The position numbers and the translations under genes are program-made. Shown here piece by piece: positions 1 through 64,000 of a stretch of DNA of 64,000 bases. Every line of letters starts with the position of its first letter. Within the stretch, counting starts at the first letter, position 1. Below the pieces are notes generated by a model that did not search any database, was not told the DNA's origin, and saw nothing but the letters and a program-made list of their open reading frames with translations. The stretch covers positions 248,001 through 312,000 of the forward strand of contig NZ_VXDC01000001.1 of the NCBI RefSeq assembly GCF_008711285.1, read 5' to 3'. The DNA comes from Roseibium aquae (GTDB taxonomy: Bacteria; Pseudomonadota; Alphaproteobacteria; Rhizobiales; Stappiaceae).

Positions 1-990
1 CAGGACAAGGCCGTTGAATTCAAAGACCAACTCGGCTTTGCCCGCGCCACCGACAGTTGGGAGGACCTGATCCGCGATTCGCGCGTCGACATCGTGTGCA
101 TCACCACTCCGAACAAGGCGCACAAGGAGATGGCGACGGCCGCACTCGCGGCGGGAAAGCACGTTCATCTGGAAAAACCGATGGCGTTGACGCTCGAGGA
201 TGCGCAGGCTCTCACGCTTCAGGCGGAAAAGGCGGGGGTTAGAACGATCGTCGGTTACAATTATCTGCACAATCCGGCGATCACGCACGCCCGCAAACTC
301 ATCGCCGAGGGAGCTATTGGCCGGATCGTGCATTTTCGCGGCATGGTCGATGAGGACTATCAGGCCGATCCCGATCTCGCCTGGACCTGGCGCGCCACCA
401 CCGCGGATGCCGGCCTCGGCACGCTTGGGGATCTTGGCTGCCACCTTGTCTCACTCGCCACGGAGCTTGTCGGGCCAGTGGAAAGCCTGATCGCGGAGAC
501 CCGCACGGTCCATCAAACGCGGCCGCTGGGCGAGGGGAGCCTTGAGCGCAGGGCGGTCGAAAACGAGGACATTGCATCTGCGCTCCTGACCTTCGAAAAC
601 GGGGTTCACGGTATCATCTCCACTTCCCGCAGTGCCTGGGGCCGCAAGTCCTATATCGCGTTTGAGGTTCACGGCACGAAGGGCATGATCACCTTCGACC
701 AGGAACGAATGAACGAGCTCCGGCTCTACCAAAACCATGGACCGGCCGCCGAGCAGGGGTTCAAGACGCTTCTGACCGGACCCGCCCATCCGCCATATGG
801 TGCCTTCGTCCCCGCGGCCGGACACCAGCTTGGCTTCAACGATCTGAAGGTGATCGAGGCGCGGGAATTGCTCCGGGCGATTGTGGAAGGTCGCGCCGCC
901 CAGCCCTCCTTCGCGGATGCATATCATTTCGAAGCCGTCATACATGCAATCGCGCGATCGGGCCAAACCGGTACCCGGATCCACCTTTGA
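1..990 (+). CDS. Gfo/Idh/MocA family oxidoreductase (5' truncated)
   Basis: The reading frame is open from base 1, so the start and the N-terminal Rossmann GxGxxG turn lie outside the window. The visible part reads VDIVCITTPN, then HVHLEKPMALT, the conserved EKP motif that contacts nicotinamide and substrate in Gfo/Idh/MocA enzymes, followed by the typical C-terminal alpha/beta substrate domain. Family members are cytosolic NAD(P)-dependent dehydrogenases of sugars, inositols or similar polyols. The substrate cannot be told from sequence. It lies outside the photosynthesis cluster and shows no link to it. Confidence 0.85.
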   Translation, partial: QDKAVEFKDQLGFARATDSWEDLIRDSRVDIVCITTPNKAHKEMATAALAAGKHVHLEKPMALTLEDAQALTLQAEKAGVRTIVGYNYLHNPAITHARKLIAEGAIGRIVHFRGMVDEDYQADPDLAWTWRATTADAGLGTLGDLGCHLVSLATELVGPVESLIAETRTVHQTRPLGEGSLERRAVENEDIASALLTFENGVHGIISTSRSAWGRKSYIAFEVHGTKGMITFDQERMNELRLYQNHGPAAEQGFKTLLTGPAHPPYGAFVPAAGHQLGFNDLKVIEARELLRAIVEGRAAQPSFADAYHFEAVIHAIARSGQTGTRIHL

Positions 991-1105
991 AGACGGTCGG
1001 GCGGAAGACTCTGTGGTGGGAAAGCCGGGCCGCGTCTGAAATTGACGTGAAATCGACCTGTTTTCCACGCATGGTCGATGCGAACGTGGACTGAAGGAGC
1101 GCGCC

Positions 1106-1777
1106 ATGAACACGATCGATGCGGCCAAGCCTGAGGACTATCTTCAGATCGACATTGTGTCGGATGTCGTGTGCCCCTGGTGCGTGATCGGTTTCAAGCA
1201 GCTTGAGCAGGCGATCCATCAGACCGGAACGCCGGCCACGGTGAAGTGGCACCCTTTTGAACTCAATCCGAACATGGCCGAGGACGGCGAAAACCTGCGC
1301 GATCATATTCACCGGAAATATGGGCTGGATGAGGCCGCCTCGGCCCAGACCCGTGAGCGCCTCACCGCCCTCGGGCTCGAGCTGGGTTTTGCCTTCAACT
1401 ACAGCGATGACATGCGCATGGTGAATACCTTCCGGGCGCATCAACTGCTCCACTGGGCCGGGCCTTACGGCAAGGAGCACCCCTTGAAAATGGCTCTTTT
1501 CGAGGCCTATTTCATCCGCCATGAGGACCTGAACGATCTCACTGTGCTGGGGGAAATCGCCCAAGGTGTGGGACTGAACCCCGCCGAGGCGCAAGACGTG
1601 CTTTCGGACGGGCGGTTTGCCCAGACCGTGCGCCAGGAGGAGAAGTTCTTTACAGATCAAGGCATTCAGGGGGTTCCGGCGGTTATTTTCGACCGGCGGC
1701 ACCTGGTCAGCGGGGCGCAGGGTGTCGATGCGTATGTGTCCATTCTCAGGCAGTTGAACGGCCATTTCAGCACTTGA
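1106..1777 (+). CDS. DsbA-family (FrnE-like) thiol oxidoreductase
   Basis: A 223-residue thioredoxin-fold protein. Near the N-terminus is DVVCPWCVIG, a CPWC redox motif followed by the G-x-x-x-L/F pattern of the FrnE/2-hydroxychromene-2-carboxylate isomerase branch. The cis-Pro loop is QGVPAVIFD near residue 190, followed by SGAQG, typical of this branch. No signal peptide is visible, so it is probably cytosolic, unlike classical DsbA. The start is supported by GAAGGAG-like purines about 8 bases upstream. It stands alone on the plus strand and converges with the following SDR gene. The exact substrate is unknown. Confidence 0.85.
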   Translation: MNTIDAAKPEDYLQIDIVSDVVCPWCVIGFKQLEQAIHQTGTPATVKWHPFELNPNMAEDGENLRDHIHRKYGLDEAASAQTRERLTALGLELGFAFNYSDDMRMVNTFRAHQLLHWAGPYGKEHPLKMALFEAYFIRHEDLNDLTVLGEIAQGVGLNPAEAQDVLSDGRFAQTVRQEEKFFTDQGIQGVPAVIFDRRHLVSGAQGVDAYVSILRQLNGHFST

Positions 1778-1813
1778 GAGCCTGCCGCGCGGCCGGCCGT
1801 ATTCCCGCCTGGC

Positions 1814-2578
1814 CTAGCCGGTTACCGCAACACCTCCGTCCACGACGAGGGACTGGCCCGTCATTGCGGCGCTGGCCTGCGAGGCAAGAAACAGAACCGG
1901 GTCGACGATGTCCGCGGGCGCTAGCTCGCGTTTCAGACATTGGCGTTCGATATGGGCCGCGAGTTTTTCAGGTGTTGCCCATAGGTCTTTTTGACGCTTG
2001 GTGAGGACCCAGCCGGGCGCAATGGCATTGACCCGGATTCCATCGGGGCCGAATTCGCGGGCAAGGCTTCGAGTCAGGCCGTTTATGCCGGAATTTGCCG
2101 CCGCGTAGCCGGGAAACCCGGCGGCACCCATCATGTAGGCTATGGAGGAAAAATTGACGATTGACCCGCCCCCAGCAAGGCGCATGCCCGCTATGGCGTG
2201 CTGACAGGCGAAGAAATAGGCCTTGAGGTTCACCGCCTGGCACCAGTCCCAGAATTCTTCCGTCACCTTTTCGGTATCATGGCGTTGATCGTTGGCGGCG
2301 TTGTTGACCAACACAGTGATGGGGCCGTTCATCTCCGCCGCCTCGTCCATCGCCCTCTTCAGCGCGGGTATTTCCGTGATGTCGCAGGGAATGAAGAACG
2401 GCCGGGAACCATGCTTGCGTTCCATTTGGTCGCAAAAAGCTGCGGCATCTGTTCTCTGGACGAAGGCGACTTTCGAGCCCTGGGCCATGAACCCCTCGGT
2501 GAGGGCGGCGCCGATTCCAGATCCTCCGCCTGTAATAAAGACGGAAGTGTCCTTGAGATCTGGAAACATGGCCGGCAT
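1814..2578 (-). CDS. SDR-family oxidoreductase with altered active site
   Basis: A 254-residue short-chain dehydrogenase/reductase. It has the cofactor motif TGGGSGIG, the NNAAN segment, the catalytic Ser in NFSS and C-terminal SLVVDGG. The catalytic motif that should read YxxxK reads YAAAN, so the Lys is Asn; the codon is AAT on the minus strand near 2077-2079. The start at 2578 is chosen because GGGAG lies 7-8 bases upstream; an in-frame ATG at 2620 lacks this. Catalysis may be weakened or altered. The substrate is unknown. The gene converges with the DsbA-family gene and is divergent from tspO. Confidence 0.85.
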   Translation of the reverse strand: MPAMFPDLKDTSVFITGGGSGIGAALTEGFMAQGSKVAFVQRTDAAAFCDQMERKHGSRPFFIPCDITEIPALKRAMDEAAEMNGPITVLVNNAANDQRHDTEKVTEEFWDWCQAVNLKAYFFACQHAIAGMRLAGGGSIVNFSSIAYMMGAAGFPGYAAANSGINGLTRSLAREFGPDGIRVNAIAPGWVLTKRQKDLWATPEKLAAHIERQCLKRELAPADIVDPVLFLASQASAAMTGQSLVVDGGVAVTG

Positions 2579-2767
2579 GCGAGGGCTCCCTTTTTCGATC
2601 TGACTGACGGGCGTGACCATGATCTCAGGGCCATCTGTGATTCATCCGGGCGACACTGTCATGCTTTCCGCGCCTTGATCAACTGTCGTCCATGAGCCAT
2701 ATGCATGCCCAGCCGCCCCGGTTCTCATTCAAGGGCAAGCGGGTTGCGGTTCAACAGGGTAGGTCCC

Positions 2768-3238
2768 ATGCTTTCCGCAATCGTCATCGCAGTCATGGTT
2801 TTCGCCACCGCAACGACCGGTGGGATCTTCAAGCCTGGCGATTGGTATCTTTCCTTGCGAAAACCAATCTGGACGCCCCCGAGCTGGGCGTTTCCCGTTG
2901 TCTGGACCATCCTCTATTGCATGATCGGTTATTCCGGTTGGCTGGTCTGGCAGCAGCAGGGCCTTGGGATCGCGATGGCGGTCTGGACGCTCCAGCTCGT
3001 CTTGAACGCCGCGTGGTCCTGGATCTTTTTTGGCCTGAAGCGAATGGATATCGCGTTTATTGATGTCTGCTTCATGTGGGCGGCCATAGTCGTTTACATC
3101 ATTGCCGCCTGGCCTGTTTCACCGACGGCTTCCCTTTTGTTTGTGCCCTATCTGGTATGGACAACCATTGCGGCGACGCTGAACAGGGTCGTGTGGCAAA
3201 TGAACCTGGATCAGGCTCGTGGCCCGGCCACCGGGTGA
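2768..3238 (+). CDS. tspO: TspO/MBR-family tryptophan-rich sensory protein
   Basis: A 156-residue integral membrane protein with five predicted hydrophobic helices. The Trp-rich family signature is clear: GDWYLSLRKPIWTPPSWAFP, then WTILYCMIGYSGWLVW. TspO binds porphyrins and, in Rhodobacter, tunes pigment gene expression in response to oxygen; in purple bacteria it is often encoded in the photosynthesis cluster (also called crtK). The start at 2768 matches the usual family N-terminus; an upstream in-frame ATG at 2705 adds a non-conserved extension. It converges with the bchP operon. No PpsR-type palindrome is visible upstream. Confidence 0.93.
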   Translation: MLSAIVIAVMVFATATTGGIFKPGDWYLSLRKPIWTPPSWAFPVVWTILYCMIGYSGWLVWQQQGLGIAMAVWTLQLVLNAAWSWIFFGLKRMDIAFIDVCFMWAAIVVYIIAAWPVSPTASLLFVPYLVWTTIAATLNRVVWQMNLDQARGPATG

Positions 3239-3340
3239 GCCTTCGGTGCTTGCCTTTCTGAGAAAGTCAGGCGGAAACTCAGTCTTGGAGGCACATTTCT
3301 GGCGTCGGCCTGGGCACGCCGGCCGGAACCAGCCAAACAG

Positions 3341-3637
3341 TCAGGTCCGTCCGCTGTCCTGCGGTTTGGGAAACAGACGGCCCGTCAGATCGAGCGTGTG
3401 GCAAGTCAGGGCAAAGAGCAGCCAGACGACGATCGAAACCGTCCCCGCGCCACTGAGAGCCGCATGTAAAGCGCCAAGCAGCGCGAATCCCGCTCCAAGG
3501 GTCAACAGGAGCTTCATCGGGGCCCGCAACCGTTTGCGAAAGAGGGCGATGAGCACCGCCTCTACGACTATCACGGCGGAGGCGATCAGAACAATGTCCC
3601 CCGATATGACGAGCCTATCGAACCAAGCGGGCAGCAT
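3341..3637 (-). CDS. Small hydrophobic membrane protein downstream of bchP
   Basis: A 98-residue protein starting at MLPAWFDRLV only 2 bases after the bchP stop, so it is almost certainly the last gene of the bchG-bch2-bchP operon. It shows about three hydrophobic stretches (residues 12-32, 42-60 and 65-82) separated by a basic RKRLRAP loop. I do not recognise a named family. It resembles other small PGC membrane proteins only in size. A longer in-frame ORF starting at 4048 is an antisense extension into bchP and is not supported. A role in pigment-protein assembly is only a guess. Confidence 0.7.
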   Translation of the reverse strand: MLPAWFDRLVISGDIVLIASAVIVVEAVLIALFRKRLRAPMKLLLTLGAGFALLGALHAALSGAGTVSIVVWLLFALTCHTLDLTGRLFPKPQDSGRT

Positions 3638-3639
3638 GT

Positions 3640-4836
3640 CTAACGAGCCCCCGCCCCAATCCCCAGAAGCTGTTGCATATCCTTGATGGCCACACGGACA
3701 TGGGCCATCGGATCCTTTTTCACGAGCTTCTTGTTGAGATAGGATTCCCAGGTCAGCCGCTGGATGTCCGCGTCCTTGCACAAGGTCACGAATTTTTCGC
3801 GGCGCTTGTCGGAACTGTACCAGAAATACTGCATGAAGCCGAGGATCATGAAGACCCGGCCATGGCCTTTCATGAAGGCCTTTCGAATGCTGGCCAGCTC
3901 CCGGGCCCGGCCGCTCGCCAGATACCGCTGTGCGGCGTCGGCGGCGAGCGCTCCTGAGTGCATGGCGTAGAAAATGCCTTCCCCAGAAGAGGGCGCAACC
4001 ACGCCCGCAGCATCGCCAATCAACACAACATTCCGGCCGTTGTCCCATTTCCGCATGGGCTTCAGCGGCAGGGGGGCGCCTTCTCTGCGAATTGTGGTGT
4101 TGCCCTCCAGCCCGAACCGGCTCCGGATAAGGGCGGTCGCGTCCTTCAAGTCATGGCCTTTCACCGCCGTGCCGACACCCACACTGGTCTGGTGACCATG
4201 GGGAAAGACCCAGCCGTAAAAATCGGGCGAGACAGCGCCGTCGTAGATAACCTCGCATTGGGTCGGGTCGAAATCGGACCCGGCAACCGGCTCGGGTGAC
4301 TCGATAATCTCATGGTAGGCGAAAACGTATTTCGGACGTTTGTTCGGTCCGAAGATTGATCGCCTTACACCTGAGTTCGCGCCATCGGCACCGATCACCA
4401 TCCGGGCCGTAACGGTTTCGGTCGTCTTGCGGTCAGTCTCAAGCGTTACCCGAACGGTGTTGAGATCCGCATCTTCCAGATGCTTGAAACTCGCCCGCAT
4501 CCTGACGGCACCGGCCTTTTCCGCCCGGTCTCGCAGATAGGGGTCGAAATCCTCACGATCGACCATGCCCACATAGCCAATATCGCCGATTTCCATGCCA
4601 ACCTTTTGGCCGCTTGGCCCGGTCATGCGGGCCCGGCGAACCCTCGCCTTGATCTGAGCAGGGTCGATTTCGAACTCCCGCATCGCATTGGAAGGAATTG
4701 CGCCTCCGCACGGCTTGATGCGGCCTTCCTTGTCGACCAGAAGCGTCTTCACGCCTGCGGAGGCAAGCCGTTCCGCAGCGGTTGCTCCAGCCGGGCCACC
4801 TCCCACCACCACCACATCGTAATCTGTCTGTCTCAT
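3640..4836 (-). CDS. bchP: Geranylgeranyl diphosphate/bacteriochlorophyll reductase BchP
   Basis: A 398-residue FAD-dependent reductase that saturates the geranylgeranyl tail of bacteriochlorophyll a to phytyl. The N-terminal dinucleotide motif is DVVVVGGGPAGATAAERLA, followed by PCGGAIPSN, typical of the geranylgeranyl reductase family, and a second FAD motif VVLIGDAAGVVAPSSGEGI near residue 280. The start at 4836 places the FAD motif about 5 residues in, as in homologues. It follows bch2 by only a few bases and lies in the bchG-bch2-bchP order known from Rhodobacter. Confidence 0.97.
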   Translation of the reverse strand: MRQTDYDVVVVGGGPAGATAAERLASAGVKTLLVDKEGRIKPCGGAIPSNAMREFEIDPAQIKARVRRARMTGPSGQKVGMEIGDIGYVGMVDREDFDPYLRDRAEKAGAVRMRASFKHLEDADLNTVRVTLETDRKTTETVTARMVIGADGANSGVRRSIFGPNKRPKYVFAYHEIIESPEPVAGSDFDPTQCEVIYDGAVSPDFYGWVFPHGHQTSVGVGTAVKGHDLKDATALIRSRFGLEGNTTIRREGAPLPLKPMRKWDNGRNVVLIGDAAGVVAPSSGEGIFYAMHSGALAADAAQRYLASGRARELASIRKAFMKGHGRVFMILGFMQYFWYSSDKRREKFVTLCKDADIQRLTWESYLNKKLVKKDPMAHVRVAIKDMQQLLGIGAGAR

Positions 4837-4840
4837 TGTA

Positions 4841-6199
4841 TTACTCCGCAGGTTCGAGGCCAGGAGAAGGAAAGGCCGGAAGGTCCGCATTGCTGGCCGT
4901 CCCGGCCTTGATCCGCAGCGCAACGAGGGCCGCCAGAAGGAAAAGAACCGCTTCCAGAGAAAAAACGATCAGGAACGATGTTCCGTCGTCGCCGGTCATC
5001 AACCGCGACAGATCGAGAAGCACGGTCCCGGCGAAGCCGCCAAGCCCGAAGGAAAGGGCCTGGGCCGCGCCCCAAACGCCCATTCGGATGCCGGTCTGAT
5101 TTCCGCCGTTGCCTCCCGCAAGCATCATCATCGACCCGATGGCCGCGACGGCGAAGGCGCCGTTTGCCAACCCGAGCGTGAAGATGTTGGCGGCGAGGGG
5201 CCAATTGGGCGCCACCGTCGCGGCGAAGGCGAGGGCGGCAAGTGCGGCCGCGGAGGCGACACAGCCCCAAACCGTGAAGAGCCTCAGGATCAACGGTTTG
5301 CGCCTTGACAGAACGGTCCCAAGGACCCCGACCAATGCCATGCCAAGCAGAACACCGCCATGTTGCAGGCCGGACAGTTTGGTTGTTTCGCCGGGTGTCA
5401 GGCCGAACAAGAGCCCGCCGAACGGTTCAAGGATCAGGTCCTGCGTGCTGTAGGCAAGCATCGACATGAAAACGAACACGGTGAAAAGCCGGGCTTCCGG
5501 GTCGGCCCATGTGTCCTTGAGATTTTCGAAGAAGGAGGTGGCCGGTCGCGCCGTGCGCTGTCCTTGGGATGTCGAGTGACGTTCGATGCCCCATACGGCT
5601 AGGCAGGTCAGCAGAAAGGCAAGCAGTCCGGTCGCTCCGGTCACGATGATCAGCCGGGCAAAAGAAAACGGATCGAGAAACAGGCCGGACACGATCGCGG
5701 TGACGACGATGCCGCCGATCATCATCATCCAGACAATGGTCGCCGCGGCCGGGCGCCGGTGGACTGCCGTGCGATCCGCGAGCAAGGCCAGAAGCGAAGT
5801 GCCGCACGCCCCGACACCCAGTCCGATGAAGGTGAACGCGCCGAATGCGAGCGCAAGACCGGCAATGAGGTTTCGCTCGATCACAACCGGGCTGGCGGCA
5901 GCCAGCAGGCCCCCGGTTGCCAGAATGGCCATCCCGCCGATGATCCAGCGGGTACGGCCGCCGCCCCGATCGGATTGATGGCCCCAAAGGGGGCGCGAGA
6001 TCTGGATGGCATAGTGCCAGCCGACCAAAAGGCCAGGGATGATGGCCGCCAGCGACAACTCCACCATCATTACCCGGTTCAAGGTGGAGGTGGTCAGAAC
6101 AATGATGGATCCGAGCGCGGCTTGAACCAGGCCGAGGCGTATGATGGAGATCCAACCGAGCCCCCTGCCTGTACTGCCGGCGCAGGATGTGCTGACCAT
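4841..6199 (-). CDS. BCD-family MFS protein (Bch2/ORF428, PucC-LhaA family)
   Basis: A 452-residue polytopic membrane protein of the bacteriochlorophyll delivery branch of the major facilitator superfamily. The family signature LNRVMMVELSLAAIIPGLLV follows the first helix, and PLWGHQSDRGGGRTRWIIGG marks the MFS loop 2-3 motif. Position between bchG and bchP matches ORF428/bch2 of R. capsulatus, a homologue of PucC and LhaA. Those proteins help assemble light-harvesting complexes, so pigment handling in the inner membrane is likely. It is one of two family members in this window (see lhaA at 18630). Confidence 0.92.
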   Translation of the reverse strand: MVSTSCAGSTGRGLGWISIIRLGLVQAALGSIIVLTTSTLNRVMMVELSLAAIIPGLLVGWHYAIQISRPLWGHQSDRGGGRTRWIIGGMAILATGGLLAAASPVVIERNLIAGLALAFGAFTFIGLGVGACGTSLLALLADRTAVHRRPAAATIVWMMMIGGIVVTAIVSGLFLDPFSFARLIIVTGATGLLAFLLTCLAVWGIERHSTSQGQRTARPATSFFENLKDTWADPEARLFTVFVFMSMLAYSTQDLILEPFGGLLFGLTPGETTKLSGLQHGGVLLGMALVGVLGTVLSRRKPLILRLFTVWGCVASAAALAALAFAATVAPNWPLAANIFTLGLANGAFAVAAIGSMMMLAGGNGGNQTGIRMGVWGAAQALSFGLGGFAGTVLLDLSRLMTGDDGTSFLIVFSLEAVLFLLAALVALRIKAGTASNADLPAFPSPGLEPAE

Positions 6200-6228
6200 C
6201 TCTCCCTACCTCTTAGTTGGGGGTCCCA

Positions 6229-7131
6229 TCACGGGGACAGGTTGTTGAGTGCCATTGCCGAGACCATCATCCCAGAGACATACAGGCCGACGCCGACCGC
6301 CGAGTACCAAATGGCGTTTTTTACGGGATCCTTGAGGAACCGGGGCAAGGCGAGCATTTGAAGACCGATCAGGATCGATACGATGCTGGCCGAGATCACC
6401 GATCCGAGGACGATGAGAACAGCAACAACGCCCGCCTGCGCCGCCAGCATGACGCCGCCGGTGACAAAGGCGGCCCGCCGGGTGCCCAGTTGCACGGGCA
6501 GCGTGGCAACGCCCATCTGCTTGTCGCCCTCGATTGCCTTGAAGTCATTGATGGTCATGATGCCATGCGCGCCGATGCCGTACAGAAGGGCAACAAGCAT
6601 GACAGGACCCGGTGCCAGGGCGCCAAGGCTCGCGCAGGCAGCGGTAATCCAAGGCAACGTTTCATAGGAAAAGCCGACCGCGCCATTTCCGATCCAGCCG
6701 TTCAGCTTGAAGCGAAACGGCGGCATGCTGTAGCCCCAGGCCAGCAGCAAACCCAAAAGCGCCGCGAAGAAGACCCATGGACCAAGCAAAGCCGCGACAG
6801 CCAGAGACAAAAGCGAACCGATAAAGGAAATCCAAAGACCCCATCGGCCGGGCATACGGCCCGACGGGATCACGCGATCCGGTTCATTGATGGCGTCCAC
6901 GTGCCGGTCGAACCAATCGTTGATCGCCTGACTCGTACCGCAAAGCAGAGGTCCGGCAAGCAATACGCCAAGACTGACTTCAAACCAGCGGCCATTGGCA
7001 CCACCCACCGAGACTGCGCCGCAGGCATAAGCCCACATCGGCGGAAACCATGTGACCGGCTTCAGCAGGGCCAGAACGGCGCTTGGCGCGGGGTATTTGC
7101 CCCACGTGGAAAGGGCGGGCTGCAGTGACAT
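6229..7131 (-). CDS. bchG: Bacteriochlorophyll synthase BchG
   Basis: A 300-residue UbiA-family polyprenyltransferase that esterifies bacteriochlorophyllide a with geranylgeranyl diphosphate in the membrane. The first Asp-rich motif is INDWFDRHVDAINEPDRVIP near residue 78, and the second is NDFKAIEGDKQMGVATLPV near residue 205. About eight transmembrane helices are visible. It is the first gene of the bchG-bch2-bchP operon on the minus strand. A perfect TGT-N12-ACA PpsR-type palindrome lies 30 bases upstream of its start, so it probably has its own redox-controlled promoter after ppsR. Confidence 0.97.
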   Translation of the reverse strand: MSLQPALSTWGKYPAPSAVLALLKPVTWFPPMWAYACGAVSVGGANGRWFEVSLGVLLAGPLLCGTSQAINDWFDRHVDAINEPDRVIPSGRMPGRWGLWISFIGSLLSLAVAALLGPWVFFAALLGLLLAWGYSMPPFRFKLNGWIGNGAVGFSYETLPWITAACASLGALAPGPVMLVALLYGIGAHGIMTINDFKAIEGDKQMGVATLPVQLGTRRAAFVTGGVMLAAQAGVVAVLIVLGSVISASIVSILIGLQMLALPRFLKDPVKNAIWYSAVGVGLYVSGMMVSAMALNNLSP

Positions 7132-7160
7132 GCCCGAAGTTTAGGATTGGGGTCTTGAAG

Positions 7161-7178
7161 TGTCAATTGAAATTGACA
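7161..7178. promoter_or_regulatory. PpsR/CrtJ-type operator upstream of bchG
   Basis: The sequence TGTCAATTGAAATTGACA is an exact TGT-N12-ACA palindrome, the consensus bound by PpsR/CrtJ. It lies between ppsR (ending at 7202) and the bchG start at 7131. A weaker copy, TGT-N12-ACG, is at 7180-7197. PpsR sites usually occur in pairs 8 bp apart; here the second copy is almost adjacent, so the pairing is non-canonical. Confidence 0.8.
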
Positions 7179-7201
7179 GTGTAAAGAAAAATAGACGCGT
7201 C

Positions 7202-8665
7202 TTATTTTGACCCGTCATAATCCTCCAAGCCGTGACGCTTGAGCTTGATATAAAGGCTCTGCCGGCTCAGGCCCAAAAGATCGGCGGCCGAAGCACGATT
7301 GTTTTCGGTCTGCTTGAGGGCTGCCTCTATGCAGAGTTTTTCGATCACATCCGCGGATTCGCGAATGAGTTCCTTCAATGGCACCCGGCCAATAAGCTCC
7401 GCAAAATCCGAGGTTGCCGTATGATGCGGTGTCCCGCGAACGCGTTGTCCCGCATCGCGCGGGTTCTGTTCATTGACAAGGATGACCACCCGGGGATCCG
7501 CATAAGCTGTGTCCATAAGGGCATTCAGGCGGACCGGCCGTGTGGCGCCGAGCCCATCCCTGAGAGCGGATTGAAAGAGCCCCACTTCGCCCTCGTCCTG
7601 GAGGCGCGACAACAGAACCTGCATGTCGACATTCGAAGCACCGAGCCAGTTATTGATGTTCCGGCCAATGACCTGGTTGCGGCTGAGAACATGCAAGAGA
7701 TCCAGAAAACGGTCATTGACCGTGAGAACAATGCCTTTTGCATCGGTCAACACGCCTGGCTCGGGAACCGCATCCAGCCAGTCGTGCCTGGCATAAGCCA
7801 AACCGTTTTCCATTTGGGCGCCGGTGTTGGCGGGGTGGAGTGTCAAAAGAAAATTGACTTGGCCACTTTCCCGGTAGGGCGCGATGATCAGAACGAGTTC
7901 TTCATCGTCGGCCATACGCCGGGCGTGAATGGTCCGTTCGATGCCCTTGTCCCGCGCGGTTCCAAGCGCGCTCGCAATGGCGTCACGGTCTGTTTTCTTG
8001 AACAACGATGCCAAGCTTTCGCCCGCAAGTTTGCCTTGCGAGACGCCCAGCAACATGCCTGCGGAGGAATTGCCGTCCAGAATGCGCCGCTGGTCACCAT
8101 CCACAACAAGAACGCCGCGGTCCAGTTTTTGAAAGATGATCCGATAGCGCGCTTCCGCTTCCCGAATGCGCCGGTATTCGCCTTCGAGCTCGAATTGGGC
8201 CTGGATCAGTTGTTGTTGTATTTCGGCAAATCTCCGCAGATCCCTGCCAAAAGCCAGCAAGCCGTCGAAGCCGTCGACCTTTGCCAGAATGTATTCGACC
8301 GGCAAGTCCGGCAGGCCTTTGTGTCGATGGTTCAGGTGATGGGGACGGCTGACGCCCGTCTTCATGCATTCATCGAGAAGCGCATCGATTTTCTCAAAGC
8401 ACTCTGGCGTGACACTGTTCCGCCAAGGCTGTCCGATCCACGACTCGGGACGATAATTGGAAACAGCCTCGTCGCGAAAGGCAACGTCCTGCACCTTGCC
8501 GTCCAAAGCTATAATGAGGGTGATGTCCGCCCCAAGGGAGACGAGGCCAAGCGCGGTGCCGGCCGGCAATCCATCGAAGAGCCGACTGGAGTGTTGAAAC
8601 TCCGTATGAGTCGATTTCGACGGCGCTTTATCCATATGTCCATCCGGCATAGGCCCCGATCTCAT
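7202..8665 (-). CDS. ppsR: Photosynthesis gene repressor PpsR/CrtJ
   Basis: A 487-residue aerobic repressor of bch, crt and puf genes. PAS-like modules span about residues 30-140, 165-280 and 290-400, with a Gln-rich helical linker (RFAEIQQQLIQAQFELEGEY) between the first two. A FIS-type helix-turn-helix is at the C-terminus (NNRASAADLLGLSRQSLYIK). The redox Cys of the DNA-binding region is present (Cys445 in KLCIEAAL), but no Cys occurs between residues 101 and 444, where CrtJ has its second redox Cys. ATGs at 8650 and 8635 are alternative starts. It follows ppaA by 11 bases. Confidence 0.95.
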   Translation of the reverse strand: MRSGPMPDGHMDKAPSKSTHTEFQHSSRLFDGLPAGTALGLVSLGADITLIIALDGKVQDVAFRDEAVSNYRPESWIGQPWRNSVTPECFEKIDALLDECMKTGVSRPHHLNHRHKGLPDLPVEYILAKVDGFDGLLAFGRDLRRFAEIQQQLIQAQFELEGEYRRIREAEARYRIIFQKLDRGVLVVDGDQRRILDGNSSAGMLLGVSQGKLAGESLASLFKKTDRDAIASALGTARDKGIERTIHARRMADDEELVLIIAPYRESGQVNFLLTLHPANTGAQMENGLAYARHDWLDAVPEPGVLTDAKGIVLTVNDRFLDLLHVLSRNQVIGRNINNWLGASNVDMQVLLSRLQDEGEVGLFQSALRDGLGATRPVRLNALMDTAYADPRVVILVNEQNPRDAGQRVRGTPHHTATSDFAELIGRVPLKELIRESADVIEKLCIEAALKQTENNRASAADLLGLSRQSLYIKLKRHGLEDYDGSK

Positions 8666-8676
8666 TTAAAACGGAG

Positions 8677-9552
8677 TCAGACCTTTCGCCCGCCAAATTG
8701 TGGTTCTTCTAGAAGGACATGCCGTTCAGCATGTTCTATGGCGAGGTATGTGTCTGAGAGAACTTTGTCAATGCCACGTTTAAAAAGACCACTGTTTTTT
8801 TCCAAAGCGGCAGGGCCGCCGGCCAAAAACAGGCATGACCCCTTCAAGGCCGCATGAAGGGTCTCGACCAGATGGAAAACATCCTTTGAGAGGTGTGTGC
8901 TCGACCAGGACAGACAAACGACCTCATTTTTTAAGTCACGAAGTTCGTCGGCCATGTCTTGCGGTGAGTTACGTTGTTGGAGCAGTCGGACGGTCCACCC
9001 CCGAATGCGGAAGTGCTCTTCAACCAGGCGTGCCGCGAACACATGCTGTTCGTTGCGCGGCAACAAGATCGCGATGCGCGGAGACATGTTCCAGGCATGA
9101 TGGTCATGAACAACTGCGGCACTCCTGCGGAGAACGGTCTGCATGCGCGACACGCTTGTGGTGAGCTTCAGGAAATCCATGTTCCCCGCGGTCCATTCTT
9201 CGCCGCTCAGCCGGATTGTCTCTTGCATGAGGCACAACCGGTCAAACGGGTCCATGGCATAGTCTTGCAGGGCGCTCGCCAACGTATCAGTGCATCCGGT
9301 TGCCGCGAGCTCCAGGAAGTGACGGCATTCGGCCTGGATCTCCGGTGATCGAACGGACTTGATCTTCGATCTTACTTGCCCGGTGGACACGCGGCTCTTG
9401 AACTCCATCCCCGCAAGTGAGGAGAAGACAAGGCTTTTTACGGCCATCAAATCATCTAACAGAGGCTGGGGATATCCGCCCATGGGCCCAATGTCCTGGG
9501 AAAAGGCCCGATCGAAATGCGTCGCCCGGACAGTTGTCGATTCCTCGGCCAT
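8677..9552 (-). CDS. ppaA: PpsR antirepressor PpaA/AerR, cobalamin-binding domain
   Basis: A 291-residue regulator that in Rhodobacter binds cobalamin (or heme) and antagonises or modulates PpsR/CrtJ. A helical domain holds EEWTAGNMDFLKLTTSVSRMQ (about 118-138), like the B12-binding cap of methionine synthase. A Rossmann-type domain follows, starting at PRIAILLPRNEQHVFAARLV, with the glycine pair in FLAGGPAAL near residue 245. The canonical DxHxxG loop is degenerate (NEQHVFA). Location directly upstream of ppsR on the same strand is the usual arrangement. AAGGAG sits about 8 bases before the ATG. Confidence 0.93.
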   Translation of the reverse strand: MAEESTTVRATHFDRAFSQDIGPMGGYPQPLLDDLMAVKSLVFSSLAGMEFKSRVSTGQVRSKIKSVRSPEIQAECRHFLELAATGCTDTLASALQDYAMDPFDRLCLMQETIRLSGEEWTAGNMDFLKLTTSVSRMQTVLRRSAAVVHDHHAWNMSPRIAILLPRNEQHVFAARLVEEHFRIRGWTVRLLQQRNSPQDMADELRDLKNEVVCLSWSSTHLSKDVFHLVETLHAALKGSCLFLAGGPAALEKNSGLFKRGIDKVLSDTYLAIEHAERHVLLEEPQFGGRKV

Positions 9553-9870
9553 GTCCGTCTCCTTCCTTCGTGTCGAGACACATGACGCCGAGCGCCGTTT
9601 GATCTTTGCTCCAAATCCTGACGATCCGTCGCCTTCCGATCAACCGAAACCCTTGTGCATCGCGGTTTCCTTCAAGTCCTGCCTGTTTTGGCCCAGCCTA
9701 CATTAGGCGCGAAGCGATCTGACGCCTATTGCCGAATTGGTAGCATGCCCCACCCCCACTTATTTGTAAATGCTTATTGACGTCAATCAAAGTTGACACT
9801 CTTGGTGAGCTGTGCCTATCCTTCGTGCACAACAAGCCAAGGGAGGCGGTTGTTTCCAACCGGGTCGAGA
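9553..9870. other. ppaA-bchF divergent intergenic region
   Basis: This 318-bp gene-free stretch separates the divergent ppaA and bchF genes. It holds a GTGTC-GA-GACAC palindrome at 9570-9581 close to the ppaA start and a composite regulatory block at 9765-9798 upstream of bchF. No convincing ORF is visible. It presumably carries the promoters of both operons. Confidence 0.7.
9765..9798. promoter_or_regulatory. Overlapping PpsR-type half-matches and FNR-like box before bchF
   Basis: Two near-consensus PpsR elements overlap by two bases: TGT-N12-ACG at 9765-9782 and CGT-N12-ACA at 9781-9798 (CGTCAATCAAAGTTGACA). The junction contains ATTGACGTCAAT, a perfect 12-bp palindrome. Bases 9777-9790 read TTGAC-GTCA-ATCAA, which also fits the FNR/FnrL pattern TTGAC-N4-ATCAA. 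The site is about 75-105 bases upstream of bchF, the first gene of the large plus-strand superoperon. Confidence 0.6.
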
Positions 9871-11669
<1,799 letters not shown>

Positions 11670-11671
11670 CG

Positions 11672-13243
11672 ATGGAACTGGCGACCTGGACATATGAAGG
11701 CCCGCCCCATGTCGGTGCCATCCGGATTGCGGCCTCGATGGACGGTATCCATCTGGTGCTCCACGCCCCACAGGGCGACACCTATGCCGACCTGCTGTTC
11801 ACGATGATTGAGCGGCGCAAGACCCGTCCGCCTGTGACCTACACGACCTTTCAGGCGCGGGATCTTTCCGGCGATACGGCCGAGATTTTCAAGACCGCGT
11901 GCACGGATGCGGCAGAGCGCTTTTCACCTGATGTTTTGTTGGTTGGGGCTTCATGCACGGCCGAACTCATTCAGGATGACCCCGGTGGCTTGGCCAAGAC
12001 CCTCGGTCTTGCCATGCCGGCGGTGCCGCTGGAGCTGCCGTCCTATCAGAAAAAGGAAAATTGGGGCGCTGCGGAGACGTTTTACCGCCTGGTCCGGGCG
12101 TGTGCGGGATCCGAACGCAGAGACCGTCCGGAAAGCGCGCAGCGTGTCTGCAACATTCTGGGGCCGTCCTCGCTTGGCTTCCGGAACCGCGACGACATCG
12201 AAGAAGTCAAGAAGCTCCTCGATCTGCTGGGCGTCGAAGTCAACGTGATCGCTCCGCTTGGCGCGAGTGCCCGTGACCTGATGCGGCTTCCAGACGCGGG
12301 CTTCAACATTGTCCTTTATCCGGAAATTGCCGGTTCGGCCGCAAAATGGCTGGCGCGTATCCACGGGCAGGAGCTTGTGACAATTGTCCCCATCGGCGTT
12401 GGCGCGACGCGGGACTTCATTGCCGACGTCGCGCGGGTTGCCGGCGTCGACCCGCAACCGGCGCTGGCTGCCGGCGAGCGTTTGTCCTGGTACTCCCGGT
12501 CGATCGATTCGAACTATCTGACCGGAAAACGCGTCTTCATATTTGGCGACGCCACGCACGCCATCGCTGCGGCGCGGATCGCGGATGAGGAACTGGGGTT
12601 CAAGGTCTGTGGACTTGGAACCTATACCCGCGAGCTGGCGCGGGACGTTCGGATCGCGGCGGCGCAATATGGCGTCGAAGCGTTGATCACCGACGACCAT
12701 TTGGCGGTGGAAGACGCCATTTTCGCGGCTCAGCCCGAGCTGGTTCTGGGCACCCAGATGGAGCGCCATGTCGCCAAACGTTTGCGGATCGCCTGCGCGG
12801 TAATTTCCAGCCCGGTTCATGTCCAGGATTTCCCGGCTCGCTACTCGCCGCAAATGGGCCTGGAAGGCGCCAATGTCATTTTCGACAGCTGGGTCCATCC
12901 GCTCATGATGGGGCTCGAGGAGCACCTGTTGCAGATGTTCCGCGATGATTTCGAATTCAACGACGAGACCCAGGCTTCCCATCTCGCGGCAGTCGCCCCG
13001 AAGGGCTATGGGACCGCCGCCGTGGATGGTCCGGAGCCTGTTTCCACTCATCAGGATATCAAACTCCAGGCCGCGCCCGAAGCGCTCGCCTGGACGGAAG
13101 CAGCCGAGAAGGAGCTGAAGAAGATCCCGTTCTTCGTGCGCGGCAAGGCGCGCCGGAATACGGAGAGTTTCGCCGTGGAACGCGGTGTCAATCCCATTAC
13201 GATCGAGACCCTTTACGATGCAAAAGCGCATTTCGGCCGCTAG
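11672..13243 (+). CDS. bchB: Light-independent protochlorophyllide reductase subunit BchB
   Basis: A 523-residue partner of BchN. The N-terminus [20 protein letters not shown] is typical of the family, [13 protein letters not shown] carries the cluster Cys, and the C-terminal domain ends in a short helical region used for substrate entry ([19 protein letters not shown]). BchB contributes an Asp near residue 36 as the unusual fourth cluster ligand in characterised enzymes; [13 protein letters not shown] places an Asp in that area. The gene starts 2 bases after bchN and ends shortly before bchH. Confidence 0.97.
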
Positions 13244-13256
13244 GCAACCCTGTGAA

Positions 13257-17917
<4,661 letters not shown>

Positions 17918-17928
17918 GAGGCAGGGGC

Positions 17929-18633
17929 ATGACCATGCTGACGAGCGCATATGTCAAACGCCGCGAAGAGATCGAAACCTATTTCGATCGCACAGCCCTG
18001 GAGGCTTGGAAACGGCTCACCAGCACCGAGAAGGTCAGCGGCATACGGGAAACGGTCCGCGCAGGCCGCGAGGAGATGCGGCTGGAACTTCTGTCCCGGT
18101 TTCCAGCGGACCTGACCGGTTGGAGAATACTGGACGCGGGCTGCGGCGGCGGTGCGCTGGCTTTTGAGTTGGCCCGCCGGGGAGCCGAGGTCCTGGGTGT
18201 GGACCTGTCCGCGCAAATGATCGATCACGCGCGCGCTGGTCTGCCAGAGGTGGACGGTCCGGGCCACCTGACGCTTGTGGCGGGCGACATGCTTGGCGAC
18301 CATGGCCGGTTCGATGGCGTCGTCGCGATGGATTCCCTGATCCACTATCCGAGGGATCAGGTCGGCGCGGCCCTCTTGTCGCTGGCCTCCCGGACCACAC
18401 GGAAGATGGTATTCACACTGGCTCCGCGAACCCCGTTGCTTGCGACGATGCATTTTGTGGGCAAGGCCTTCCCGCGATCCGACAGATCTCCGGCCATTGA
18501 GCCGGTCACTGCCAGGACGCTTTTGTCCGGTCTTGTGCGGGACCCTTTGATGGCGGGTTGGCGGGTCGGCGAAACCTACCGGGTGCATCGCGGGTTTTAC
18601 ATTTCCGAAGCACAGGAGCTCATTCGCTCATGA
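17929..18633 (+). CDS. bchM: Mg-protoporphyrin IX methyltransferase BchM
   Basis: A 234-residue SAM-dependent methyltransferase that makes the C13 methyl ester of Mg-protoporphyrin IX, the substrate of AcsF and BchE. SAM motif I is ILDAGCGGGALAFELA near residue 67, then VLGVDLSAQMIDHAR (motif II). The start at 17929 follows AGGAGGCAGGGG, and the N-terminus YVKRREEIETYFDRTALEAW is the BchM/ChlM signature. Its stop overlaps the lhaA start. Confidence 0.97.
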   Translation: MTMLTSAYVKRREEIETYFDRTALEAWKRLTSTEKVSGIRETVRAGREEMRLELLSRFPADLTGWRILDAGCGGGALAFELARRGAEVLGVDLSAQMIDHARAGLPEVDGPGHLTLVAGDMLGDHGRFDGVVAMDSLIHYPRDQVGAALLSLASRTTRKMVFTLAPRTPLLATMHFVGKAFPRSDRSPAIEPVTARTLLSGLVRDPLMAGWRVGETYRVHRGFYISEAQELIRS

Positions 18634-20072
18634 ATCCTGTCCGGCAAATCAATGGCAAGATGATCGCATACTGGCAGACACTCGGGCCGCGCGTGCTGCC
18701 GTTTGCGGATGCGGCGACGGCCGACCTGCCGCTAAGCCGCCTGCTGCGCTTGTCCATGTTCCAGTGGTCGATTGGAATGGCGGCGGTGTTGCTGACGGGC
18801 ACGCTGAACCGTGTGATGATTGTCGAACTTGGCGTGCCCACAAGTCTCGTGGCCCTAGTGGTCGCGATCCCGCTGCTGGTCGCCCCGCTGCGGGCACTGA
18901 TTGGATATCGCTCGGACACCTACAAATCCGTCCTGGGATGGCGGCGCGTGCCCTATATTTGGCTCGGCACACTGATGCAGTTTGGCGGCCTGGCCATCAT
19001 GCCTTTCGCCCTGTTGCTGCTGCAGTCCCAGACGACCGGGCCTGAATGGGCCGGGCCGGTTGGTGCTTGTCTGGCGTTCCTGCTCGTTGGACTTGGTATG
19101 CACACAGCTCAAACGGCAGGCCTTGCGCTGGCCACGGATCTGGCCGCGGAAAAGACCCGCCCGCGTGTGGTCGCGCTGATGTATGTCATGCTCTTGGTGG
19201 GCATGCTGGTTGCTTCCCTTGTTTTTGCATGGTTGTTGACGGACTTCTCGCCCAAGCTGTTGATTCAGGTCATCCAGGGGGCCGCCGTCGTGACGGTTGC
19301 CCTCAATGTGGTCTGTCTGTGGAAACAGGAACCGCGTAATCCGAACCGGACCCGCTCCGATCGTTCGACACCCTCCTTTGTGCAAGCGTTTGCGACCTAT
19401 CGCGAAGACCGGGGCGTTCTCCGCCTGCTGGTCGGCGTTGGCCTCGGATCGGCCGCTTTTGCGATGCAGGACGTGCTTCTTGAACCCTACGGTGGCGAGG
19501 TGCTCGGGCTAAGCGTCAGCCAGACCACGCTTTTGACGGCTATTTGGACCTTCGGAACCCTGGCGGGGTTAGCCTATGCGGGACGGGCGCTGGCCCGCGG
19601 CTGGAACATGTACCGGCTGGCCGCGGTTGGTTTGCTCATCGGTGTGTGCGGCTTTTCGGCGATCATCCTTTCCGAACCGCTGGGTGCAGCCAATCTGTTC
19701 CGTGCCGGCACGATGCTGATCGGCGCCGGTGGCGGCCTGTTCGCGGTCTGCACCCTTTTGGCTGCCATGGCCATTGCCGACAAATCGGACAACGGCCTGG
19801 CGATTGGCGCCTGGGGCGCGGTTCAGGCGACGTCCATCGGGCTGGCCCTGGCGGCCGGTGGCTTGATCCGGGACGTGGTGAATGCCTACGCGGCCGCTGG
19901 CGGGCCGCAAAGCGCGCTGCACGCGCCCGCCGCCGGCTACAGCTTCGTCTATCACATTGAAATCGCACTTTTGTTTGGAAGCCTGATCGCGATCGGGCCG
20001 CTTGTCTCCCGGCATCGTCCGGACCGCGCGGTCACGGAGCGGCCGTTCGGCCTGGCGGATATGCCCGGCTAG
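18630..20072 (+). CDS. lhaA: Light-harvesting 1 assembly protein LhaA (BCD-family MFS)
   Basis: A 480-residue twelve-helix membrane protein homologous to PucC and ORF428. LhaA is needed for efficient LH1 assembly in R. capsulatus. It carries LNRVMIVELGVPTSLVALVV and IGYRSDTYKSVLGWRRVPYIW, hallmarks of the family, with WGAVQATSIGLALAAGG near the C-terminus. The start at 18630 overlaps the bchM stop (ATGA). It is followed after 23 bases by puhA, the conserved bchM-lhaA-puhA order of purple bacteria. Confidence 0.95.
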   Translation: MNPVRQINGKMIAYWQTLGPRVLPFADAATADLPLSRLLRLSMFQWSIGMAAVLLTGTLNRVMIVELGVPTSLVALVVAIPLLVAPLRALIGYRSDTYKSVLGWRRVPYIWLGTLMQFGGLAIMPFALLLLQSQTTGPEWAGPVGACLAFLLVGLGMHTAQTAGLALATDLAAEKTRPRVVALMYVMLLVGMLVASLVFAWLLTDFSPKLLIQVIQGAAVVTVALNVVCLWKQEPRNPNRTRSDRSTPSFVQAFATYREDRGVLRLLVGVGLGSAAFAMQDVLLEPYGGEVLGLSVSQTTLLTAIWTFGTLAGLAYAGRALARGWNMYRLAAVGLLIGVCGFSAIILSEPLGAANLFRAGTMLIGAGGGLFAVCTLLAAMAIADKSDNGLAIGAWGAVQATSIGLALAAGGLIRDVVNAYAAAGGPQSALHAPAAGYSFVYHIEIALLFGSLIAIGPLVSRHRPDRAVTERPFGLADMPG

Positions 20073-20095
20073 GCGAGGTAAGAGGAGATACACAC

Positions 20096-20893
20096 ATGGA
20101 AATCGGCGCTATCACCGGATATATCGACGTCGCCCAGGTAACCCTTTATGTCTTCTGGGTCTTTTTCGCCTTGCTGTTGTTCTACATCCGGCAGGAAGAC
20201 CGGCGGGAGGGCTATCCTTTGGAGGCTGACCAGACAGGCGCCTACAACAAGGATCCCTGGCTGTTCATGCCAAGCCCCAAGACCTTTCTTCTGCCGCATG
20301 GGCAAGGCGAGGTCAGCTTTCCGAACAACAAGCGGGACAGTGAGGACCGCCCGATCCCCGGCGAAAAAATCGCCAACTTTTCGGGCGCCCCGTATCGACC
20401 CACCGCTGAAAATCCGATGCTGTCGTCCATCGGTCCGGGTTCGTGGGCTGAACGGGCGGATCATCCCGATATGACCTTCGAAAACCATGTCAAGATCGTT
20501 CCGATGCGGATCGACAGCGATTGGTCTATCGCCGAAGGTGATACAGACCCGCGCGGCATGCGTGTCGTCGGCTGCGATCTGGTCGTGGCCGGGACCGTGA
20601 AAGACGCCTGGGTCGACCGGTCGGAGCAGATGATGCGCTACTTGGAGATCGAGACCGAGGTTGGTGATGCGCCGCGCCGCGTTCTGGTGCCGATGAACTT
20701 CGTCGTCATGAAGACCACCCGGGAACGCGAGCGCATCTTCTATGTTCACGCAATCACCGGCGAGCAGTTCGCCCTGGTTCCGGCAACAGCCTCCGACAGC
20801 CAGATCACACTGCTCGAAGAGGACAAGATCACGGCCTATTTCGGGTCTGGATTGCTCTATGCAACACCATCTCGTCAGGAGCCGCTCGCATGA
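20096..20893 (+). CDS. puhA: Photosynthetic reaction centre subunit H
   Basis: A 265-residue H subunit that caps the cytoplasmic side of the L/M reaction centre. One N-terminal transmembrane helix (residues 12-32, VTLYVFWVFFALLLFYIRQEDRR) is followed by a soluble domain with PKTFLLPHG and the PRC-barrel segment GTVKDAWVDRSEQMMRYLEI. A ribosome site AGAGGAG lies about 9 bases upstream. Overlap with puhB (ATGA) indicates coupling. Placement after lhaA is the canonical puh operon. Confidence 0.97.
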   Translation: MEIGAITGYIDVAQVTLYVFWVFFALLLFYIRQEDRREGYPLEADQTGAYNKDPWLFMPSPKTFLLPHGQGEVSFPNNKRDSEDRPIPGEKIANFSGAPYRPTAENPMLSSIGPGSWAERADHPDMTFENHVKIVPMRIDSDWSIAEGDTDPRGMRVVGCDLVVAGTVKDAWVDRSEQMMRYLEIETEVGDAPRRVLVPMNFVVMKTTRERERIFYVHAITGEQFALVPATASDSQITLLEEDKITAYFGSGLLYATPSRQEPLA

Positions 20894-21570
20894 CCCACAC
20901 GCATACCAACGGCCCTGAACATGACTTCGAGCCGGTCCCCGGGCTTCCGGCGGACCTGCCCAAGGGCGAAAAGATTCTGTGGCAGGGCCGGCCTGCGACA
21001 AAACTCGTCAGCCGGCGGGTCATGAAGGTCAACTGGTTTGCCGGCTATTTCGCGGTTCTGCTGGTCTGGACGCTCGCGGCCGGCTATGCCGATGGGCGGA
21101 CATGGCCCCATGTGCTCTTTTCCGCCGGGGCCGTGCTGCTGCTCAGCGCTGTCTTCCTGGGAATGATGGAGCTGTTTGCCTGGGGCGTGCACAAGACGAC
21201 ACTCTACACGATCACCAACAAGCGGGTGGTCATGCGCATCGGCGTCGCGTTGTCCGCCACCTTCAACCTGCCCTTTGCCAAGATGGTGTCTGCTGACCTT
21301 CGGCTGGACAAGCGCGGTGGCGGCGACATTGCCCTGACCATGGCGCAAGGACACCGGCTGTCGTTCTTCTCGTTCTGGCCGCATGTGCGGGGCTACAAGT
21401 CAGGGTCGATGGTTCCGCAGATGATCTGTCTGAAGAACGCGCAGCAACCGGCCCGCATTCTGGCCGATGCCCTCTCCGGCTACGCCTCCGTTCGCATCCG
21501 GGAGGTGGCTGTTGCCGCATCGGAGGCCGGACCGGCCTTTGGCGGCGCAACCCCTGTCGCAGCGGAGTAA
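20890..21570 (+). CDS. puhB: Reaction centre assembly protein PuhB
   Basis: A 226-residue membrane protein with a PH-like domain, needed for efficient reaction centre assembly. GEKILWQGRPATKLVSRRVMKV precedes two hydrophobic helices (about residues 48-90), followed by YTITNKRVVMRIGVALSATFN, typical of bacterial PH-domain proteins. It sits between puhA and puhC, translationally coupled to puhA. The C-terminal tail is Ala-rich and poorly conserved. Confidence 0.92.
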   Translation: MTHTHTNGPEHDFEPVPGLPADLPKGEKILWQGRPATKLVSRRVMKVNWFAGYFAVLLVWTLAAGYADGRTWPHVLFSAGAVLLLSAVFLGMMELFAWGVHKTTLYTITNKRVVMRIGVALSATFNLPFAKMVSADLRLDKRGGGDIALTMAQGHRLSFFSFWPHVRGYKSGSMVPQMICLKNAQQPARILADALSGYASVRIREVAVAASEAGPAFGGATPVAAE

Positions 21571-21575
21571 CGGAC

Positions 21576-22052
21576 ATGGCCCAAACGCGCTCCTACGGAA
21601 CCCTCGAAGCCAAGCGGCGGAAGAAGCCGGTCCGGTTTCCCGTCTTGCCGCTTTATGCAGCATTCGCCTTGATCGGAATCGCGGTGACGGCAACCGTCTT
21701 TGGAACGGTCACGGGCATTGGAACCGTTAAGGACAGTTTCGGTCAGCCCGTTGCCATCCGCGACATCATTTTGACCGGCGGCGTTGCCGAGACGGTCCGT
21801 GTTTATGACGCCCGCACAGGCAACATTCTCGTCGAGATCCCCGCGGAGGAAGGGGGCTTCGTCCGGGGATCCTTGCGGGCCTTGGACCGGATCCGCATCC
21901 AGACCGATGTGCTGGACAATGCGCCTTACCGCCTGATCCGGTGGGAAAACGGCGCGGTGTCCTTGTCCGACACGGCGAGCGGCGAACGGATTTATCTCAA
22001 TGCGTTCGGTCCGGACAATGCGGCAGCATTCGCCAAGCTGCTTGAACAATGA
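21576..22052 (+). CDS. puhC: Photosynthetic complex assembly protein PuhC
   Basis: A 158-residue protein with one N-terminal membrane anchor (residues 22-48) after a basic EAKRRKKPVRFP stretch, and a periplasmic domain containing ILTGGVAETVRVYDARTG. PuhC affects the organisation of the reaction centre-LH1 complex. It starts 5 bases after puhB with GGA-type purines ahead. Assignment rests on size, topology and position. Confidence 0.9.
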   Translation: MAQTRSYGTLEAKRRKKPVRFPVLPLYAAFALIGIAVTATVFGTVTGIGTVKDSFGQPVAIRDIILTGGVAETVRVYDARTGNILVEIPAEEGGFVRGSLRALDRIRIQTDVLDNAPYRLIRWENGAVSLSDTASGERIYLNAFGPDNAAAFAKLLEQ

Positions 22053-22073
22053 CTGAAAAGGGAGGACGGCCCA

Positions 22074-22379
22074 ATGTCACTTTTATCACTCATCTTCCGG
22101 CGCCGGGAAACGGTCCCATGCACGGTGGAGATCAACAATACCTTTGAAGCCCTTGGCGGGCACTTGCGCTTCGACGGCGGGGTAACGGTCTATCCGGGCG
22201 ACGAAGTGCTTGTGGAAGGCGCGCCGGTGACCGTCCCCTATGGCGAGCAGCAGACCTTCCGGCGTATGGCGACCATCACGCGTGCTTCGTCGCTGGAGCG
22301 GGCATGGACCCGAGCGACCGGCGATTTCGAATTCATGGAGCTTTGCGAGTTCTCATTTTCCGAAAGGGTAGAGGCATGA
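22074..22379 (+). CDS. Conserved small soluble protein between puhC and acsF
   Basis: A 101-residue protein preceded by an AGGGAGG ribosome site at about 22060-22066. It has no membrane helix. The centre reads [22 protein letters not shown], which suggests a small beta-rich fold, and the acidic C-terminus overlaps the acsF start by 4 bases, so the two are probably co-translated. I do not recognise a characterised family, although small ORFs in this position occur in other purple-bacterial clusters. The coupling to acsF makes a role connected with the ring-cyclase step or its control possible, but this is inference. Confidence 0.75.
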
Positions 22380-23464
22380 ACAAGTCGGTAGACGTGAATT
22401 CGCTCGAGACGGCAGCCCGCCCGGTCAACGATACCACCAAGGCAGCGCTCGAAAGCACAATGCTCAATCCGCGTTTCTACACGACGGATTTTGAGGAGAT
22501 GGACCGCATCAATGTTTCCGGGGTGCGCGCCGAGTGGGACGTTTTGATGGAGGAAATGCGCTCCGATCCCAACAAGGGGCATTTCAAGCGCAACGACGAG
22601 TGGGATGAAATCGATATAGACGGCATGCCCGACGATCTGCGTCGGGAGTTGATCGATTTTCTGGTTTCCTCGCTCACGGCCGAGTTCTCCGGCTGCGTTC
22701 TCTACAAGGAAATGAAGCGGCGGGGCAAAAACAAGGAAATTTGCGAACTCTTCGGGTATATGAGCCGCGATGAATCGCGCCATGCCGGTTTTATCAATGA
22801 CGCGCTGAAAGACTTCGGAATTGGCGTGAATATGGGGTTTCTCGCCAAGGCCAAGAAATACACCTACTTCCGGCCGAAATTCATCTACTACGCCACCTAT
22901 CTGTCGGAAAAAATCGGCTATGCGCGCTACATCACGATTTTCCGGCATTTGGAACGCCATCCGGAAAACCGCTTCCATCCAATCTTCAAGTGGTTCGAGG
23001 AGTGGTGCAACGACGAGTTCCGTCATGGTGAAGCCTTTTCCCTGATCATGCGTGCGGATCCCAAGCTGCTCGAGGGGCGGAACAAGTATTGGATCAAGTT
23101 CTTCCTGCTGGCGGTTTTCGCCACCATGTACGTTCGCGATCATGCCCGTCCGGCTTTCCACCGGGAACTCGGGGTCGATATCGAAGACTACGACATGCGG
23201 GTTTTCCGCCTCACATCCGAGATTTCGCGGCAGGTGTTTCCTCTGGAACTGGATCTCGACAACCCGTTGCTGCTGGATGGGTTCCGAAAGCTGGAGCGGA
23301 TCAATCAGTCCATTGGACGGGCTGAAAGACAGGGTGGCGTTTTCGGGTCTTTGGCCAAGGGATGGCACATGGCGCGGGCGGGTGTGACGTTTCTTCGCCT
23401 TTACATGTTGCCGACCAAGACCAATGTGATCCCGGAAACCAGCCGGCTCCATCCGGTATGGTAG
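22376..23464 (+). CDS. acsF: Aerobic Mg-protoporphyrin IX monomethyl ester cyclase AcsF
   Basis: A 362-residue diiron enzyme that forms the isocyclic ring E with O2. Two ExxH-type motifs supply iron ligands: [13 protein letters not shown] near residue 140 and [14 protein letters not shown] near residue 220. The family segment [14 protein letters not shown] is near residue 27. The start at 22376 overlaps the preceding small ORF. The anaerobic counterpart BchE is also encoded in this window, so the organism can close ring E with or without oxygen. Confidence 0.96.
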
Positions 23465-23474
23465 GACCAAGAGA

Positions 23475-24335
23475 ATGACCGCTCTAACCGCCGCAGCGAT
23501 CGCCGTGTTCATCTGGTGGACAGCCACCGGAGCGGTCATGCTTGTGGCCCGCTTCGGCAGCGCCCGCGGCGGGGCGGCGATGGCGGTCATGTCGCTGGTG
23601 GCACTTGCCGGTGTCGTGGCGCTCGGGCTGACCCGGAACGTGACGACGGAACAAAGCGCCTATATCGCATTCATGGGCGCGCTGGCCATCTGGGCCTGGC
23701 ATGAAACCGCATTCCTTCTGGGTCTGGTCACCGGTCCCCGGCGGGTCGGACTTCATCAGGAACCGAGGGAAAAAACGCGTTTTCGGGCTGCTTTCAAGGC
23801 CGTCCGGGATCACGAGATCGGCCTGGCGCTCACGGCGCTCGTTCTGTTCGCCTGGCTGCATGATGCGGGCAACACCGCCGGGCTGTGGACCTATCTTCTG
23901 CTTTGGGGCATGCGCCTGAGTACGAAGATGATCATTTTCCTGGGCGCTCCCCACGCGTTCAACGAGCTGCTGCCGCACCGTTTGTCCTATTTGGAAAGCT
24001 ATTTCCGGACAGATCGTCTCAGTCCGTTGTTTTGGGTATCGCTTGTTGCATGCATCTGTATTTTAACGGGCTTTTCTGTCGGGGCTGGTCTGGCAAACTA
24101 CCCTCACGACGCTGTCAAATGGGGCCTGCTGGCGGCATTTGCGGCTCTAGCCTTGATCGAACACGCGTTTTTGGTATTGCCTGTCCGCGACAGTTTGTTG
24201 TGGACTTGGGCGCTGCGGGTTTGTCCCGTCAAGACGCAAGAAGACGAAACTCAGGGCCTGGTTTCGAGCCTTGACGAAAACGAAAGTCCGGCTCGACCCG
24301 GCGTGAAGTCGAAAGGAAACGTCTCATGGATCTGA
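23475..24335 (+). CDS. puhE: Photosynthetic complex assembly protein PuhE
   Basis: A 286-residue polytopic membrane protein with seven to eight hydrophobic helices. It contains [20 protein letters not shown] and [32 protein letters not shown], conserved in PuhE (assembly protein 2). It modulates reaction centre and LH1 production in R. capsulatus. The end overlaps hemA by 10 bases. Confidence 0.92.
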
Positions 24336-25543
24336 ACGCGTATTTCGAGGAGCGCTTGTCAAAGCTCCATGAGAACGGGAATTACCGGATCTTTGCCGAT
24401 CTTGAGCGCAAGGCGGGAGCCTTCCCCAAAGCGACGCGGTACCGTGAAGACGGGTCGACCCAGGACGTGACCGTTTGGTGCTCCAACGACTATCTTGGCA
24501 TGGGCCAGCATGAAAAAGTCGTGTCCGCCATGCAGGAGGTGATCGCCAAATGCGGCGCTGGCGCGGGCGGAACCCGGAACATCTCGGGCACAAATCATTA
24601 CCACGTGCTTTTGGAGAACGAGCTTGCGGACCTTCACGGCAAGGAAGCTGCGCTGATATTCACCTCGGGATATGTGTCCAACTGGGCGGCCCTGGGCACG
24701 TTGGCCTCCCAAGTTCCCGGAATGATCGTTTACTCCGATGCTCTCAATCATGCATCCATGATCGAGGGGATCCGGCACGCCCGCTGCGAGAAGCGGATCT
24801 TCAAGCACAACGATCCGGCAGACCTCGCCAGGCAGATGGCTGCCGACGATCCTGGGGCGCCGAAGATGGTGGCCTTTGAAAGCGTCTACTCGATGGACGG
24901 GGATATCGCGCCGATCGCCGAGATTTGCGATGTCGCTGACCGGTTCAACGCGATCACCTATCTGGACGAGGTGCATGCGGTCGGCATGTACGGACCGCGC
25001 GGAGGCGGTGTTGCCGAACGGGAAGGGTTGATGGATCGCCTCACCATTATCGAAGGCACCCTGGGCAAAGCGTTCGGTGTCATGGGCGGGTACATCACCG
25101 GCTCCAGAACGATCGTTGATTTCGTGCGATCCTTCGCCAGCGGCTTCATCTTCACCACGGCTTTGCCGCCGGCGCTGGCGGCTGGCGCAGCGACTTCGAT
25201 CCGGCACTTGAAGGAGAGCCAGGAAGAACGCGCGGCCCATCAGGCCGCGGTCGCAAAGGTGCGCGCTGCCCTTGAGAAGCGCAATATTCCCCATATGCCG
25301 AACCCGAGTCACATCGTTCCGGTGATGGTTGGAGACGCGAAAAAATGCAAGTGGATCTCGGATATCCTGCTGGACAACTACGGGATCTATGTTCAGCCAA
25401 TCAACTATCCGACGGTCCCGGTGGGAACCGAACGACTTCGCTTCACGCCGACACCTCTGCATAGTGACGAAGATATCCGGTACTTGGCGGATGCCATTTG
25501 CGATTTGTGGTCGCAATGCGCCTTGGCTCGGGCCGTCGCCTGA
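24326..25543 (+). CDS. hemA: 5-aminolevulinate synthase
   Basis: A 405-residue PLP enzyme condensing glycine with succinyl-CoA, the first step of alphaproteobacterial tetrapyrrole synthesis. [28 protein letters not shown] and the cofactor Lys in [16 protein letters not shown] (near residue 247) are all present at the expected places; length is normal. Placing hemA directly after puhE in the puh operon would link tetrapyrrole supply to photosystem expression. Another hemA-type gene elsewhere in the genome is possible. Confidence 0.97.
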
Positions 25544-25552
25544 GGAAGGCCG

Positions 25553-26338
25553 ATGTCCTCGGTCGTGACCTTCTCGCTCTACAGGTTCGACGGATGGGCG
25601 GATAAAGTCTGGGCCTTGTTCAATATGCCGGTCTCGAAACTGGCCCTGCGGCGTGTTCCGGGGGCGAGTTTCACCAAGATGATGGGAACCGGAGGCGGTG
25701 CCGGCTTTTCCTGGAAGCCGAATTACGGCGTCTACGCGATGTTGTGCGAGTGGCCTTCGGTGGAGACTGCGGAACACGCGTTTGCCAACGCGCCGATCTT
25801 CCAACGGTACCGATCCCGGGCACTTGAAACAGCGACCCTTTTCCTGGAGCCGGTCAGCGCCCGGGGAACCTGGGACGGGCACGTCTTCTCTGTTCCTGGT
25901 CACGGCGTCGAGCAGGCACGGCCGGTCATCGCGATGACCCGTGCGACCCTGCGTTTGAAAACCCTTTTGTCCTTCTGGCGCCGTGTTGGCCGCATATCCG
26001 ACGATGCGGAGGTCGAGGCCGAGCAGCATTTCATGATTGGGACGGGTGAACTGCCCTGGGTCCGTCAGGTCACCTTTTCGGTCTGGGCCTCCATCGAGAC
26101 AATGGAGCGGTTCGCGCGGAAGAGCGCGAGCCACGGGGAAGCGGCCCGCCTTGCCTTTGCGCGGGGCTGGTTCAGAGAATCCTGTTTCATGCGGTTCAAT
26201 CTCGTCAAGGCGAGCGGCACATGGCCGGGATTGGACGATCTGGTCGGTTGTGACCGCCGTGTGCGGTTCAGTCCTGACACCCGCAGCCGGCCCGCGGCCA
26301 GCGTGGCGGCCAGAACACTGTCCGAAAGGGCCTCCTGA
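25553..26338 (+). CDS. crtA: Spheroidene monooxygenase CrtA
   Basis: A 261-residue heme-type carotenoid 2-ketolase that makes spheroidenone from spheroidene in the presence of O2. Family features include SLYRFDGWADKVWALFNM, a stretch LRRVPGASFTKMMGTGGGAGF and the C-terminal FARGWFRESCFMRFNLVKASGTW. It starts 9 bases after hemA with an AGGAAGG-type ribosome site. Its presence predicts red, ketolated carotenoids under oxic growth. Confidence 0.93.
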   Translation: MSSVVTFSLYRFDGWADKVWALFNMPVSKLALRRVPGASFTKMMGTGGGAGFSWKPNYGVYAMLCEWPSVETAEHAFANAPIFQRYRSRALETATLFLEPVSARGTWDGHVFSVPGHGVEQARPVIAMTRATLRLKTLLSFWRRVGRISDDAEVEAEQHFMIGTGELPWVRQVTFSVWASIETMERFARKSASHGEAARLAFARGWFRESCFMRFNLVKASGTWPGLDDLVGCDRRVRFSPDTRSRPAASVAARTLSERAS

Positions 26339-26340
26339 TC

Positions 26341-26862
26341 ATGGCGCAACCGATCATCATTCCCGCGATCGCGGACGATGGCTCTCTGTATCCCGTGGAG
26401 AAGCTCGAGGCACATGAGCGGGGCCTGTACCATCTGGCGATTTCGATCTTCGTGTTCGACGGCGACCGCTTGCTCATCCAGAAGCGTGCGAGCACCAAGT
26501 ATCACTGCGGCGGATTGTGGGCGAATACATGCTGCTCCCACCCGAATTGGGGTGAGGGGGCCCAGGCAAGTGCGGAACGCCGGTTGCGGGAAGAACTTGG
26601 GATTTCCGTTCCGCTGGCCTTTGCCCGCATCGAAACCTATTCGGCGGATGTTGGGAACGGACTGCACGAGCACGAAAAAGTCACCATGTTCACCGGCAGC
26701 GCCACAGGTCTGGAGCTCGAGATCGAGCCAAATCCGGATGAGGTGGAGGCCGTGAGGTGGGTGGCCGCGGACGAGCTGCGGGCCGAGATGGCCCGGACGC
26801 CGGATGCTTTCACACCCTGGTTCCGCATCTATCTGGACCGGTTTCCCGATCTCGCATTCTGA
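26341..26862 (+). CDS. idi: Isopentenyl-diphosphate delta-isomerase, type I
   Basis: A 173-residue Nudix-fold isomerase that interconverts IPP and DMAPP for carotenoid and phytol-tail synthesis. The active-site Cys is in ANTCCSHPNWGE (near residue 65), the Nudix helix in ASAERRLREELGI, and the catalytic Glu region in GLHEHEKVTMF. It starts 2 bases after crtA and is the last gene of the long plus-strand superoperon. It converges with pufC across a strong terminator hairpin. Confidence 0.96.
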   Translation: MAQPIIIPAIADDGSLYPVEKLEAHERGLYHLAISIFVFDGDRLLIQKRASTKYHCGGLWANTCCSHPNWGEGAQASAERRLREELGISVPLAFARIETYSADVGNGLHEHEKVTMFTGSATGLELEIEPNPDEVEAVRWVAADELRAEMARTPDAFTPWFRIYLDRFPDLAF

Positions 26863-26990
26863 ACGGCTTTTCCAGATCAGCTGGCGCGGGTCCTGCGGAG
26901 TGTTCCGGGCCACGAACAAGGCCGGTTCCGGCCTCCATTCAACACTGTGCCGCTGCCTTAACGGCTGGGGCTGCAATCCTTCGATCCATC

Positions 26991-27021
26991 ACAAAAAAGC
27001 CGGGCCCGTGGCAGGCCCGGC
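26991..27021 (-). terminator. Rho-independent terminator of the puf operon
   Basis: A perfect 8-bp GC stem, GCCGGGCC (26999-27006) with GGCCCGGC (27014-27021), and a 7-base loop. On the minus strand it is followed by a run of six T (26993-26998), the classical terminator form, 25 bases past the pufC stop. It may also slow plus-strand readthrough from idi, though no T run follows on that side. Confidence 0.85.
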
Positions 27022-27045
27022 AGGGTTAGCAGCGCATCTTGTGGC

Positions 27046-28206
27046 CTATTGAGCTGCCACCCGAGTTTCCTTGGAGGCAGATGTCGGGTCTGGCAGCATC
27101 AGCGAACTTTGCTGATCTTCCGCGGGTGCGAGCACCTCGGTTTCACCCGGAACAAAGCTCTCGTAGTCCGGAACGCCCGAACTGGTTTTGGTCGCCAATG
27201 CATCGACATAGTCCTGAAGCATGGACACGCCGTACAAGGGCTTTTGAACGCCGTTGTGGCAGGTTGAACAGCCGACTTTCAGCACATCGCCTTCCGGCCC
27301 GAGCCGGTTTTCGGGGAAGATTGGCGTGAGGCCGACCATGTAGTCGTTGTTCATTGCCCGGGTCATGCGGATACCATGCCAGGCCGTGACCCGTTGCGGG
27401 GGGCTTTCATCCCATTCGTTGAAGGCGCGGCTGTTGTGGCAGGCCATGCAATTCGCCCCGAGACTTTCGGACATGTGCATCATGAGTGCCCATGTTCCTT
27501 CCGTTTCCTTGGTCGTCGCCGTGTTTTCCCCGGTCGGCAGAGCCGTGTTCGAATGGACCCGGATTTCCTTGTCGCCCAGGAGATAGTCCGCCAACGCGTT
27601 CTGCGGCATGGATGTCCTGCCGACGAACTCGCCTACGACATTCTGACCCGCCCGGTATCCCAGAGCCCCTCTTGCGGCTTCCGGGTCATCGTCGAACCAC
27701 CAGACGTTTTCCGGGATGTTGTTGCCCTGATGGCAGGTGTAACAAGTCACCCCGACATTGCCGACGTGCGATGCCCAGTCTTCGTTGATGGCCTGGGTCA
27801 TCTGAATCATCCGGCGGGAAACAACCTTCGTGTAAAGGCCGTCCCAAGCGAAGTTTCCATCATCGCTGTGGCAATAGGTGCAGCCCTCCTCCGGGGAGAC
27901 CCACTCGGTGATCGCGGCCATGAACTGGTTGAACTGATCGTCCGAAAGATGGCCGAGGACTTGAACGTTCTCGTAAATGTCGTCGGCCCGCTCGCCTTCC
28001 GGATCCGCTTCCCAGGGAGCCGGCGGGGCGATGTTCGCCTCCCGCAGTTCGGCTTGTTTTTCAATGTCCCGGCTGACGAACATGCCTGTTCCGCGATAAC
28101 CAATCTGCTCGGTGTCGACGGGCGGCAGGTCCCAGTCCGGTCCCACAAGAAGTGCGGCGCCCAAAACCACGGCACCAGCGCCGCCAAATATTGTCCAATA
28201 ACTCAT
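27046..28206 (-). CDS. pufC: Reaction-centre tetraheme cytochrome c subunit PufC
   Basis: A 386-residue periplasmic cytochrome that re-reduces the special pair. Four heme sites are present: CTYCH, CYTCH, CMACH and CSTCH. Met ligands typical of the family lie upstream in [19 protein letters not shown] and [10 protein letters not shown]. The N-terminus has one hydrophobic helix (residues 4-24) and no Cys before the first heme motif, so it is not a lipoprotein and is probably held by an uncleaved anchor. The start overlaps the pufM stop by 4 bases. The last 40 residues are a Ser/Glu/Pro-rich tail. Confidence 0.96.
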
Positions 28207-29177
28207 TGTCCGGATCCTCCCATTGCGGGATCAACCACCCCGGGCCACAGGTCGGGCAGAGGCGCGACGATGCCGTGCTTGATGCCCCACAGGTACCAAT
28301 TGTCGACCACCGTACCGGTGAGAAGAATGCCGATCCCCCCCGTGATCGGGGTCAGGACGGCGAACCACCAGGCCCAGCGGTGAACGGATTCCATGGTCGC
28401 GTTGAAGCCCATGGTCCACCGCCAGAACAGGGCAGCGCGTTCGGACGCGGTGCCGCGATCCGTGATCTGCTCAAGCTCCCGTTCGCCGCCATACCGCGTC
28501 ACCGCAAGGATCGTGGCGCCATGCATGGCGAACAGCAGAACCGATCCGTAGAGGAAGACAATCGAGAGGGCGTGGAACGGATTGTAGTAGAGATTTCCGT
28601 ACCGGATCGACAGGGCCGCGGTCCAATCCAGGTGCGGGAAGATGCCATAGGGAACGGCTTCCGCCCAGCTGCCCATCAGGATCGGCCGAAACAGGCCGAG
28701 CACCAGGAACAGCCAGATCGCCGCCGCGAAGGCCCATGCCACGTGAGTGCCAAGCCCGAGTTGCCGGGCGCGGGTGTAAACCCGGGCCCACCACAAGAGG
28801 ACAGAGACAAGCAAGAATGCGCTCGCAATCAGATACCATCCGCCCTCATTCAACGGCACGAACAGGGAGAGCCCGTATTTTGCCGGGGGCGGTTCAAGCG
28901 CCAGCCAGAACAGCTGCCGGATGAACTGAAGAGGATCCCAGCCGACCGACGCCAGCATGTTGAAGCCGACCATCACGAACCAGACTGTCCCGGTTATCAG
29001 CGAGGCAGTGCCGAGAAATCCGAGATAGATGGGACCGATCTGCGCATTGCCGAACCAGCCGGCCAGCCAGTTGAAAAACGGCTTGCCTGTTCGTTCGTCG
29101 TTCCCGCGGGGCAGCTCCACACCGGCTTCCAGTGGCCCGCGCACCTGGATCTGGGTGAAAATGTTCTGATATTCCAT
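28203..29177 (-). CDS. pufM: Reaction centre subunit M
   Basis: A 324-residue five-helix core subunit. Recognisable segments are [15 protein letters not shown] at the N-terminus, [14 protein letters not shown], the special-pair His region [21 protein letters not shown], the helix with [14 protein letters not shown] and the iron ligand region [20 protein letters not shown]. It ends coupled to pufC. Full length, with no sign of truncation. Confidence 0.98.
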
Positions 29178-29190
29178 GTCAGGGTCCTCC

Positions 29191-30036
29191 TCAGCTCCAG
29201 ATCGGCAGGTCGAGCCACCAGTTCCACCATTGCGGCCAGCCCTGGGTCCAGAACGGTCCGGAAATCACGATGCAGACCGCGCTCCAGAACCCGGCGTTCA
29301 GAGCCAGAACGAGACCAAGACGGTGGATGCCAAGCGTCCCGATCGAATAACCGATGGTGTCGCGGAAAAAGGTGTCTTCATATTCCGGTGTCTTCACCAC
29401 GTCCTTTTCGGGCGGAAACGTGTCCTTGTTCCCGGGATTGGCCGCTGACAGGATCAGGCCGCCATGCAGGGACAGGGCGAGTGTGGTCGTGAAGAAGAAG
29501 GTGACCGCCAGCATATGCGCCGGGTTGTAGTGGAAGTGCAGGTATTGGTACCCGACGTTGGACACCCAATCGAGATGGCTGAAAATGCCGTAGGGAAAGC
29601 CATGTCCCCATGCGCCCAGAAGGAATGGCCGGATCACCACGAGAGTGACATAGGCGAAGATCGCGACGCTGAATGCAAAAGGAACGTGATAGCCGATCCC
29701 CAGTTTGCGGCAGATTTCGACTTCACGCAGCGCCCAGGACACGAAGGCCCCGATTGCGCAGATCGTGATGATCTGCCAAAGGCCGCCTTCCGCCAAGGGG
29801 GCAAGGCCCAAGCCATAGCTGAGATCCGGCGGCGCGATTGAAATCCGCCAGATATTCCATGTGGGTCCAAGGGCTGCGCCGTAAAGGATCAGGGCCGTGC
29901 CCAGAATAGAGAAGAAAATCGTCGTCAGACCGAAAAAGCCCACGTAAAACGGGCCAACCCAAAAGTCGAATAGATCTCCGCCAATCAGGGTGCCGCCGCG
30001 GACCCGGTATTTTCTTTCGAAGCTCAAGAGTGCCAT
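29191..30036 (-). CDS. pufL: Reaction centre subunit L
   Basis: A 281-residue core subunit. [20 protein letters not shown] is the standard N-terminus, so the start is at 30036 rather than the upstream in-frame ATG at 30069. [21 protein letters not shown] holds the special-pair and accessory bacteriochlorophyll His ligands, followed by the [14 protein letters not shown] iron-ligand helix. A stable RNA hairpin lies upstream, between pufA and pufL. Confidence 0.98.
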
Positions 30037-30093
30037 CGTACATCCTCCGATTGCGAAGAACCGGTTCAATATGGTCCAAGGTGGATCGAAGCC

Positions 30094-30128
30094 GGCTGCG
30101 GGCGGAGGAACAAGCGCCGCCCACAGCC
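30094..30128 (-). ncRNA. pufA-pufL intercistronic mRNA-stabilising hairpin
   Basis: A 12-bp inverted repeat pairs 30094-30105 with 30117-30128 around an 11-base loop; in the minus-strand RNA the single mismatch becomes a G-U pair, giving a continuous GC-rich stem. It sits 14 bases past the pufA stop. In Rhodobacter a hairpin at this place protects the pufBA segment from 3' decay and sets the LH1 to reaction centre ratio. The same role is inferred here from position and form. It is an element of the puf mRNA, not a separate gene. Confidence 0.75.
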
Positions 30129-30142
30129 AAGGTGTTTCGCAC

Positions 30143-30343
30143 TCAGCCGAAATTGCGCGGTGTTGCCACCGGCGTTGTAATCGACTGTTCGAGTGCGCTG
30201 GTTGTGATTGGCGCGCCTTCCAACCAGTTGAAGCGCTCGGTGCTGAGCAGGACGAGGTGAATCATCACAGCCAGACCGAAGAGGAAAACGCCCTGGACGA
30301 CCAGCGTCTTGCGCGGGTCGAAAATCATCCAGACTCTCCACAT
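30143..30343 (-). CDS. pufA: Light-harvesting LH1 alpha polypeptide
   Basis: A 66-residue antenna peptide. [20 protein letters not shown] is the classical LH1-alpha N-terminus. The single helix holds the bacteriochlorophyll ligand His in [18 protein letters not shown], with the conserved Trp near its end. The C-terminal tail of about 20 residues ([20 protein letters not shown]) is polar and variable in the family. It follows pufB by 12 bases. Confidence 0.97.
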
Positions 30344-30355
30344 TGTGCTTCTCCT

Positions 30356-30577
30356 TTATGCCAATGTTGGAAGGAGCGCTGAGACCGTCTGGCCAACGCC
30401 TTCAAGAGACGCGTAGCCTTCCGGTCCTGGAATCCACGGGCGCCAAAACCAGACCAGCAAATGGGCGACGACAGCAATGCCGACGAACATGAACATGCCC
30501 TGGAGATAGTACTTGTGGAATTCCTGGGCTTCGCCTTCGGACATTCCGGTGAGCGAAACCGTATTTGGACTGGACAT
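30356..30577 (-). CDS. pufB: Light-harvesting LH1 beta polypeptide
   Basis: A 73-residue antenna peptide. SLTGMSEGEAQEFHKYYLQG is the typical beta N-terminus with its cytoplasmic His. The membrane helix contains the bacteriochlorophyll ligand His in VGIAVVAHLLVWFWRPWIP. The C-terminal extension after WIPGPEGY is about 20 residues longer than in Rhodobacter LH1 beta. An AGGAGG-like ribosome site precedes it (cctcct on the plus strand near 30587). Confidence 0.97.
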   Translation of the reverse strand: MSSPNTVSLTGMSEGEAQEFHKYYLQGMFMFVGIAVVAHLLVWFWRPWIPGPEGYASLEGVGQTVSALLPTLA

Positions 30578-30600
30578 ACAAATACCTCCTAGTCACAACG

Positions 30601-30616
30601 CTGCGGGTCCCCGCAG
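30601..30616 (-). other. Hairpin in the pufQ-pufB intergenic region
   Basis: CTGCGGG and CCCGCAG form a perfect 7-bp stem with a 2-base loop 24 bases upstream of the pufB start. No T run follows on the minus strand, so it is not a terminator. It could act as a 5' stabiliser or RNA processing boundary for the abundant pufBA message. That role is inference from analogy with Rhodobacter puf RNA processing. Confidence 0.5.
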
Positions 30617-30696
30617 CCGGGTTGCCTCGGGACGGCGCCTTGCGGGCCGGACCTTCGGCGTTCCGTCGGCGTCAATGCCGGCGAAAGAGAAGCGGA

Positions 30697-30927
30697 TCAG
30701 GCCAGAAAGGCGTAACCCGCAATGGCGTGTGCGGCCGACCAGGCTTCCGCGACGAGGCTTTGCCCGGTCTCGGAAACGGGTTTCCCCTTCAAGGCCGCGA
30801 TCGAACGCGTGGCGCTCACCATGACGAGGCACAGTACGAAGGTGATGGCGACCAGGAGGCGATACTCCAAACGGTCGCGCCACCCGTCCAAGCGCCCGGT
30901 GTGCTTTGCGCGGTGTCCAGACTTCAT
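30697..30927 (-). CDS. pufQ: PufQ, regulator of bacteriochlorophyll synthesis
   Basis: A 76-residue protein with a basic N-terminus (HRAKHTGRLDGWRDRLEYRL), one membrane helix (LLVAITFVLCLVMVSAT) and a short periplasmic part. Size, topology, the RLEYRL motif before the helix and position between bchZ and pufB match PufQ, which stimulates tetrapyrrole flux to bacteriochlorophyll. The start at 30927 is preferred over the in-frame ATG at 30972, which would run into bchZ. Confidence 0.88.
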   Translation of the reverse strand: MKSGHRAKHTGRLDGWRDRLEYRLLVAITFVLCLVMVSATRSIAALKGKPVSETGQSLVAEAWSAAHAIAGYAFLA

Positions 30928-30968
30928 GTCCTGTCCTCCAGTTTGCGGCGCGCTGCGCCGTGCCGCCG

Positions 30969-32426
30969 TCACGCGGCGCTTCCCACTGCCAGCCTGGCCT
31001 TGGCCCGGGTGACGTGATCGATGTCGACTAAGTGCTGTCCGTTCGTCTGTGCTTCGGCCTCCGCCGCATCGCGCAAACGTTTGGCGGCCGAAATCCGGAT
31101 GAGAACCGGTTCGGAGCCGACCAGTTCCTCCAGCAGGCCCGTGGCTTCTTCCTTCCAGCGGATATCCGCCGACCCGCGCGCGGGTGTTGCCTCGACCGCA
31201 TCCATCTGCGTGGACAGCGGCAGAATGTGGAACAAGGCATCAAACAGGGCGTTGCAATATTCCTGGGTCAGCCAACTCGCGCCCGAATACCCCATGATCG
31301 GGGTTCCGGTATGGCGCCGGATGATGGCGCCCGGGAAGGACACGGGGATATACATCGCTCGCGTTCCTGTTTCCGCGATGTACAGTCTTTCATTGTAGGA
31401 CCCAAAGACGATCATCGGCTTTTCCGATGCGATTTTGGCCCGCACATCTTCATTGTCCGGTTTCACGCCGGCGCGCCGCTGAACCGAAAAGGCGCAGGGC
31501 ATGCCCAGATCGTCTTCCAGGAAATGCCGGATGCCGCGTTCATACGTCTCGCTCGCGACGACCGCGAAGCTTGCGGTGCCGAAGAAATCCTGGGTAACGG
31601 ACCGCCACAGATCCCAAAGCGGCTTCAACGTCGTATGCCGTTCCTTCTCGATGAACGGTTCCGGGTCGAGATCCAGGATTTCCCCCAGCTTGCGCAGGAA
31701 GGCGGTGGTCGATTCCAGGCCGATCGGCGCCTGCAGGTAAGGCCGGTCGAGAGCCTCGCACAGCTGACGCCCGAACTCCCGGTAGAGGCAGACATTGGCC
31801 TGCGCATCGGCGAGCCGGGGGATGTCGTTGAGGTGACTGCCCAGCGGAAAGGTCATGTTGACCTGCGCGCCGATTCCTTCGATCAGCCGGCGAATTTCGG
31901 CGAGATCGGAGGGCATGTTGAAGGTCCCGTAGATCGCGCCGATCAGATTGACTTTCGGCTTCTCCCCGTCCTTGCGGGGCTTGACCGGTTTTACCTTGCC
32001 CTTCTTCGGGCCGTATTCGGTCCACAGCCACTTCAAGGCGCGGTCCGCTGACTGCCATTGGTCCTCGTCGATCGTGCGCGGCAGGAACCTTTGAATGTTG
32101 CTGCCCTCCGGCGTGACGCCGCCGCCGATCATCTCGGCGATGGAGCCGGTGACAACAACCGCCGGCAAATCCGGATCGAGAACCGACCGCGCCCGCTTCA
32201 TGGCTGCTTCGGTGCCGTGTTGTCCGAGTTCGTCTTCGCTGAGGCCCGTCACGACAATGGGAAGCTCGTGCGGCGGCAGCGCATCCGTGTAGTGAAGGAC
32301 CGATGTCACGGGCAGGTTTTCGCAACCGACCGGACCGTCGATGATAACCTGCAAGCCCTTGATCGCGGTGAAGGCGTAGACGGATCCCCAATAGCCGCCG
32401 GCCCGGTCGTGGTCGATGATCAGCAT
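30969..32426 (-). CDS. bchZ: Chlorophyllide a reductase subunit BchZ
   Basis: A 485-residue nitrogenase-like subunit that with BchY reduces the C7=C8 bond of ring B, giving the bacteriochlorin macrocycle. [19 protein letters not shown] is the family N-terminus. Cys in [13 protein letters not shown] contributes to the Fe-S cluster. The C-terminal [20 protein letters not shown] resembles the region preceding the end of homologues. Its start overlaps the bchY stop by 7 bases. Confidence 0.97.
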
Positions 32427-33967
32427 CCCACAGCCTCCCCATTGTCGACGGCGTTCTTGGAGGTGGCGGCGCGTTTGGCATGGCGCTTGCGCACGGCGGT
32501 CAGATCGCCGGGCGTTTCTTCCCAGACACCGGCCTTGTCCCCCCGTCCCACGCCTTCGAAGAAGGCGCTCATCCGCTCGAAGCGGGTCTTGTTGCCAAGC
32601 GCGGCGTTGATGACACCAGCAAGGGAGCCCGCGCCGGCGGGCCCCATCAATGGGCGGGCGGAAATGAGGTTCGTGAAATACAGGGCGGGGACGGACGCCT
32701 CTTTCGCATGCTGGACGACCGGGGTGGTTCCGATCGCGAGATCGGGCTTGTATTCCTCGAAGGCGGCGATGTCCTGTTCAAGGGAGGCGCGGAAGCGGAT
32801 CTCAACCCCTTTGGCGGCGAGCCATTCGGCATCCTCTTGCGAATAGGGCGTCTTGGGGCAGGCAGTTCCGACATAGCGCAAATCCGCGCCGCTTTCGACA
32901 AGCAGCCGGCCGACCAGAAGTTCGGACCCTTCGTAGCCGGACAGCGTGATCCGGCCATTGATACGGTTTTGGGACAACGCTCCAGAAATGGCGCCGCGCA
33001 TGGCGTTGCGCACGGCATCGCGCTGGGCTGCGGGAACGTTGCAGACTTCGGCTATGTTGCACAACCACGCATCGGTTCCGTCCGCTCCAACCGGCGCGGA
33101 GCCGACAATAGGACGTCCGGCCTGTTTAAACTGGCGGATGGAGGCGGTGTAGAACGGATGGATAGCAGCCACGGCAGCGCAATCGAGTGCCGAGTACAAT
33201 TCCCGCCATTCGCGCACGGGCACCACCGGCCCCGCGGCAAGCCCCATGGGCTCCAGCAATTGCCCGATGATCATCGGGTCAGCGGGAAACATTTCTCCGA
33301 TCAGCGACACCGTCGGTCTTTCTTCGACGCCATTGCGCGGTGGCAGCACCGGACCGGCCTCGGCTTCCCGGCGGGCATAGGCCAGCATCGCGCCGGACAG
33401 GACATCCTTGGCTTCGGCATGGGTTGGAACCCCAAATCCGGGCACGTCGATGCCGATGATCCGCACGCCGTTGATGTCTTTTGGCAGCATGTCGAGCGGT
33501 ATGCCCGAGGCAGTCGGCACACACAGGTTCGTCACCACGATCGCGTCGTATTTCTGCGGATCGGCCATGACCTCCACCGCATCCCGGATGTCTTCATAGA
33601 GCTTCCCGGTCACCAGCGTTTCGGAGTTGAAAGGCACGTAGCCGACCGACCGCCTGGCGCCGTAGAAATGCGAGGTGAAGGTCAATCCATAGACGCAGCA
33701 GGCCGAGCCCGAGAGGATCGTGCCAACCCGGCGCATGCGCAGGCCGACACGCAGGGATCCGAACGCCGGACACATGGATTGGGGCTGGTCATGGGGACCG
33801 GCGGGATAATCCTGCTCGAACTGTTCGAGCACCCCGGACTTGCCCGCTGCGATGGCCGCGGCCTTCATCTTTTCCGCGCCCGCATGACAACCGGGAGCGT
33901 TGGACTGTGTTTCGGGTCCGGTGTCCGCAGGGGGGGCGTGCTGGGAATGGGGTTCCTTGAGTGTCAT
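32420..33967 (-). CDS. bchY: Chlorophyllide a reductase subunit BchY
   Basis: A 515-residue partner of BchZ. Cluster-binding segments are [24 protein letters not shown] and [11 protein letters not shown]. The start at 33967 ([10 protein letters not shown]) follows 7 bases after bchX; the in-frame extension to 34087 lies inside bchX and is rejected. Length is normal for the family. Confidence 0.97.
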
Positions 33968-33974
33968 GACCACC

Positions 33975-34982
33975 TCACACCGTGTCGTAGATGACTTCGA
34001 GGGAGGGCTTATCGAGCTTCGCCGCCGGACACATGTCTTCCGGGCGCGCAGGCTCGAGAACGTAGTTCGAGGTTTTGTCTGACCCATCGAACAGATCGAT
34101 CAGATCGTCCTGAGACAGCGGCTCCGGTAGGACGGGCGGGGCTTCGCCAAGAGCGGTTGCCAGCTCCATGAACAAGGGTCCCCATTGATTTTCCGGATGA
34201 CCGATGATCTGGTAATTCGCGCTTTTGCGGCGGATGTCCTCATGTTGCGGGATGGCGGCAAGCACCGGAATGCCGACCGCGTCGGCGAAGGCCTGTGCTT
34301 CGCCTGTGCCATCGTCCTTGTTCACGACAAGCCCGGCCACCCCGACGTTGCCGCCGAGCTTCCGGAAGTATTGCACCGCCGAGCAGACGTTGTTGGCGAC
34401 ATAAAGCGATTGGAGATCGTTGGAACCGACAACGACGACCTTCTGGCACATGTCACGTGCTATCGGCAGACCGAAGCCGCCGCAGACCACATCGCCCAGG
34501 AAGTCGAGCAGCACATAGTCGAAATCCCAGTCGTGAAAGCCGAGCTTTTCCAGTGTCTCGAAACCATGGATGATGCCGCGTCCGCCGCAGCCGCGACCGA
34601 CCTCGGGCCCGCCCAGTTCCATGGCGAATACGCCATCTCGCTTGAAGCAGACGTCGCTGATCGACAACTCCGCCCCGGCTTCCTTCATCTTGGATGAGGT
34701 CTGGATGATCGTCGGGCAGGCCTTTCCGCCAAACAGCAAGGACGTCGTGTCGCTTTTCGGATCGCAACCGATCAGCAGGACCTTCTTGCCCAGCTGTGCC
34801 AGCATGTAGCTGAGATTGGCGAGCGTGAAGCTCTTGCCGATCCCACCCTTGCCGTAAATGGCGATGATCTGGGTTTGCTTTGTGACCGGTCCCTGGGACG
34901 GCGTGTCGACCGGCTGCGAGGCTTCATCGCGCAAGTAGTCGTACATCTGGCGGATGGCTCCGCCGCTGGTTCCTTCGGTCAT
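33975..34982 (-). CDS. bchX: Chlorophyllide reductase iron protein BchX
   Basis: A 335-residue NifH/BchL-like ATPase. The deviant Walker A motif is [18 protein letters not shown] near residue 40. Cluster Cys are in GPEVGRGCGGRGIIHG and [13 protein letters not shown]. It donates electrons to the BchYZ protein. Starts in a 4-base overlap with the bchC stop, consistent with translational coupling in the crtEF-bchCXYZ-puf superoperon. Confidence 0.97.
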   Translation of the reverse strand: MTEGTSGGAIRQMYDYLRDEASQPVDTPSQGPVTKQTQIIAIYGKGGIGKSFTLANLSYMLAQLGKKVLLIGCDPKSDTTSLLFGGKACPTIIQTSSKMKEAGAELSISDVCFKRDGVFAMELGGPEVGRGCGGRGIIHGFETLEKLGFHDWDFDYVLLDFLGDVVCGGFGLPIARDMCQKVVVVGSNDLQSLYVANNVCSAVQYFRKLGGNVGVAGLVVNKDDGTGEAQAFADAVGIPVLAAIPQHEDIRRKSANYQIIGHPENQWGPLFMELATALGEAPPVLPEPLSQDDLIDLFDGSDKTSNYVLEPARPEDMCPAAKLDKPSLEVIYDTV

Positions 34983-35920
34983 TGGGCTCCCCTCCAGTCC
35001 AAAATCATTTTGACGCAGCCCGGATCGCCAAAGGCGGTTTCATAGGCGGCGGGTGCGGCTTCTGCCGAGTGCGTATGGGTGATCAGACCGGCCAGCGACA
35101 ACTTGCCGGCACGCACGAGATCATGAACGGCGATCAGATCTGCGGGTCTGAATTCGGCGGCGATCGCGATTCTGGCTTCCCGCATGAAGGCCGGCGCGAA
35201 TTCGAATGAAAGCCGCGTGTCATAGAACCCGGCCAGAACGATGGTCCCGCCGGGCTGAAGATGGCGGACAGACAAGTCGATGATACCGGGGGTTCCACTG
35301 GCATCGAGAACGCAGGCAAACCGGCGGTCTCCGCAGTCCTCGGCCGTTGAGACCGTGTAGCCCTCCGCTCCATCCCGGCGGGCCGGGTTGGTTTCCCAAA
35401 TGACCGGTGCCGGATGTCCCAAAGCCAGGAGAATCCGTGCGGCCAGCCGGCCCAGAACGCCATGTCCGATGATCAGATCCGGCGGGGGTGCGGCGGGCAG
35501 GTTGAGCGCGTGAAATGCGGTGGCCGCAAGCGTGAGAAGGGTCGCGTCCGCGCCCAGTTCCTCCTCGACCGGAACAACCTTCGCTGCAGGTGCGATCAGG
35601 CGGGATGCGGTTGCGCCAAACAAACCGGCAGCGCCGTCGAAGCACCGGCTGCCAGGCACCATCACAAGATCGCCTTCCGCCAGGTCGCTCCCGGCCGCCG
35701 TTTGGACAACCCGGCCAACTGTCTCGTAGCCGGGGACCAGCGGATAGGACAAACCGGGAAAGAAGGGCATCGTCCCTTCGAACAACCGTTTTTCCGTTCC
35801 GGTGCTGATCCCGCTCCACAGCGCTTCCACGATGACATCGTCCGCGCCCGCCGGGATCATCGGCAGGGGGCGCACATCGACTTTCTGGGGTGCTTCGAAA
35901 AGAACGGCGTTTGTTTTCAT
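34979..35920 (-). CDS. bchC: Bacteriochlorophyllide a dehydrogenase BchC
   Basis: A 313-residue MDR-type alcohol dehydrogenase that oxidises the C3 hydroxyethyl group to acetyl. It shows YPLVPGYETVGRVVQ, the cofactor motif IIGHGVLGRLAARILL and the BchC segment GTPGIIDLSVRHLQPGGTIV. The start at 35920 (MKTNAVLFEAP) matches homologues. Upstream are two consensus PpsR operators, so bchC heads a regulated transcription unit even though crtF is just upstream. Confidence 0.97.
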   Translation of the reverse strand: MKTNAVLFEAPQKVDVRPLPMIPAGADDVIVEALWSGISTGTEKRLFEGTMPFFPGLSYPLVPGYETVGRVVQTAAGSDLAEGDLVMVPGSRCFDGAAGLFGATASRLIAPAAKVVPVEEELGADATLLTLAATAFHALNLPAAPPPDLIIGHGVLGRLAARILLALGHPAPVIWETNPARRDGAEGYTVSTAEDCGDRRFACVLDASGTPGIIDLSVRHLQPGGTIVLAGFYDTRLSFEFAPAFMREARIAIAAEFRPADLIAVHDLVRAGKLSLAGLITHTHSAEAAPAAYETAFGDPGCVKMILDWRGAQ

Positions 35921-35965
35921 TTCGTGTGGCAAATCCAAATTGGGGGATCTGCTCCTCCTCCTGAA

Positions 35966-36009
35966 TGTCATCTTAAATTAACAGTGTGTAGTGTCAATTC
36001 TAATTTACA
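35966..36009. promoter_or_regulatory. Tandem PpsR operators of the bchC promoter
   Basis: Two exact TGT-N12-ACA elements, TGTCATCTTAAATTAACA (35966-35983) and TGTCAATTCTAATTTACA (35992-36009), are separated by exactly 8 bp. This is the optimal PpsR/CrtJ tetramer arrangement and corresponds to the well studied bchC promoter of R. capsulatus. The first base of the pair is 46 bases upstream of the bchC start. Confidence 0.9.
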
Positions 36010-36025
36010 CCCTAAGTAATGGCAG

Positions 36026-37183
36026 CTAGACACCCGCAATGGCCAGGGTTGCCAGCATCGGGTGGCGGCACTGCTTTTCCTGAAATTTGGAAAAGCCCGC
36101 GCTTTCCAACAACTGTTTGATTTCATGTGGCGTTCTGCAAAAGCCACCGCCCATCGTCATCAGGTAGATCGAAAAATAGGCAGTCGAGATCCGTTGCTCC
36201 CGGCTGCGTCCGGCCATCGGTTCCCCGATCAAAAGTCTGGTGCCGGGCCTGATGGTTTTGCGGATGTTGGATAGAATCCGCATGACCGCGCCGTCGTCGT
36301 GATCGAACAGAACGCGGATCAGGCTGATGCAGTCGTAGTCCGGGGGGATCGGGTCCTCGAAAAAATTCCCGCCATGCAGCCGCACCCGATTCGCAACCGG
36401 GCTGCCGGCGAACCGTTGGTCCGCCTGGCGAACGACTTCGGGCAAGTCGAAAAGCCCGAATGTGAGGTGCGGATGGTGCTCGGCGAGGGTCTCGATGAAG
36501 ACACCGGCGCCGCCTCCAATATCAAGCAGGGCATGATGGCGTTTGAACGGGAAAGACCGGGCAATGTCATCGGCCAGCATATGCTGGCTATCGCTCATGA
36601 CCCGGGAATAAACCTCGGCCTGGCTTTCATCTACGGCTTTTCCGTCCGCGTGCAGATAGGACCAGAACGCGTTCAACGCTGTTTCCCGGGCTCCCGATTT
36701 CAAAAGCTGCACGGGATCTGCCAAGTCACGGTAGAACAAGGCATGGTGCCGGATCATCGCCTGAACGCCGGGGTCCGATGCGATCACGGCGCCAAAGTCG
36801 TTCAACACCAATTCGCCGCTGCTTAAACGGCTGGTCAAACCCAGGCAGTCCAAACACTGCAGAAAGGCGCGCATCTGGCGCGGCGGGATGTGAAGCTCCG
36901 CCGACAACGCCGACGGTTGCGCCGGGGATTTTTGCAGACGGTGTAGAAGGCCGGTCTCCAGAGCTGCAAACAGCATCTGGGACTGAACAAAGCCACTCAC
37001 CATTGAAAACAGATCAGCCGCCCGGCGGTTGGAATACCATTGCCCGAGGGGCAGCCGTTTCAAGAGCCGGTGAAATGCGGGGTCGGCCAGCACCCGATGG
37101 CGCCAGATCCGCACCCGGTCGAGGATGCTTCTGCGGTTCGGCTGCAATGCCGGGGGCAGGGAGTGTTCAGCGGGGATGGACAT
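36026..37183 (-). CDS. crtF: Hydroxyneurosporene O-methyltransferase CrtF
   Basis: A 385-residue SAM methyltransferase that adds the 1-methoxy group in the spheroidene pathway. An N-terminal dimerisation domain is followed by the SAM motif HHALLDIGGGAGVFIETLAEHHP near residue 215, then GLFDLPEVVRQAD, the plant-type O-methyltransferase signature. The start at 37183 lies 5 bases after crtE. The longer in-frame ORF reaching 37390 is antisense-free but overlaps crtE and is rejected. Confidence 0.95.
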   Translation of the reverse strand: MSIPAEHSLPPALQPNRRSILDRVRIWRHRVLADPAFHRLLKRLPLGQWYSNRRAADLFSMVSGFVQSQMLFAALETGLLHRLQKSPAQPSALSAELHIPPRQMRAFLQCLDCLGLTSRLSSGELVLNDFGAVIASDPGVQAMIRHHALFYRDLADPVQLLKSGARETALNAFWSYLHADGKAVDESQAEVYSRVMSDSQHMLADDIARSFPFKRHHALLDIGGGAGVFIETLAEHHPHLTFGLFDLPEVVRQADQRFAGSPVANRVRLHGGNFFEDPIPPDYDCISLIRVLFDHDDGAVMRILSNIRKTIRPGTRLLIGEPMAGRSREQRISTAYFSIYLMTMGGGFCRTPHEIKQLLESAGFSKFQEKQCRHPMLATLAIAGV

Positions 37184-37188
37184 TCCCC

Positions 37189-38058
37189 TCAGGCCGCTGA
37201 TTGTGCCAGTTTCTTCGGAACCAGCCTTTTGGCTTCGGCCATGATCAGCTCCCGCAGCATGTCGGAACCTCGGCAGTCTGGGATCGCGTCGGCGGCCCGG
37301 TGCACGGTTTCCTTCAGGAGGGTCAGGGCCCCATCCAGCCCCAATTGGGCAACGGCGTTCGGGCGCTGATGCGTCTTGTCCTGTCCACAAGGTTTGCCGA
37401 TTTCATCCATGTCCGCGGCGCTGTCGCGCAGATCGTCCGCCACCTGATAGGCTGCTCCCAACGCTTCGCCGAGTGCGAGCCAATTCTGGGGGTCCGCGCC
37501 GGCGGCCACGGCCCCGGCCGCCGTTGCCCCGGTGAACAGGGCGCCGGTCTTTGCGCGGTGGTAGTGATGAAGGTCGATATCTGGTTCGCTTTCCCAAGCC
37601 TGTCCGGCCACGATGCCGTTTGGCATTCCAACCGCCCGGGCAATCGTCGCGATCAGCGGCGCGGTGCGGTCCGGGGACTTGCTGCATTCGCGCGCGATGG
37701 TCTCGAAGGCGAGGACGATCAATGCATCGCCCGTCAGAAGCGCGATCGGTTCGCCATAGGCTGCATGAACCGACGGACGTCCCCGGCGGGTGTCCGCATC
37801 ATCGAAACACGGCATGTCGTCATGCACAAGGGATGCGCAATGGAGCAACTCGATCCCCGCGGCCGCAGCGTCCGCAGCCTCCGGGTTTCTGTCACCGGAG
37901 GCCAGGGCAACGGCAAGGCAGAGGCGCGGCCGCACTCGCGCGCCTCCGGAAAACACCGCATGGCGCATGGCTGCGCCCAGCTTGGCCGGCTGTCCGCCCG
38001 CCGTGGCGAAGGTGATGGCGCGCTCAAGGCCCCGTTCAATCCGTTTTTGCAGGTCCAT
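37189..38058 (-). CDS. crtE: Geranylgeranyl diphosphate synthase CrtE
   Basis: A 289-residue trans-prenyltransferase. The first Asp-rich motif is VHDDMPCFDDADTRRG near residue 78 and the second is YQVADDLRDSAADMDE near residue 220. GGPP feeds phytoene synthase and the bacteriochlorophyll tail. The start at 38058 (MDLQKRIERGL) gives the family length. It is divergent from crtD across a PpsR-controlled promoter. Confidence 0.96.
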   Translation of the reverse strand: MDLQKRIERGLERAITFATAGGQPAKLGAAMRHAVFSGGARVRPRLCLAVALASGDRNPEAADAAAAGIELLHCASLVHDDMPCFDDADTRRGRPSVHAAYGEPIALLTGDALIVLAFETIARECSKSPDRTAPLIATIARAVGMPNGIVAGQAWESEPDIDLHHYHRAKTGALFTGATAAGAVAAGADPQNWLALGEALGAAYQVADDLRDSAADMDEIGKPCGQDKTHQRPNAVAQLGLDGALTLLKETVHRAADAIPDCRGSDMLRELIMAEAKRLVPKKLAQSAA

Positions 38059-38098
38059 CGCGCATCCCCTTGTGTCAGGTGGTTGGTACGGTGCATAC

Positions 38099-38147
38099 TG
38101 TAAATAAAGATTGACACATATGGATGGATTGTCAACGGATGTTGACG
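38099..38147. promoter_or_regulatory. PpsR-type operators between crtE and crtD
   Basis: TGTAAATAAAGATTGACA (38099-38116) is an exact TGT-N12-ACA element. TGTCAACGGATGTTGACG (38130-38147) is a one-base variant. Spacing is 13 bp instead of 8. The second site covers both candidate crtD start codons, so binding would block crtD directly and could also control the divergent crtE-crtF message. Confidence 0.75.
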
Positions 38148-39659
38148 CAAAGCAAGCCAAACCGGGCATCGGGCCGGATCATCGTTGTGGGTGGTGGCAT
38201 GGGCGGGCTTTCGGCTGGCCTCAGCCTTGCCGCCGATGGTCATGACGTCCTGATCCTGGAAAAAGCCGATGCACCGGGCGGAAAAGCGCGCCTTGTTCCG
38301 GTCGGACCTGTGGCGGTAAATGGCGGGCCCACGGTTCTGACCATGAAATGGGTCTTCGACGGGCTGTTCCAAAAGGCCGGACGGCGGCTGGAAGACTATG
38401 CTGTCCTTCGGCCCGCCTCCCTTTTGGCGCGGCATTTCTGGCCGGAAGGCGGACGTTTGGATCTGTTTGACGATGTCGAGCGTAGCGCGGTGGAAATCGA
38501 ATCCTTCAGCGATGCACGAAATGCCGAAGGGTACCGCCGGTTCTGTACCGATAGCGCGGATGTCTTCGGTTTGTTGAAGGACACGTTCATCGACGCCCCG
38601 CGCCCGAACATGCTGGATCTCGTTCGCCGGATCGGGTTCTCACGGCCTGCCGCCCAGTTGAAGCTTCAGCCGTTCAAAAGCTTATGGTCCGTGTTGGAAG
38701 GATATTTTCCAGACCCGCGATTGCGCCAGCTGTTTGGACGCTACGCGACATATTGCGGTTCATCGCCGTTTCAAGCGCCCGCAACGCTCATGCTGGTGGC
38801 GCATGTGGAACAGGCGGGCGGCTGGCGGATCGAGGGTGGCATGCACGCGCTTGCCCATGCGCTTGCATCTTGCGCCAGGGAGCAAGGCGCGGAGGTCCGG
38901 TTTGGCGCAGATGTCGCTTGCATCATGACATCCGGAGGACGGGTGAGTGGAGTGCGCCTCGCCAGTGGTGAGGAATTGTCGGCACGCGCTGTCGTGTTCA
39001 ATGGGGATGTGTCAGCGCTCGGTCTGATGCTTGAGGACGGGGCGAAGGCTGGAGTGCCAGCGGTTCCCGCGAAGGCCAGGTCGCTCTCCGCGCTTGCTTG
39101 GTGCTGCCATGCGGAGCCGGCGGGAGCGCCACTCGCCTACCACACGGTGTTTTTCAATTCGAGCTACCGGGACGAGTTTGATGCCTGTTTTTCCCGCCGG
39201 CGCATAACGGCCGAACCCACGGTTTACATTTGTGCGCAGGACCGTTTGGCCGATGCGCCGCCGCCGGAGGGCGGCCGTGAGCGGCTGCTGTGTCTCATCA
39301 ACGCCCCGGCGAGCGGGGATTTTGCCTATCCCGACAAGGGGGAGATCGATCAATGCCTGACAGCAACACTCGCCCATCTCAAGCAGTGCGGTTTGACGCT
39401 GGACCGGGACAAGATGGATTGCGTGGCCACGGGGCCGATGCAGTTCCACACCCTGTTTCCGGCGAGCGGGGGGGCGATCTACGGACCGGTCACCCACGGG
39501 ATGACGGGAGCCTTCAACCGTCACGGGGCGCGAACCCGGATCAAGGGGCTTTATCTGGCGGGCGGAACGGTTCATCCGGGACCGGGGGTGCCCATGGCGG
39601 CGCTTTCCGGGAAACTGGCGGCGGAGTGCCTGGTGTCGGACCACGCTTCGATGCGGTAG
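38124..39659 (+). CDS. crtD: Hydroxycarotenoid 3,4-desaturase (methoxyneurosporene dehydrogenase) CrtD
   Basis: A 511-residue CrtI-type FAD desaturase. The dinucleotide motif GRIIVVGGGMGGLSAGLSLA is near residue 18, and the C-terminal LYLAGGTVHPGPGVPMAALSG is the family FAD signature. The start could be ATG 38124 or 38139; neither has a strong ribosome site, and both fall in or near a PpsR operator. crtC overlaps its end by 34 bases. Adjacent crtC and crtF support CrtD over CrtI. Confidence 0.93.
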   Translation: MDCQRMLTQSKPNRASGRIIVVGGGMGGLSAGLSLAADGHDVLILEKADAPGGKARLVPVGPVAVNGGPTVLTMKWVFDGLFQKAGRRLEDYAVLRPASLLARHFWPEGGRLDLFDDVERSAVEIESFSDARNAEGYRRFCTDSADVFGLLKDTFIDAPRPNMLDLVRRIGFSRPAAQLKLQPFKSLWSVLEGYFPDPRLRQLFGRYATYCGSSPFQAPATLMLVAHVEQAGGWRIEGGMHALAHALASCAREQGAEVRFGADVACIMTSGGRVSGVRLASGEELSARAVVFNGDVSALGLMLEDGAKAGVPAVPAKARSLSALAWCCHAEPAGAPLAYHTVFFNSSYRDEFDACFSRRRITAEPTVYICAQDRLADAPPPEGGRERLLCLINAPASGDFAYPDKGEIDQCLTATLAHLKQCGLTLDRDKMDCVATGPMQFHTLFPASGGAIYGPVTHGMTGAFNRHGARTRIKGLYLAGGTVHPGPGVPMAALSGKLAAECLVSDHASMR

Positions 39660-40606
39660 TTCCACCGGGCGGATATTTGTGGTGGTACATTGACGGCGTC
39701 AGCGCGTGCGGCCGCTATGGCTTAAGCATCATCACCTTTGTCGGTTCCGTGTTCTCCCCATACTACGCTTGGCGCGGCCGCCGGGATCCGGATGACCATG
39801 TGTGCATGAATGTCGCGCTCTACGGCCCGGTCAAGAACCGGTGGGCGATGACCGAGCGGGGCAAACAGGCCGCCAGGCGGTCCGCGACCCGGTTTCAGGT
39901 CGGCCCGAGTTCGCTCGAATGGACGCAGAATGAATTGCATCTTTCATTTGATGAGGTCGCGGTCCCGCGCCCGCCCTCCGAATGGGCGCCAACCCGCATC
40001 AAGGGCCGCGTCGTCCTGAAGCCGGCGGCCCTGACAAACCGGATCTTTTCGATCGACACCAAAGGCGATCACCGTTGGTGGCCGATCGCCCCGCTTGCCG
40101 ATATCGGTGTTTCGTTCGAGTTCGGCGGAACGGATTGGAACGGTCACGGATATCTGGACTGCAATTGGGGTATGGAGCCGATCGAAACCGCCTTCCGCGA
40201 TTGGGATTGGGCACGCGGGGTCTTGCCGGATGGCCGGGCCCTGCTGTTGTATGACACGCGCCGGAATGACGGAAGCGAGGACTGCCTGGCGCTGGTGTAT
40301 GATGGCGAGGGCGCATTGAGCGAGTGGCCGGCTCCGTCCGCCAGCCCCTTGAAACGCGGCTTCTGGGGCATCACCCCGAAAGCTCATCACGATACCGGGC
40401 ATGAACCGGTGCTGGTGCGGACCCTGGAAGACAGTCCATTCTACAAGCGATCTTTGGTCCGCACGGTCATCGACGGCGAGCCGGTCGAATTGATGCACGA
40501 AACGCTGTCGGGAACGCGGTTTGCCTCCGCGATTGTGAAAGCCATGCTCCCGTTTCGCATGCCCCGTCGGTCGGGACCGGCGATCGGCGAGGTCAACGGG
40601 CGATAG
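39626..40606 (+). CDS. crtC: Carotenoid 1,2-hydratase CrtC
   Basis: A 326-residue hydratase that adds water to neurosporene in the spheroidene pathway. The core GPRFDAVVPPGGYLWWYIDGVS, FVGSVFSPYYAWRG and VALYGPVKNRWAMTERG is characteristic of CrtC. No ATG lies at the expected position; GTG at 39626, after a GGCGGCGGA ribosome-like stretch inside the crtD 3' end, gives the correct N-terminus. The ORF is open much further upstream, but that part overlaps crtD in another frame. Confidence 0.9.
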   Translation: MPGVGPRFDAVVPPGGYLWWYIDGVSACGRYGLSIITFVGSVFSPYYAWRGRRDPDDHVCMNVALYGPVKNRWAMTERGKQAARRSATRFQVGPSSLEWTQNELHLSFDEVAVPRPPSEWAPTRIKGRVVLKPAALTNRIFSIDTKGDHRWWPIAPLADIGVSFEFGGTDWNGHGYLDCNWGMEPIETAFRDWDWARGVLPDGRALLLYDTRRNDGSEDCLALVYDGEGALSEWPAPSASPLKRGFWGITPKAHHDTGHEPVLVRTLEDSPFYKRSLVRTVIDGEPVELMHETLSGTRFASAIVKAMLPFRMPRRSGPAIGEVNGR

Positions 40607-40667
40607 GCCGGTCACGTCGCTTGTCCAAAAAAGAGCGGCTATGATGAGTTGGCGAAGCTTGAAGAAA

Positions 40668-40853
40668 TCATGGAACGGCATCGGCTCCTTTGGCCGCTGA
40701 ACTGGGGGAGGGTGTCTCCTTGTCCTGCCGGTCCAGCGCCTCGCGGTTTTCGCGTCTGCGAATATCCCGTGTAACGGACCAGTATTGCCACCCGATCAGA
40801 AGCATGGCGCCACCGAAAACGATAACCAGTTCGATCAAGGCATAGTCAGCCAT
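40668..40853 (-). CDS. Small single-helix membrane protein after crtB
   Basis: A 61-residue protein, MADYALIELVIVFGGAMLLI at the N-terminus, with one membrane helix followed by WQYWSVTRDIRRRENREALD and a polar Ser/Pro tail. Its start overlaps the crtB stop by 8 bases, so it is co-translated. Small proteins with this N-terminus occur after crtIB in other Bchl-containing alphaproteobacteria, as far as I recall; no function is established. It could help carotenoid enzymes or their membrane targeting. Confidence 0.8.
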   Translation of the reverse strand: MADYALIELVIVFGGAMLLIGWQYWSVTRDIRRRENREALDRQDKETPSPSSAAKGADAVP

Positions 40854-41907
40854 TGGGCCGGCTCATGGATTTGCTTTCCCGCCGGCGCAGTTCCGATGAC
40901 AGCATCAGTTCCACCATGCGGCCGGCTTTCGCCGTCAGGCCCTTCACATCGTTCTGCGCAAAGACGGAGGCCGCATCGACCATGAATTGCGTCGTCGCAT
41001 GGGCCGGCGCTGTTGCGACGGTTTGAAACAGCCAGGGGCTTCCGGCCGCTTGTGCAACCAAGGCAAGTTTGCGCTGCCGGCTGGTGACCGCGCGACGGGT
41101 CACACTGTCATAGCCGTTGGCGGCAATCACCGTCCCGATCTCCCGGTAGATCAAGGCTGCGCTGTAAATCGCGATCCGGCAGGAGGACGGCAAACCCGCA
41201 ATGCCGGTCACCGCCCGGGAATACAGCTCGTCCGCGGCGCCGAGCAGGCGGTGGACCGCTTGCAGGATTTCCGGCTTTGGCGATGGGTTCCGCAAGAACT
41301 CCTGCGGATCGAGCCCGGCATCGAGCAGCCAGTTTTCCGGCAGATAGAGCCGGCCGCGGGCTGCATCTTCGCCCACATCGCGGGCAATGTTGGTAAGCTG
41401 CATGGCCAGTCCGAGGTCGGCCGCGCGCGCGAGGATATTCCGGTCTGTGACGCCCATGATCATCGACATCATCACGCCGACGCTGGATGCGACCCGCGCC
41501 GCATACGCGGCGAGATCCTCCAGGGTTTCGTACCGGCGGGCTTCGGCGTCCCAGGCAAAGCCTTCCCCAAGCGCGTCGGGCAGTGTCTTGGGAATGGCGA
41601 AGTGGGCGACCACCGCCGCGAAAGCGCGGTCTTCCGGAAAATCTTCCGGTGTGCCGCTGTAGATCCGGGCGGTTCTGGCTTTCAATTGGGCCAGCCCCGT
41701 TTCGATACATGGGCTTTCATCGATCAGGTCGTCTGCCGCCCTGCAATAGGCATAAAGCGCTCTGGAGGCTTCCCGTATCGGACGGGGAAGCAGACGGGAC
41801 GCGACCATGAAGGATTTCGAGCCATGCTGGATCGATCGGTTGCATCCCGCCAGAAGGTCCTTGTCAAGAGTGAAGCGGTCACGCGAATTGGCTGGCATGC
41901 GGGACAA
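40846..41907 (-). CDS. crtB: Phytoene synthase CrtB
   Basis: A 353-residue enzyme that condenses two GGPP to phytoene. It has SKSFMVASRLLPRPIREA, the first Asp-rich motif YCRAADDLIDE near residue 58 and the second LTNIARDVGEDAARGRLYLP near residue 180. The longest ORF starts at 41907; ATG 41898 is an alternative. It overlaps the crtI end by about 20-29 bases, the standard crtIB arrangement. Confidence 0.96.
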   Translation of the reverse strand: MSRMPANSRDRFTLDKDLLAGCNRSIQHGSKSFMVASRLLPRPIREASRALYAYCRAADDLIDESPCIETGLAQLKARTARIYSGTPEDFPEDRAFAAVVAHFAIPKTLPDALGEGFAWDAEARRYETLEDLAAYAARVASSVGVMMSMIMGVTDRNILARAADLGLAMQLTNIARDVGEDAARGRLYLPENWLLDAGLDPQEFLRNPSPKPEILQAVHRLLGAADELYSRAVTGIAGLPSSCRIAIYSAALIYREIGTVIAANGYDSVTRRAVTSRQRKLALVAQAAGSPWLFQTVATAPAHATTQFMVDAASVFAQNDVKGLTAKAGRMVELMLSSELRRRESKSMSRPNG

Positions 41908-43411
41908 CCTTGTCCAGTATCTTGGCCGAAGAAATCACGCCGGGCAGGCCGGCGCCAGGGTGCGTTCCCGCGCCGACCATGAAAAGGTTGTCAAGCTCTT
42001 CGGATTTGTTGTGCGGCCGGAACCAGGCCAGTTGAAACAAGGTCGGTTCTATGCCGAAGGCTGCGCCCTTGATGGACAGGAGGTCATCTTTGAACGCGGT
42101 CGGGGTCAAAAGCTTGGACGAAACAACATGGTTTGACAGGCCGGGCAAAAGGGTCTGCTCAAGATAGGCTTCGAGCTTCTTGCGGTAGGGTTCGGCAGCC
42201 GTCTCCCAATCGATGTCCGCTTCCAGATTGGGAACGGGGGACAACACGTAGAAACTGTCGCAACCGGGCGGCGCCATGCCCGGGTCGGTTTTTGTCGGCC
42301 GGTACAGGTACAGGCTGAAATCGTCGGCCAGAATCTTGCGGTCGAAAATATCGGTCAACAGGTGCTCGTACCGGGGGCCCATGAGGATTGTATGATGGTC
42401 GACTTCGCCATACGTCCGGTTCGTGCCGAAATACCAAACGAACAGGCTCATGGAGTGCCTTGACCTTGCAATCTTCTTAGCCGTCCAGCGTTTTGCCGGG
42501 CGTTTTCGGAGCAGGCGGGTATAGGTCCATCCCGGGTCCGCGTTGGACACCACAATGTCGGATGGAATCGTCATTCCATCCGCAAGCCTGACACCCGTCG
42601 CTGCGTTGCCTTCGAAGGTGATTTCGTCGACGTCGGCGCCGGTGAGAATGCTGTTTCCCTGGCTCTGGATCAGTTTTGCCAGTCCCTCGACAAGCGCATG
42701 TGTGCCGCCCATGGCGTAGTGAACGCCGTATTCCTTCTCGAGATAGGAGATCAGGGACATCATGCCGGTGGTGCGCAAGGGATTCCCGCCGATGAAAAGT
42801 GGGTGAAAGCTGAGCGCAAGGCGCAAACGCCGGTCCGCCACATACTTGCTTGCGAGCTTGAAGACAGACCGGTCGGCGCGGCGCCGGACAAGGCTGGGCA
42901 TGACCGCCATCATGCGCGGCACCGTATCGACCGGCGTATCGATCAAGTTGATGAAACCAGCTTCGAAACAGCGCTCACTTTCCTGCAAATACCGCTCGTA
43001 TCCTTCGACGTCCGATGGATTGAGACGGCCAATCTCCTGCCGCATCCGCTGCGTATCGGCGGACGGGCGGAAGACGTCGCCGTTGTCGTATCGGATCGTA
43101 TAGAAGGGGTCGAGTGGCACGAGGGCGATATCATCTGCCATCACGCGGCCGCACAGCGTCCACAGTTCTTCCAGGATGAACGGGGCCGTGATGATGGTTG
43201 GTCCGGCATCAAAGGTGAAACCGTCCTGTCGGAACCGGCGGGCACGCCCTCCGGGTTGGTCCAGGCGTTCGAGAATTGTGACCCTGTAACCGCGCGCGCC
43301 GAGACGGACCGCTGCAGCAAGCCCCCCAAAGCCCGACCCAATGACAATCGCATGCGGTCTTGGATCGTTGACCGTTGCGGTTCCAAGGTCTGGGTTATGA
43401 TGTGTCATCAT
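41879..43411 (-). CDS. crtI: Phytoene desaturase CrtI
   Basis: A 510-residue FAD enzyme that desaturates phytoene, to neurosporene in the spheroidene pathway. The N-terminal motif is AIVIGSGFGGLAAAVRLGARGYRV and the C-terminal signature LFMVGAGTHPGAGLPGVISSAK. Two adjacent ATG codons (43411 and 43408) can start translation, and a PpsR palindrome covers them. It lies 48 bases after bchO on the same strand and probably has its own promoter. Confidence 0.96.
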   Translation of the reverse strand: MMTHHNPDLGTATVNDPRPHAIVIGSGFGGLAAAVRLGARGYRVTILERLDQPGGRARRFRQDGFTFDAGPTIITAPFILEELWTLCGRVMADDIALVPLDPFYTIRYDNGDVFRPSADTQRMRQEIGRLNPSDVEGYERYLQESERCFEAGFINLIDTPVDTVPRMMAVMPSLVRRRADRSVFKLASKYVADRRLRLALSFHPLFIGGNPLRTTGMMSLISYLEKEYGVHYAMGGTHALVEGLAKLIQSQGNSILTGADVDEITFEGNAATGVRLADGMTIPSDIVVSNADPGWTYTRLLRKRPAKRWTAKKIARSRHSMSLFVWYFGTNRTYGEVDHHTILMGPRYEHLLTDIFDRKILADDFSLYLYRPTKTDPGMAPPGCDSFYVLSPVPNLEADIDWETAAEPYRKKLEAYLEQTLLPGLSNHVVSSKLLTPTAFKDDLLSIKGAAFGIEPTLFQLAWFRPHNKSEELDNLFMVGAGTHPGAGLPGVISSAKILDKVVPHASQFA

Positions 43412-43420
43412 CAATTGACA
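43403..43420. promoter_or_regulatory. PpsR-type operator at the crtI start
   Basis: TGTCATCATCAATTGACA is an exact TGT-N12-ACA element that includes both crtI start codons (43406-43411). A weaker half-site lies toward bchO (cgtcaatcaag at 43430-43440). Binding here would block transcription or translation start of crtIB independently of the bchIDO operon. Confidence 0.75.
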
Positions 43421-43459
43421 GTATGCCACGTCAATCAAGTGTGGCAAGCGGGTTTCTTC

Positions 43460-44341
43460 TTATCCCGCTTGAAAACGCGCCAGATCCTCCCGAACCAGGC
43501 CGGCAATCCGGCCGGGTGCGATCTCATGCAGAAGATGACCGCCCGTTTCAACGATGGAAGAGCGTCCGCCGGGCAGGAAGCGGGCCGCTGACCGGGACAC
43601 CCGCGCGGGAACCATCGGATCGTCCGCTGCCGCGATCAGGTTCACTGGAACACGGATTTCCCCCAGGCGGTTGACAAGGGGGTCGAGATCCCAGCCCGCC
43701 ATCATGCCGAGTGCGCCCTTCACATGGGCCGGATTGCTGACCAGCAACGCGTAGCAAGCCTTGCCTTCGTCATCGAGTTGGGAGCCGGTCGCCTTGAGAA
43801 GCCTTTGCACCAAGCCGCCGATGCGGGCTTGCATCGCAACGGTGTTCGCCGTCCAAGGGTTGAAAAACAGCACCTTGGCAAGAGGGGAGAGAAAGGCATT
43901 GCCCGGGATGGCTTCCAAAGCGCTGTTCAGTCCAAAAACAAGGCGGGGCGCAAGGTGGCCATCCAGGACGGCTTGAAGAAGAAGAGCGGCTCCCGCGGAA
44001 TGGCCGATCACGATGTCAGGCTTCGTCTCAAGCGTGCGGAGAAGACCGCCGAGCGCCCGCGACATGCCCGGCAGGGCAAGGTCCCTGCGGCGCGCGCCGG
44101 TGGTAAAGCCGTGCCCCGGCAAATCGGGAACGAGGACCCGGTGATCCTGCGAAAAAAAAGGAATGAGACCGCGAAAGGAGTGGGAGGCCGCGCCAGTGCC
44201 ATGGATCATCAGGCAGACGGGAGCTGCCGGTGGACCCTGATCCTGCACATGCCAAACGATATGTCCGCTTCTGACGAACCGGCTGGCGTCGCGATGCGGC
44301 CAGGTTTTGCCGTCCCGGGCGAAAGACAGGGTGCGCACCAT
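43460..44341 (-). CDS. bchO: Alpha/beta hydrolase BchO
   Basis: A 293-residue alpha/beta-fold protein found with bchID in purple bacteria and proposed to assist the Mg-chelatase step; its reaction is not established. WPHRDASRFVRSGHIVWHVQ is the BchO N-terminus. The nucleophile elbow is GHSAGAALL, the oxyanion loop MIHGTGAASHS, and AADDPMVP and GGHLLHE supply the acid and His. Start 44341 lies 8 bases after bchD. Terminal gene of the bchIDO block. Confidence 0.93.
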   Translation of the reverse strand: MVRTLSFARDGKTWPHRDASRFVRSGHIVWHVQDQGPPAAPVCLMIHGTGAASHSFRGLIPFFSQDHRVLVPDLPGHGFTTGARRRDLALPGMSRALGGLLRTLETKPDIVIGHSAGAALLLQAVLDGHLAPRLVFGLNSALEAIPGNAFLSPLAKVLFFNPWTANTVAMQARIGGLVQRLLKATGSQLDDEGKACYALLVSNPAHVKGALGMMAGWDLDPLVNRLGEIRVPVNLIAAADDPMVPARVSRSAARFLPGGRSSIVETGGHLLHEIAPGRIAGLVREDLARFQAG

Positions 44342-44349
44342 GTCCAGGT

Positions 44350-46200
44350 TCACGCTCGCCCAGCCAGATAACGGCTGACAATCCGGGAAACGCCCGAGGC
44401 GGAGACATAGGGCAGCGTGCAATAGTCCGCCTGCATCGCCTTGGCCAGTTCTTGGGCGGCCGGCCGCGGACGCGGCGCAATATCGATAAAAACGGATTGA
44501 AATCCCCGGAAAGCACCATCTTGGGCCAGTTTCCGGGCATCGGTCGCGGCTTGCCGGCGGTTGGGTTCGCCTTTCAGCGAGATATTGGCGTTGCCATCGG
44601 TGAGATACACGATCAATGGGCTTTGGCCACGCTGGCGCACCTGCGCGGCGAGTTCCAGGGAGCGTTGAATGCCATTTGCCAGCGGGGTCGGTCCGCCGCC
44701 GGGCAGCCCGGTCAGGCTGCGTTTGGCCCGGACCAGGGAACGCGTTGGTTCCAGCAGGACCTCGGCCTCACGTCCCCGGAACGCCACCAGCGCCACCTGA
44801 TCCCGGCGCACATAGCAGTCCCCCAGCAGAAGCTCGATCGCGCCTTTCGCCTCCGCCAGCCGCGACAGGGCGGTGGAGCCTGAAGCGTCGACCGTAAAGA
44901 TGGCGGTGGATTCTGTCCTATGCCGATAGCGCACGTAGCGGAAATCGGAAGGCAGGATATGGATCTTCATGCCGGCTTTCCAGCCGTGGAGTGCCAGGTC
45001 CGGGTTGCGCAGTCTTTGCCAGGGGATGGCGGCCCGCAGGGTCGCGGCAATGTCCGGCCGGGCGCTGTCATAGGGCGGGCGCGGTGTCAGGCCGATCGGC
45101 CGGCCGCGCGCGCTTCCCGTTTTCCGGGCGCCTGACTTGCCGGTTTTCGCCTTGGCGTTCGCCCGTCCCGCCATCGGGTTGCGCAAGGCCTCCACAATTT
45201 CCCTTGAGGCGGTTTCCGAACTCACACTCATCTCCGCAAAAAGATCATCGAGGCTCAGTTCGGCTGGTTCTTGTGTGTCCGGTGTTTCCTGGGTTTCTCC
45301 AGTGGATTGTGGCGGTGGTCCTGTACCGGTCTCCGGGTCGGCCGGTGCCTGATCATCTTCCTGCGTGTAGTCTGTCGTTTGAATCTCCCCAATGCGTAGA
45401 CACAGGCGCAGGGCTTCCTGCAAATGCGCCGCGGTGACTTCGGATGTGTCGTCTAGTCTGGCCAGCAGCCGCGCGGTCCGCGCTGCCGAGGAAAGTTTGC
45501 GGAGCGAGCTATCCGCGATTTGTCCGGTGATATGTGCCAGCAGCGCCAAGGCATCATCCGCGATCGGTGGCAATTGATCCGGCTGCGGGCTTGCCGCGTC
45601 GGCCTGCGAATCCGAACAGGCACTGCCGTCTGGCTTCATGTCGTGGATGCTTATCCCGTCGAGGCAGATGTCGAGAACAAGCCGGTCGGTCAGGCCGCCG
45701 GCCATTTCCTCCTCGCCGTCGCGGGTCTCGTCGAGGACGACCAGCAGGAAATGCGCCGGATGAGACCGTCCCTGCCGATCCGTCACCGTTCCGGTGTCCA
45801 AGGCGCGGGCGAGAATCGCGGCTTGCGCTACCGGCAGACGTTCGGCCATTGGAACCAGCAAAACACCATGGGTCGCCCGGCTCAGAACGCCCCGTTCCGA
45901 CAAGGGGCGCCCAGCTTGCAGCGTTGCTGCCACGTCGAGGCCGCCAATCAAGGCGTCCACGGAAATCGAGGCGGGGATGCGCAGAAACGGTGTCCGATCC
46001 CCCAGAAAGTCTTTCAAGATGGCCAGATAGGCATCGCGCACGGGGCCAGCCCCGGACCGGATCCGGAGGCTCAGGGCAGGGCCTGATGGCCGGTCCGAGG
46101 CCATCGCGTGCCGATGGGCGAGTTTGACCAGATCAAGGGCCCTTAACGCGTCCTGCCAGAGGGCGGTTCCGGGAGAGGCGTGCTGGCCGGGTTCACGCAT
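44350..46200 (-). CDS. bchD: Magnesium chelatase subunit BchD
   Basis: A 616-residue AAA+ and von Willebrand A protein. The N-terminal AAA domain lacks a Walker A motif, as usual for BchD. A long Pro/Glu/Thr-rich linker (about residues 270-320) separates it from the C-terminal VWA domain, whose MIDAS is FTVDASGSTA near residue 425, with GGGPTPLANG and LTDGNANIS following. It couples BchI ATP hydrolysis to Mg insertion by BchH. It overlaps bchI by 8 bases. Confidence 0.96.
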   Translation of the reverse strand: MREPGQHASPGTALWQDALRALDLVKLAHRHAMASDRPSGPALSLRIRSGAGPVRDAYLAILKDFLGDRTPFLRIPASISVDALIGGLDVAATLQAGRPLSERGVLSRATHGVLLVPMAERLPVAQAAILARALDTGTVTDRQGRSHPAHFLLVVLDETRDGEEEMAGGLTDRLVLDICLDGISIHDMKPDGSACSDSQADAASPQPDQLPPIADDALALLAHITGQIADSSLRKLSSAARTARLLARLDDTSEVTAAHLQEALRLCLRIGEIQTTDYTQEDDQAPADPETGTGPPPQSTGETQETPDTQEPAELSLDDLFAEMSVSSETASREIVEALRNPMAGRANAKAKTGKSGARKTGSARGRPIGLTPRPPYDSARPDIAATLRAAIPWQRLRNPDLALHGWKAGMKIHILPSDFRYVRYRHRTESTAIFTVDASGSTALSRLAEAKGAIELLLGDCYVRRDQVALVAFRGREAEVLLEPTRSLVRAKRSLTGLPGGGPTPLANGIQRSLELAAQVRQRGQSPLIVYLTDGNANISLKGEPNRRQAATDARKLAQDGAFRGFQSVFIDIAPRPRPAAQELAKAMQADYCTLPYVSASGVSRIVSRYLAGRA

Positions 46201-47224
46201 GACCCACCGTTTGGTCGACCACCTCGTCGATCACGCGCGTCACCCTTGCCACGGACCCAGCTTCGTCCAGCGGATCGCGGCGCAGCCTGTGGCACAAAGC
46301 CATGGGCGCAACCGACAAAATATCAGCGACGGTCACCTCCATTCGCCCGTCGAGGGCCGCATGGGCCCGCCCGGCCCGCATGAGGGTCAGTTCTCCGCGC
46401 AGCCCGTCAACCCCCAGTCGAATGCACAGATCGGCCGCCAGACGCAGGCTCTCATCTGGAACATTGACGGACGGAATGACTTTCTTGGCTATCAGGATCG
46501 CGTCCCGGATTTCCAGGTCCGCCGCCTGCCAGGTTTCATGAAAGGAAACCGGGTTCAGTTCATAGGCGTCGCGGCGGCGCACCACTTCCACACGCGTTTC
46601 AATGTCATCCGGCGAGCCGACATCCACGGACAGGCCGAACCGGTCGAGTAGCTGCGGCCTGAGTTCCCCTTCCTCCGGATTGCCGCTGCCGATCATGATG
46701 AATTTGGCCGGATGGCGCACGCTGAGCCCTTCCCGTTCCACGACGTTCACGCCAGACGCCGCCACATCCAGCAACAGATCGACGAGATGGTCTTCCAGCA
46801 AGTTGACTTCGTCGATGTACAAGAACCCGCGATGCGCCCGAGCAAGAAGACCCGGTTCGAAGGCGCGCTCCCCGGACAATAGGGCCTTTTCCAGATCAAG
46901 CGCGCCACATACGCGGTCTTCGGTCACGCCGAGGGGAAGGTCGACAATCGGTGTTGGTCTGAGTGAGCGCTGCGGATGGGCCTCGCCATTGCAAACCGAA
47001 CAATGGGGCGACGGATTTTCCTCCGTGCAGTTGTACTGGCATCCGTCGGCGAGGCTGAGTTCGGGAAGCAGGCCGGCCAGGGCGCGAACGGCTGTGGACT
47101 TGCCCGTTCCCCTGTCTCCAAAAACAAGCACACCGCCCAGGCCCGGTTCTACCGCCGCGAGGAGAAGCGCATGCTTCATCTCGTCCTGACCGACGATTGC
47201 GGAAAAGGGAAATGGATGTGTCAT
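46193..47224 (-). CDS. bchI: Magnesium chelatase ATPase subunit BchI
   Basis: A 343-residue AAA+ ATPase, Walker A GDRGTGKSTAV near residue 37, Walker B GFLYIDEVNLLEDHLVD near residue 135, sensor I MIGSGNPEEGELRPQ. FPFSAIVGQDEMKHAL is the family N-terminus. It heads the bchI-bchD-bchO operon on the minus strand, with a PpsR operator 83-100 bases upstream. GAGG lies about 9 bases before the ATG. Confidence 0.97.
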   Translation of the reverse strand: MTHPFPFSAIVGQDEMKHALLLAAVEPGLGGVLVFGDRGTGKSTAVRALAGLLPELSLADGCQYNCTEENPSPHCSVCNGEAHPQRSLRPTPIVDLPLGVTEDRVCGALDLEKALLSGERAFEPGLLARAHRGFLYIDEVNLLEDHLVDLLLDVAASGVNVVEREGLSVRHPAKFIMIGSGNPEEGELRPQLLDRFGLSVDVGSPDDIETRVEVVRRRDAYELNPVSFHETWQAADLEIRDAILIAKKVIPSVNVPDESLRLAADLCIRLGVDGLRGELTLMRAGRAHAALDGRMEVTVADILSVAPMALCHRLRRDPLDEAGSVARVTRVIDEVVDQTVGHA

Positions 47225-47306
47225 GCGGATTGCCTCACAGCAGGTCGTCTGGCTCCGAACGCAAGAGCAAGCCGGGATCTGGCTTGTGGTTCCGGTTCGG
47301 ACGAAG

Positions 47307-47324
47307 TGTCAACTAAATTATACA
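47307..47324. promoter_or_regulatory. PpsR-type operator upstream of bchI
   Basis: TGTCAACTAAATTATACA is an exact TGT-N12-ACA element, 83 bases upstream of the bchI start. It is the nearest of the two sites to bchI and probably controls the bchIDO operon. Confidence 0.78.
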
Positions 47325-47489
47325 CTATCGTGCCGTTTGCAAATGGCATGCGATATCAGGAGAACCACGCACATTAGTTTTCGGAATCCGGATGCCAAAA
47401 ATACATTCAAAATACTTCAAGTATTCTATGCATAATCACTTATGAATAATAAGCGGTGCTACTTATTTTGGCGCAAATGAAAAAGAGGG

Positions 47490-47507
47490 TGTAAAAAAAA
47501 GTTTACA
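47490..47507. promoter_or_regulatory. PpsR-type operator upstream of dxs
   Basis: TGTAAAAAAAAGTTTACA is an exact TGT-N12-ACA element, 118 bases upstream of the dxs ATG. It would put isoprenoid precursor supply under the same redox control as pigment genes. Confidence 0.75.
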
Positions 47508-47624
47508 AAAACGCCGGCTGGTGGTGACAATATGGGCAGAGGACCTGCTTGGATCTGACCTTGGAAGCGAGAACCGGTTTAGGCATTCAAAAGGTCGGTC
47601 CTGCACGTGTTGGGAGGCACGGTC

Positions 47625-49583
47625 ATGGAAAGTAACGACAAGCCCCGTCCCGCGACACCTTTGCTCGACAAGGTGACTTCACCAGCGGCTCTCAGGCAAC
47701 TGCCCGACTGGAGACTGCGCCAACTTGCCGCCGAACTTCGTCAGGATACGATTTCCAGCGTTTCGCGAACCGGCGGGCATCTTGGGTCAACGCTCGGCGT
47801 GATTGAACTCACGGTCGCCATTCATGCGGTCTTCAATACCCCGCATGACAAGCTCATCTGGGATGTCGGACACCAGGCCTATGCTCACAAGATCCTGACG
47901 GACAGGCGGTCCCAGATGGCGTCCTTGCGGAAAGAGGGAGGGCTGTCCGGTTTCACCAAGCGTTCCGAAAGCGTGTACGATCCGTTCGGCGCCGCCCATT
48001 CCTCAACATCCATTTCCGCCGGGCTCGGGTTCGCGGCGGCGCGCGCGCACGGCGCGCAAGATGTCGGCGACGTTGTCTGTGTGATCGGCGACGGCGCGAT
48101 GTCTGCCGGCATGGCCTATGAGGCGATCAACAACGCGGGGGCGCTCGGTCATCGGATTTTCGTGATCCTCAACGACAATGAAATGTCGATTTCGCCTTCG
48201 GTCGGGGCGATCACGAAACACCTGGCAACGCTGTGTCAGAACGTACCCTTGGTCGAGATCGACACGTTGCTGCGCCGTGGAACCAAGCTGCTCCCAGAGC
48301 CGCTGCGCACCGGCATGCAGCGCACCCAGCGGGCGGTGCGGGAACTGGCCGGGACCAACAGTTTGTTTGAACACCTTGGTTTCAGCTACTTCGGCCCCGT
48401 CGATGGACATGATCTGGAGCACCTTTTGCCTCTTTTGCGGGCCTTGCGCGATCATGCCACGGGTCCGGTGCTCATTCATGCCGTGACACGCAAGGGCGCA
48501 GGTTATCCGCCTGCGGAAGCTTCGGATGACAAGCATCACGGGGTCGGCGCCTTCAATCTCGTGACCGGAGCGCCTGCGGCGAAAACGGAGGCCGCGCCGG
48601 CGCCGACCTATACCAAGGTCTTCGGCACCGCGTTGATCGAAGAAGCGAAAAGGGATCCGAAGGTCATCGGGATCACAGCGGCAATGGCAAGCGGGACCGG
48701 CATCGCACAGTTCGCAAAAGCCTTTCCCGAGCGAAGCTACGATGTCGGCATCGCCGAGCAGCATGCGGTGACCTTTGCGGCTGGTCTGGCGGCGGCGGGG
48801 ATGAAGCCGTTTTGCGCCATCTATTCCACCTTTCTGCAACGGGCCTATGACCAGATCGTTCATGATGTTGCCCTCCAGGACCTGCCGGTCCGTTTTGCCA
48901 TAGACCGGGCCGGGCTGGTGGGGGCGGATGGACCCACCCATGCCGGCGCATTTGACATCGCTTATCTCTCTAATCTTCCAGGGTTCACCGTGATGGCCGC
49001 GGCCGACGAGGCCGAACTTGTTCATATGGTGGCCACCGCTGCCGTGCATGACAGCGGACCGATCGCCTTCCGCTATCCGCGCGGGGAAGGCACCGGCGTA
49101 GCGCTGCCGCAAGCCGGTGTTCCCTTGGAAATCGGAAAGGGTCGCATTGTCCGGGAAGGGCGGACGATTGCTCTTCTGACCCTCGGCTCGCGGCTGGGGG
49201 AAGCCCTGCAGGCGGCCGGTCAACTGGAAGCGCGCGGATTGTCGGTGACGGTGGCGGACGCACGCTTCGCCAAGCCTTTGGACAAAACGCTCATTGAACA
49301 ACTCGCCCGAACCCATGACGTTTTGATCACCGCGGAAGAAGGCGCCGTTGGCGGTTTCGGTTCCCATGTTCTGCAGCATCTTTCGGATAAAGGCCTGCTC
49401 GGATCACGTCTACAGGTGCGGTGTATGAGCTTGCCGGATGTTTTCATCCAGCACGCTTCACCGCGCGCGATGTACGATGTTGCCTGCCTAAATGCTGTTC
49501 ATATTGCCGAGACTGCGCTAGCATGTCTTGAGGGAGCGCAGGAGCAATATCAAACGCCCGTAAATCTTGTAGGTGCGCCATGA
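47625..49583 (+). CDS. dxs: 1-deoxy-D-xylulose-5-phosphate synthase
   Basis: A 652-residue thiamine diphosphate enzyme, first step of the MEP isoprenoid route. It has [19 protein letters not shown], the ThDP motif [18 protein letters not shown] near residue 150, [12 protein letters not shown], and the transketolase pyrimidine-domain region [17 protein letters not shown]. The start at 47625 follows GGGAGG by 7-8 bases; a GTG start at 47607 precedes that site. A copy inside the PGC, preceded by a PpsR operator, is probably dedicated to photosynthetic pigments. Coupled to the next gene by ATGA. Confidence 0.96.
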
Positions 49584-50596
49584 GTGCGCCGCGGTTGAGC
49601 AAGGAAAAAGCGGGCGACACAAGTGCACGGACTCTACCGTGCCTTCCAGATGACCTGTCCTATGGAATGGGTCATCACTTGGCCTTTCACAAAAAGCCTG
49701 ACGCGCTCCGGGGGGGATTGATGGCCGATGAGTGCGACGGGACCAGCAAACCCGAAAAACAGCGCGAGCGAGTGTCGTGGTCAGGCTACTTCGCCCCGCC
49801 GCAGGCTTTTTCCTGGGATCAAGGGCAAGTCGACGGGGACGCCGATCTGAGATCCCAATTGTCCGATGCGATCGAGGAGCATGTTCTTGACGAACTTGTC
49901 AGCAATCATGGCCGGGTCGATCGTGAGCGAAGTCAGGCCCGGTCCCAAGCCTTGCAAGGCTTGCACACCATATTGTTGAGCGCTTTGCTGGAAAGCCGTC
50001 CGGATGTGTTTCGCAGCCTCGTCGACCGGTTGTCGGCGAGTGCGATCCCCATCCTTGAGATCTGCGAAAACCTGATCATGCCCATGGTGGCCGAGCTCGG
50101 GCGGCGCTGGTCGTCCGATACGGAGAGCTTTGTAACGATCGCTGTTGCGATGTCCAGGCTGCAGCGGCTGGTGACCGAGTTGACCATTGCGAGACAAAGC
50201 CGATTCTCGACCAATCCTCCCCGAACGGCCCTTTTCGCGCGGATGCCGGAAAACGAGCACACGATTGGCCTTGCCGTGATCTCGGCATGTTTCGCAGAAA
50301 ACGGCTGGGGTGTCGCCGGTGGCGCGGATCTTCAAGCCGGGGATCGGGCGAACAGTCTTCTGCATGACATTCCCTGCCACCTTTTCGGCCTCTCAGTCGG
50401 ATGCGGGTGCGACATGGACAGCGTGAAAGATGTCATGGACGAAGCCCGTCAAAGCACGCGCCGGGACCCTTTGTGCATTTGCATTGGCGGGCCGGGTCTT
50501 CGCGGGCGGGAAGGTGAATTCTTGGCACTGGGCGCCGATTTCGAGGCATCGGATCTCAGGCAGTCCCTGAAAATGGCCGATAGTCTGGTTCATTGA
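49580..50596 (+). CDS. Second PpaA/AerR-like cobalamin-domain protein
   Basis: A 338-residue protein with an N-terminal variable region (1-95), a helical B12-cap-like domain (about 100-205) containing [21 protein letters not shown], and a C-terminal Rossmann-type cobalamin domain (about 213-335). The latter starts at [18 protein letters not shown], keeping His227 and Gly230 of the DxHxxG loop, then LFGLSVGCG and CIGGPGL. It is a paralogue of PpaA at 8677 in domain order, but that protein has lost HxxG. No DNA-binding domain is visible. Its start overlaps the dxs stop. A light- or B12-sensing role in cluster control is inference. Confidence 0.82.
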
Positions 50597-50728
50597 TGGG
50601 CTGACGGGGGGCGATGCCGGGCCATTGTGAAGCCGCTGGGTGTTCAGAGGCGGCCTTGACGCGATGCGTCTGTGATCTTTCCTGGATTACCATGCGTAAC
50701 TTCCCAGTGTGGGAAATGGAAGTTGCTC

Positions 50729-51499
50729 ATGAACAAGCTTGTCCTTGCGCTTCTCTGCCTTGGTGTTCTTGCCGCCGGTATCCGGTCCGGCTTCGCCGAA
50801 GAACTCGATCTCGAACTGGTGTTGCTTGCGGATGCCACCGGATCCATCGACGAGGCTGAAATCCGGTTCCAGCGGCAAGGGTATGCCGAGGCCATCACGG
50901 ACCCCGCGGTTTTGTCGGCCATCGCATCGAATGCCTACGGAAAAATCGCGATCACCTATGTCGAATGGGGAAGTGCCAATTCTCAGCAGGTGGTGGTCGA
51001 CTGGACCGTGATCGATGGGCGCGCGAGCGCTGAAGCCTTCGCCGCGTCCTTGATGGAGCAGCCGCGCCTGGCTTTTGGGCGCAATGCCATCGGTGCGGCC
51101 CTGCTCAAGGGCAAGGAGCTCATCGATACCAATTCCTATGCTGGCCTGCGCAAAGTGATAGATCTGTCGGCCGACAGCGCAAACAACTGGAACGGCCCAC
51201 CGATCGCGGAAGCCCGCGCTGCGGTCATAAATTCCGGCATCGTGATCAATGGCCTGGCAGTCTTGTGCCGGCATTGTTCTGGCCGGCCAGCGGGTTACGA
51301 TCTGGAGAACCGCTTCGCGAATGAAATCATCGGCGGGCCGGGGGCTTTCGTGATAACGGCTGACAACGCCCAGACCTTTGCCGATGCTGTGCGGCGGAAA
51401 CTCATTCTCGAGATCGCGGACCATCGGTCTGATCCTGAGGGCCTGGCCCGTTTCGCACGGGCGTCTTCCGGACCTGTGCCAGTCACCCTGAGCCCGTGA
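50729..51499 (+). CDS. Exported DUF1194 (VWA-like) protein
   Basis: A 256-residue protein. A signal peptide (MNKLVLALLCLGVLAAGIRS, cleavage near GFAEE) is followed by a von Willebrand A-like domain with MIDAS-type LADATGSIDEAEIRFQRQGY, GRNAIGAALLKG and KVIDLSADSANNW; this pattern fits DUF1194. The C-terminal part has LCRHCSGRPAGYDLENRFAN with two Cys that could form a disulfide. The start at 50729 gives a clean signal peptide; the longer ORF does not. Function is unknown. It lies between dxs-linked genes and bchJ, inside the PGC, on the plus strand. Confidence 0.82.
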   Translation: MNKLVLALLCLGVLAAGIRSGFAEELDLELVLLADATGSIDEAEIRFQRQGYAEAITDPAVLSAIASNAYGKIAITYVEWGSANSQQVVVDWTVIDGRASAEAFAASLMEQPRLAFGRNAIGAALLKGKELIDTNSYAGLRKVIDLSADSANNWNGPPIAEARAAVINSGIVINGLAVLCRHCSGRPAGYDLENRFANEIIGGPGAFVITADNAQTFADAVRRKLILEIADHRSDPEGLARFARASSGPVPVTLSP

Positions 51500-51520
51500 G
51501 GTCGACCAGCTTTCGCCGGA

Positions 51521-52117
51521 TCACCAGTCGATATCGAACCTGCAGGCGTCCGCGCCGCACGCCCGGCAGGTCGTTTCCCTGACTTCGGCCGCCGGATTGA
51601 CCAGTTCTTGAAACAGGCGTTCAAACACCGCGGCATTCCAATCGCACAGGGGCTTTTTCGCAGTTTCTCCGAGGATCAGCGGATTGTCGTAAAGCGCAAA
51701 CCGGAGCGGCTGGAAGCTCAGGATTTCAAATCTGCCGGATCCGGCGAAGGTCCACGCGTTCTTCGCAATTGCTTTCGCAAGGAGCCGGGCCGATGCGGAC
51801 GCAGGCAACATCTTCAGTAACCATTGCGCGGTCTTCGGAATCCGATGGGCCAGAATGTAATCCGCGGTCCGGCGTCCGGCTTGCCTGGACAAGTGTGCGG
51901 CCTCGTTGGGGCGTTCGGCTCGCAGGTGCCGATGAAACCGGGCGACGGGCTGCTCCGGGATCAAACCGGTCATATCGGGCAGTGTCGTGATCTGCGCCTT
52001 TTGCAAGAGATCGGTCCAAAGCGCCGTTTCCCCTGCGTTTTCTAAAACGGTTTGAAACTGGGTGAGCGCATTTGGTCCAATGCGCGCCCCCGGTTCCACC
52101 TGCTGGACTTCAGGCAT
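51521..52117 (-). CDS. bchJ: BchJ, V4R-domain protein
   Basis: A 198-residue protein with a C-terminal V4R (4-vinyl reductase) domain ending in [18 protein letters not shown]. It was once proposed as the 8-vinyl reductase, but is now thought to help substrate handling around BchE or chlorophyllide reduction. The start at 52117 overlaps the bchE end by 8 bases, so the two are co-translated, as in other bchEJ operons. It converges with the DUF1194 gene. Confidence 0.92.
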
Positions 52118-53765
52118 TTTCCGCCATCTGTTCCGTGCCGCCACCACAGGCCATGGCTGCGGCGGCCGCGGCGCTTTTACGCTCTTCCGCGCGCTCTTTG
52201 CCCTGAACCTTCAAGGCCTCCCGGCGCTCGGCGGCGCGAGAAGCGCGGTCGGCCGCCGATTCCCAATCGGCAAGCTGGGCTTCCGCCAGGGTGCGTGTTT
52301 CGTCGAAATCGAAATGAACCTTGTCCTTGGATTGCGGTCCCCAGTAGCCAGCCTTGCCAAGATCGTAAAACGTGCGGGCAAATCCGGCTTTCAAGAAGGC
52401 CTTGAGACAGCCGAGCAGATAACGCCGGCGAAAACCGGTGCCGCGCCATGGATAGTGAAACAGCGCCTTTTGCATATAGAAACGCCGGTAGTTCTTCATG
52501 ACACCATTCAACAGTTCGCCGCGCGTCATTTCCGCCGGCTTCATGATCGGGGTCACGAAGTTGTATTTGGAGAAATCGAAGATCTCCACCTGGTCGCGGA
52601 TCTCCTGAAACAGCGGCGTGAAGGGCCATGGCGTGTACATCGCCCAATTGGCAAGATCGGGCTGCCAGTCCCAGGCCATCCGGTAGGTTTCTTCCAGGGT
52701 TTCTTCGGTTTCATTGTCGAGGCCGACAATGAACTGGGCCTCGACAAAAATATCGGCCTCCCTGAGAAGGCGGATTGCCTCCTTGTTGTCGTTGACTTTC
52801 GTTTCCTTGTTGAACTGGTCCAATTTCAATTGGGCCGCCGCTTCGGTGCCGAGACTGACATGCACGAGACCGGCCTTGCGGTAGAGCGGCAGAAGCTCCT
52901 TGTCGCGCATGATGTCGGTCACCCGTGTATTGATGCCCCATTTCACCTTATCGGGCAGGCCGCGCGCGATCAGTTCTTCGCAAAACTGAACGAATTTCTT
53001 GCGATTGATGGTGGGTTCCTCGTCCGCGAGAATGAAGAAGCCGACATTGTGATCGGTCACCAGCCGTTCGATCTCATCGACAACTTTCAGCGGATCGCGG
53101 ACCCGGTAGTCGCGCCAAAACTTCCACTGCGAACAGAACGAGCAGGTGAACGGACAGCCGCGGGCCAGATTGGGGATGGCCACCCGGGTGTTGAGCGGCA
53201 CATAGATATATTTGTCCCATTCGAGGATGCCCCAATCAGGGTCGATCCCATCCAGATCCTTGACCGTGGCGGCAGCCTGGGTGGCGACGATCTGGTTGTC
53301 CGCCCGAAAGGCGATGCCCTTGATTTTTTTCTGATCCTTCGGCCACCGGCCCTCGTCGATGGCGCGCATCAACTCAACGACAATCTCTTCGCCCTCACCC
53401 CGAACAATAACGTCGATCCAGGGGGCTTCGCTCAGGACCTGCTTGTACATGAAGGTGGCATGGACGCCGCCCAGTACACCGACGGCATCAGGAGCTTCCT
53501 CTTTGGCGATCTCCAGAATGCGTTCGGCTGCGTAGATCGAGGGCGTGATGGAGGTGACGCCGACAACATCCGGCTGGATGCGGGCAATCTCGCTGCGCAA
53601 GGCATCGTCATCCAGATGATTGGTCATTGCATCCACGAAGTGGATGTCGTCGAATCCCGCCCGTTTCAAGCTTCCGGACAAATAGGCGACCCAGGCAGGG
53701 GGCCAGCTGCCTGCGATCTCCGCACCGCCGGAATGATAGTTGGGGTGAACAAACAGGATCCGCAT
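52110..53765 (-). CDS. bchE: Anaerobic Mg-protoporphyrin IX monomethyl ester cyclase BchE
   Basis: A 551-residue B12-dependent radical-SAM enzyme that closes ring E without O2. An N-terminal cobalamin-binding-like domain starts with [20 protein letters not shown], followed by the CxxxCxxC radical-SAM motif [18 protein letters not shown] near residue 205. The start at 53765 excludes a long non-conserved upstream extension to 54029. An exact PpsR palindrome and an FNR-like box lie upstream. The C-terminus is basic and Ala-rich. Confidence 0.97.
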
Positions 53766-53786
53766 GGCTTTGTCCTTGACTGTGAG

Positions 53787-53829
53787 TGTCAATAAATATT
53801 GACACCAAAATCGTCGGTATGAATTGACG
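53787..53829. promoter_or_regulatory. PpsR operators of the bchE promoter
   Basis: TGTCAATAAATATTGACA (53787-53804) is an exact and fully symmetric PpsR palindrome, 22 bases from the bchE start. A degenerate second copy, CGT-N12-ACG at 53812-53829, follows after 7 bp. Together they resemble the usual tandem arrangement. Confidence 0.85.
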
Positions 53830-53837
53830 CAGGTCAA
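53824..53837. promoter_or_regulatory. FNR/FnrL-type box upstream of bchE
   Basis: TTGACGCAGGTCAA is a symmetric TTGAC-N4-GTCAA element 59-72 bases upstream of the bchE start. It resembles FnrL boxes of alphaproteobacteria and overlaps the weaker PpsR half-site. Anaerobic activation of bchE fits the requirement of the radical-SAM cyclase for low oxygen. No fnr gene is in the window. Confidence 0.6.
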
Positions 53838-54109
53838 GGTGTGTTTCGTTGGCATCTTGTTTGGGACTGCACCCTTGCCGGATTTGATGCCAACGGGCTG
53901 TCCGCTTTCAATATCGTGCCATCGGCGTGCTGCCGACCTCTTGCCAACAAGGCAGGCCTTGACGGTTTGCCGGCAATCTGGAGGCGGTGCCGCGCGGGCC
54001 TGTTTTTCACTCCGCTGATTTGGCCGCACGCTTTGGTCCTGACCGCGCCTTGCGTTCAGAAGGTTCTTCGCCGTAAGTGAGTCCCCTGTTCACAAGAAAG
54101 ACGACACCC

Positions 54110-55390
54110 ATGGCAAGTCAGAATTTCCCATGGTCTGCCCAAACCGCTCGCCAGCGTGCGGTAGACGCGTTCGACCGCTTGCAATCCCGGCCGGCAGAGC
54201 ATGCGGCCATCTATACCAAAGCGTTCGATCCCGCGGACCAGGATCTTCATGGTGATCCGGCGCATCCGCTATCCGGCGCTTTGATCAGCGTAAAGGCACT
54301 GTTTGACGTGAAAGGCGAAGTGACAACCGCCGGTGCGGATGTCTTGCGCGCGTGCGAACCGGCGCAAGAGGACGCGCCGGCGATCGCAAACCTGCGCGCG
54401 GCTGGTGCCGTGTTCACGGGCCTCACAAACATGTCCGAGTTCGCCTATTCGGGCCTCGGCCTCAATCCCCATTTTGGAACGCCCGAAAATGCGGTTTTCC
54501 CAGGTTGCGCGCCAGGCGGGTCCACAAGCGGAGGCGCTGTCAGTGTTGCGCGGGGGCTTGCGGACATCGCCATCGGCAGCGATACGGGCGGGTCACTTCG
54601 GATCCCGGCCGCCTTCAACGGCCTTGTCGGGTTCAAGCCGACCCAAGCCTCGGTATCGCTTCAAGGCGGCTGCCCGCTGTCCGATACTCTGGACAGCTTT
54701 GGTCCGATGTCCCGGTCGGTCGCAGCCTGCGAGCTGGCGTGGCAGGTCATGGCGGGACGGGACGTGCTGCCGGTAAAGCCACGCCTTTCGCGTTTTATCG
54801 TGCCCGAGAACTTCGGTTTCAATGAGATGGATCCGGCAATCCGGAAGGGATTTGAGCGGGTCGTGCGAAGCCTTCAGTCGGGCGGCGCCGACATCGAAAG
54901 ACGCAAGCTCGCCTGTATTGAGCCTTATGATCAGATCCCGCCTTGGCATTTCACGTCGGTGGAGTCGCGGGCCCATTACGAGAATTTTTTCGTCAATCAG
55001 GCCTCCCATATGGATCCCCGCGTTCACGCCCGCATGGGGCGTGCGGATGAGATCAGTGCAGTGACCTATCGCCAAAGCCTCAATCGCCGAAAGGCTTTCG
55101 TGAAAGTCTTCGCCGAGGAGTTGGGTGATGCCTTGCTCTTGCTGCCGACGACACCGATCCTGCCGCCCGCGTTGGCGCGTCTCGAGGACGACGCGGTGTT
55201 CAACAGCTTGAATCTGTTGGCCCTGCGCAATCCGTCTCTGGCGAATATCGCCGATGGATGCAGCATTGCGCTCCCCTTTGTCGACGGCGGGCTTGTCTTG
55301 AGCGCTATGTTGATCGGGCCAAACGGCCATGACCATCAATTGCTCGCATGCGCAAAGCATATCGAACCGCTTCTGGCCGACATGACTTGA
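54110..55390 (+). CDS. Amidase signature family hydrolase
   Basis: A 426-residue cytosolic amidase. The Ser-cisSer-Lys triad is visible: Lys62 in ALISVKALFDVKG, the GGSTSGG loop around 136-142, and the nucleophile Ser162 in GSDTGGSLRIPAAFNG. Members cleave amides such as indoleacetamide, malonamate or glutamine. In this location, beside a NicX-like ring-cleavage enzyme, an amide-hydrolysis step of an N-heterocycle pathway is possible; the known maleamate amidase NicF belongs to another fold. It is divergent from bchE and converges with the TRAP genes. Confidence 0.88.
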   Translation: MASQNFPWSAQTARQRAVDAFDRLQSRPAEHAAIYTKAFDPADQDLHGDPAHPLSGALISVKALFDVKGEVTTAGADVLRACEPAQEDAPAIANLRAAGAVFTGLTNMSEFAYSGLGLNPHFGTPENAVFPGCAPGGSTSGGAVSVARGLADIAIGSDTGGSLRIPAAFNGLVGFKPTQASVSLQGGCPLSDTLDSFGPMSRSVAACELAWQVMAGRDVLPVKPRLSRFIVPENFGFNEMDPAIRKGFERVVRSLQSGGADIERRKLACIEPYDQIPPWHFTSVESRAHYENFFVNQASHMDPRVHARMGRADEISAVTYRQSLNRRKAFVKVFAEELGDALLLLPTTPILPPALARLEDDAVFNSLNLLALRNPSLANIADGCSIALPFVDGGLVLSAMLIGPNGHDHQLLACAKHIEPLLADMT

Positions 55391-55401
55391 GAGTTTTTCA
55401 A

Positions 55402-55421
55402 GGACCGCCGGCGGGCGGTCC
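55402..55421. terminator. Hairpin between convergent amidase and TRAP genes
   Basis: GGACCGCC (55402-55409) and GGCGGTCC (55414-55421) form a perfect 8-bp stem with a 4-base loop. It lies midway between the stops of the convergent genes. T runs are weak on both sides (AATTTC on plus), so termination is probable but not textbook. Confidence 0.6.
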
Positions 55422-55444
55422 AATTTCTGGTCGGTGCTTGGTGG

Positions 55445-56758
55445 TTATCCCATCAAAGTTGGCAGAAGGGTCGCGAAAGCCGGAAAGGCAATCAAGAGAC
55501 CCAGCCGGATGATGTCGGCGATCCAGAAAGGCGTGACGCCCTTGAAGATCGTGCCGGTTGAAACTTCCGGCATCACGCCGCGCAGGACAAAGACATTGAG
55601 CCCGACAGGAGGCGTGATCAGGCTGATTTCCGTCACCACCACGACAACAATTCCGAACCAGATCAGCACCATTTCCGGCGGAACACCGGGAAACACCAGC
55701 TCTGCGATCATTGGATAAAAGACCGGCACGGTCAGCAGGATCATCGACAGGCTTTCCAGAATACAGCCAAGGACGAGATAGACTGCGATCACGAACATCA
55801 AAACCATCAGCGGCGACAGATCCATGGACTGGACCCAATTGGTCAAAACCGTCGGCAGATCGGCGATGTTGATAAAGTTGGAGAACATCAGGGCGCCGAT
55901 CAGCACGGAGAAAATCATGGCCGTGGTGCGCACGCTTTGAACCAAGATCTCGCTCAAGCTGGCCCAGGTCAGTTTTCTGCGCGCCAAGGTGAACAGAAAT
56001 GCCCCACCGGCACCGATTCCGGCAGCCTCCGTGGGTGTGAAGATCCCGCCATAAATGCCGCCCATCACCAGAAGAAACAGAACGATGACGCCCCACACGC
56101 CGCGCAGGGCCCGTAGCCGTTCGGACCATGGCATGCGGTCGCCCGGAGGGCCAGCCTTTGGGTTCAGCCAGGTTGTTGCCCGCACGGCACCCAGATAAAG
56201 CAAGATGCCCAACAGGCCCGGCAGAACCCCTGCCATGAAGAGTTGGCCGATATTCTGTTCGGTCATGATGCCGTAGAGCACCAGAATGACACTCGGTGGA
56301 ATGAGGATCCCGAGCGTGCCCCCGGCGGCGACCGACCCGGCTGCCAGGCTGTCCGAATAGCCGAACCTTTTCATGGAGGGCATGGAGACCCGCGCCATTG
56401 TCGCAGCCGTTGCAAGACTGGACCCGCAAACAGCGCTGAAGCCGCCGCAGGCCACCACTGTGGCCATCGCCAATCCGCCTTTGCGGTGCCCGAGAAACGC
56501 ATTGGCCGCGTCGTAGAGTTCTTGTGACAACCCCGCACGGGTTACGAAATTCCCCATCAGGATGAAGAGCGGGACCACCGACAGGGTGTAAGCCAGTCCG
56601 GTCTCGTAGGTGACCGTTCCGATCATGGCCAGCGCGGCATGCCAATTTACCATGTAGGCAAATCCGACGGTTCCGACCAAGCCCATGGCGAATGCGATGG
56701 GAACCCTGAGAAGAATAAGTGCGAGCAGAGCGGCGAAGCCGACGAGGGATTCCAGCAC
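55445..56758 (-). CDS. TRAP transporter large permease (DctM family)
   Basis: A 437-residue twelve-helix membrane protein. MLESLVGFAALLALILLRVP and the segment GTLGILIPPSVILVLYGIMTEQNIGQLFMAGVLPGLL are typical for DctM. It forms the Na+-driven translocation channel of a TRAP system with the DctQ protein upstream. The three TRAP genes run dctP-dctQ-dctM in one operon. Substrate is probably a carboxylate but is not set by sequence. Confidence 0.95.
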   Translation of the reverse strand: MLESLVGFAALLALILLRVPIAFAMGLVGTVGFAYMVNWHAALAMIGTVTYETGLAYTLSVVPLFILMGNFVTRAGLSQELYDAANAFLGHRKGGLAMATVVACGGFSAVCGSSLATAATMARVSMPSMKRFGYSDSLAAGSVAAGGTLGILIPPSVILVLYGIMTEQNIGQLFMAGVLPGLLGILLYLGAVRATTWLNPKAGPPGDRMPWSERLRALRGVWGVIVLFLLVMGGIYGGIFTPTEAAGIGAGGAFLFTLARRKLTWASLSEILVQSVRTTAMIFSVLIGALMFSNFINIADLPTVLTNWVQSMDLSPLMVLMFVIAVYLVLGCILESLSMILLTVPVFYPMIAELVFPGVPPEMVLIWFGIVVVVVTEISLITPPVGLNVFVLRGVMPEVSTGTIFKGVTPFWIADIIRLGLLIAFPAFATLLPTLMG

Positions 56759-56780
56759 GGTCGGTCCTTAAGTCTTGATG

Positions 56781-57287
56781 TCAGTCGGACGAAAAACTGT
56801 CGCGAAGGGTGGCAGCCGTCATGAAAAGCAAGGCGGCGCAGCTCAAGGCGGTTGAAAAGCTCATGAAAAAAGTCACCGGAGCGACCGGGATATTGAGCGC
56901 CGCCGTTTGATCTCCATAGGACACCTGTTCGACCGCCTTCAGCCAAAGGCGGTGGCTGAGGATGCCGAGCATTCCAGCGCAAAGCAGATTGATGAGGTTG
57001 TCCCGTACGATCTGGAGACCTTTGGGCATCCAGAAGTCCAACAGGTCGACGGACACGTGCTCACGCTGAACGGTGACCAGTGGCAAGCCCGCGAAAATCA
57101 GCGTCGCCATCATCAACTCGGTGATCTCGAACGCGCCGGCAAGCGGGGAGTTGAAGATGTAGCGGCCCCACACATCGATGAAGGTCAGAACCATCATGGC
57201 GAACAAGAGCGCGCCCGCGGCGGACTGAAGAATGCGAAGCGCCCAGCGGGCGCTCCGTATTTCTTCGATTTTGTTGCGGGACGCCAC
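56781..57287 (-). CDS. TRAP transporter small permease (DctQ family)
   Basis: A 168-residue protein with four hydrophobic helices, including FIDVWGRYIFNSPLAGAFEITELMM, the DctQ signature, and QREHVSVDLLDFWMPK. It starts 2 bases after the dctP stop and precedes dctM by 22 bases. It links the binding protein to the large permease. Confidence 0.93.
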   Translation of the reverse strand: MASRNKIEEIRSARWALRILQSAAGALLFAMMVLTFIDVWGRYIFNSPLAGAFEITELMMATLIFAGLPLVTVQREHVSVDLLDFWMPKGLQIVRDNLINLLCAGMLGILSHRLWLKAVEQVSYGDQTAALNIPVAPVTFFMSFSTALSCAALLFMTAATLRDSFSSD

Positions 57288-57289
57288 GA

Positions 57290-58324
57290 TCAGTTCGAGC
57301 CGGACGCGGCCGCGATTTCTGCCCGAAGCTCCGCCATGATGGCGGCGCCGTCGAGGCCTTTGGCATTGGCTTCCTCGATCCAGGCCTGTTCGATTTCAGC
57401 CGTCTTGGCTTTGATCTCCGTGACCATGGCGTCCGAGGCCTGGATGAGGGTAACCCCGGCCTCCATCATCGCGGCATTTCCGGCCGCGTCGGCATCGTCC
57501 CAGCCCTTGCCGGCAATCTTGGCGAAATGTTCGCCGGAGACGCTCATGATCGCTTCCTGGTCTGCCGCGGACAGATTGTCGAAGGACCGGGGGTTCATGA
57601 CGAGGAAAAAGCTGGTGTTGTAAAGGCCGCCTGGAACAATGGTGCCGTATTTGACGAGATCGGTGAGCCTGAATGACTTGATCGATTCTTGCGGGAAGAA
57701 CACGCCATCGGCCACCCCTGCGGCCATGAGCTCATAGGATTCAGGAGCCGGTTTGAGAAGGGCGGTTGCGCCGATCGCCTTTGCCACGTCGTTCACAACG
57801 CCGCCGCCAACGCGGATTTTCAGACCGTCGAGATCGGACAACTGTTCGACGGGACGCGCGGAATTAAAGATATTGCCAGGACCGTGGGTGAACAGGCCAA
57901 GCACTTTCACTCCGCGATGCTCTCCGACCGCCTCAAAGTGTTTCTGGTAAATGCGCCAATAGGCAACCGAGGTTGCCGTTGCGCTGTCGCCGAGAAATGG
58001 AAGCTCAACGGCTTTCGTGAGGGCGAAGCGCCCAGGCTGATAGCCGTGCACACCGTAGGTGATATCGGCCAGGCCATCCTTGGCGATGTCGAAATGCGCG
58101 GGCGGCTTGCCCAGTGGTTTCGGCAGGATTCGGACGGTCACATTGCCGTTCGTAGCTTTCTCCACCTCTTCTGCCCACGGAACGATCATGTTTGCCACGA
58201 TCGGGTGAGACGGTGGCAGCCAAGACGACAGATTCAATGTGGTCTGGGCGCTGACAGGTCCGGCAACGAGCGATGCCACGACGGCGGCCGCACCGAGTGT
58301 GATCGATTTAAAATTCTTGAGCAC
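57290..58324 (-). CDS. TRAP substrate-binding protein (DctP family)
   Basis: A 344-residue periplasmic solute receptor. A signal peptide (ITLGAAAVVASLVAGPVSAQ) precedes LNLSSWLPPSHPIVANMIVP. The DctP core GLKIRVGGGVVNDVAKAIGA with the carboxylate-binding Arg region follows, then YNTSFFLVMNPRSFDNLSAADQ. The ligand is probably an organic or aromatic acid used by the neighbouring enzymes. It is the first gene of the transporter operon, after a 174-bp promoter region. Confidence 0.94.
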   Translation of the reverse strand: MLKNFKSITLGAAAVVASLVAGPVSAQTTLNLSSWLPPSHPIVANMIVPWAEEVEKATNGNVTVRILPKPLGKPPAHFDIAKDGLADITYGVHGYQPGRFALTKAVELPFLGDSATATSVAYWRIYQKHFEAVGEHRGVKVLGLFTHGPGNIFNSARPVEQLSDLDGLKIRVGGGVVNDVAKAIGATALLKPAPESYELMAAGVADGVFFPQESIKSFRLTDLVKYGTIVPGGLYNTSFFLVMNPRSFDNLSAADQEAIMSVSGEHFAKIAGKGWDDADAAGNAAMMEAGVTLIQASDAMVTEIKAKTAEIEQAWIEEANAKGLDGAAIMAELRAEIAAASGSN

Positions 58325-58471
58325 GGGGTTCCTCCTCCCACCAACACGCCGCAGCGATGATTGGATCTATCTGCTACTGTTCAGTCCGCTGTTGAATTCG
58401 GTCCGGACTGCACTCCTCCCAAGCCAGTCTAGACTGCGTTTTCGGGTCCTCCCAATTAAATTCTTTCCATA

Positions 58472-58487
58472 GACCGACTGGTCAGTC
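58472..58487. promoter_or_regulatory. TetR-type operator-like palindrome upstream of dctP
   Basis: GACCGACTGGTCAGTC has the symmetric pattern GACYGAC-YR-GTCRGTC, which is common for TetR-family repressors of acyl-CoA metabolism genes. It lies 148 bases upstream of dctP and 12 bases past the ligase stop. No tetR gene is in the window, so a regulator encoded elsewhere would be needed. Confidence 0.4.
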
Positions 58488-58498
58488 AATTCTAATGA

Positions 58499-60025
58499 TC
58501 ACGTGCCGGTCTTGAAGAAGTTGTCTGCCAATAGTAGCTCGCGCACCGCGAAACGCTGGATCTTGCCCATGGCATTCACGGGCAGGCTGTCGGCGACGTG
58601 AATGCGTTTGGGATGCTTGAAACGCGCAATGCGGCCTGAGAAACGCGCCATGATCTCGGTGACGTCGAGGTGACAGCCGGCCGTTGGCACGACCACGGCG
58701 ACAGGTACCTCTCCCCATTTCTCGTCCGCTTCTCCGACAACGACGGCCTGCGCGATATCATCCATATCCATGAGAAGCCGCTCCACTTCTGCGGGGTAGA
58801 TGTTTTCGCCTCCCGAAATGATGACATCTTTCTTGCGATCGTTGACGACCAGATAGCCGTCCGGATCAATGAAGCCGATGTCACCGGTGAAAAACCAGCC
58901 CTCTTTGAGGGCATCGGCAGTCGCTTGCGGGTTGTTCCAGTATTCCCGCATGATATTCGGTCCCTTGATCGCGATTTCCCCGGCCTCTCCCGGCCGCACC
59001 GTTCGTCCCGCGTTGTCAATGATTTTCATCTCGCAGTGCAGACCCGGTTTGCCTGTCGTGCCAAGATGGCGAAAGGCGTCCTCTGGTTTCAGATAAACCG
59101 CGATCGGGCAGGTTTCGGTCGAGCCATAGACCTGGAGGACAGGGATGCTTCGGTTATGGAACGCAAGAATAAGGCTTTTGGGAACGGTCGAAGATCCGGT
59201 GGTAAGGGACCGAAGACTGCTCAAGTCGGTCTCTTGAAAATCCGCATGGGCGAGAACCGCCGCCATCGTCGCCGGCACGAGAACCGTCAAGTCCGGACGG
59301 TCCCTGGCGATCGCGGCCAGTGTCTCCGCCGGATCGAACTTGGCATGAAGATAGACGGTCCCGCCAGCGTAGAGGGCCGGGAGTGTCTGAATGTTCAGTC
59401 CGCCCACGTGGAACATCGGCAAGACACTCAGGATCCGGTCTTGGCTGGTCATGTCATGCATGTGAAGGCTGTTGAAGGCGTTCCACTGAAGCGCATCCTG
59501 GGTCAGGACCGCCCCCTTCGGATATCCGGTTGTTCCCGATGTGTAGACCAGAAGGACGGCATCTTCCGGTTTGCCGTCGTCAACATGTCTTTCGGCTGCC
59601 ACGGACTGTCCAAGGCAGGCCCAGTCCGGTCCAGAGGGCGCCGTGGACACGAAACGGCAGTCCGGAAGATCGTGCCGGAGGTTTTCTGCGCCCGGGTGAA
59701 AGGCGGGTTCCGCGATCAGCAGCTTTGCGCCTGCATCAGACAGAATGAAGCCGTGTTCTTCCGGCGCAAGCCGCCAGTTCAGCGGAAGGAAGATCGCTCC
59801 ATGGCGCGCGCATGCGAACAGCAGAATCAGAAATTCCGGGCTGTTGTGACCAAGATAGGCGACCCGGTCTCCCTGGCTTAACCCAAAGCGCCCGGAAAGT
59901 TCCCCGGTTCTTTCCTCAATGCGGCGCGCTAGCGCGGCATAGGTGATGGTCTCGCCCTCGAACACCAGCGCCGCCTTGCCGGGCGTGAACGCGGCGTGTT
60001 TGTCGATCCAGGACGCGATGCTCAT
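58499..60025 (-). CDS. AMP-forming acyl/aryl-CoA ligase
   Basis: A 508-residue ANL-superfamily enzyme. Core motifs in order: YTSGTTGYPKGAVLT (A3), LQVYGSTETCP (A5), GWFFTGDIGFIDPDGYL (A7), DRKKDVIISGGENIYPAEVE (A8) and the catalytic Lys in PVNAMGKIQR (A10). It activates a carboxylic acid to its CoA thioester. The A4 region FHVGGLN does not define the acid. It overlaps the stop-start junction with the acyl-CoA-dehydrogenase-like gene by one base, so the two are co-transcribed. Confidence 0.92.
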   Translation of the reverse strand: MSIASWIDKHAAFTPGKAALVFEGETITYAALARRIEERTGELSGRFGLSQGDRVAYLGHNSPEFLILLFACARHGAIFLPLNWRLAPEEHGFILSDAGAKLLIAEPAFHPGAENLRHDLPDCRFVSTAPSGPDWACLGQSVAAERHVDDGKPEDAVLLVYTSGTTGYPKGAVLTQDALQWNAFNSLHMHDMTSQDRILSVLPMFHVGGLNIQTLPALYAGGTVYLHAKFDPAETLAAIARDRPDLTVLVPATMAAVLAHADFQETDLSSLRSLTTGSSTVPKSLILAFHNRSIPVLQVYGSTETCPIAVYLKPEDAFRHLGTTGKPGLHCEMKIIDNAGRTVRPGEAGEIAIKGPNIMREYWNNPQATADALKEGWFFTGDIGFIDPDGYLVVNDRKKDVIISGGENIYPAEVERLLMDMDDIAQAVVVGEADEKWGEVPVAVVVPTAGCHLDVTEIMARFSGRIARFKHPKRIHVADSLPVNAMGKIQRFAVRELLLADNFFKTGT

Positions 60026-61299
60026 CAGTCGTCGCTTTCACCACGCTCATAGAGGGCTTCGCGTCCGAGCCGGTCGACGCAGAGTTCAGCCGTCCAGGGC
60101 AGCATGAGCGACCCGCACCGGCTGTCGCGGTACATCCGCTCCAGCGGCAATGTCTTGAGCATGGACTGCCCGCCACAGGTCCGGATCGCTAATTGGCAGA
60201 TCTCATTGGCGTTTTCCATCACCGTGTATTGCGCGGCATAGGCCCGCAGCATCTGTTCCTTGGTCGGGTTGGGACCAGCTTCGCTGATGACCTGGAACCA
60301 CAGCGCCTTGGTCTGCTCCAGTGTGATATGCATGCTCGCCACCGCATGCTGTTTGGTGGGATACATGCGCCGCTTGACGGGCGGGGTGCCCGGCATTTCG
60401 CCGCGCAAATATTTCACCGTGAAGTCATAAGCGGCCTGCGCGATTCCCATATAGGTTGGCGACAGCGTCAGGAACATGTGCGGCCAGGTCGTCGCCGCCT
60501 CGAAATATACGCCCTTGGGCATCAGCGCGGCGTCCTCGGGGACAAAGACATCCTTGAACACGAGGTTCCGGGACACTGTTCCGCGCATCCCCAGCGGGTC
60601 CCAGTCACCGAACACCTCGACGCCTTGGGCATCGGCCGGTATCGCCAGATAGAGCGTGTCCCGGCGGCTGAGATTCTCCTTCTCCTCGGTGCAAAGCACG
60701 CCGTAATAGTTCGCCGCACCCGACAATGAGGCGAAGATTTTCTTGCCATTGACGATCCATCCGCCTTCGACCCGCCTGGCCGTCGTGCCGAAAGGTTGAA
60801 AGCCGGCTGCCGCTGCTCCACCCTCGGAAAAGGGTTGGGCGTAGATCGCGCCATCGTTGACGATCCGCGCGTAATGAACAGACCGGCGGGTCTCGTGCTC
60901 GCGTCTGGCTTGCGGATCCATCTTGAGATCATCGGCCAGCACGCCCGGCCACAGCGTTGAGCACACATGCATGTTCCATGTGAGCGATGTCGTTCCGCAA
61001 TGGCGGCCGATTTCGGCGGCGGTCAGCATGTAGGTCTTGTAGTCAGCCCCATATCCGCCTTCTTCCGTCGGGATGCAAACCGCCAGCAATCCGTTAGCGT
61101 GCATGTCCCGAAAATTGGCCATCGGGAAGATCGCGTCCCGGTCCCATTGGTCGGCGCGGGGCGCCAGACTGTTTTGACCGAAGCGGCGGGCCAGCGCCGT
61201 CAATTCGGCCTGCTGGTCCGTGAGGCGGAAGGCATCTGGATCAAAAATCGGGGCAAGCGTGTCATGCGCGTCCAGAATATGGGTCTCGGCAAGGGACAT
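60025..61299 (-). CDS. Acyl-CoA-dehydrogenase-fold flavoprotein with altered catalytic motif
   Basis: A 424-residue protein with the three-domain acyl-CoA dehydrogenase layout: helical N-terminus (LTDQQAELTALARRFGQNSL), middle beta domain (AQPFSEGG, WIVNGKKIFASLSGAAN) and C-terminal helical domain (IRTCGGQSMLKTLPLERMYRD). After RDSRCG the stretch usually containing YEGT/GEGT reads MLPWTAEL, so the common catalytic Glu is absent at that position. It could be a dehydrogenase with its base elsewhere, or a flavin-dependent monooxygenase working with the nearby flavin reductase. Confidence 0.85.
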   Translation of the reverse strand: MSLAETHILDAHDTLAPIFDPDAFRLTDQQAELTALARRFGQNSLAPRADQWDRDAIFPMANFRDMHANGLLAVCIPTEEGGYGADYKTYMLTAAEIGRHCGTTSLTWNMHVCSTLWPGVLADDLKMDPQARREHETRRSVHYARIVNDGAIYAQPFSEGGAAAAGFQPFGTTARRVEGGWIVNGKKIFASLSGAANYYGVLCTEEKENLSRRDTLYLAIPADAQGVEVFGDWDPLGMRGTVSRNLVFKDVFVPEDAALMPKGVYFEAATTWPHMFLTLSPTYMGIAQAAYDFTVKYLRGEMPGTPPVKRRMYPTKQHAVASMHITLEQTKALWFQVISEAGPNPTKEQMLRAYAAQYTVMENANEICQLAIRTCGGQSMLKTLPLERMYRDSRCGSLMLPWTAELCVDRLGREALYERGESDD

Positions 61300-61312
61300 T
61301 GGGCTCTCCCAT

Positions 61313-62092
61313 TCAGCTTTCGGTAAGGAATTTCAATAGTGCAGCATTGAAGGCTGCCGGGTGTTCGATGTTGGCCAGATGACCGGTGCCGGGCAGGCGG
61401 ACATAGCGGGCGCCCGGTATTTTCGAGGCCATTTTTTCCATCATCGCCGCCGGGGCCTGCGTGTCGGTTTCTCCCGCGATCAGCAGCGTTGGCACGCCGA
61501 TGGACGTGAGCGCAGCGCGGCGGTCGAAGGTAACCAGACACGCCATCATCGCCCGATAGGTCTCCGGTGGAACGCGGCTCATGCACTCCTTGGCGGTGGC
61601 CTTTGCCGCGTGGCTGGCGTGCGGTCCGACAAGTTCGGGGATCACGCTGTCCGCGATATCCGCCAAGGTTTGGCCCGCCTCGAGCGGTGCCAATCGGGCC
61701 GACACGAATTGTTTTTGAAAGTCGCCATCCAGCCGGCCGAAGGCAGGACTGGTCGCGGACAGGGTCAAGCTGGCCAGCCCATCTGGATGCATCGCCGCGA
61801 ATTCCTGCGCGACCATTCCTCCGATGGAATGTCCGACAATATGCGGCTTCTTCAGATCAAGCCGGTCGATCAGGCTTTTAAGCGCGCGCGACAAGGCGGA
61901 AAAGGAAACCTCGTCCAAAGGCGACGAGGCGCCATAGCCCGGCATATCCCAGGCGATGACCCGGTAGCGATCGCTCAGGCCTTCCAACTGGGCGGACCAA
62001 CTGGCGGAGCCGCCGCCGATCCCATGCAGCAAAACCAAGGGATCGCCGCGACCCGCTTCCTGCCAGGCGATCTGAAAGCTGCCGCTGGTCAT
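61313..62092 (-). CDS. Alpha/beta-fold hydrolase (PcaD/NicD-like)
   Basis: A 259-residue hydrolase. LVLLHGIGGGSASWSAQ is the oxyanion loop, IVGHSIGGMVAQEFA the nucleophile elbow (Ser near 97), AGETDTQAP holds the acid and GTGHLANIEHP the His. Similarity in style is to 3-oxoadipate enol-lactonase and N-formylmaleamate deformylase (NicD) types. Start 62092 overlaps the NicX-like gene by 4 bases. Coupling to a NicX-like ring-cleavage enzyme favours a role on the cleavage product, but this is inference. Confidence 0.85.
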   Translation of the reverse strand: MTSGSFQIAWQEAGRGDPLVLLHGIGGGSASWSAQLEGLSDRYRVIAWDMPGYGASSPLDEVSFSALSRALKSLIDRLDLKKPHIVGHSIGGMVAQEFAAMHPDGLASLTLSATSPAFGRLDGDFQKQFVSARLAPLEAGQTLADIADSVIPELVGPHASHAAKATAKECMSRVPPETYRAMMACLVTFDRRAALTSIGVPTLLIAGETDTQAPAAMMEKMASKIPGARYVRLPGTGHLANIEHPAAFNAALLKFLTES

Positions 62093-63135
62093 GCAAGTTC
62101 CCCGAGCAGGTTTCCGTCCTCGATCACGGTCGTTCCGTCCAGCGTGATGGTGCAATGCCCCACGGGGAGGTCGAAATGTCCGAGCGTGTAGCGTTTGGCG
62201 AATTCGTTCGCTCCCGTCGAAAACAGGAAATTGCCGGCATAGGCGCGCAACTCTGTTCCGTTGGTTTCCCTCTGGTCGTACATGGACAGCGCTTCATAGC
62301 GGGCGGCCGGGTTCATGCCCCAGCCCACATGAGACACGGCATAGGCGGCCGGATCGTCCCAGGCCGCGAAATAACGGCGCACCAGTTCGGCATCGGTTCC
62401 TTGCCCGGCGATGTCGACCACGTAGTCATTTTCAATGGTCAGGATCACTTGATCCTGCAGGTAGCGCTTGAAGGTCAGGTTGATGTCGCCCGCGTCCAGA
62501 ACGAGGCGGCCATTGACGGTGTTCGCCCCGGGGAAACTGACGACGACGCCGCCTGGCCAATGGGCCACCGTGCCCGGCCGGTCGCAATAGCCCCAAACCC
62601 CGGCGGTCGGGGCGCCGGTGAGGTCCACGGTCATATCCGTGCCGGCCGCCGAGTTCACGGTCATGAGGGTGGCGGCGCGCAGCATCTTCACCGCAGCTTT
62701 CACCTTGGGCATCAAAGCGGGATCCGGCAACAGACGTTCCAAAGCGTCGGGATGCTCGTTGCTAACCATCAAAAGGCGCGCGCCGCCCGAGAGGATCTCT
62801 GGCAGTTCCGGCGCATGCAGCATCCCTTCCACGGTCAGGTCCACCACCAGTCCGCTCGATTTCAAGGCGGCGATGGCGGGTTTCAAACCGCGGATGGCAT
62901 CGCTGGCCCCGGTTGAACGGACCGGTACGGCGACCCTTTGCGGCGGTGTGGGCAACACGACATGAAAGGGGCTGGCGCCGAGCCGGAGGAGGGCCAGTTC
63001 CGCCAGATGCACGTTCAGCTGCCTCGACTGCGTTTCCGAGAGGATCGCGACCGGTTCGCCCTTCCCGACCTTGCACAGGGCGAACACTGTCTCGAATGTG
63101 TCGATCCATTTCCCTTCGATGCGATCCGCCAGCAT
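62089..63135 (-). CDS. NicX-type (M29-like fold) ring-cleavage dioxygenase homologue
   Basis: A 348-residue protein that resembles 2,5-dihydroxypyridine 5,6-dioxygenase (NicX) over its length, as recalled from the Pseudomonas putida enzyme: PGTVAHWPGGVVVSFPG, LVLDAGDINLTFKRY, AVSHVGWGMNPAARYEAL and RAYAGNFLFSTGAN. The Fe(II) ligands expected for NicX are present as His269 (SHVGW) and the His320-x-Asp322 pair (LGHFDLP). NicX opens the pyridine ring of 2,5-dihydroxypyridine to N-formylmaleamate. The alternative label, leucyl aminopeptidase M29, reflects the shared fold. First gene of the minus-strand catabolic operon. Confidence 0.8.
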   Translation of the reverse strand: MLADRIEGKWIDTFETVFALCKVGKGEPVAILSETQSRQLNVHLAELALLRLGASPFHVVLPTPPQRVAVPVRSTGASDAIRGLKPAIAALKSSGLVVDLTVEGMLHAPELPEILSGGARLLMVSNEHPDALERLLPDPALMPKVKAAVKMLRAATLMTVNSAAGTDMTVDLTGAPTAGVWGYCDRPGTVAHWPGGVVVSFPGANTVNGRLVLDAGDINLTFKRYLQDQVILTIENDYVVDIAGQGTDAELVRRYFAAWDDPAAYAVSHVGWGMNPAARYEALSMYDQRETNGTELRAYAGNFLFSTGANEFAKRYTLGHFDLPVGHCTITLDGTTVIEDGNLLGELA

Positions 63136-63233
63136 GCACTTCTCTCCAGGCCGGTTTCCGGCTTCTACCGCGCCTCCGTGGAGGCAATCGGCTGCGAAAT
63201 TTCATTGTGCTGGGCATGCAATCACAGAAATTA

Positions 63234-63257
63234 AATTATATCAATCGGAATATAATT
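63234..63257. promoter_or_regulatory. AT-rich palindrome between NicX-like gene and flavin reductase
   Basis: AATTATAT (63234-63241) and ATATAATT (63250-63257) are perfect inverted repeats around an 8-base centre. They lie in the 166-bp divergent promoter region and are typical of a MarR-family operator; TATAAT-like -10 hexamers are part of both arms. The MarR gene encoded two genes downstream is the obvious candidate ligand-responsive repressor. Confidence 0.55.
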
Positions 63258-63301
63258 GTGATTTGGTATGGATCGGCTATTTCAGCAACGGGAGAGGCTT
63301 G

Positions 63302-63799
63302 ATGACGGCAAACCACCCCTTGAAAGATCTTCGCAAGGCGCTGGGACGGTTCACCACGGGTATATGCATCGCTGCGACGCGAAAGCCCGATGGAAGTCCG
63401 GTCGGCCTGACGATCAATTCGTTCAACTCGGTCTCGCTTGATCCGCCGCTTGTGCTCTGGTCAATTGCCGGACACGCGATGAGCGCCCCGGTCTTCAGTG
63501 AAGCGGAGGGATTTGCGATCAGTGTCTTGGGCGCCGATCAGCGGCAGGTCGCGGACAGGTTCGCTGGTCCGGGGGATCGCTTCGCCTTCGATGATTGGGC
63601 ATTTGGCGACCACGGCGCGCCGTTTATCCGCCGGGCTATTGCGGTGTTCGAGTGCCGAACGGTCTTCCAGTATGAAGGGGGAGATCACACGATTCACGTC
63701 GGCGAAGTGCTGAAACACTGGACCCGGCCTGGCGCACCGCTGATTTATATGGATGGCCAATACGGCCGGGCCTATCCTGCCGGCAAGGTTGCCTGTTGA
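63302..63799 (+). CDS. HpaC-like flavin reductase
   Basis: A 165-residue flavin reductase of the short-chain FMN/FAD type. The N-terminus LRKALGRFTTGICIAATRKP, then GLTINSFNSVSLDPPLVLW (flavin-binding loop) and FAISVLGADQRQVADRFAG are family marks; GGDHTIHVGEVLKHW closes the core. Such proteins supply FADH2 or FMNH2 to a partner monooxygenase. The start at 63302 follows GGGAGAGG; upstream in-frame codons have no support. It overlaps the MarR gene by one base. Confidence 0.93.
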   Translation: MTANHPLKDLRKALGRFTTGICIAATRKPDGSPVGLTINSFNSVSLDPPLVLWSIAGHAMSAPVFSEAEGFAISVLGADQRQVADRFAGPGDRFAFDDWAFGDHGAPFIRRAIAVFECRTVFQYEGGDHTIHVGEVLKHWTRPGAPLIYMDGQYGRAYPAGKVAC

Positions 63800-64000
63800 T
63801 GGAACGCAGCACAATGGCTCAGGCCGCCGGGCTCGAAGCCGGGGAGCCGGCCGCCGCCTTCGTCGACAACTACCTGTCCTACCTTCTCGCGCATGCCAGT
63901 CATCTGGTCAGCACTCAGTTCCACGCGCATCTGCGCCGGTATGGCGTGCAGGTTCCGGCTTGGCGGCTTCTGGCCACGCTGTCCGAAGGCGACGGCAAGA
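63799..64000 (+). CDS. MarR-family transcriptional regulator (3' truncated)
   Basis: The first 67 codons are visible, starting at an ATG that overlaps the flavin reductase stop (TGATG). The segment YLLAHASHLVSTQFHAHLRRYGVQVPAWRLLATLSE matches the dimerisation helix and the start of the winged helix domain of MarR regulators; the rest lies outside the window. Nicotinate catabolism in Pseudomonas is also under a MarR repressor (NicR), which fits the neighbouring NicX-like gene. Confidence 0.8.
   Translation, partial: MERSTMAQAAGLEAGEPAAAFVDNYLSYLLAHASHLVSTQFHAHLRRYGVQVPAWRLLATLSEGDGK

Follow-up and report, generated by a model that had tools for sequence, protein, structure and literature searches.

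A conserved NicX-like dioxygenase module with an IadR-type regulator in Roseibium aquae, a candidate CoA-dependent locus for indole-3-acetic acid

Aerobic degradation of the auxin indole-3-acetic acid (IAA) has been described for the iad loci of Variovorax and Bradyrhizobium japonicum and for iac loci of the Pseudomonas putida 1290 type. The former combine an IadR-type MarR regulator bearing IAA-contact residues with a CoA ligase, the Rieske proteins IadCDE, a thiolase and a cyclase-family gene, with anthranilate as the proposed end product, and those of the iad type in Sulfitobacter also have a TRAP importer; the latter carry a Rieske pair, an acyl-CoA-dehydrogenase (ACAD)-fold enzyme and a flavin reductase. 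According to the available text of PMC9613470, every aerobic auxin operon characterised before carries iacCDEF homologues, and the genome-wide survey of auxin degraders was anchored on adjacent iacC and iacD. Among titles and abstract openings in the open-access literature, we found no NicX-containing or Rieske-free auxin locus.

Here we describe a module in Roseibium aquae that shares with the iad loci the type of regulator, the proposed end product and, in the case of Sulfitobacter, a TRAP importer, and with the iac loci an ACAD-fold enzyme plus flavin reductase; its CoA ligase is 30% identical to those of iad loci. In contrast to iad, it lacks IadCDE, the thiolase and the cyclase-family gene, and has instead a NicX-like dioxygenase, an ACAD-fold enzyme and an alpha/beta hydrolase; unlike iac, it lacks the Rieske pair and has a CoA ligase. 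Our best reading is a Rieske-free, CoA-dependent locus that would yield anthranilate from IAA or a closely related indolic acid.

A conserved gene module

The module lies at the end of the window, i.e. the whole stretch of 64,000 nucleotides that was analysed (Table 1). All gene positions given in a preliminary description of this DNA were confirmed. For the hydrolase, the ATG at 62092 is a more probable start than the TTG at 62155 and gives a 4-base overlap with the stop of the dioxygenase gene. The flavin reductase position was corrected to 63302-63799. The window edge cuts the MarR gene, which in full occupies 63796-64284 in window numbering (L003:796-1284).

Table 1. Features of the module and their positions in the window
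Feature	Position	Strand	Basis
TRAP large permease DctM	55445..56758	-	PF06808 E=6e-92; adjoins module in 21/21 relatives
TRAP small permease DctQ	56781..57287	-	PF04290 E=1.7e-24
TRAP solute-binding protein DctP	57290..58324	-	PF03480; related to arylacetate-locus importers
AMP-forming acyl-CoA ligase, proposed indole-3-acetate (arylacetate)-CoA ligase	58499..60025	-	PF00501 E=2.9e-87
ACAD-fold flavoprotein, proposed ring oxidiser of CoA ester	60025..61299	-	Pfam ACAD domains
Alpha/beta hydrolase	61313..62092 (open frame to 62155)	-	PF00561 E=2.3e-36; PcaD/RutD-like; 21/21 relatives
NicX-like Fe(II) dioxygenase, Val180 at NicX Glu177 position	62089..63135	-	Sequence and fold match to NicX
Divergent intergenic region, presumed regulatory	63136..63301	.	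Position; imperfect AT-rich palindrome
Flavin reductase	63302..63799	+	PF01613 E=1.1e-37; 19/21 relatives
MarR regulator, IadR (auxin-binding) type	63796..64000, on to 64284 beyond window	+	Closest structures, contact residues

The genes hold up as real and make up a module that is conserved. The order NicX-like dioxygenase, alpha/beta hydrolase, ACAD-like flavoprotein, CoA ligase and TRAP dctPQM recurred in all 21 other module-bearing Stappiaceae genomes. The flavin reductase and MarR genes, reported earlier to diverge from the minus-strand run, indeed do so, and a divergent MarR gene was present in 21/21 of these relatives and a flavin reductase in 19/21. The enzyme core was also found in other Proteobacteria, including Bradyrhizobium. 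Among the matches listed we kept 80 loci, of which 32 were too short (flank below 7.5 kb) and were set aside; in 41 of the 48 scored loci, whose flanks each measured 7.5 kb or more, the NicX-like, ACAD, CoA ligase and hydrolase genes occurred together. The neighbours travel together. A MarR gene was detected in 35 of the 80 loci among the matches listed, none of them from Bradyrhizobium, and a flavin reductase in 38 of the 80. A module variant in Aminobacter has an extra, second ring-cleavage enzyme, which makes a substrate with two rings likely.

The dioxygenase and the nicotinate pathway

The 62089-63135 protein had no Pfam or NCBIfam match (E 0.001), and its sole PDB match below E 0.7 was P. 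putida NicX (7cn3, E=5.7e-59). The iron ligands His269, His320 and Asp322 had been correctly named before; together with Ser306 they match His265, Ser302, His318 and Asp320 of NicX, and NicX His105, His189 and Arg293 are retained as His107, His192 and Arg297. The AlphaFold model (pLDDT 90.7), which had been proposed as a check, showed a NicX-like fold, with a TM-score of 0.90 to NicX and of 0.56-0.65 to M29 aminopeptidases. Being nearer to NicX in both sequence and fold, the protein does not side with the M29 aminopeptidases, the grouping against which the preliminary description had cautioned, and an M29 identity is ruled out.

The likeness to nicCDEFX extends to the succession of dioxygenase and alpha/beta hydrolase. 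However, NicX Glu177, which contacts N1 and O1 of the pyridine, is replaced by Val180. This position was Val or Ile in 92 of 97 subfamily members, Thr in 3 and Gly in 2, and Glu or Gln in 8/8 other classical loci. In the available text of PMC7910607, the NicX E177A mutant keeps 2.7% activity and no substrate besides dihydroxypyridine is reported; for PDB 5gj7, a search of the open-access literature found no paper. The module further differs from the nic genes in its CoA ligase and ACAD-fold enzyme, and neither NicE nor NicF had a match in the own genome (E 1e-20). Across the 22 module genomes, NicE was absent from 21 (present in one) and NicF from 20 (present in two, one of them partial). The missing NicE and NicF and the change of Glu177 to Val/Ile rule out the nicotinate/maleamate pathway, bearing out the earlier view that the genes serve a different route. 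The earlier list of classical Nic proteins left off NicD, whose counterpart is the alpha/beta hydrolase. Homarine and trigonelline were also dropped as substrates; the titles found in a search of the open-access literature showed no link between them and NicX-like genes.

Regulator, partner enzymes and genomic neighbours

The MarR gene proved the most informative for the substrate. Its top PDB matches were the IAA-binding regulators 3cdh (9e-31) and MarR_73/7kfo (1e-29), the next match being at 2.4e-13. The residues contacting the IAA carboxylate (Ser28, His32, Arg46) and the ring (Tyr15, Trp45) are retained, and the Ser-His-Trp-Arg set occurred in 52/55 module MarRs, as against 0/21 other MarR_2 matches aligned from the own genome. 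These residues point to a regulator of the IadR type, a predicted IAA binder. Plasmid relatives amounted to 24 records; three of the four inspected lie in iad-type loci, a kind present on plasmids of Sulfitobacter and Roseibium, whereas ACMR and indolepyruvate oxidoreductase genes accompany the fourth. Comparison of intergenic regions revealed no operator motif common to the window module, other modules and iad loci; an operator shared between module and iad loci was dropped, and its lack counts against IAA, as does the detection of MarR, and likewise of the flavin reductase, in fewer than half of the listed loci.

With an iad DctP as query in the own genome, the module DctP was the best of 10 matches (1.3e-63; next 5.4e-47), which favours IAA. 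However, it is 38-39% identical to the DctPs of iad loci, and equally close to those of homogentisate loci (48-49%) and to its counterpart in a Thioclava locus that carries the iac gene set (49%). Identity of the CoA ligase is 30% to iad AMP ligases and 26% to the one encoded in the genome's own anthranilate operon.

In the ACAD-fold protein, Pro401 replaces the usual catalytic Glu in 81/81 readable homologues, where we take the position of this Glu in the C-terminal motif to be that of SCAD/MCAD; the hallmark of alpha,beta-dehydrogenating acyl-CoA dehydrogenases is thus lacking there. The model (pLDDT 83.8) gave Z 33-36 to ACADs and ACAD-fold monooxygenases, the two groups lying within about 3 Z units of each other, so that structure does not separate a dehydrogenase from a monooxygenase role. 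BLASTP found no match between it and one representative IacA-like protein, that of the iac-type gene set L189 (E 0.001), which together with the missing thiolase speaks against IAA. By description, not by sequence, it may be likened to TdaE of tropone biosynthesis, an ACAD-like flavoprotein that oxygenates a CoA ester according to the available text of PMC8283759, with another substrate and pathway.

In Bradyrhizobium, L095 and L111, the module has anthraniloyl-CoA genes (ACMR, SDR, ECH) next to it. Outside Bradyrhizobium a full ACMR gene lies beside it only in the latter two; weak matches (28-32%) in L072 and L075 were left out of the counts. We take the ACMR family to be 2-aminobenzoyl-CoA monooxygenase/reductase; its PGAP/NCBIfam name is bifunctional salicylyl-CoA 5-hydroxylase. 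In the own genome, ACMR is encoded at C37, and the ACMR, SDR and ECH genes are grouped with tryptophan dioxygenase and kynureninase genes, which fits an indolic substrate. As ACMR is present in 72/87 family genomes (22/22 with the module), presence alone says little; only neighbourhood was counted, and the own ACMR was dropped as a specific partner.

No Rieske beta subunit (Ring_hydroxyl_B protein) and no match to IadD (E 1e-60) was found in the own genome. The module and IadD never co-occurred in 87 genomes (P=0.004). Both results favour IAA, but within the genus the exclusion is only weak (P=0.27).

Proposed route and alternatives

From gene content, conservation, homology, sensor residues and genomic associations we infer substrate, reaction order and products as follows. 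The TRAP system would take up the acid, the MarR repressor would sense it, and the CoA ligase would form indole-3-acetyl-CoA. The ACAD-fold flavoenzyme, supplied by the flavin reductase where present, may oxidise the indole ring, e.g. at C2; the NicX-like dioxygenase could then cleave the five-membered ring at the bond that joins the oxygenated carbon to the adjacent ring atom, much as 2,5-dihydroxypyridine is opened by NicX, and the alpha/beta hydrolase could remove the remaining formyl or acyl group. The resulting anthranilate, free or as the CoA ester, would enter the 2-aminobenzoyl-CoA monooxygenase/reductase pathway, which is separate from the module, adjoins it in several lineages and is encoded elsewhere in the own genome. 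We give an even chance to the locus being a regulated operon for the CoA-dependent catabolism of an arylacetic acid, with IAA as the likeliest.

The same type of pathway may serve another acid, i.e. indole-3-lactate, indole-3-propionate, indole-3-carboxylate or (hydroxy)phenylacetate, with MarR and DctP as general arylacetate proteins. The closeness of DctP to homogentisate-locus importers would suit this, as would the lack of MarR in Bradyrhizobium modules; in the available text of PMC9613470, B. japonicum USDA110 carries an iad locus and the ligands of MarR_73 include further auxins and aromatic compounds. However, the anthraniloyl-CoA neighbours and the second ring-cleavage enzyme in Aminobacter favour indole, and the regulator group was defined from IAA loci, so we regard another acid as rather unlikely. 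Oxidation, C2-C3 cleavage and deformylation of indole or a neutral indole to anthranilate would also fit the enzyme types, with the ligase acting last as an anthranilate-CoA ligase; in L095 the ACMR gene comes after the ligase of the module, and a second ligase was not detected in the locus. This is improbable, since a separate benzoate-type ligase lies beside the anthraniloyl-CoA genes in L087, L111 and the own genome, and neither a TRAP importer nor a MarR that senses a carboxylate would be of much use for free indole. Finally, the CoA-activated heterocyclic acid proposed in the preliminary description is supported as a likely substrate, but its suggestion of a pyridine carboxylate is very improbable: the dioxygenase matches NicX in fold, iron site and most residues of the substrate pocket, whereas the Glu177 replacement, the missing NicE and NicF and the IAA type of regulator speak against it, and regulator, neighbours and distribution indicate an indole acid instead.

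The block is common to many soil and sea bacteria and looks like an undescribed CoA route for auxin or a close relative. More tentatively, and with somewhat less than an even chance in our view, it may represent a third aerobic auxin route, free of Rieske enzymes, in which IAA is degraded in the form of its CoA thioester, a NicX-fold Fe(II) dioxygenase that has switched from pyridine to indole substrates opens the pyrrole ring, and anthraniloyl-CoA catabolism takes over the product; sister versions, with a glutamine-synthetase-like ligase in place of the CoA ligase, would act on indole amines (tryptamine, serotonin), and all of them would have escaped surveys that used iacCD as anchor. If the module does degrade auxin, many Alphaproteobacteria (Bradyrhizobium, Tardiphaga, Stappia, marine lineages) would harbour an uncounted auxin route, with a bearing on root growth and algae-bacteria exchange, and the NicX fold would gain a new substrate class.

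The amidase gene facing the module (54077-55390), formerly counted as part of the locus, is placed outside it because none of the 21 other Stappiaceae module loci carries a match to it (E 1e-15). Weak amidase relatives (at least 25% identity) lie near 5 of the 80 other modules among the matches listed; the window amidase scored 185 bits, and those of L098 and L101 scored 201 and 171 bits, against an indoleacetamide-hydrolase cut-off of 532.

Composition and conservation of the module

In the preliminary description, a NicX-like gene stood in one run with an alpha/beta hydrolase, an acyl-CoA-dehydrogenase (ACAD) fold, a CoA ligase and a TRAP importer, with a flavin reductase and a MarR gene diverging from it. 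All of these were located in the window (G000:C12:248001-312000), and the observation is sound.

Features of the locus and of a related operon in the same genome (G000)
Feature	Position	Strand	Content or remark
Minus-strand run	55445-63135	-	DctM, DctQ, DctP, AMP-forming CoA ligase, ACAD-fold flavoprotein, alpha/beta hydrolase, NicX-like protein
Flavin reductase	63302-63799	+	diverges from minus-strand run
MarR gene	from 63796, crosses window end	+	diverges from minus-strand run
Amidase	54077-55390		outside conserved module
Tryptophan-to-anthraniloyl-CoA operon (L143)	G000:C37:33000-52000		ACMR, SDR, MarR, enoyl-CoA hydratase, ACAD, CoA ligase, tryptophan 2,3-dioxygenase, kynureninase

NicX relatives were found in 28 of the 87 family genomes (E 1e-20), 22 of them with the 69-100% type (window included); the protein of a Roseibium MAG was 87% identical, in keeping with a place of the genome beside Roseibium within Stappiaceae. 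The neighbourhood of the 62089-63135 protein proved to be co-conserved: the NicX-like protein, hydrolase, ACAD, CoA ligase, DctP, DctQ, DctM and MarR were each present in all 21 other module-bearing family genomes, and the flavin reductase in 19. The facing amidase, previously counted with the set, does not belong to it, being found in 0/21 module loci of these relatives at E 1e-15; a BchE-like gene was likewise in 0/21. Six family loci of other NicX types had no module partners at E 1e-15, and three carried an amidase of 27-28% identity.

A wider genome-collection scan retained the best 80 of at least 561 relatives, a sample leaning to close relatives and Bradyrhizobium. With 32 loci set aside, partners were counted on the 48 that extend 7.5 kb or more in each direction: ACAD in 46, ligase in 43, hydrolase in 43, and all three in 41. 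Among the matches listed, the hosts include Bradyrhizobium, Tardiphaga and Stappia, together with MAGs from Rhodospirillales and a small number from Beta- and Gammaproteobacteria. The module is thus a conserved unit.

Other genes adjoin it locally. Beyond the window end (L003:1696-8532), a PAS/LuxR regulator, an M20 peptidase and an oligopeptide-type ABC transporter follow the module; G058 and G047, also Roseibium, have these genes beside it as well. Opine-dehydrogenase-like and 3-hydroxyacyl-CoA-dehydrogenase-like genes (L115:11051-13132, L062:17629-19712) accompany it in Bradyrhizobium relatives and Hwanghaeella (30 and 31 of the best 80 of at least 561 loci). In eight loci (L088, L093, L097, L100-L103, L110) the ABC transporter genes that precede the NicX-like gene on its upstream side have a malonyl-CoA decarboxylase gene between them.

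The dioxygenase and the nicotinate pathway

P. putida NicX was the sole PDB match of the NicX-like protein below E 0.7, and the predicted model reached TM 0.90 to NicX versus at most 0.65 to M29 aminopeptidases, so an M29 identity was rejected. Compared with the NicX residues described in PMC7910607, the iron ligands, Leu104-His105, His189 and Arg293 are retained, in line with the dioxygenase assignment made before. However, Glu177, which contacts N1 and O1 of dihydroxypyridine in NicX (PMC7910607), is replaced by Val180. Of 105 homologues, 92 have V or I at this position, three have T and two have G; the remaining eight, all of other NicX types, have E or Q. In L054-L059 and L148, which represent such other types in Stappiaceae and Azospirillum, Phe occupies the site of P. 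putida His105.

With NicE and NicF queries from an Azospirillum nic locus, no match was found in G000 at E 1e-20, which upholds the earlier view of a pathway other than classical nicotinate degradation. Among the 22 module genomes, NicE occurred in one and NicF in two (one partial), and together with the change from Glu177 to Val180 these counts led us to reject the classical pathway. NicX, NicE and NicF occurred together in three family genomes (G008, G009, G055). The pyridine carboxylate proposed as substrate is unlikely, given the V/I replacement in 92 of 97 subfamily members and a putative regulator of IAA type.

The regulator and Rieske auxin loci

In the PDB, the MarR protein matched 3cdh best (9e-31), followed by Variovorax MarR_73 entries (1e-29), with a drop to 2.4e-13 for the hit after these. 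PMC9613470 describes MarR_73 crystallised with IAA, MarR_3CDH binding IAA with a KD of 0.24 uM, and contacts by Tyr15, Ala18, Trp45, Arg46 and Val65, with Ser28, His32 and Arg46 at the carboxylate. The window MarR has Tyr26, Tyr29, Trp56, Arg57, Ile76, Ser39 and His43 at the contact positions; Tyr29, at the Ala18 place, is Tyr in 3cdh too.

The Ser-His-Trp-Arg set occurred in 52 of 55 module MarRs (E < 1e-12, window included; exceptions L064, L084, L107); eight entries appear to repeat a genome that another entry represents. Five weaker rows were left out: L067 and L075 without the set, L053 with Thr-His-Trp-Arg, and L095 and L143, which are other MarRs. Of 22 other MarR_2 matches above cut-off in the own genome, many not full MarR proteins, one (L154) was unalignable and none of the 21 aligned had the set; L149 showed Ser-Ser-Trp-Arg, and L155 the set by BLAST, not by MAFFT. 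MarR was detected in 35 of the best 80 of at least 561 loci, and in none of the Bradyrhizobium module loci among them. Judged from its sequence, the MarR would name the substrate class as a putative IAA-type regulator.

At 1e-10, only 24 plasmid records carried a MarR relative, and four were examined. Three of them, two from Sulfitobacter and one from R. aggregatum, held an iad-type locus with genes for a PDR reductase, a Rieske pair, an AMP ligase, a thiolase, SDRs and a cyclase-family protein; on a Caballeronia plasmid MarR stood with a cyclase, ACMR, indolepyruvate oxidoreductase, a cupin and FAH. The labels iad and iac are our reading of annotated products against PMC9613470. The Ser-His-Trp-Arg set was kept in all three plasmid-locus MarRs compared (L181, L183, L182). 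A MarR of this type is common to iad loci and the module, whereas the Rieske pair and thiolase are iad features; the module ligase is 30% identical to the AMP ligases of iad loci, and a TRAP importer adjoins the two Sulfitobacter loci. Searched against the own genome, the S. faviae iad-type DctP matched the module DctP best of 10 (1.3e-63 versus 5.4e-47). The window DctP shared 49% identity with its counterpart in a Thioclava locus that has the iac gene set, and it was equally close to the importers of a Hydrogenophaga aromatic locus and of two loci for homogentisate; with iad-locus DctPs it shared 38-39%.

R. aggregatum IadD was found in 17 of 87 family genomes (E 1e-60), the module in 22, and both in none (hypergeometric P = 0.004). 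Within the genus (5 and 10 of 45) P was 0.27, and much of the exclusion may therefore reflect phylogeny. The IadD of one genome of this genus (G036) is identical to that of the R. aggregatum plasmid. The own genome has two Rieske alpha proteins and no Rieske beta protein.

A proposed route and its variants

Pro401 of the ACAD-fold enzyme occupies what we take to be the usual catalytic Glu position of acyl-CoA dehydrogenases in 81/81 readable homologues. Its fold matches fit dehydrogenase and monooxygenase alike. TdaE is an ACAD-like enzyme able to oxygenate CoA esters (PMC8283759). In the proposed route, the CoA ligase would convert IAA to IAA-CoA, the ring would be oxidised, the NicX-type enzyme would cleave the oxidised ring between C2 and C3, and hydrolysis would then leave anthranilate as end product. 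The iad pathway likewise depends on a CoA ligase and leads to anthranilate (PMC12633357, PMC9613470). All substrates and reactions of the module are ones that we infer; the best of the readings is a route for auxin or an indole acid without a Rieske oxygenase, with roughly an even chance of being correct.

The module adjoins a trio of SDR, enoyl-CoA hydratase (ECH) and bifunctional ACMR in Bradyrhizobium (including MAG locus L104), L095 and L111; within the stretch examined, L087 had ECH, and L088 and L101 SDR and ECH. Benzoate-type ligases adjoin the trio in L111 (328 bits) and ECH in L087 (381 bits). The own-genome trio at C37 (ACMR 52-53%) would most simply act on anthraniloyl-CoA, because its neighbours there are a tryptophan 2,3-dioxygenase (386 bits, cut-off 391), a kynureninase (274 bits, cut-off 246) and a CoA ligase whose nearest model is that of benzoate-CoA ligase (374 bits, cut-off 375). 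ACMR occurs in 72 of 87 family genomes, and its presence alone is not specific.

A second copy in the Stappia-like genome G075 (L053:9379-16630) combines a 49% dioxygenase with an alpha/beta hydrolase, a RebC-like FAD monooxygenase and genes for MarR and TRAP; it lacks both the CoA ligase and the ACAD. At E 1e-40, the ACAD matched seven plasmid records, six variant plasmids and one cyanobacterial MAG plasmid; the latter, from Dolichospermum (L184:9995-11242), carries a lone 59% homologue with no other module gene among its annotated neighbours.

A dioxygenase of 54-56% identity is encoded on plasmids of Ensifer, Shinella, Aminobacter and Sinorhizobium. In L144, L145 and L146 (Ensifer, Aminobacter, Shinella; called from annotation in the first two and by similarity in Shinella) it stands with ACAD and a hydrolase, while a glutamine-synthetase-like ligase takes the place of the CoA ligase and an APC permease that of the TRAP genes; these are possibly an indole-amine (tryptamine, serotonin) version. 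Two further genes of the Aminobacter variant, for a gentisate-type cupin and an FAH hydrolase, have counterparts of 73% and 71% identity in the Caballeronia locus, and their presence suggests that the NicX step leaves a second ring in place.
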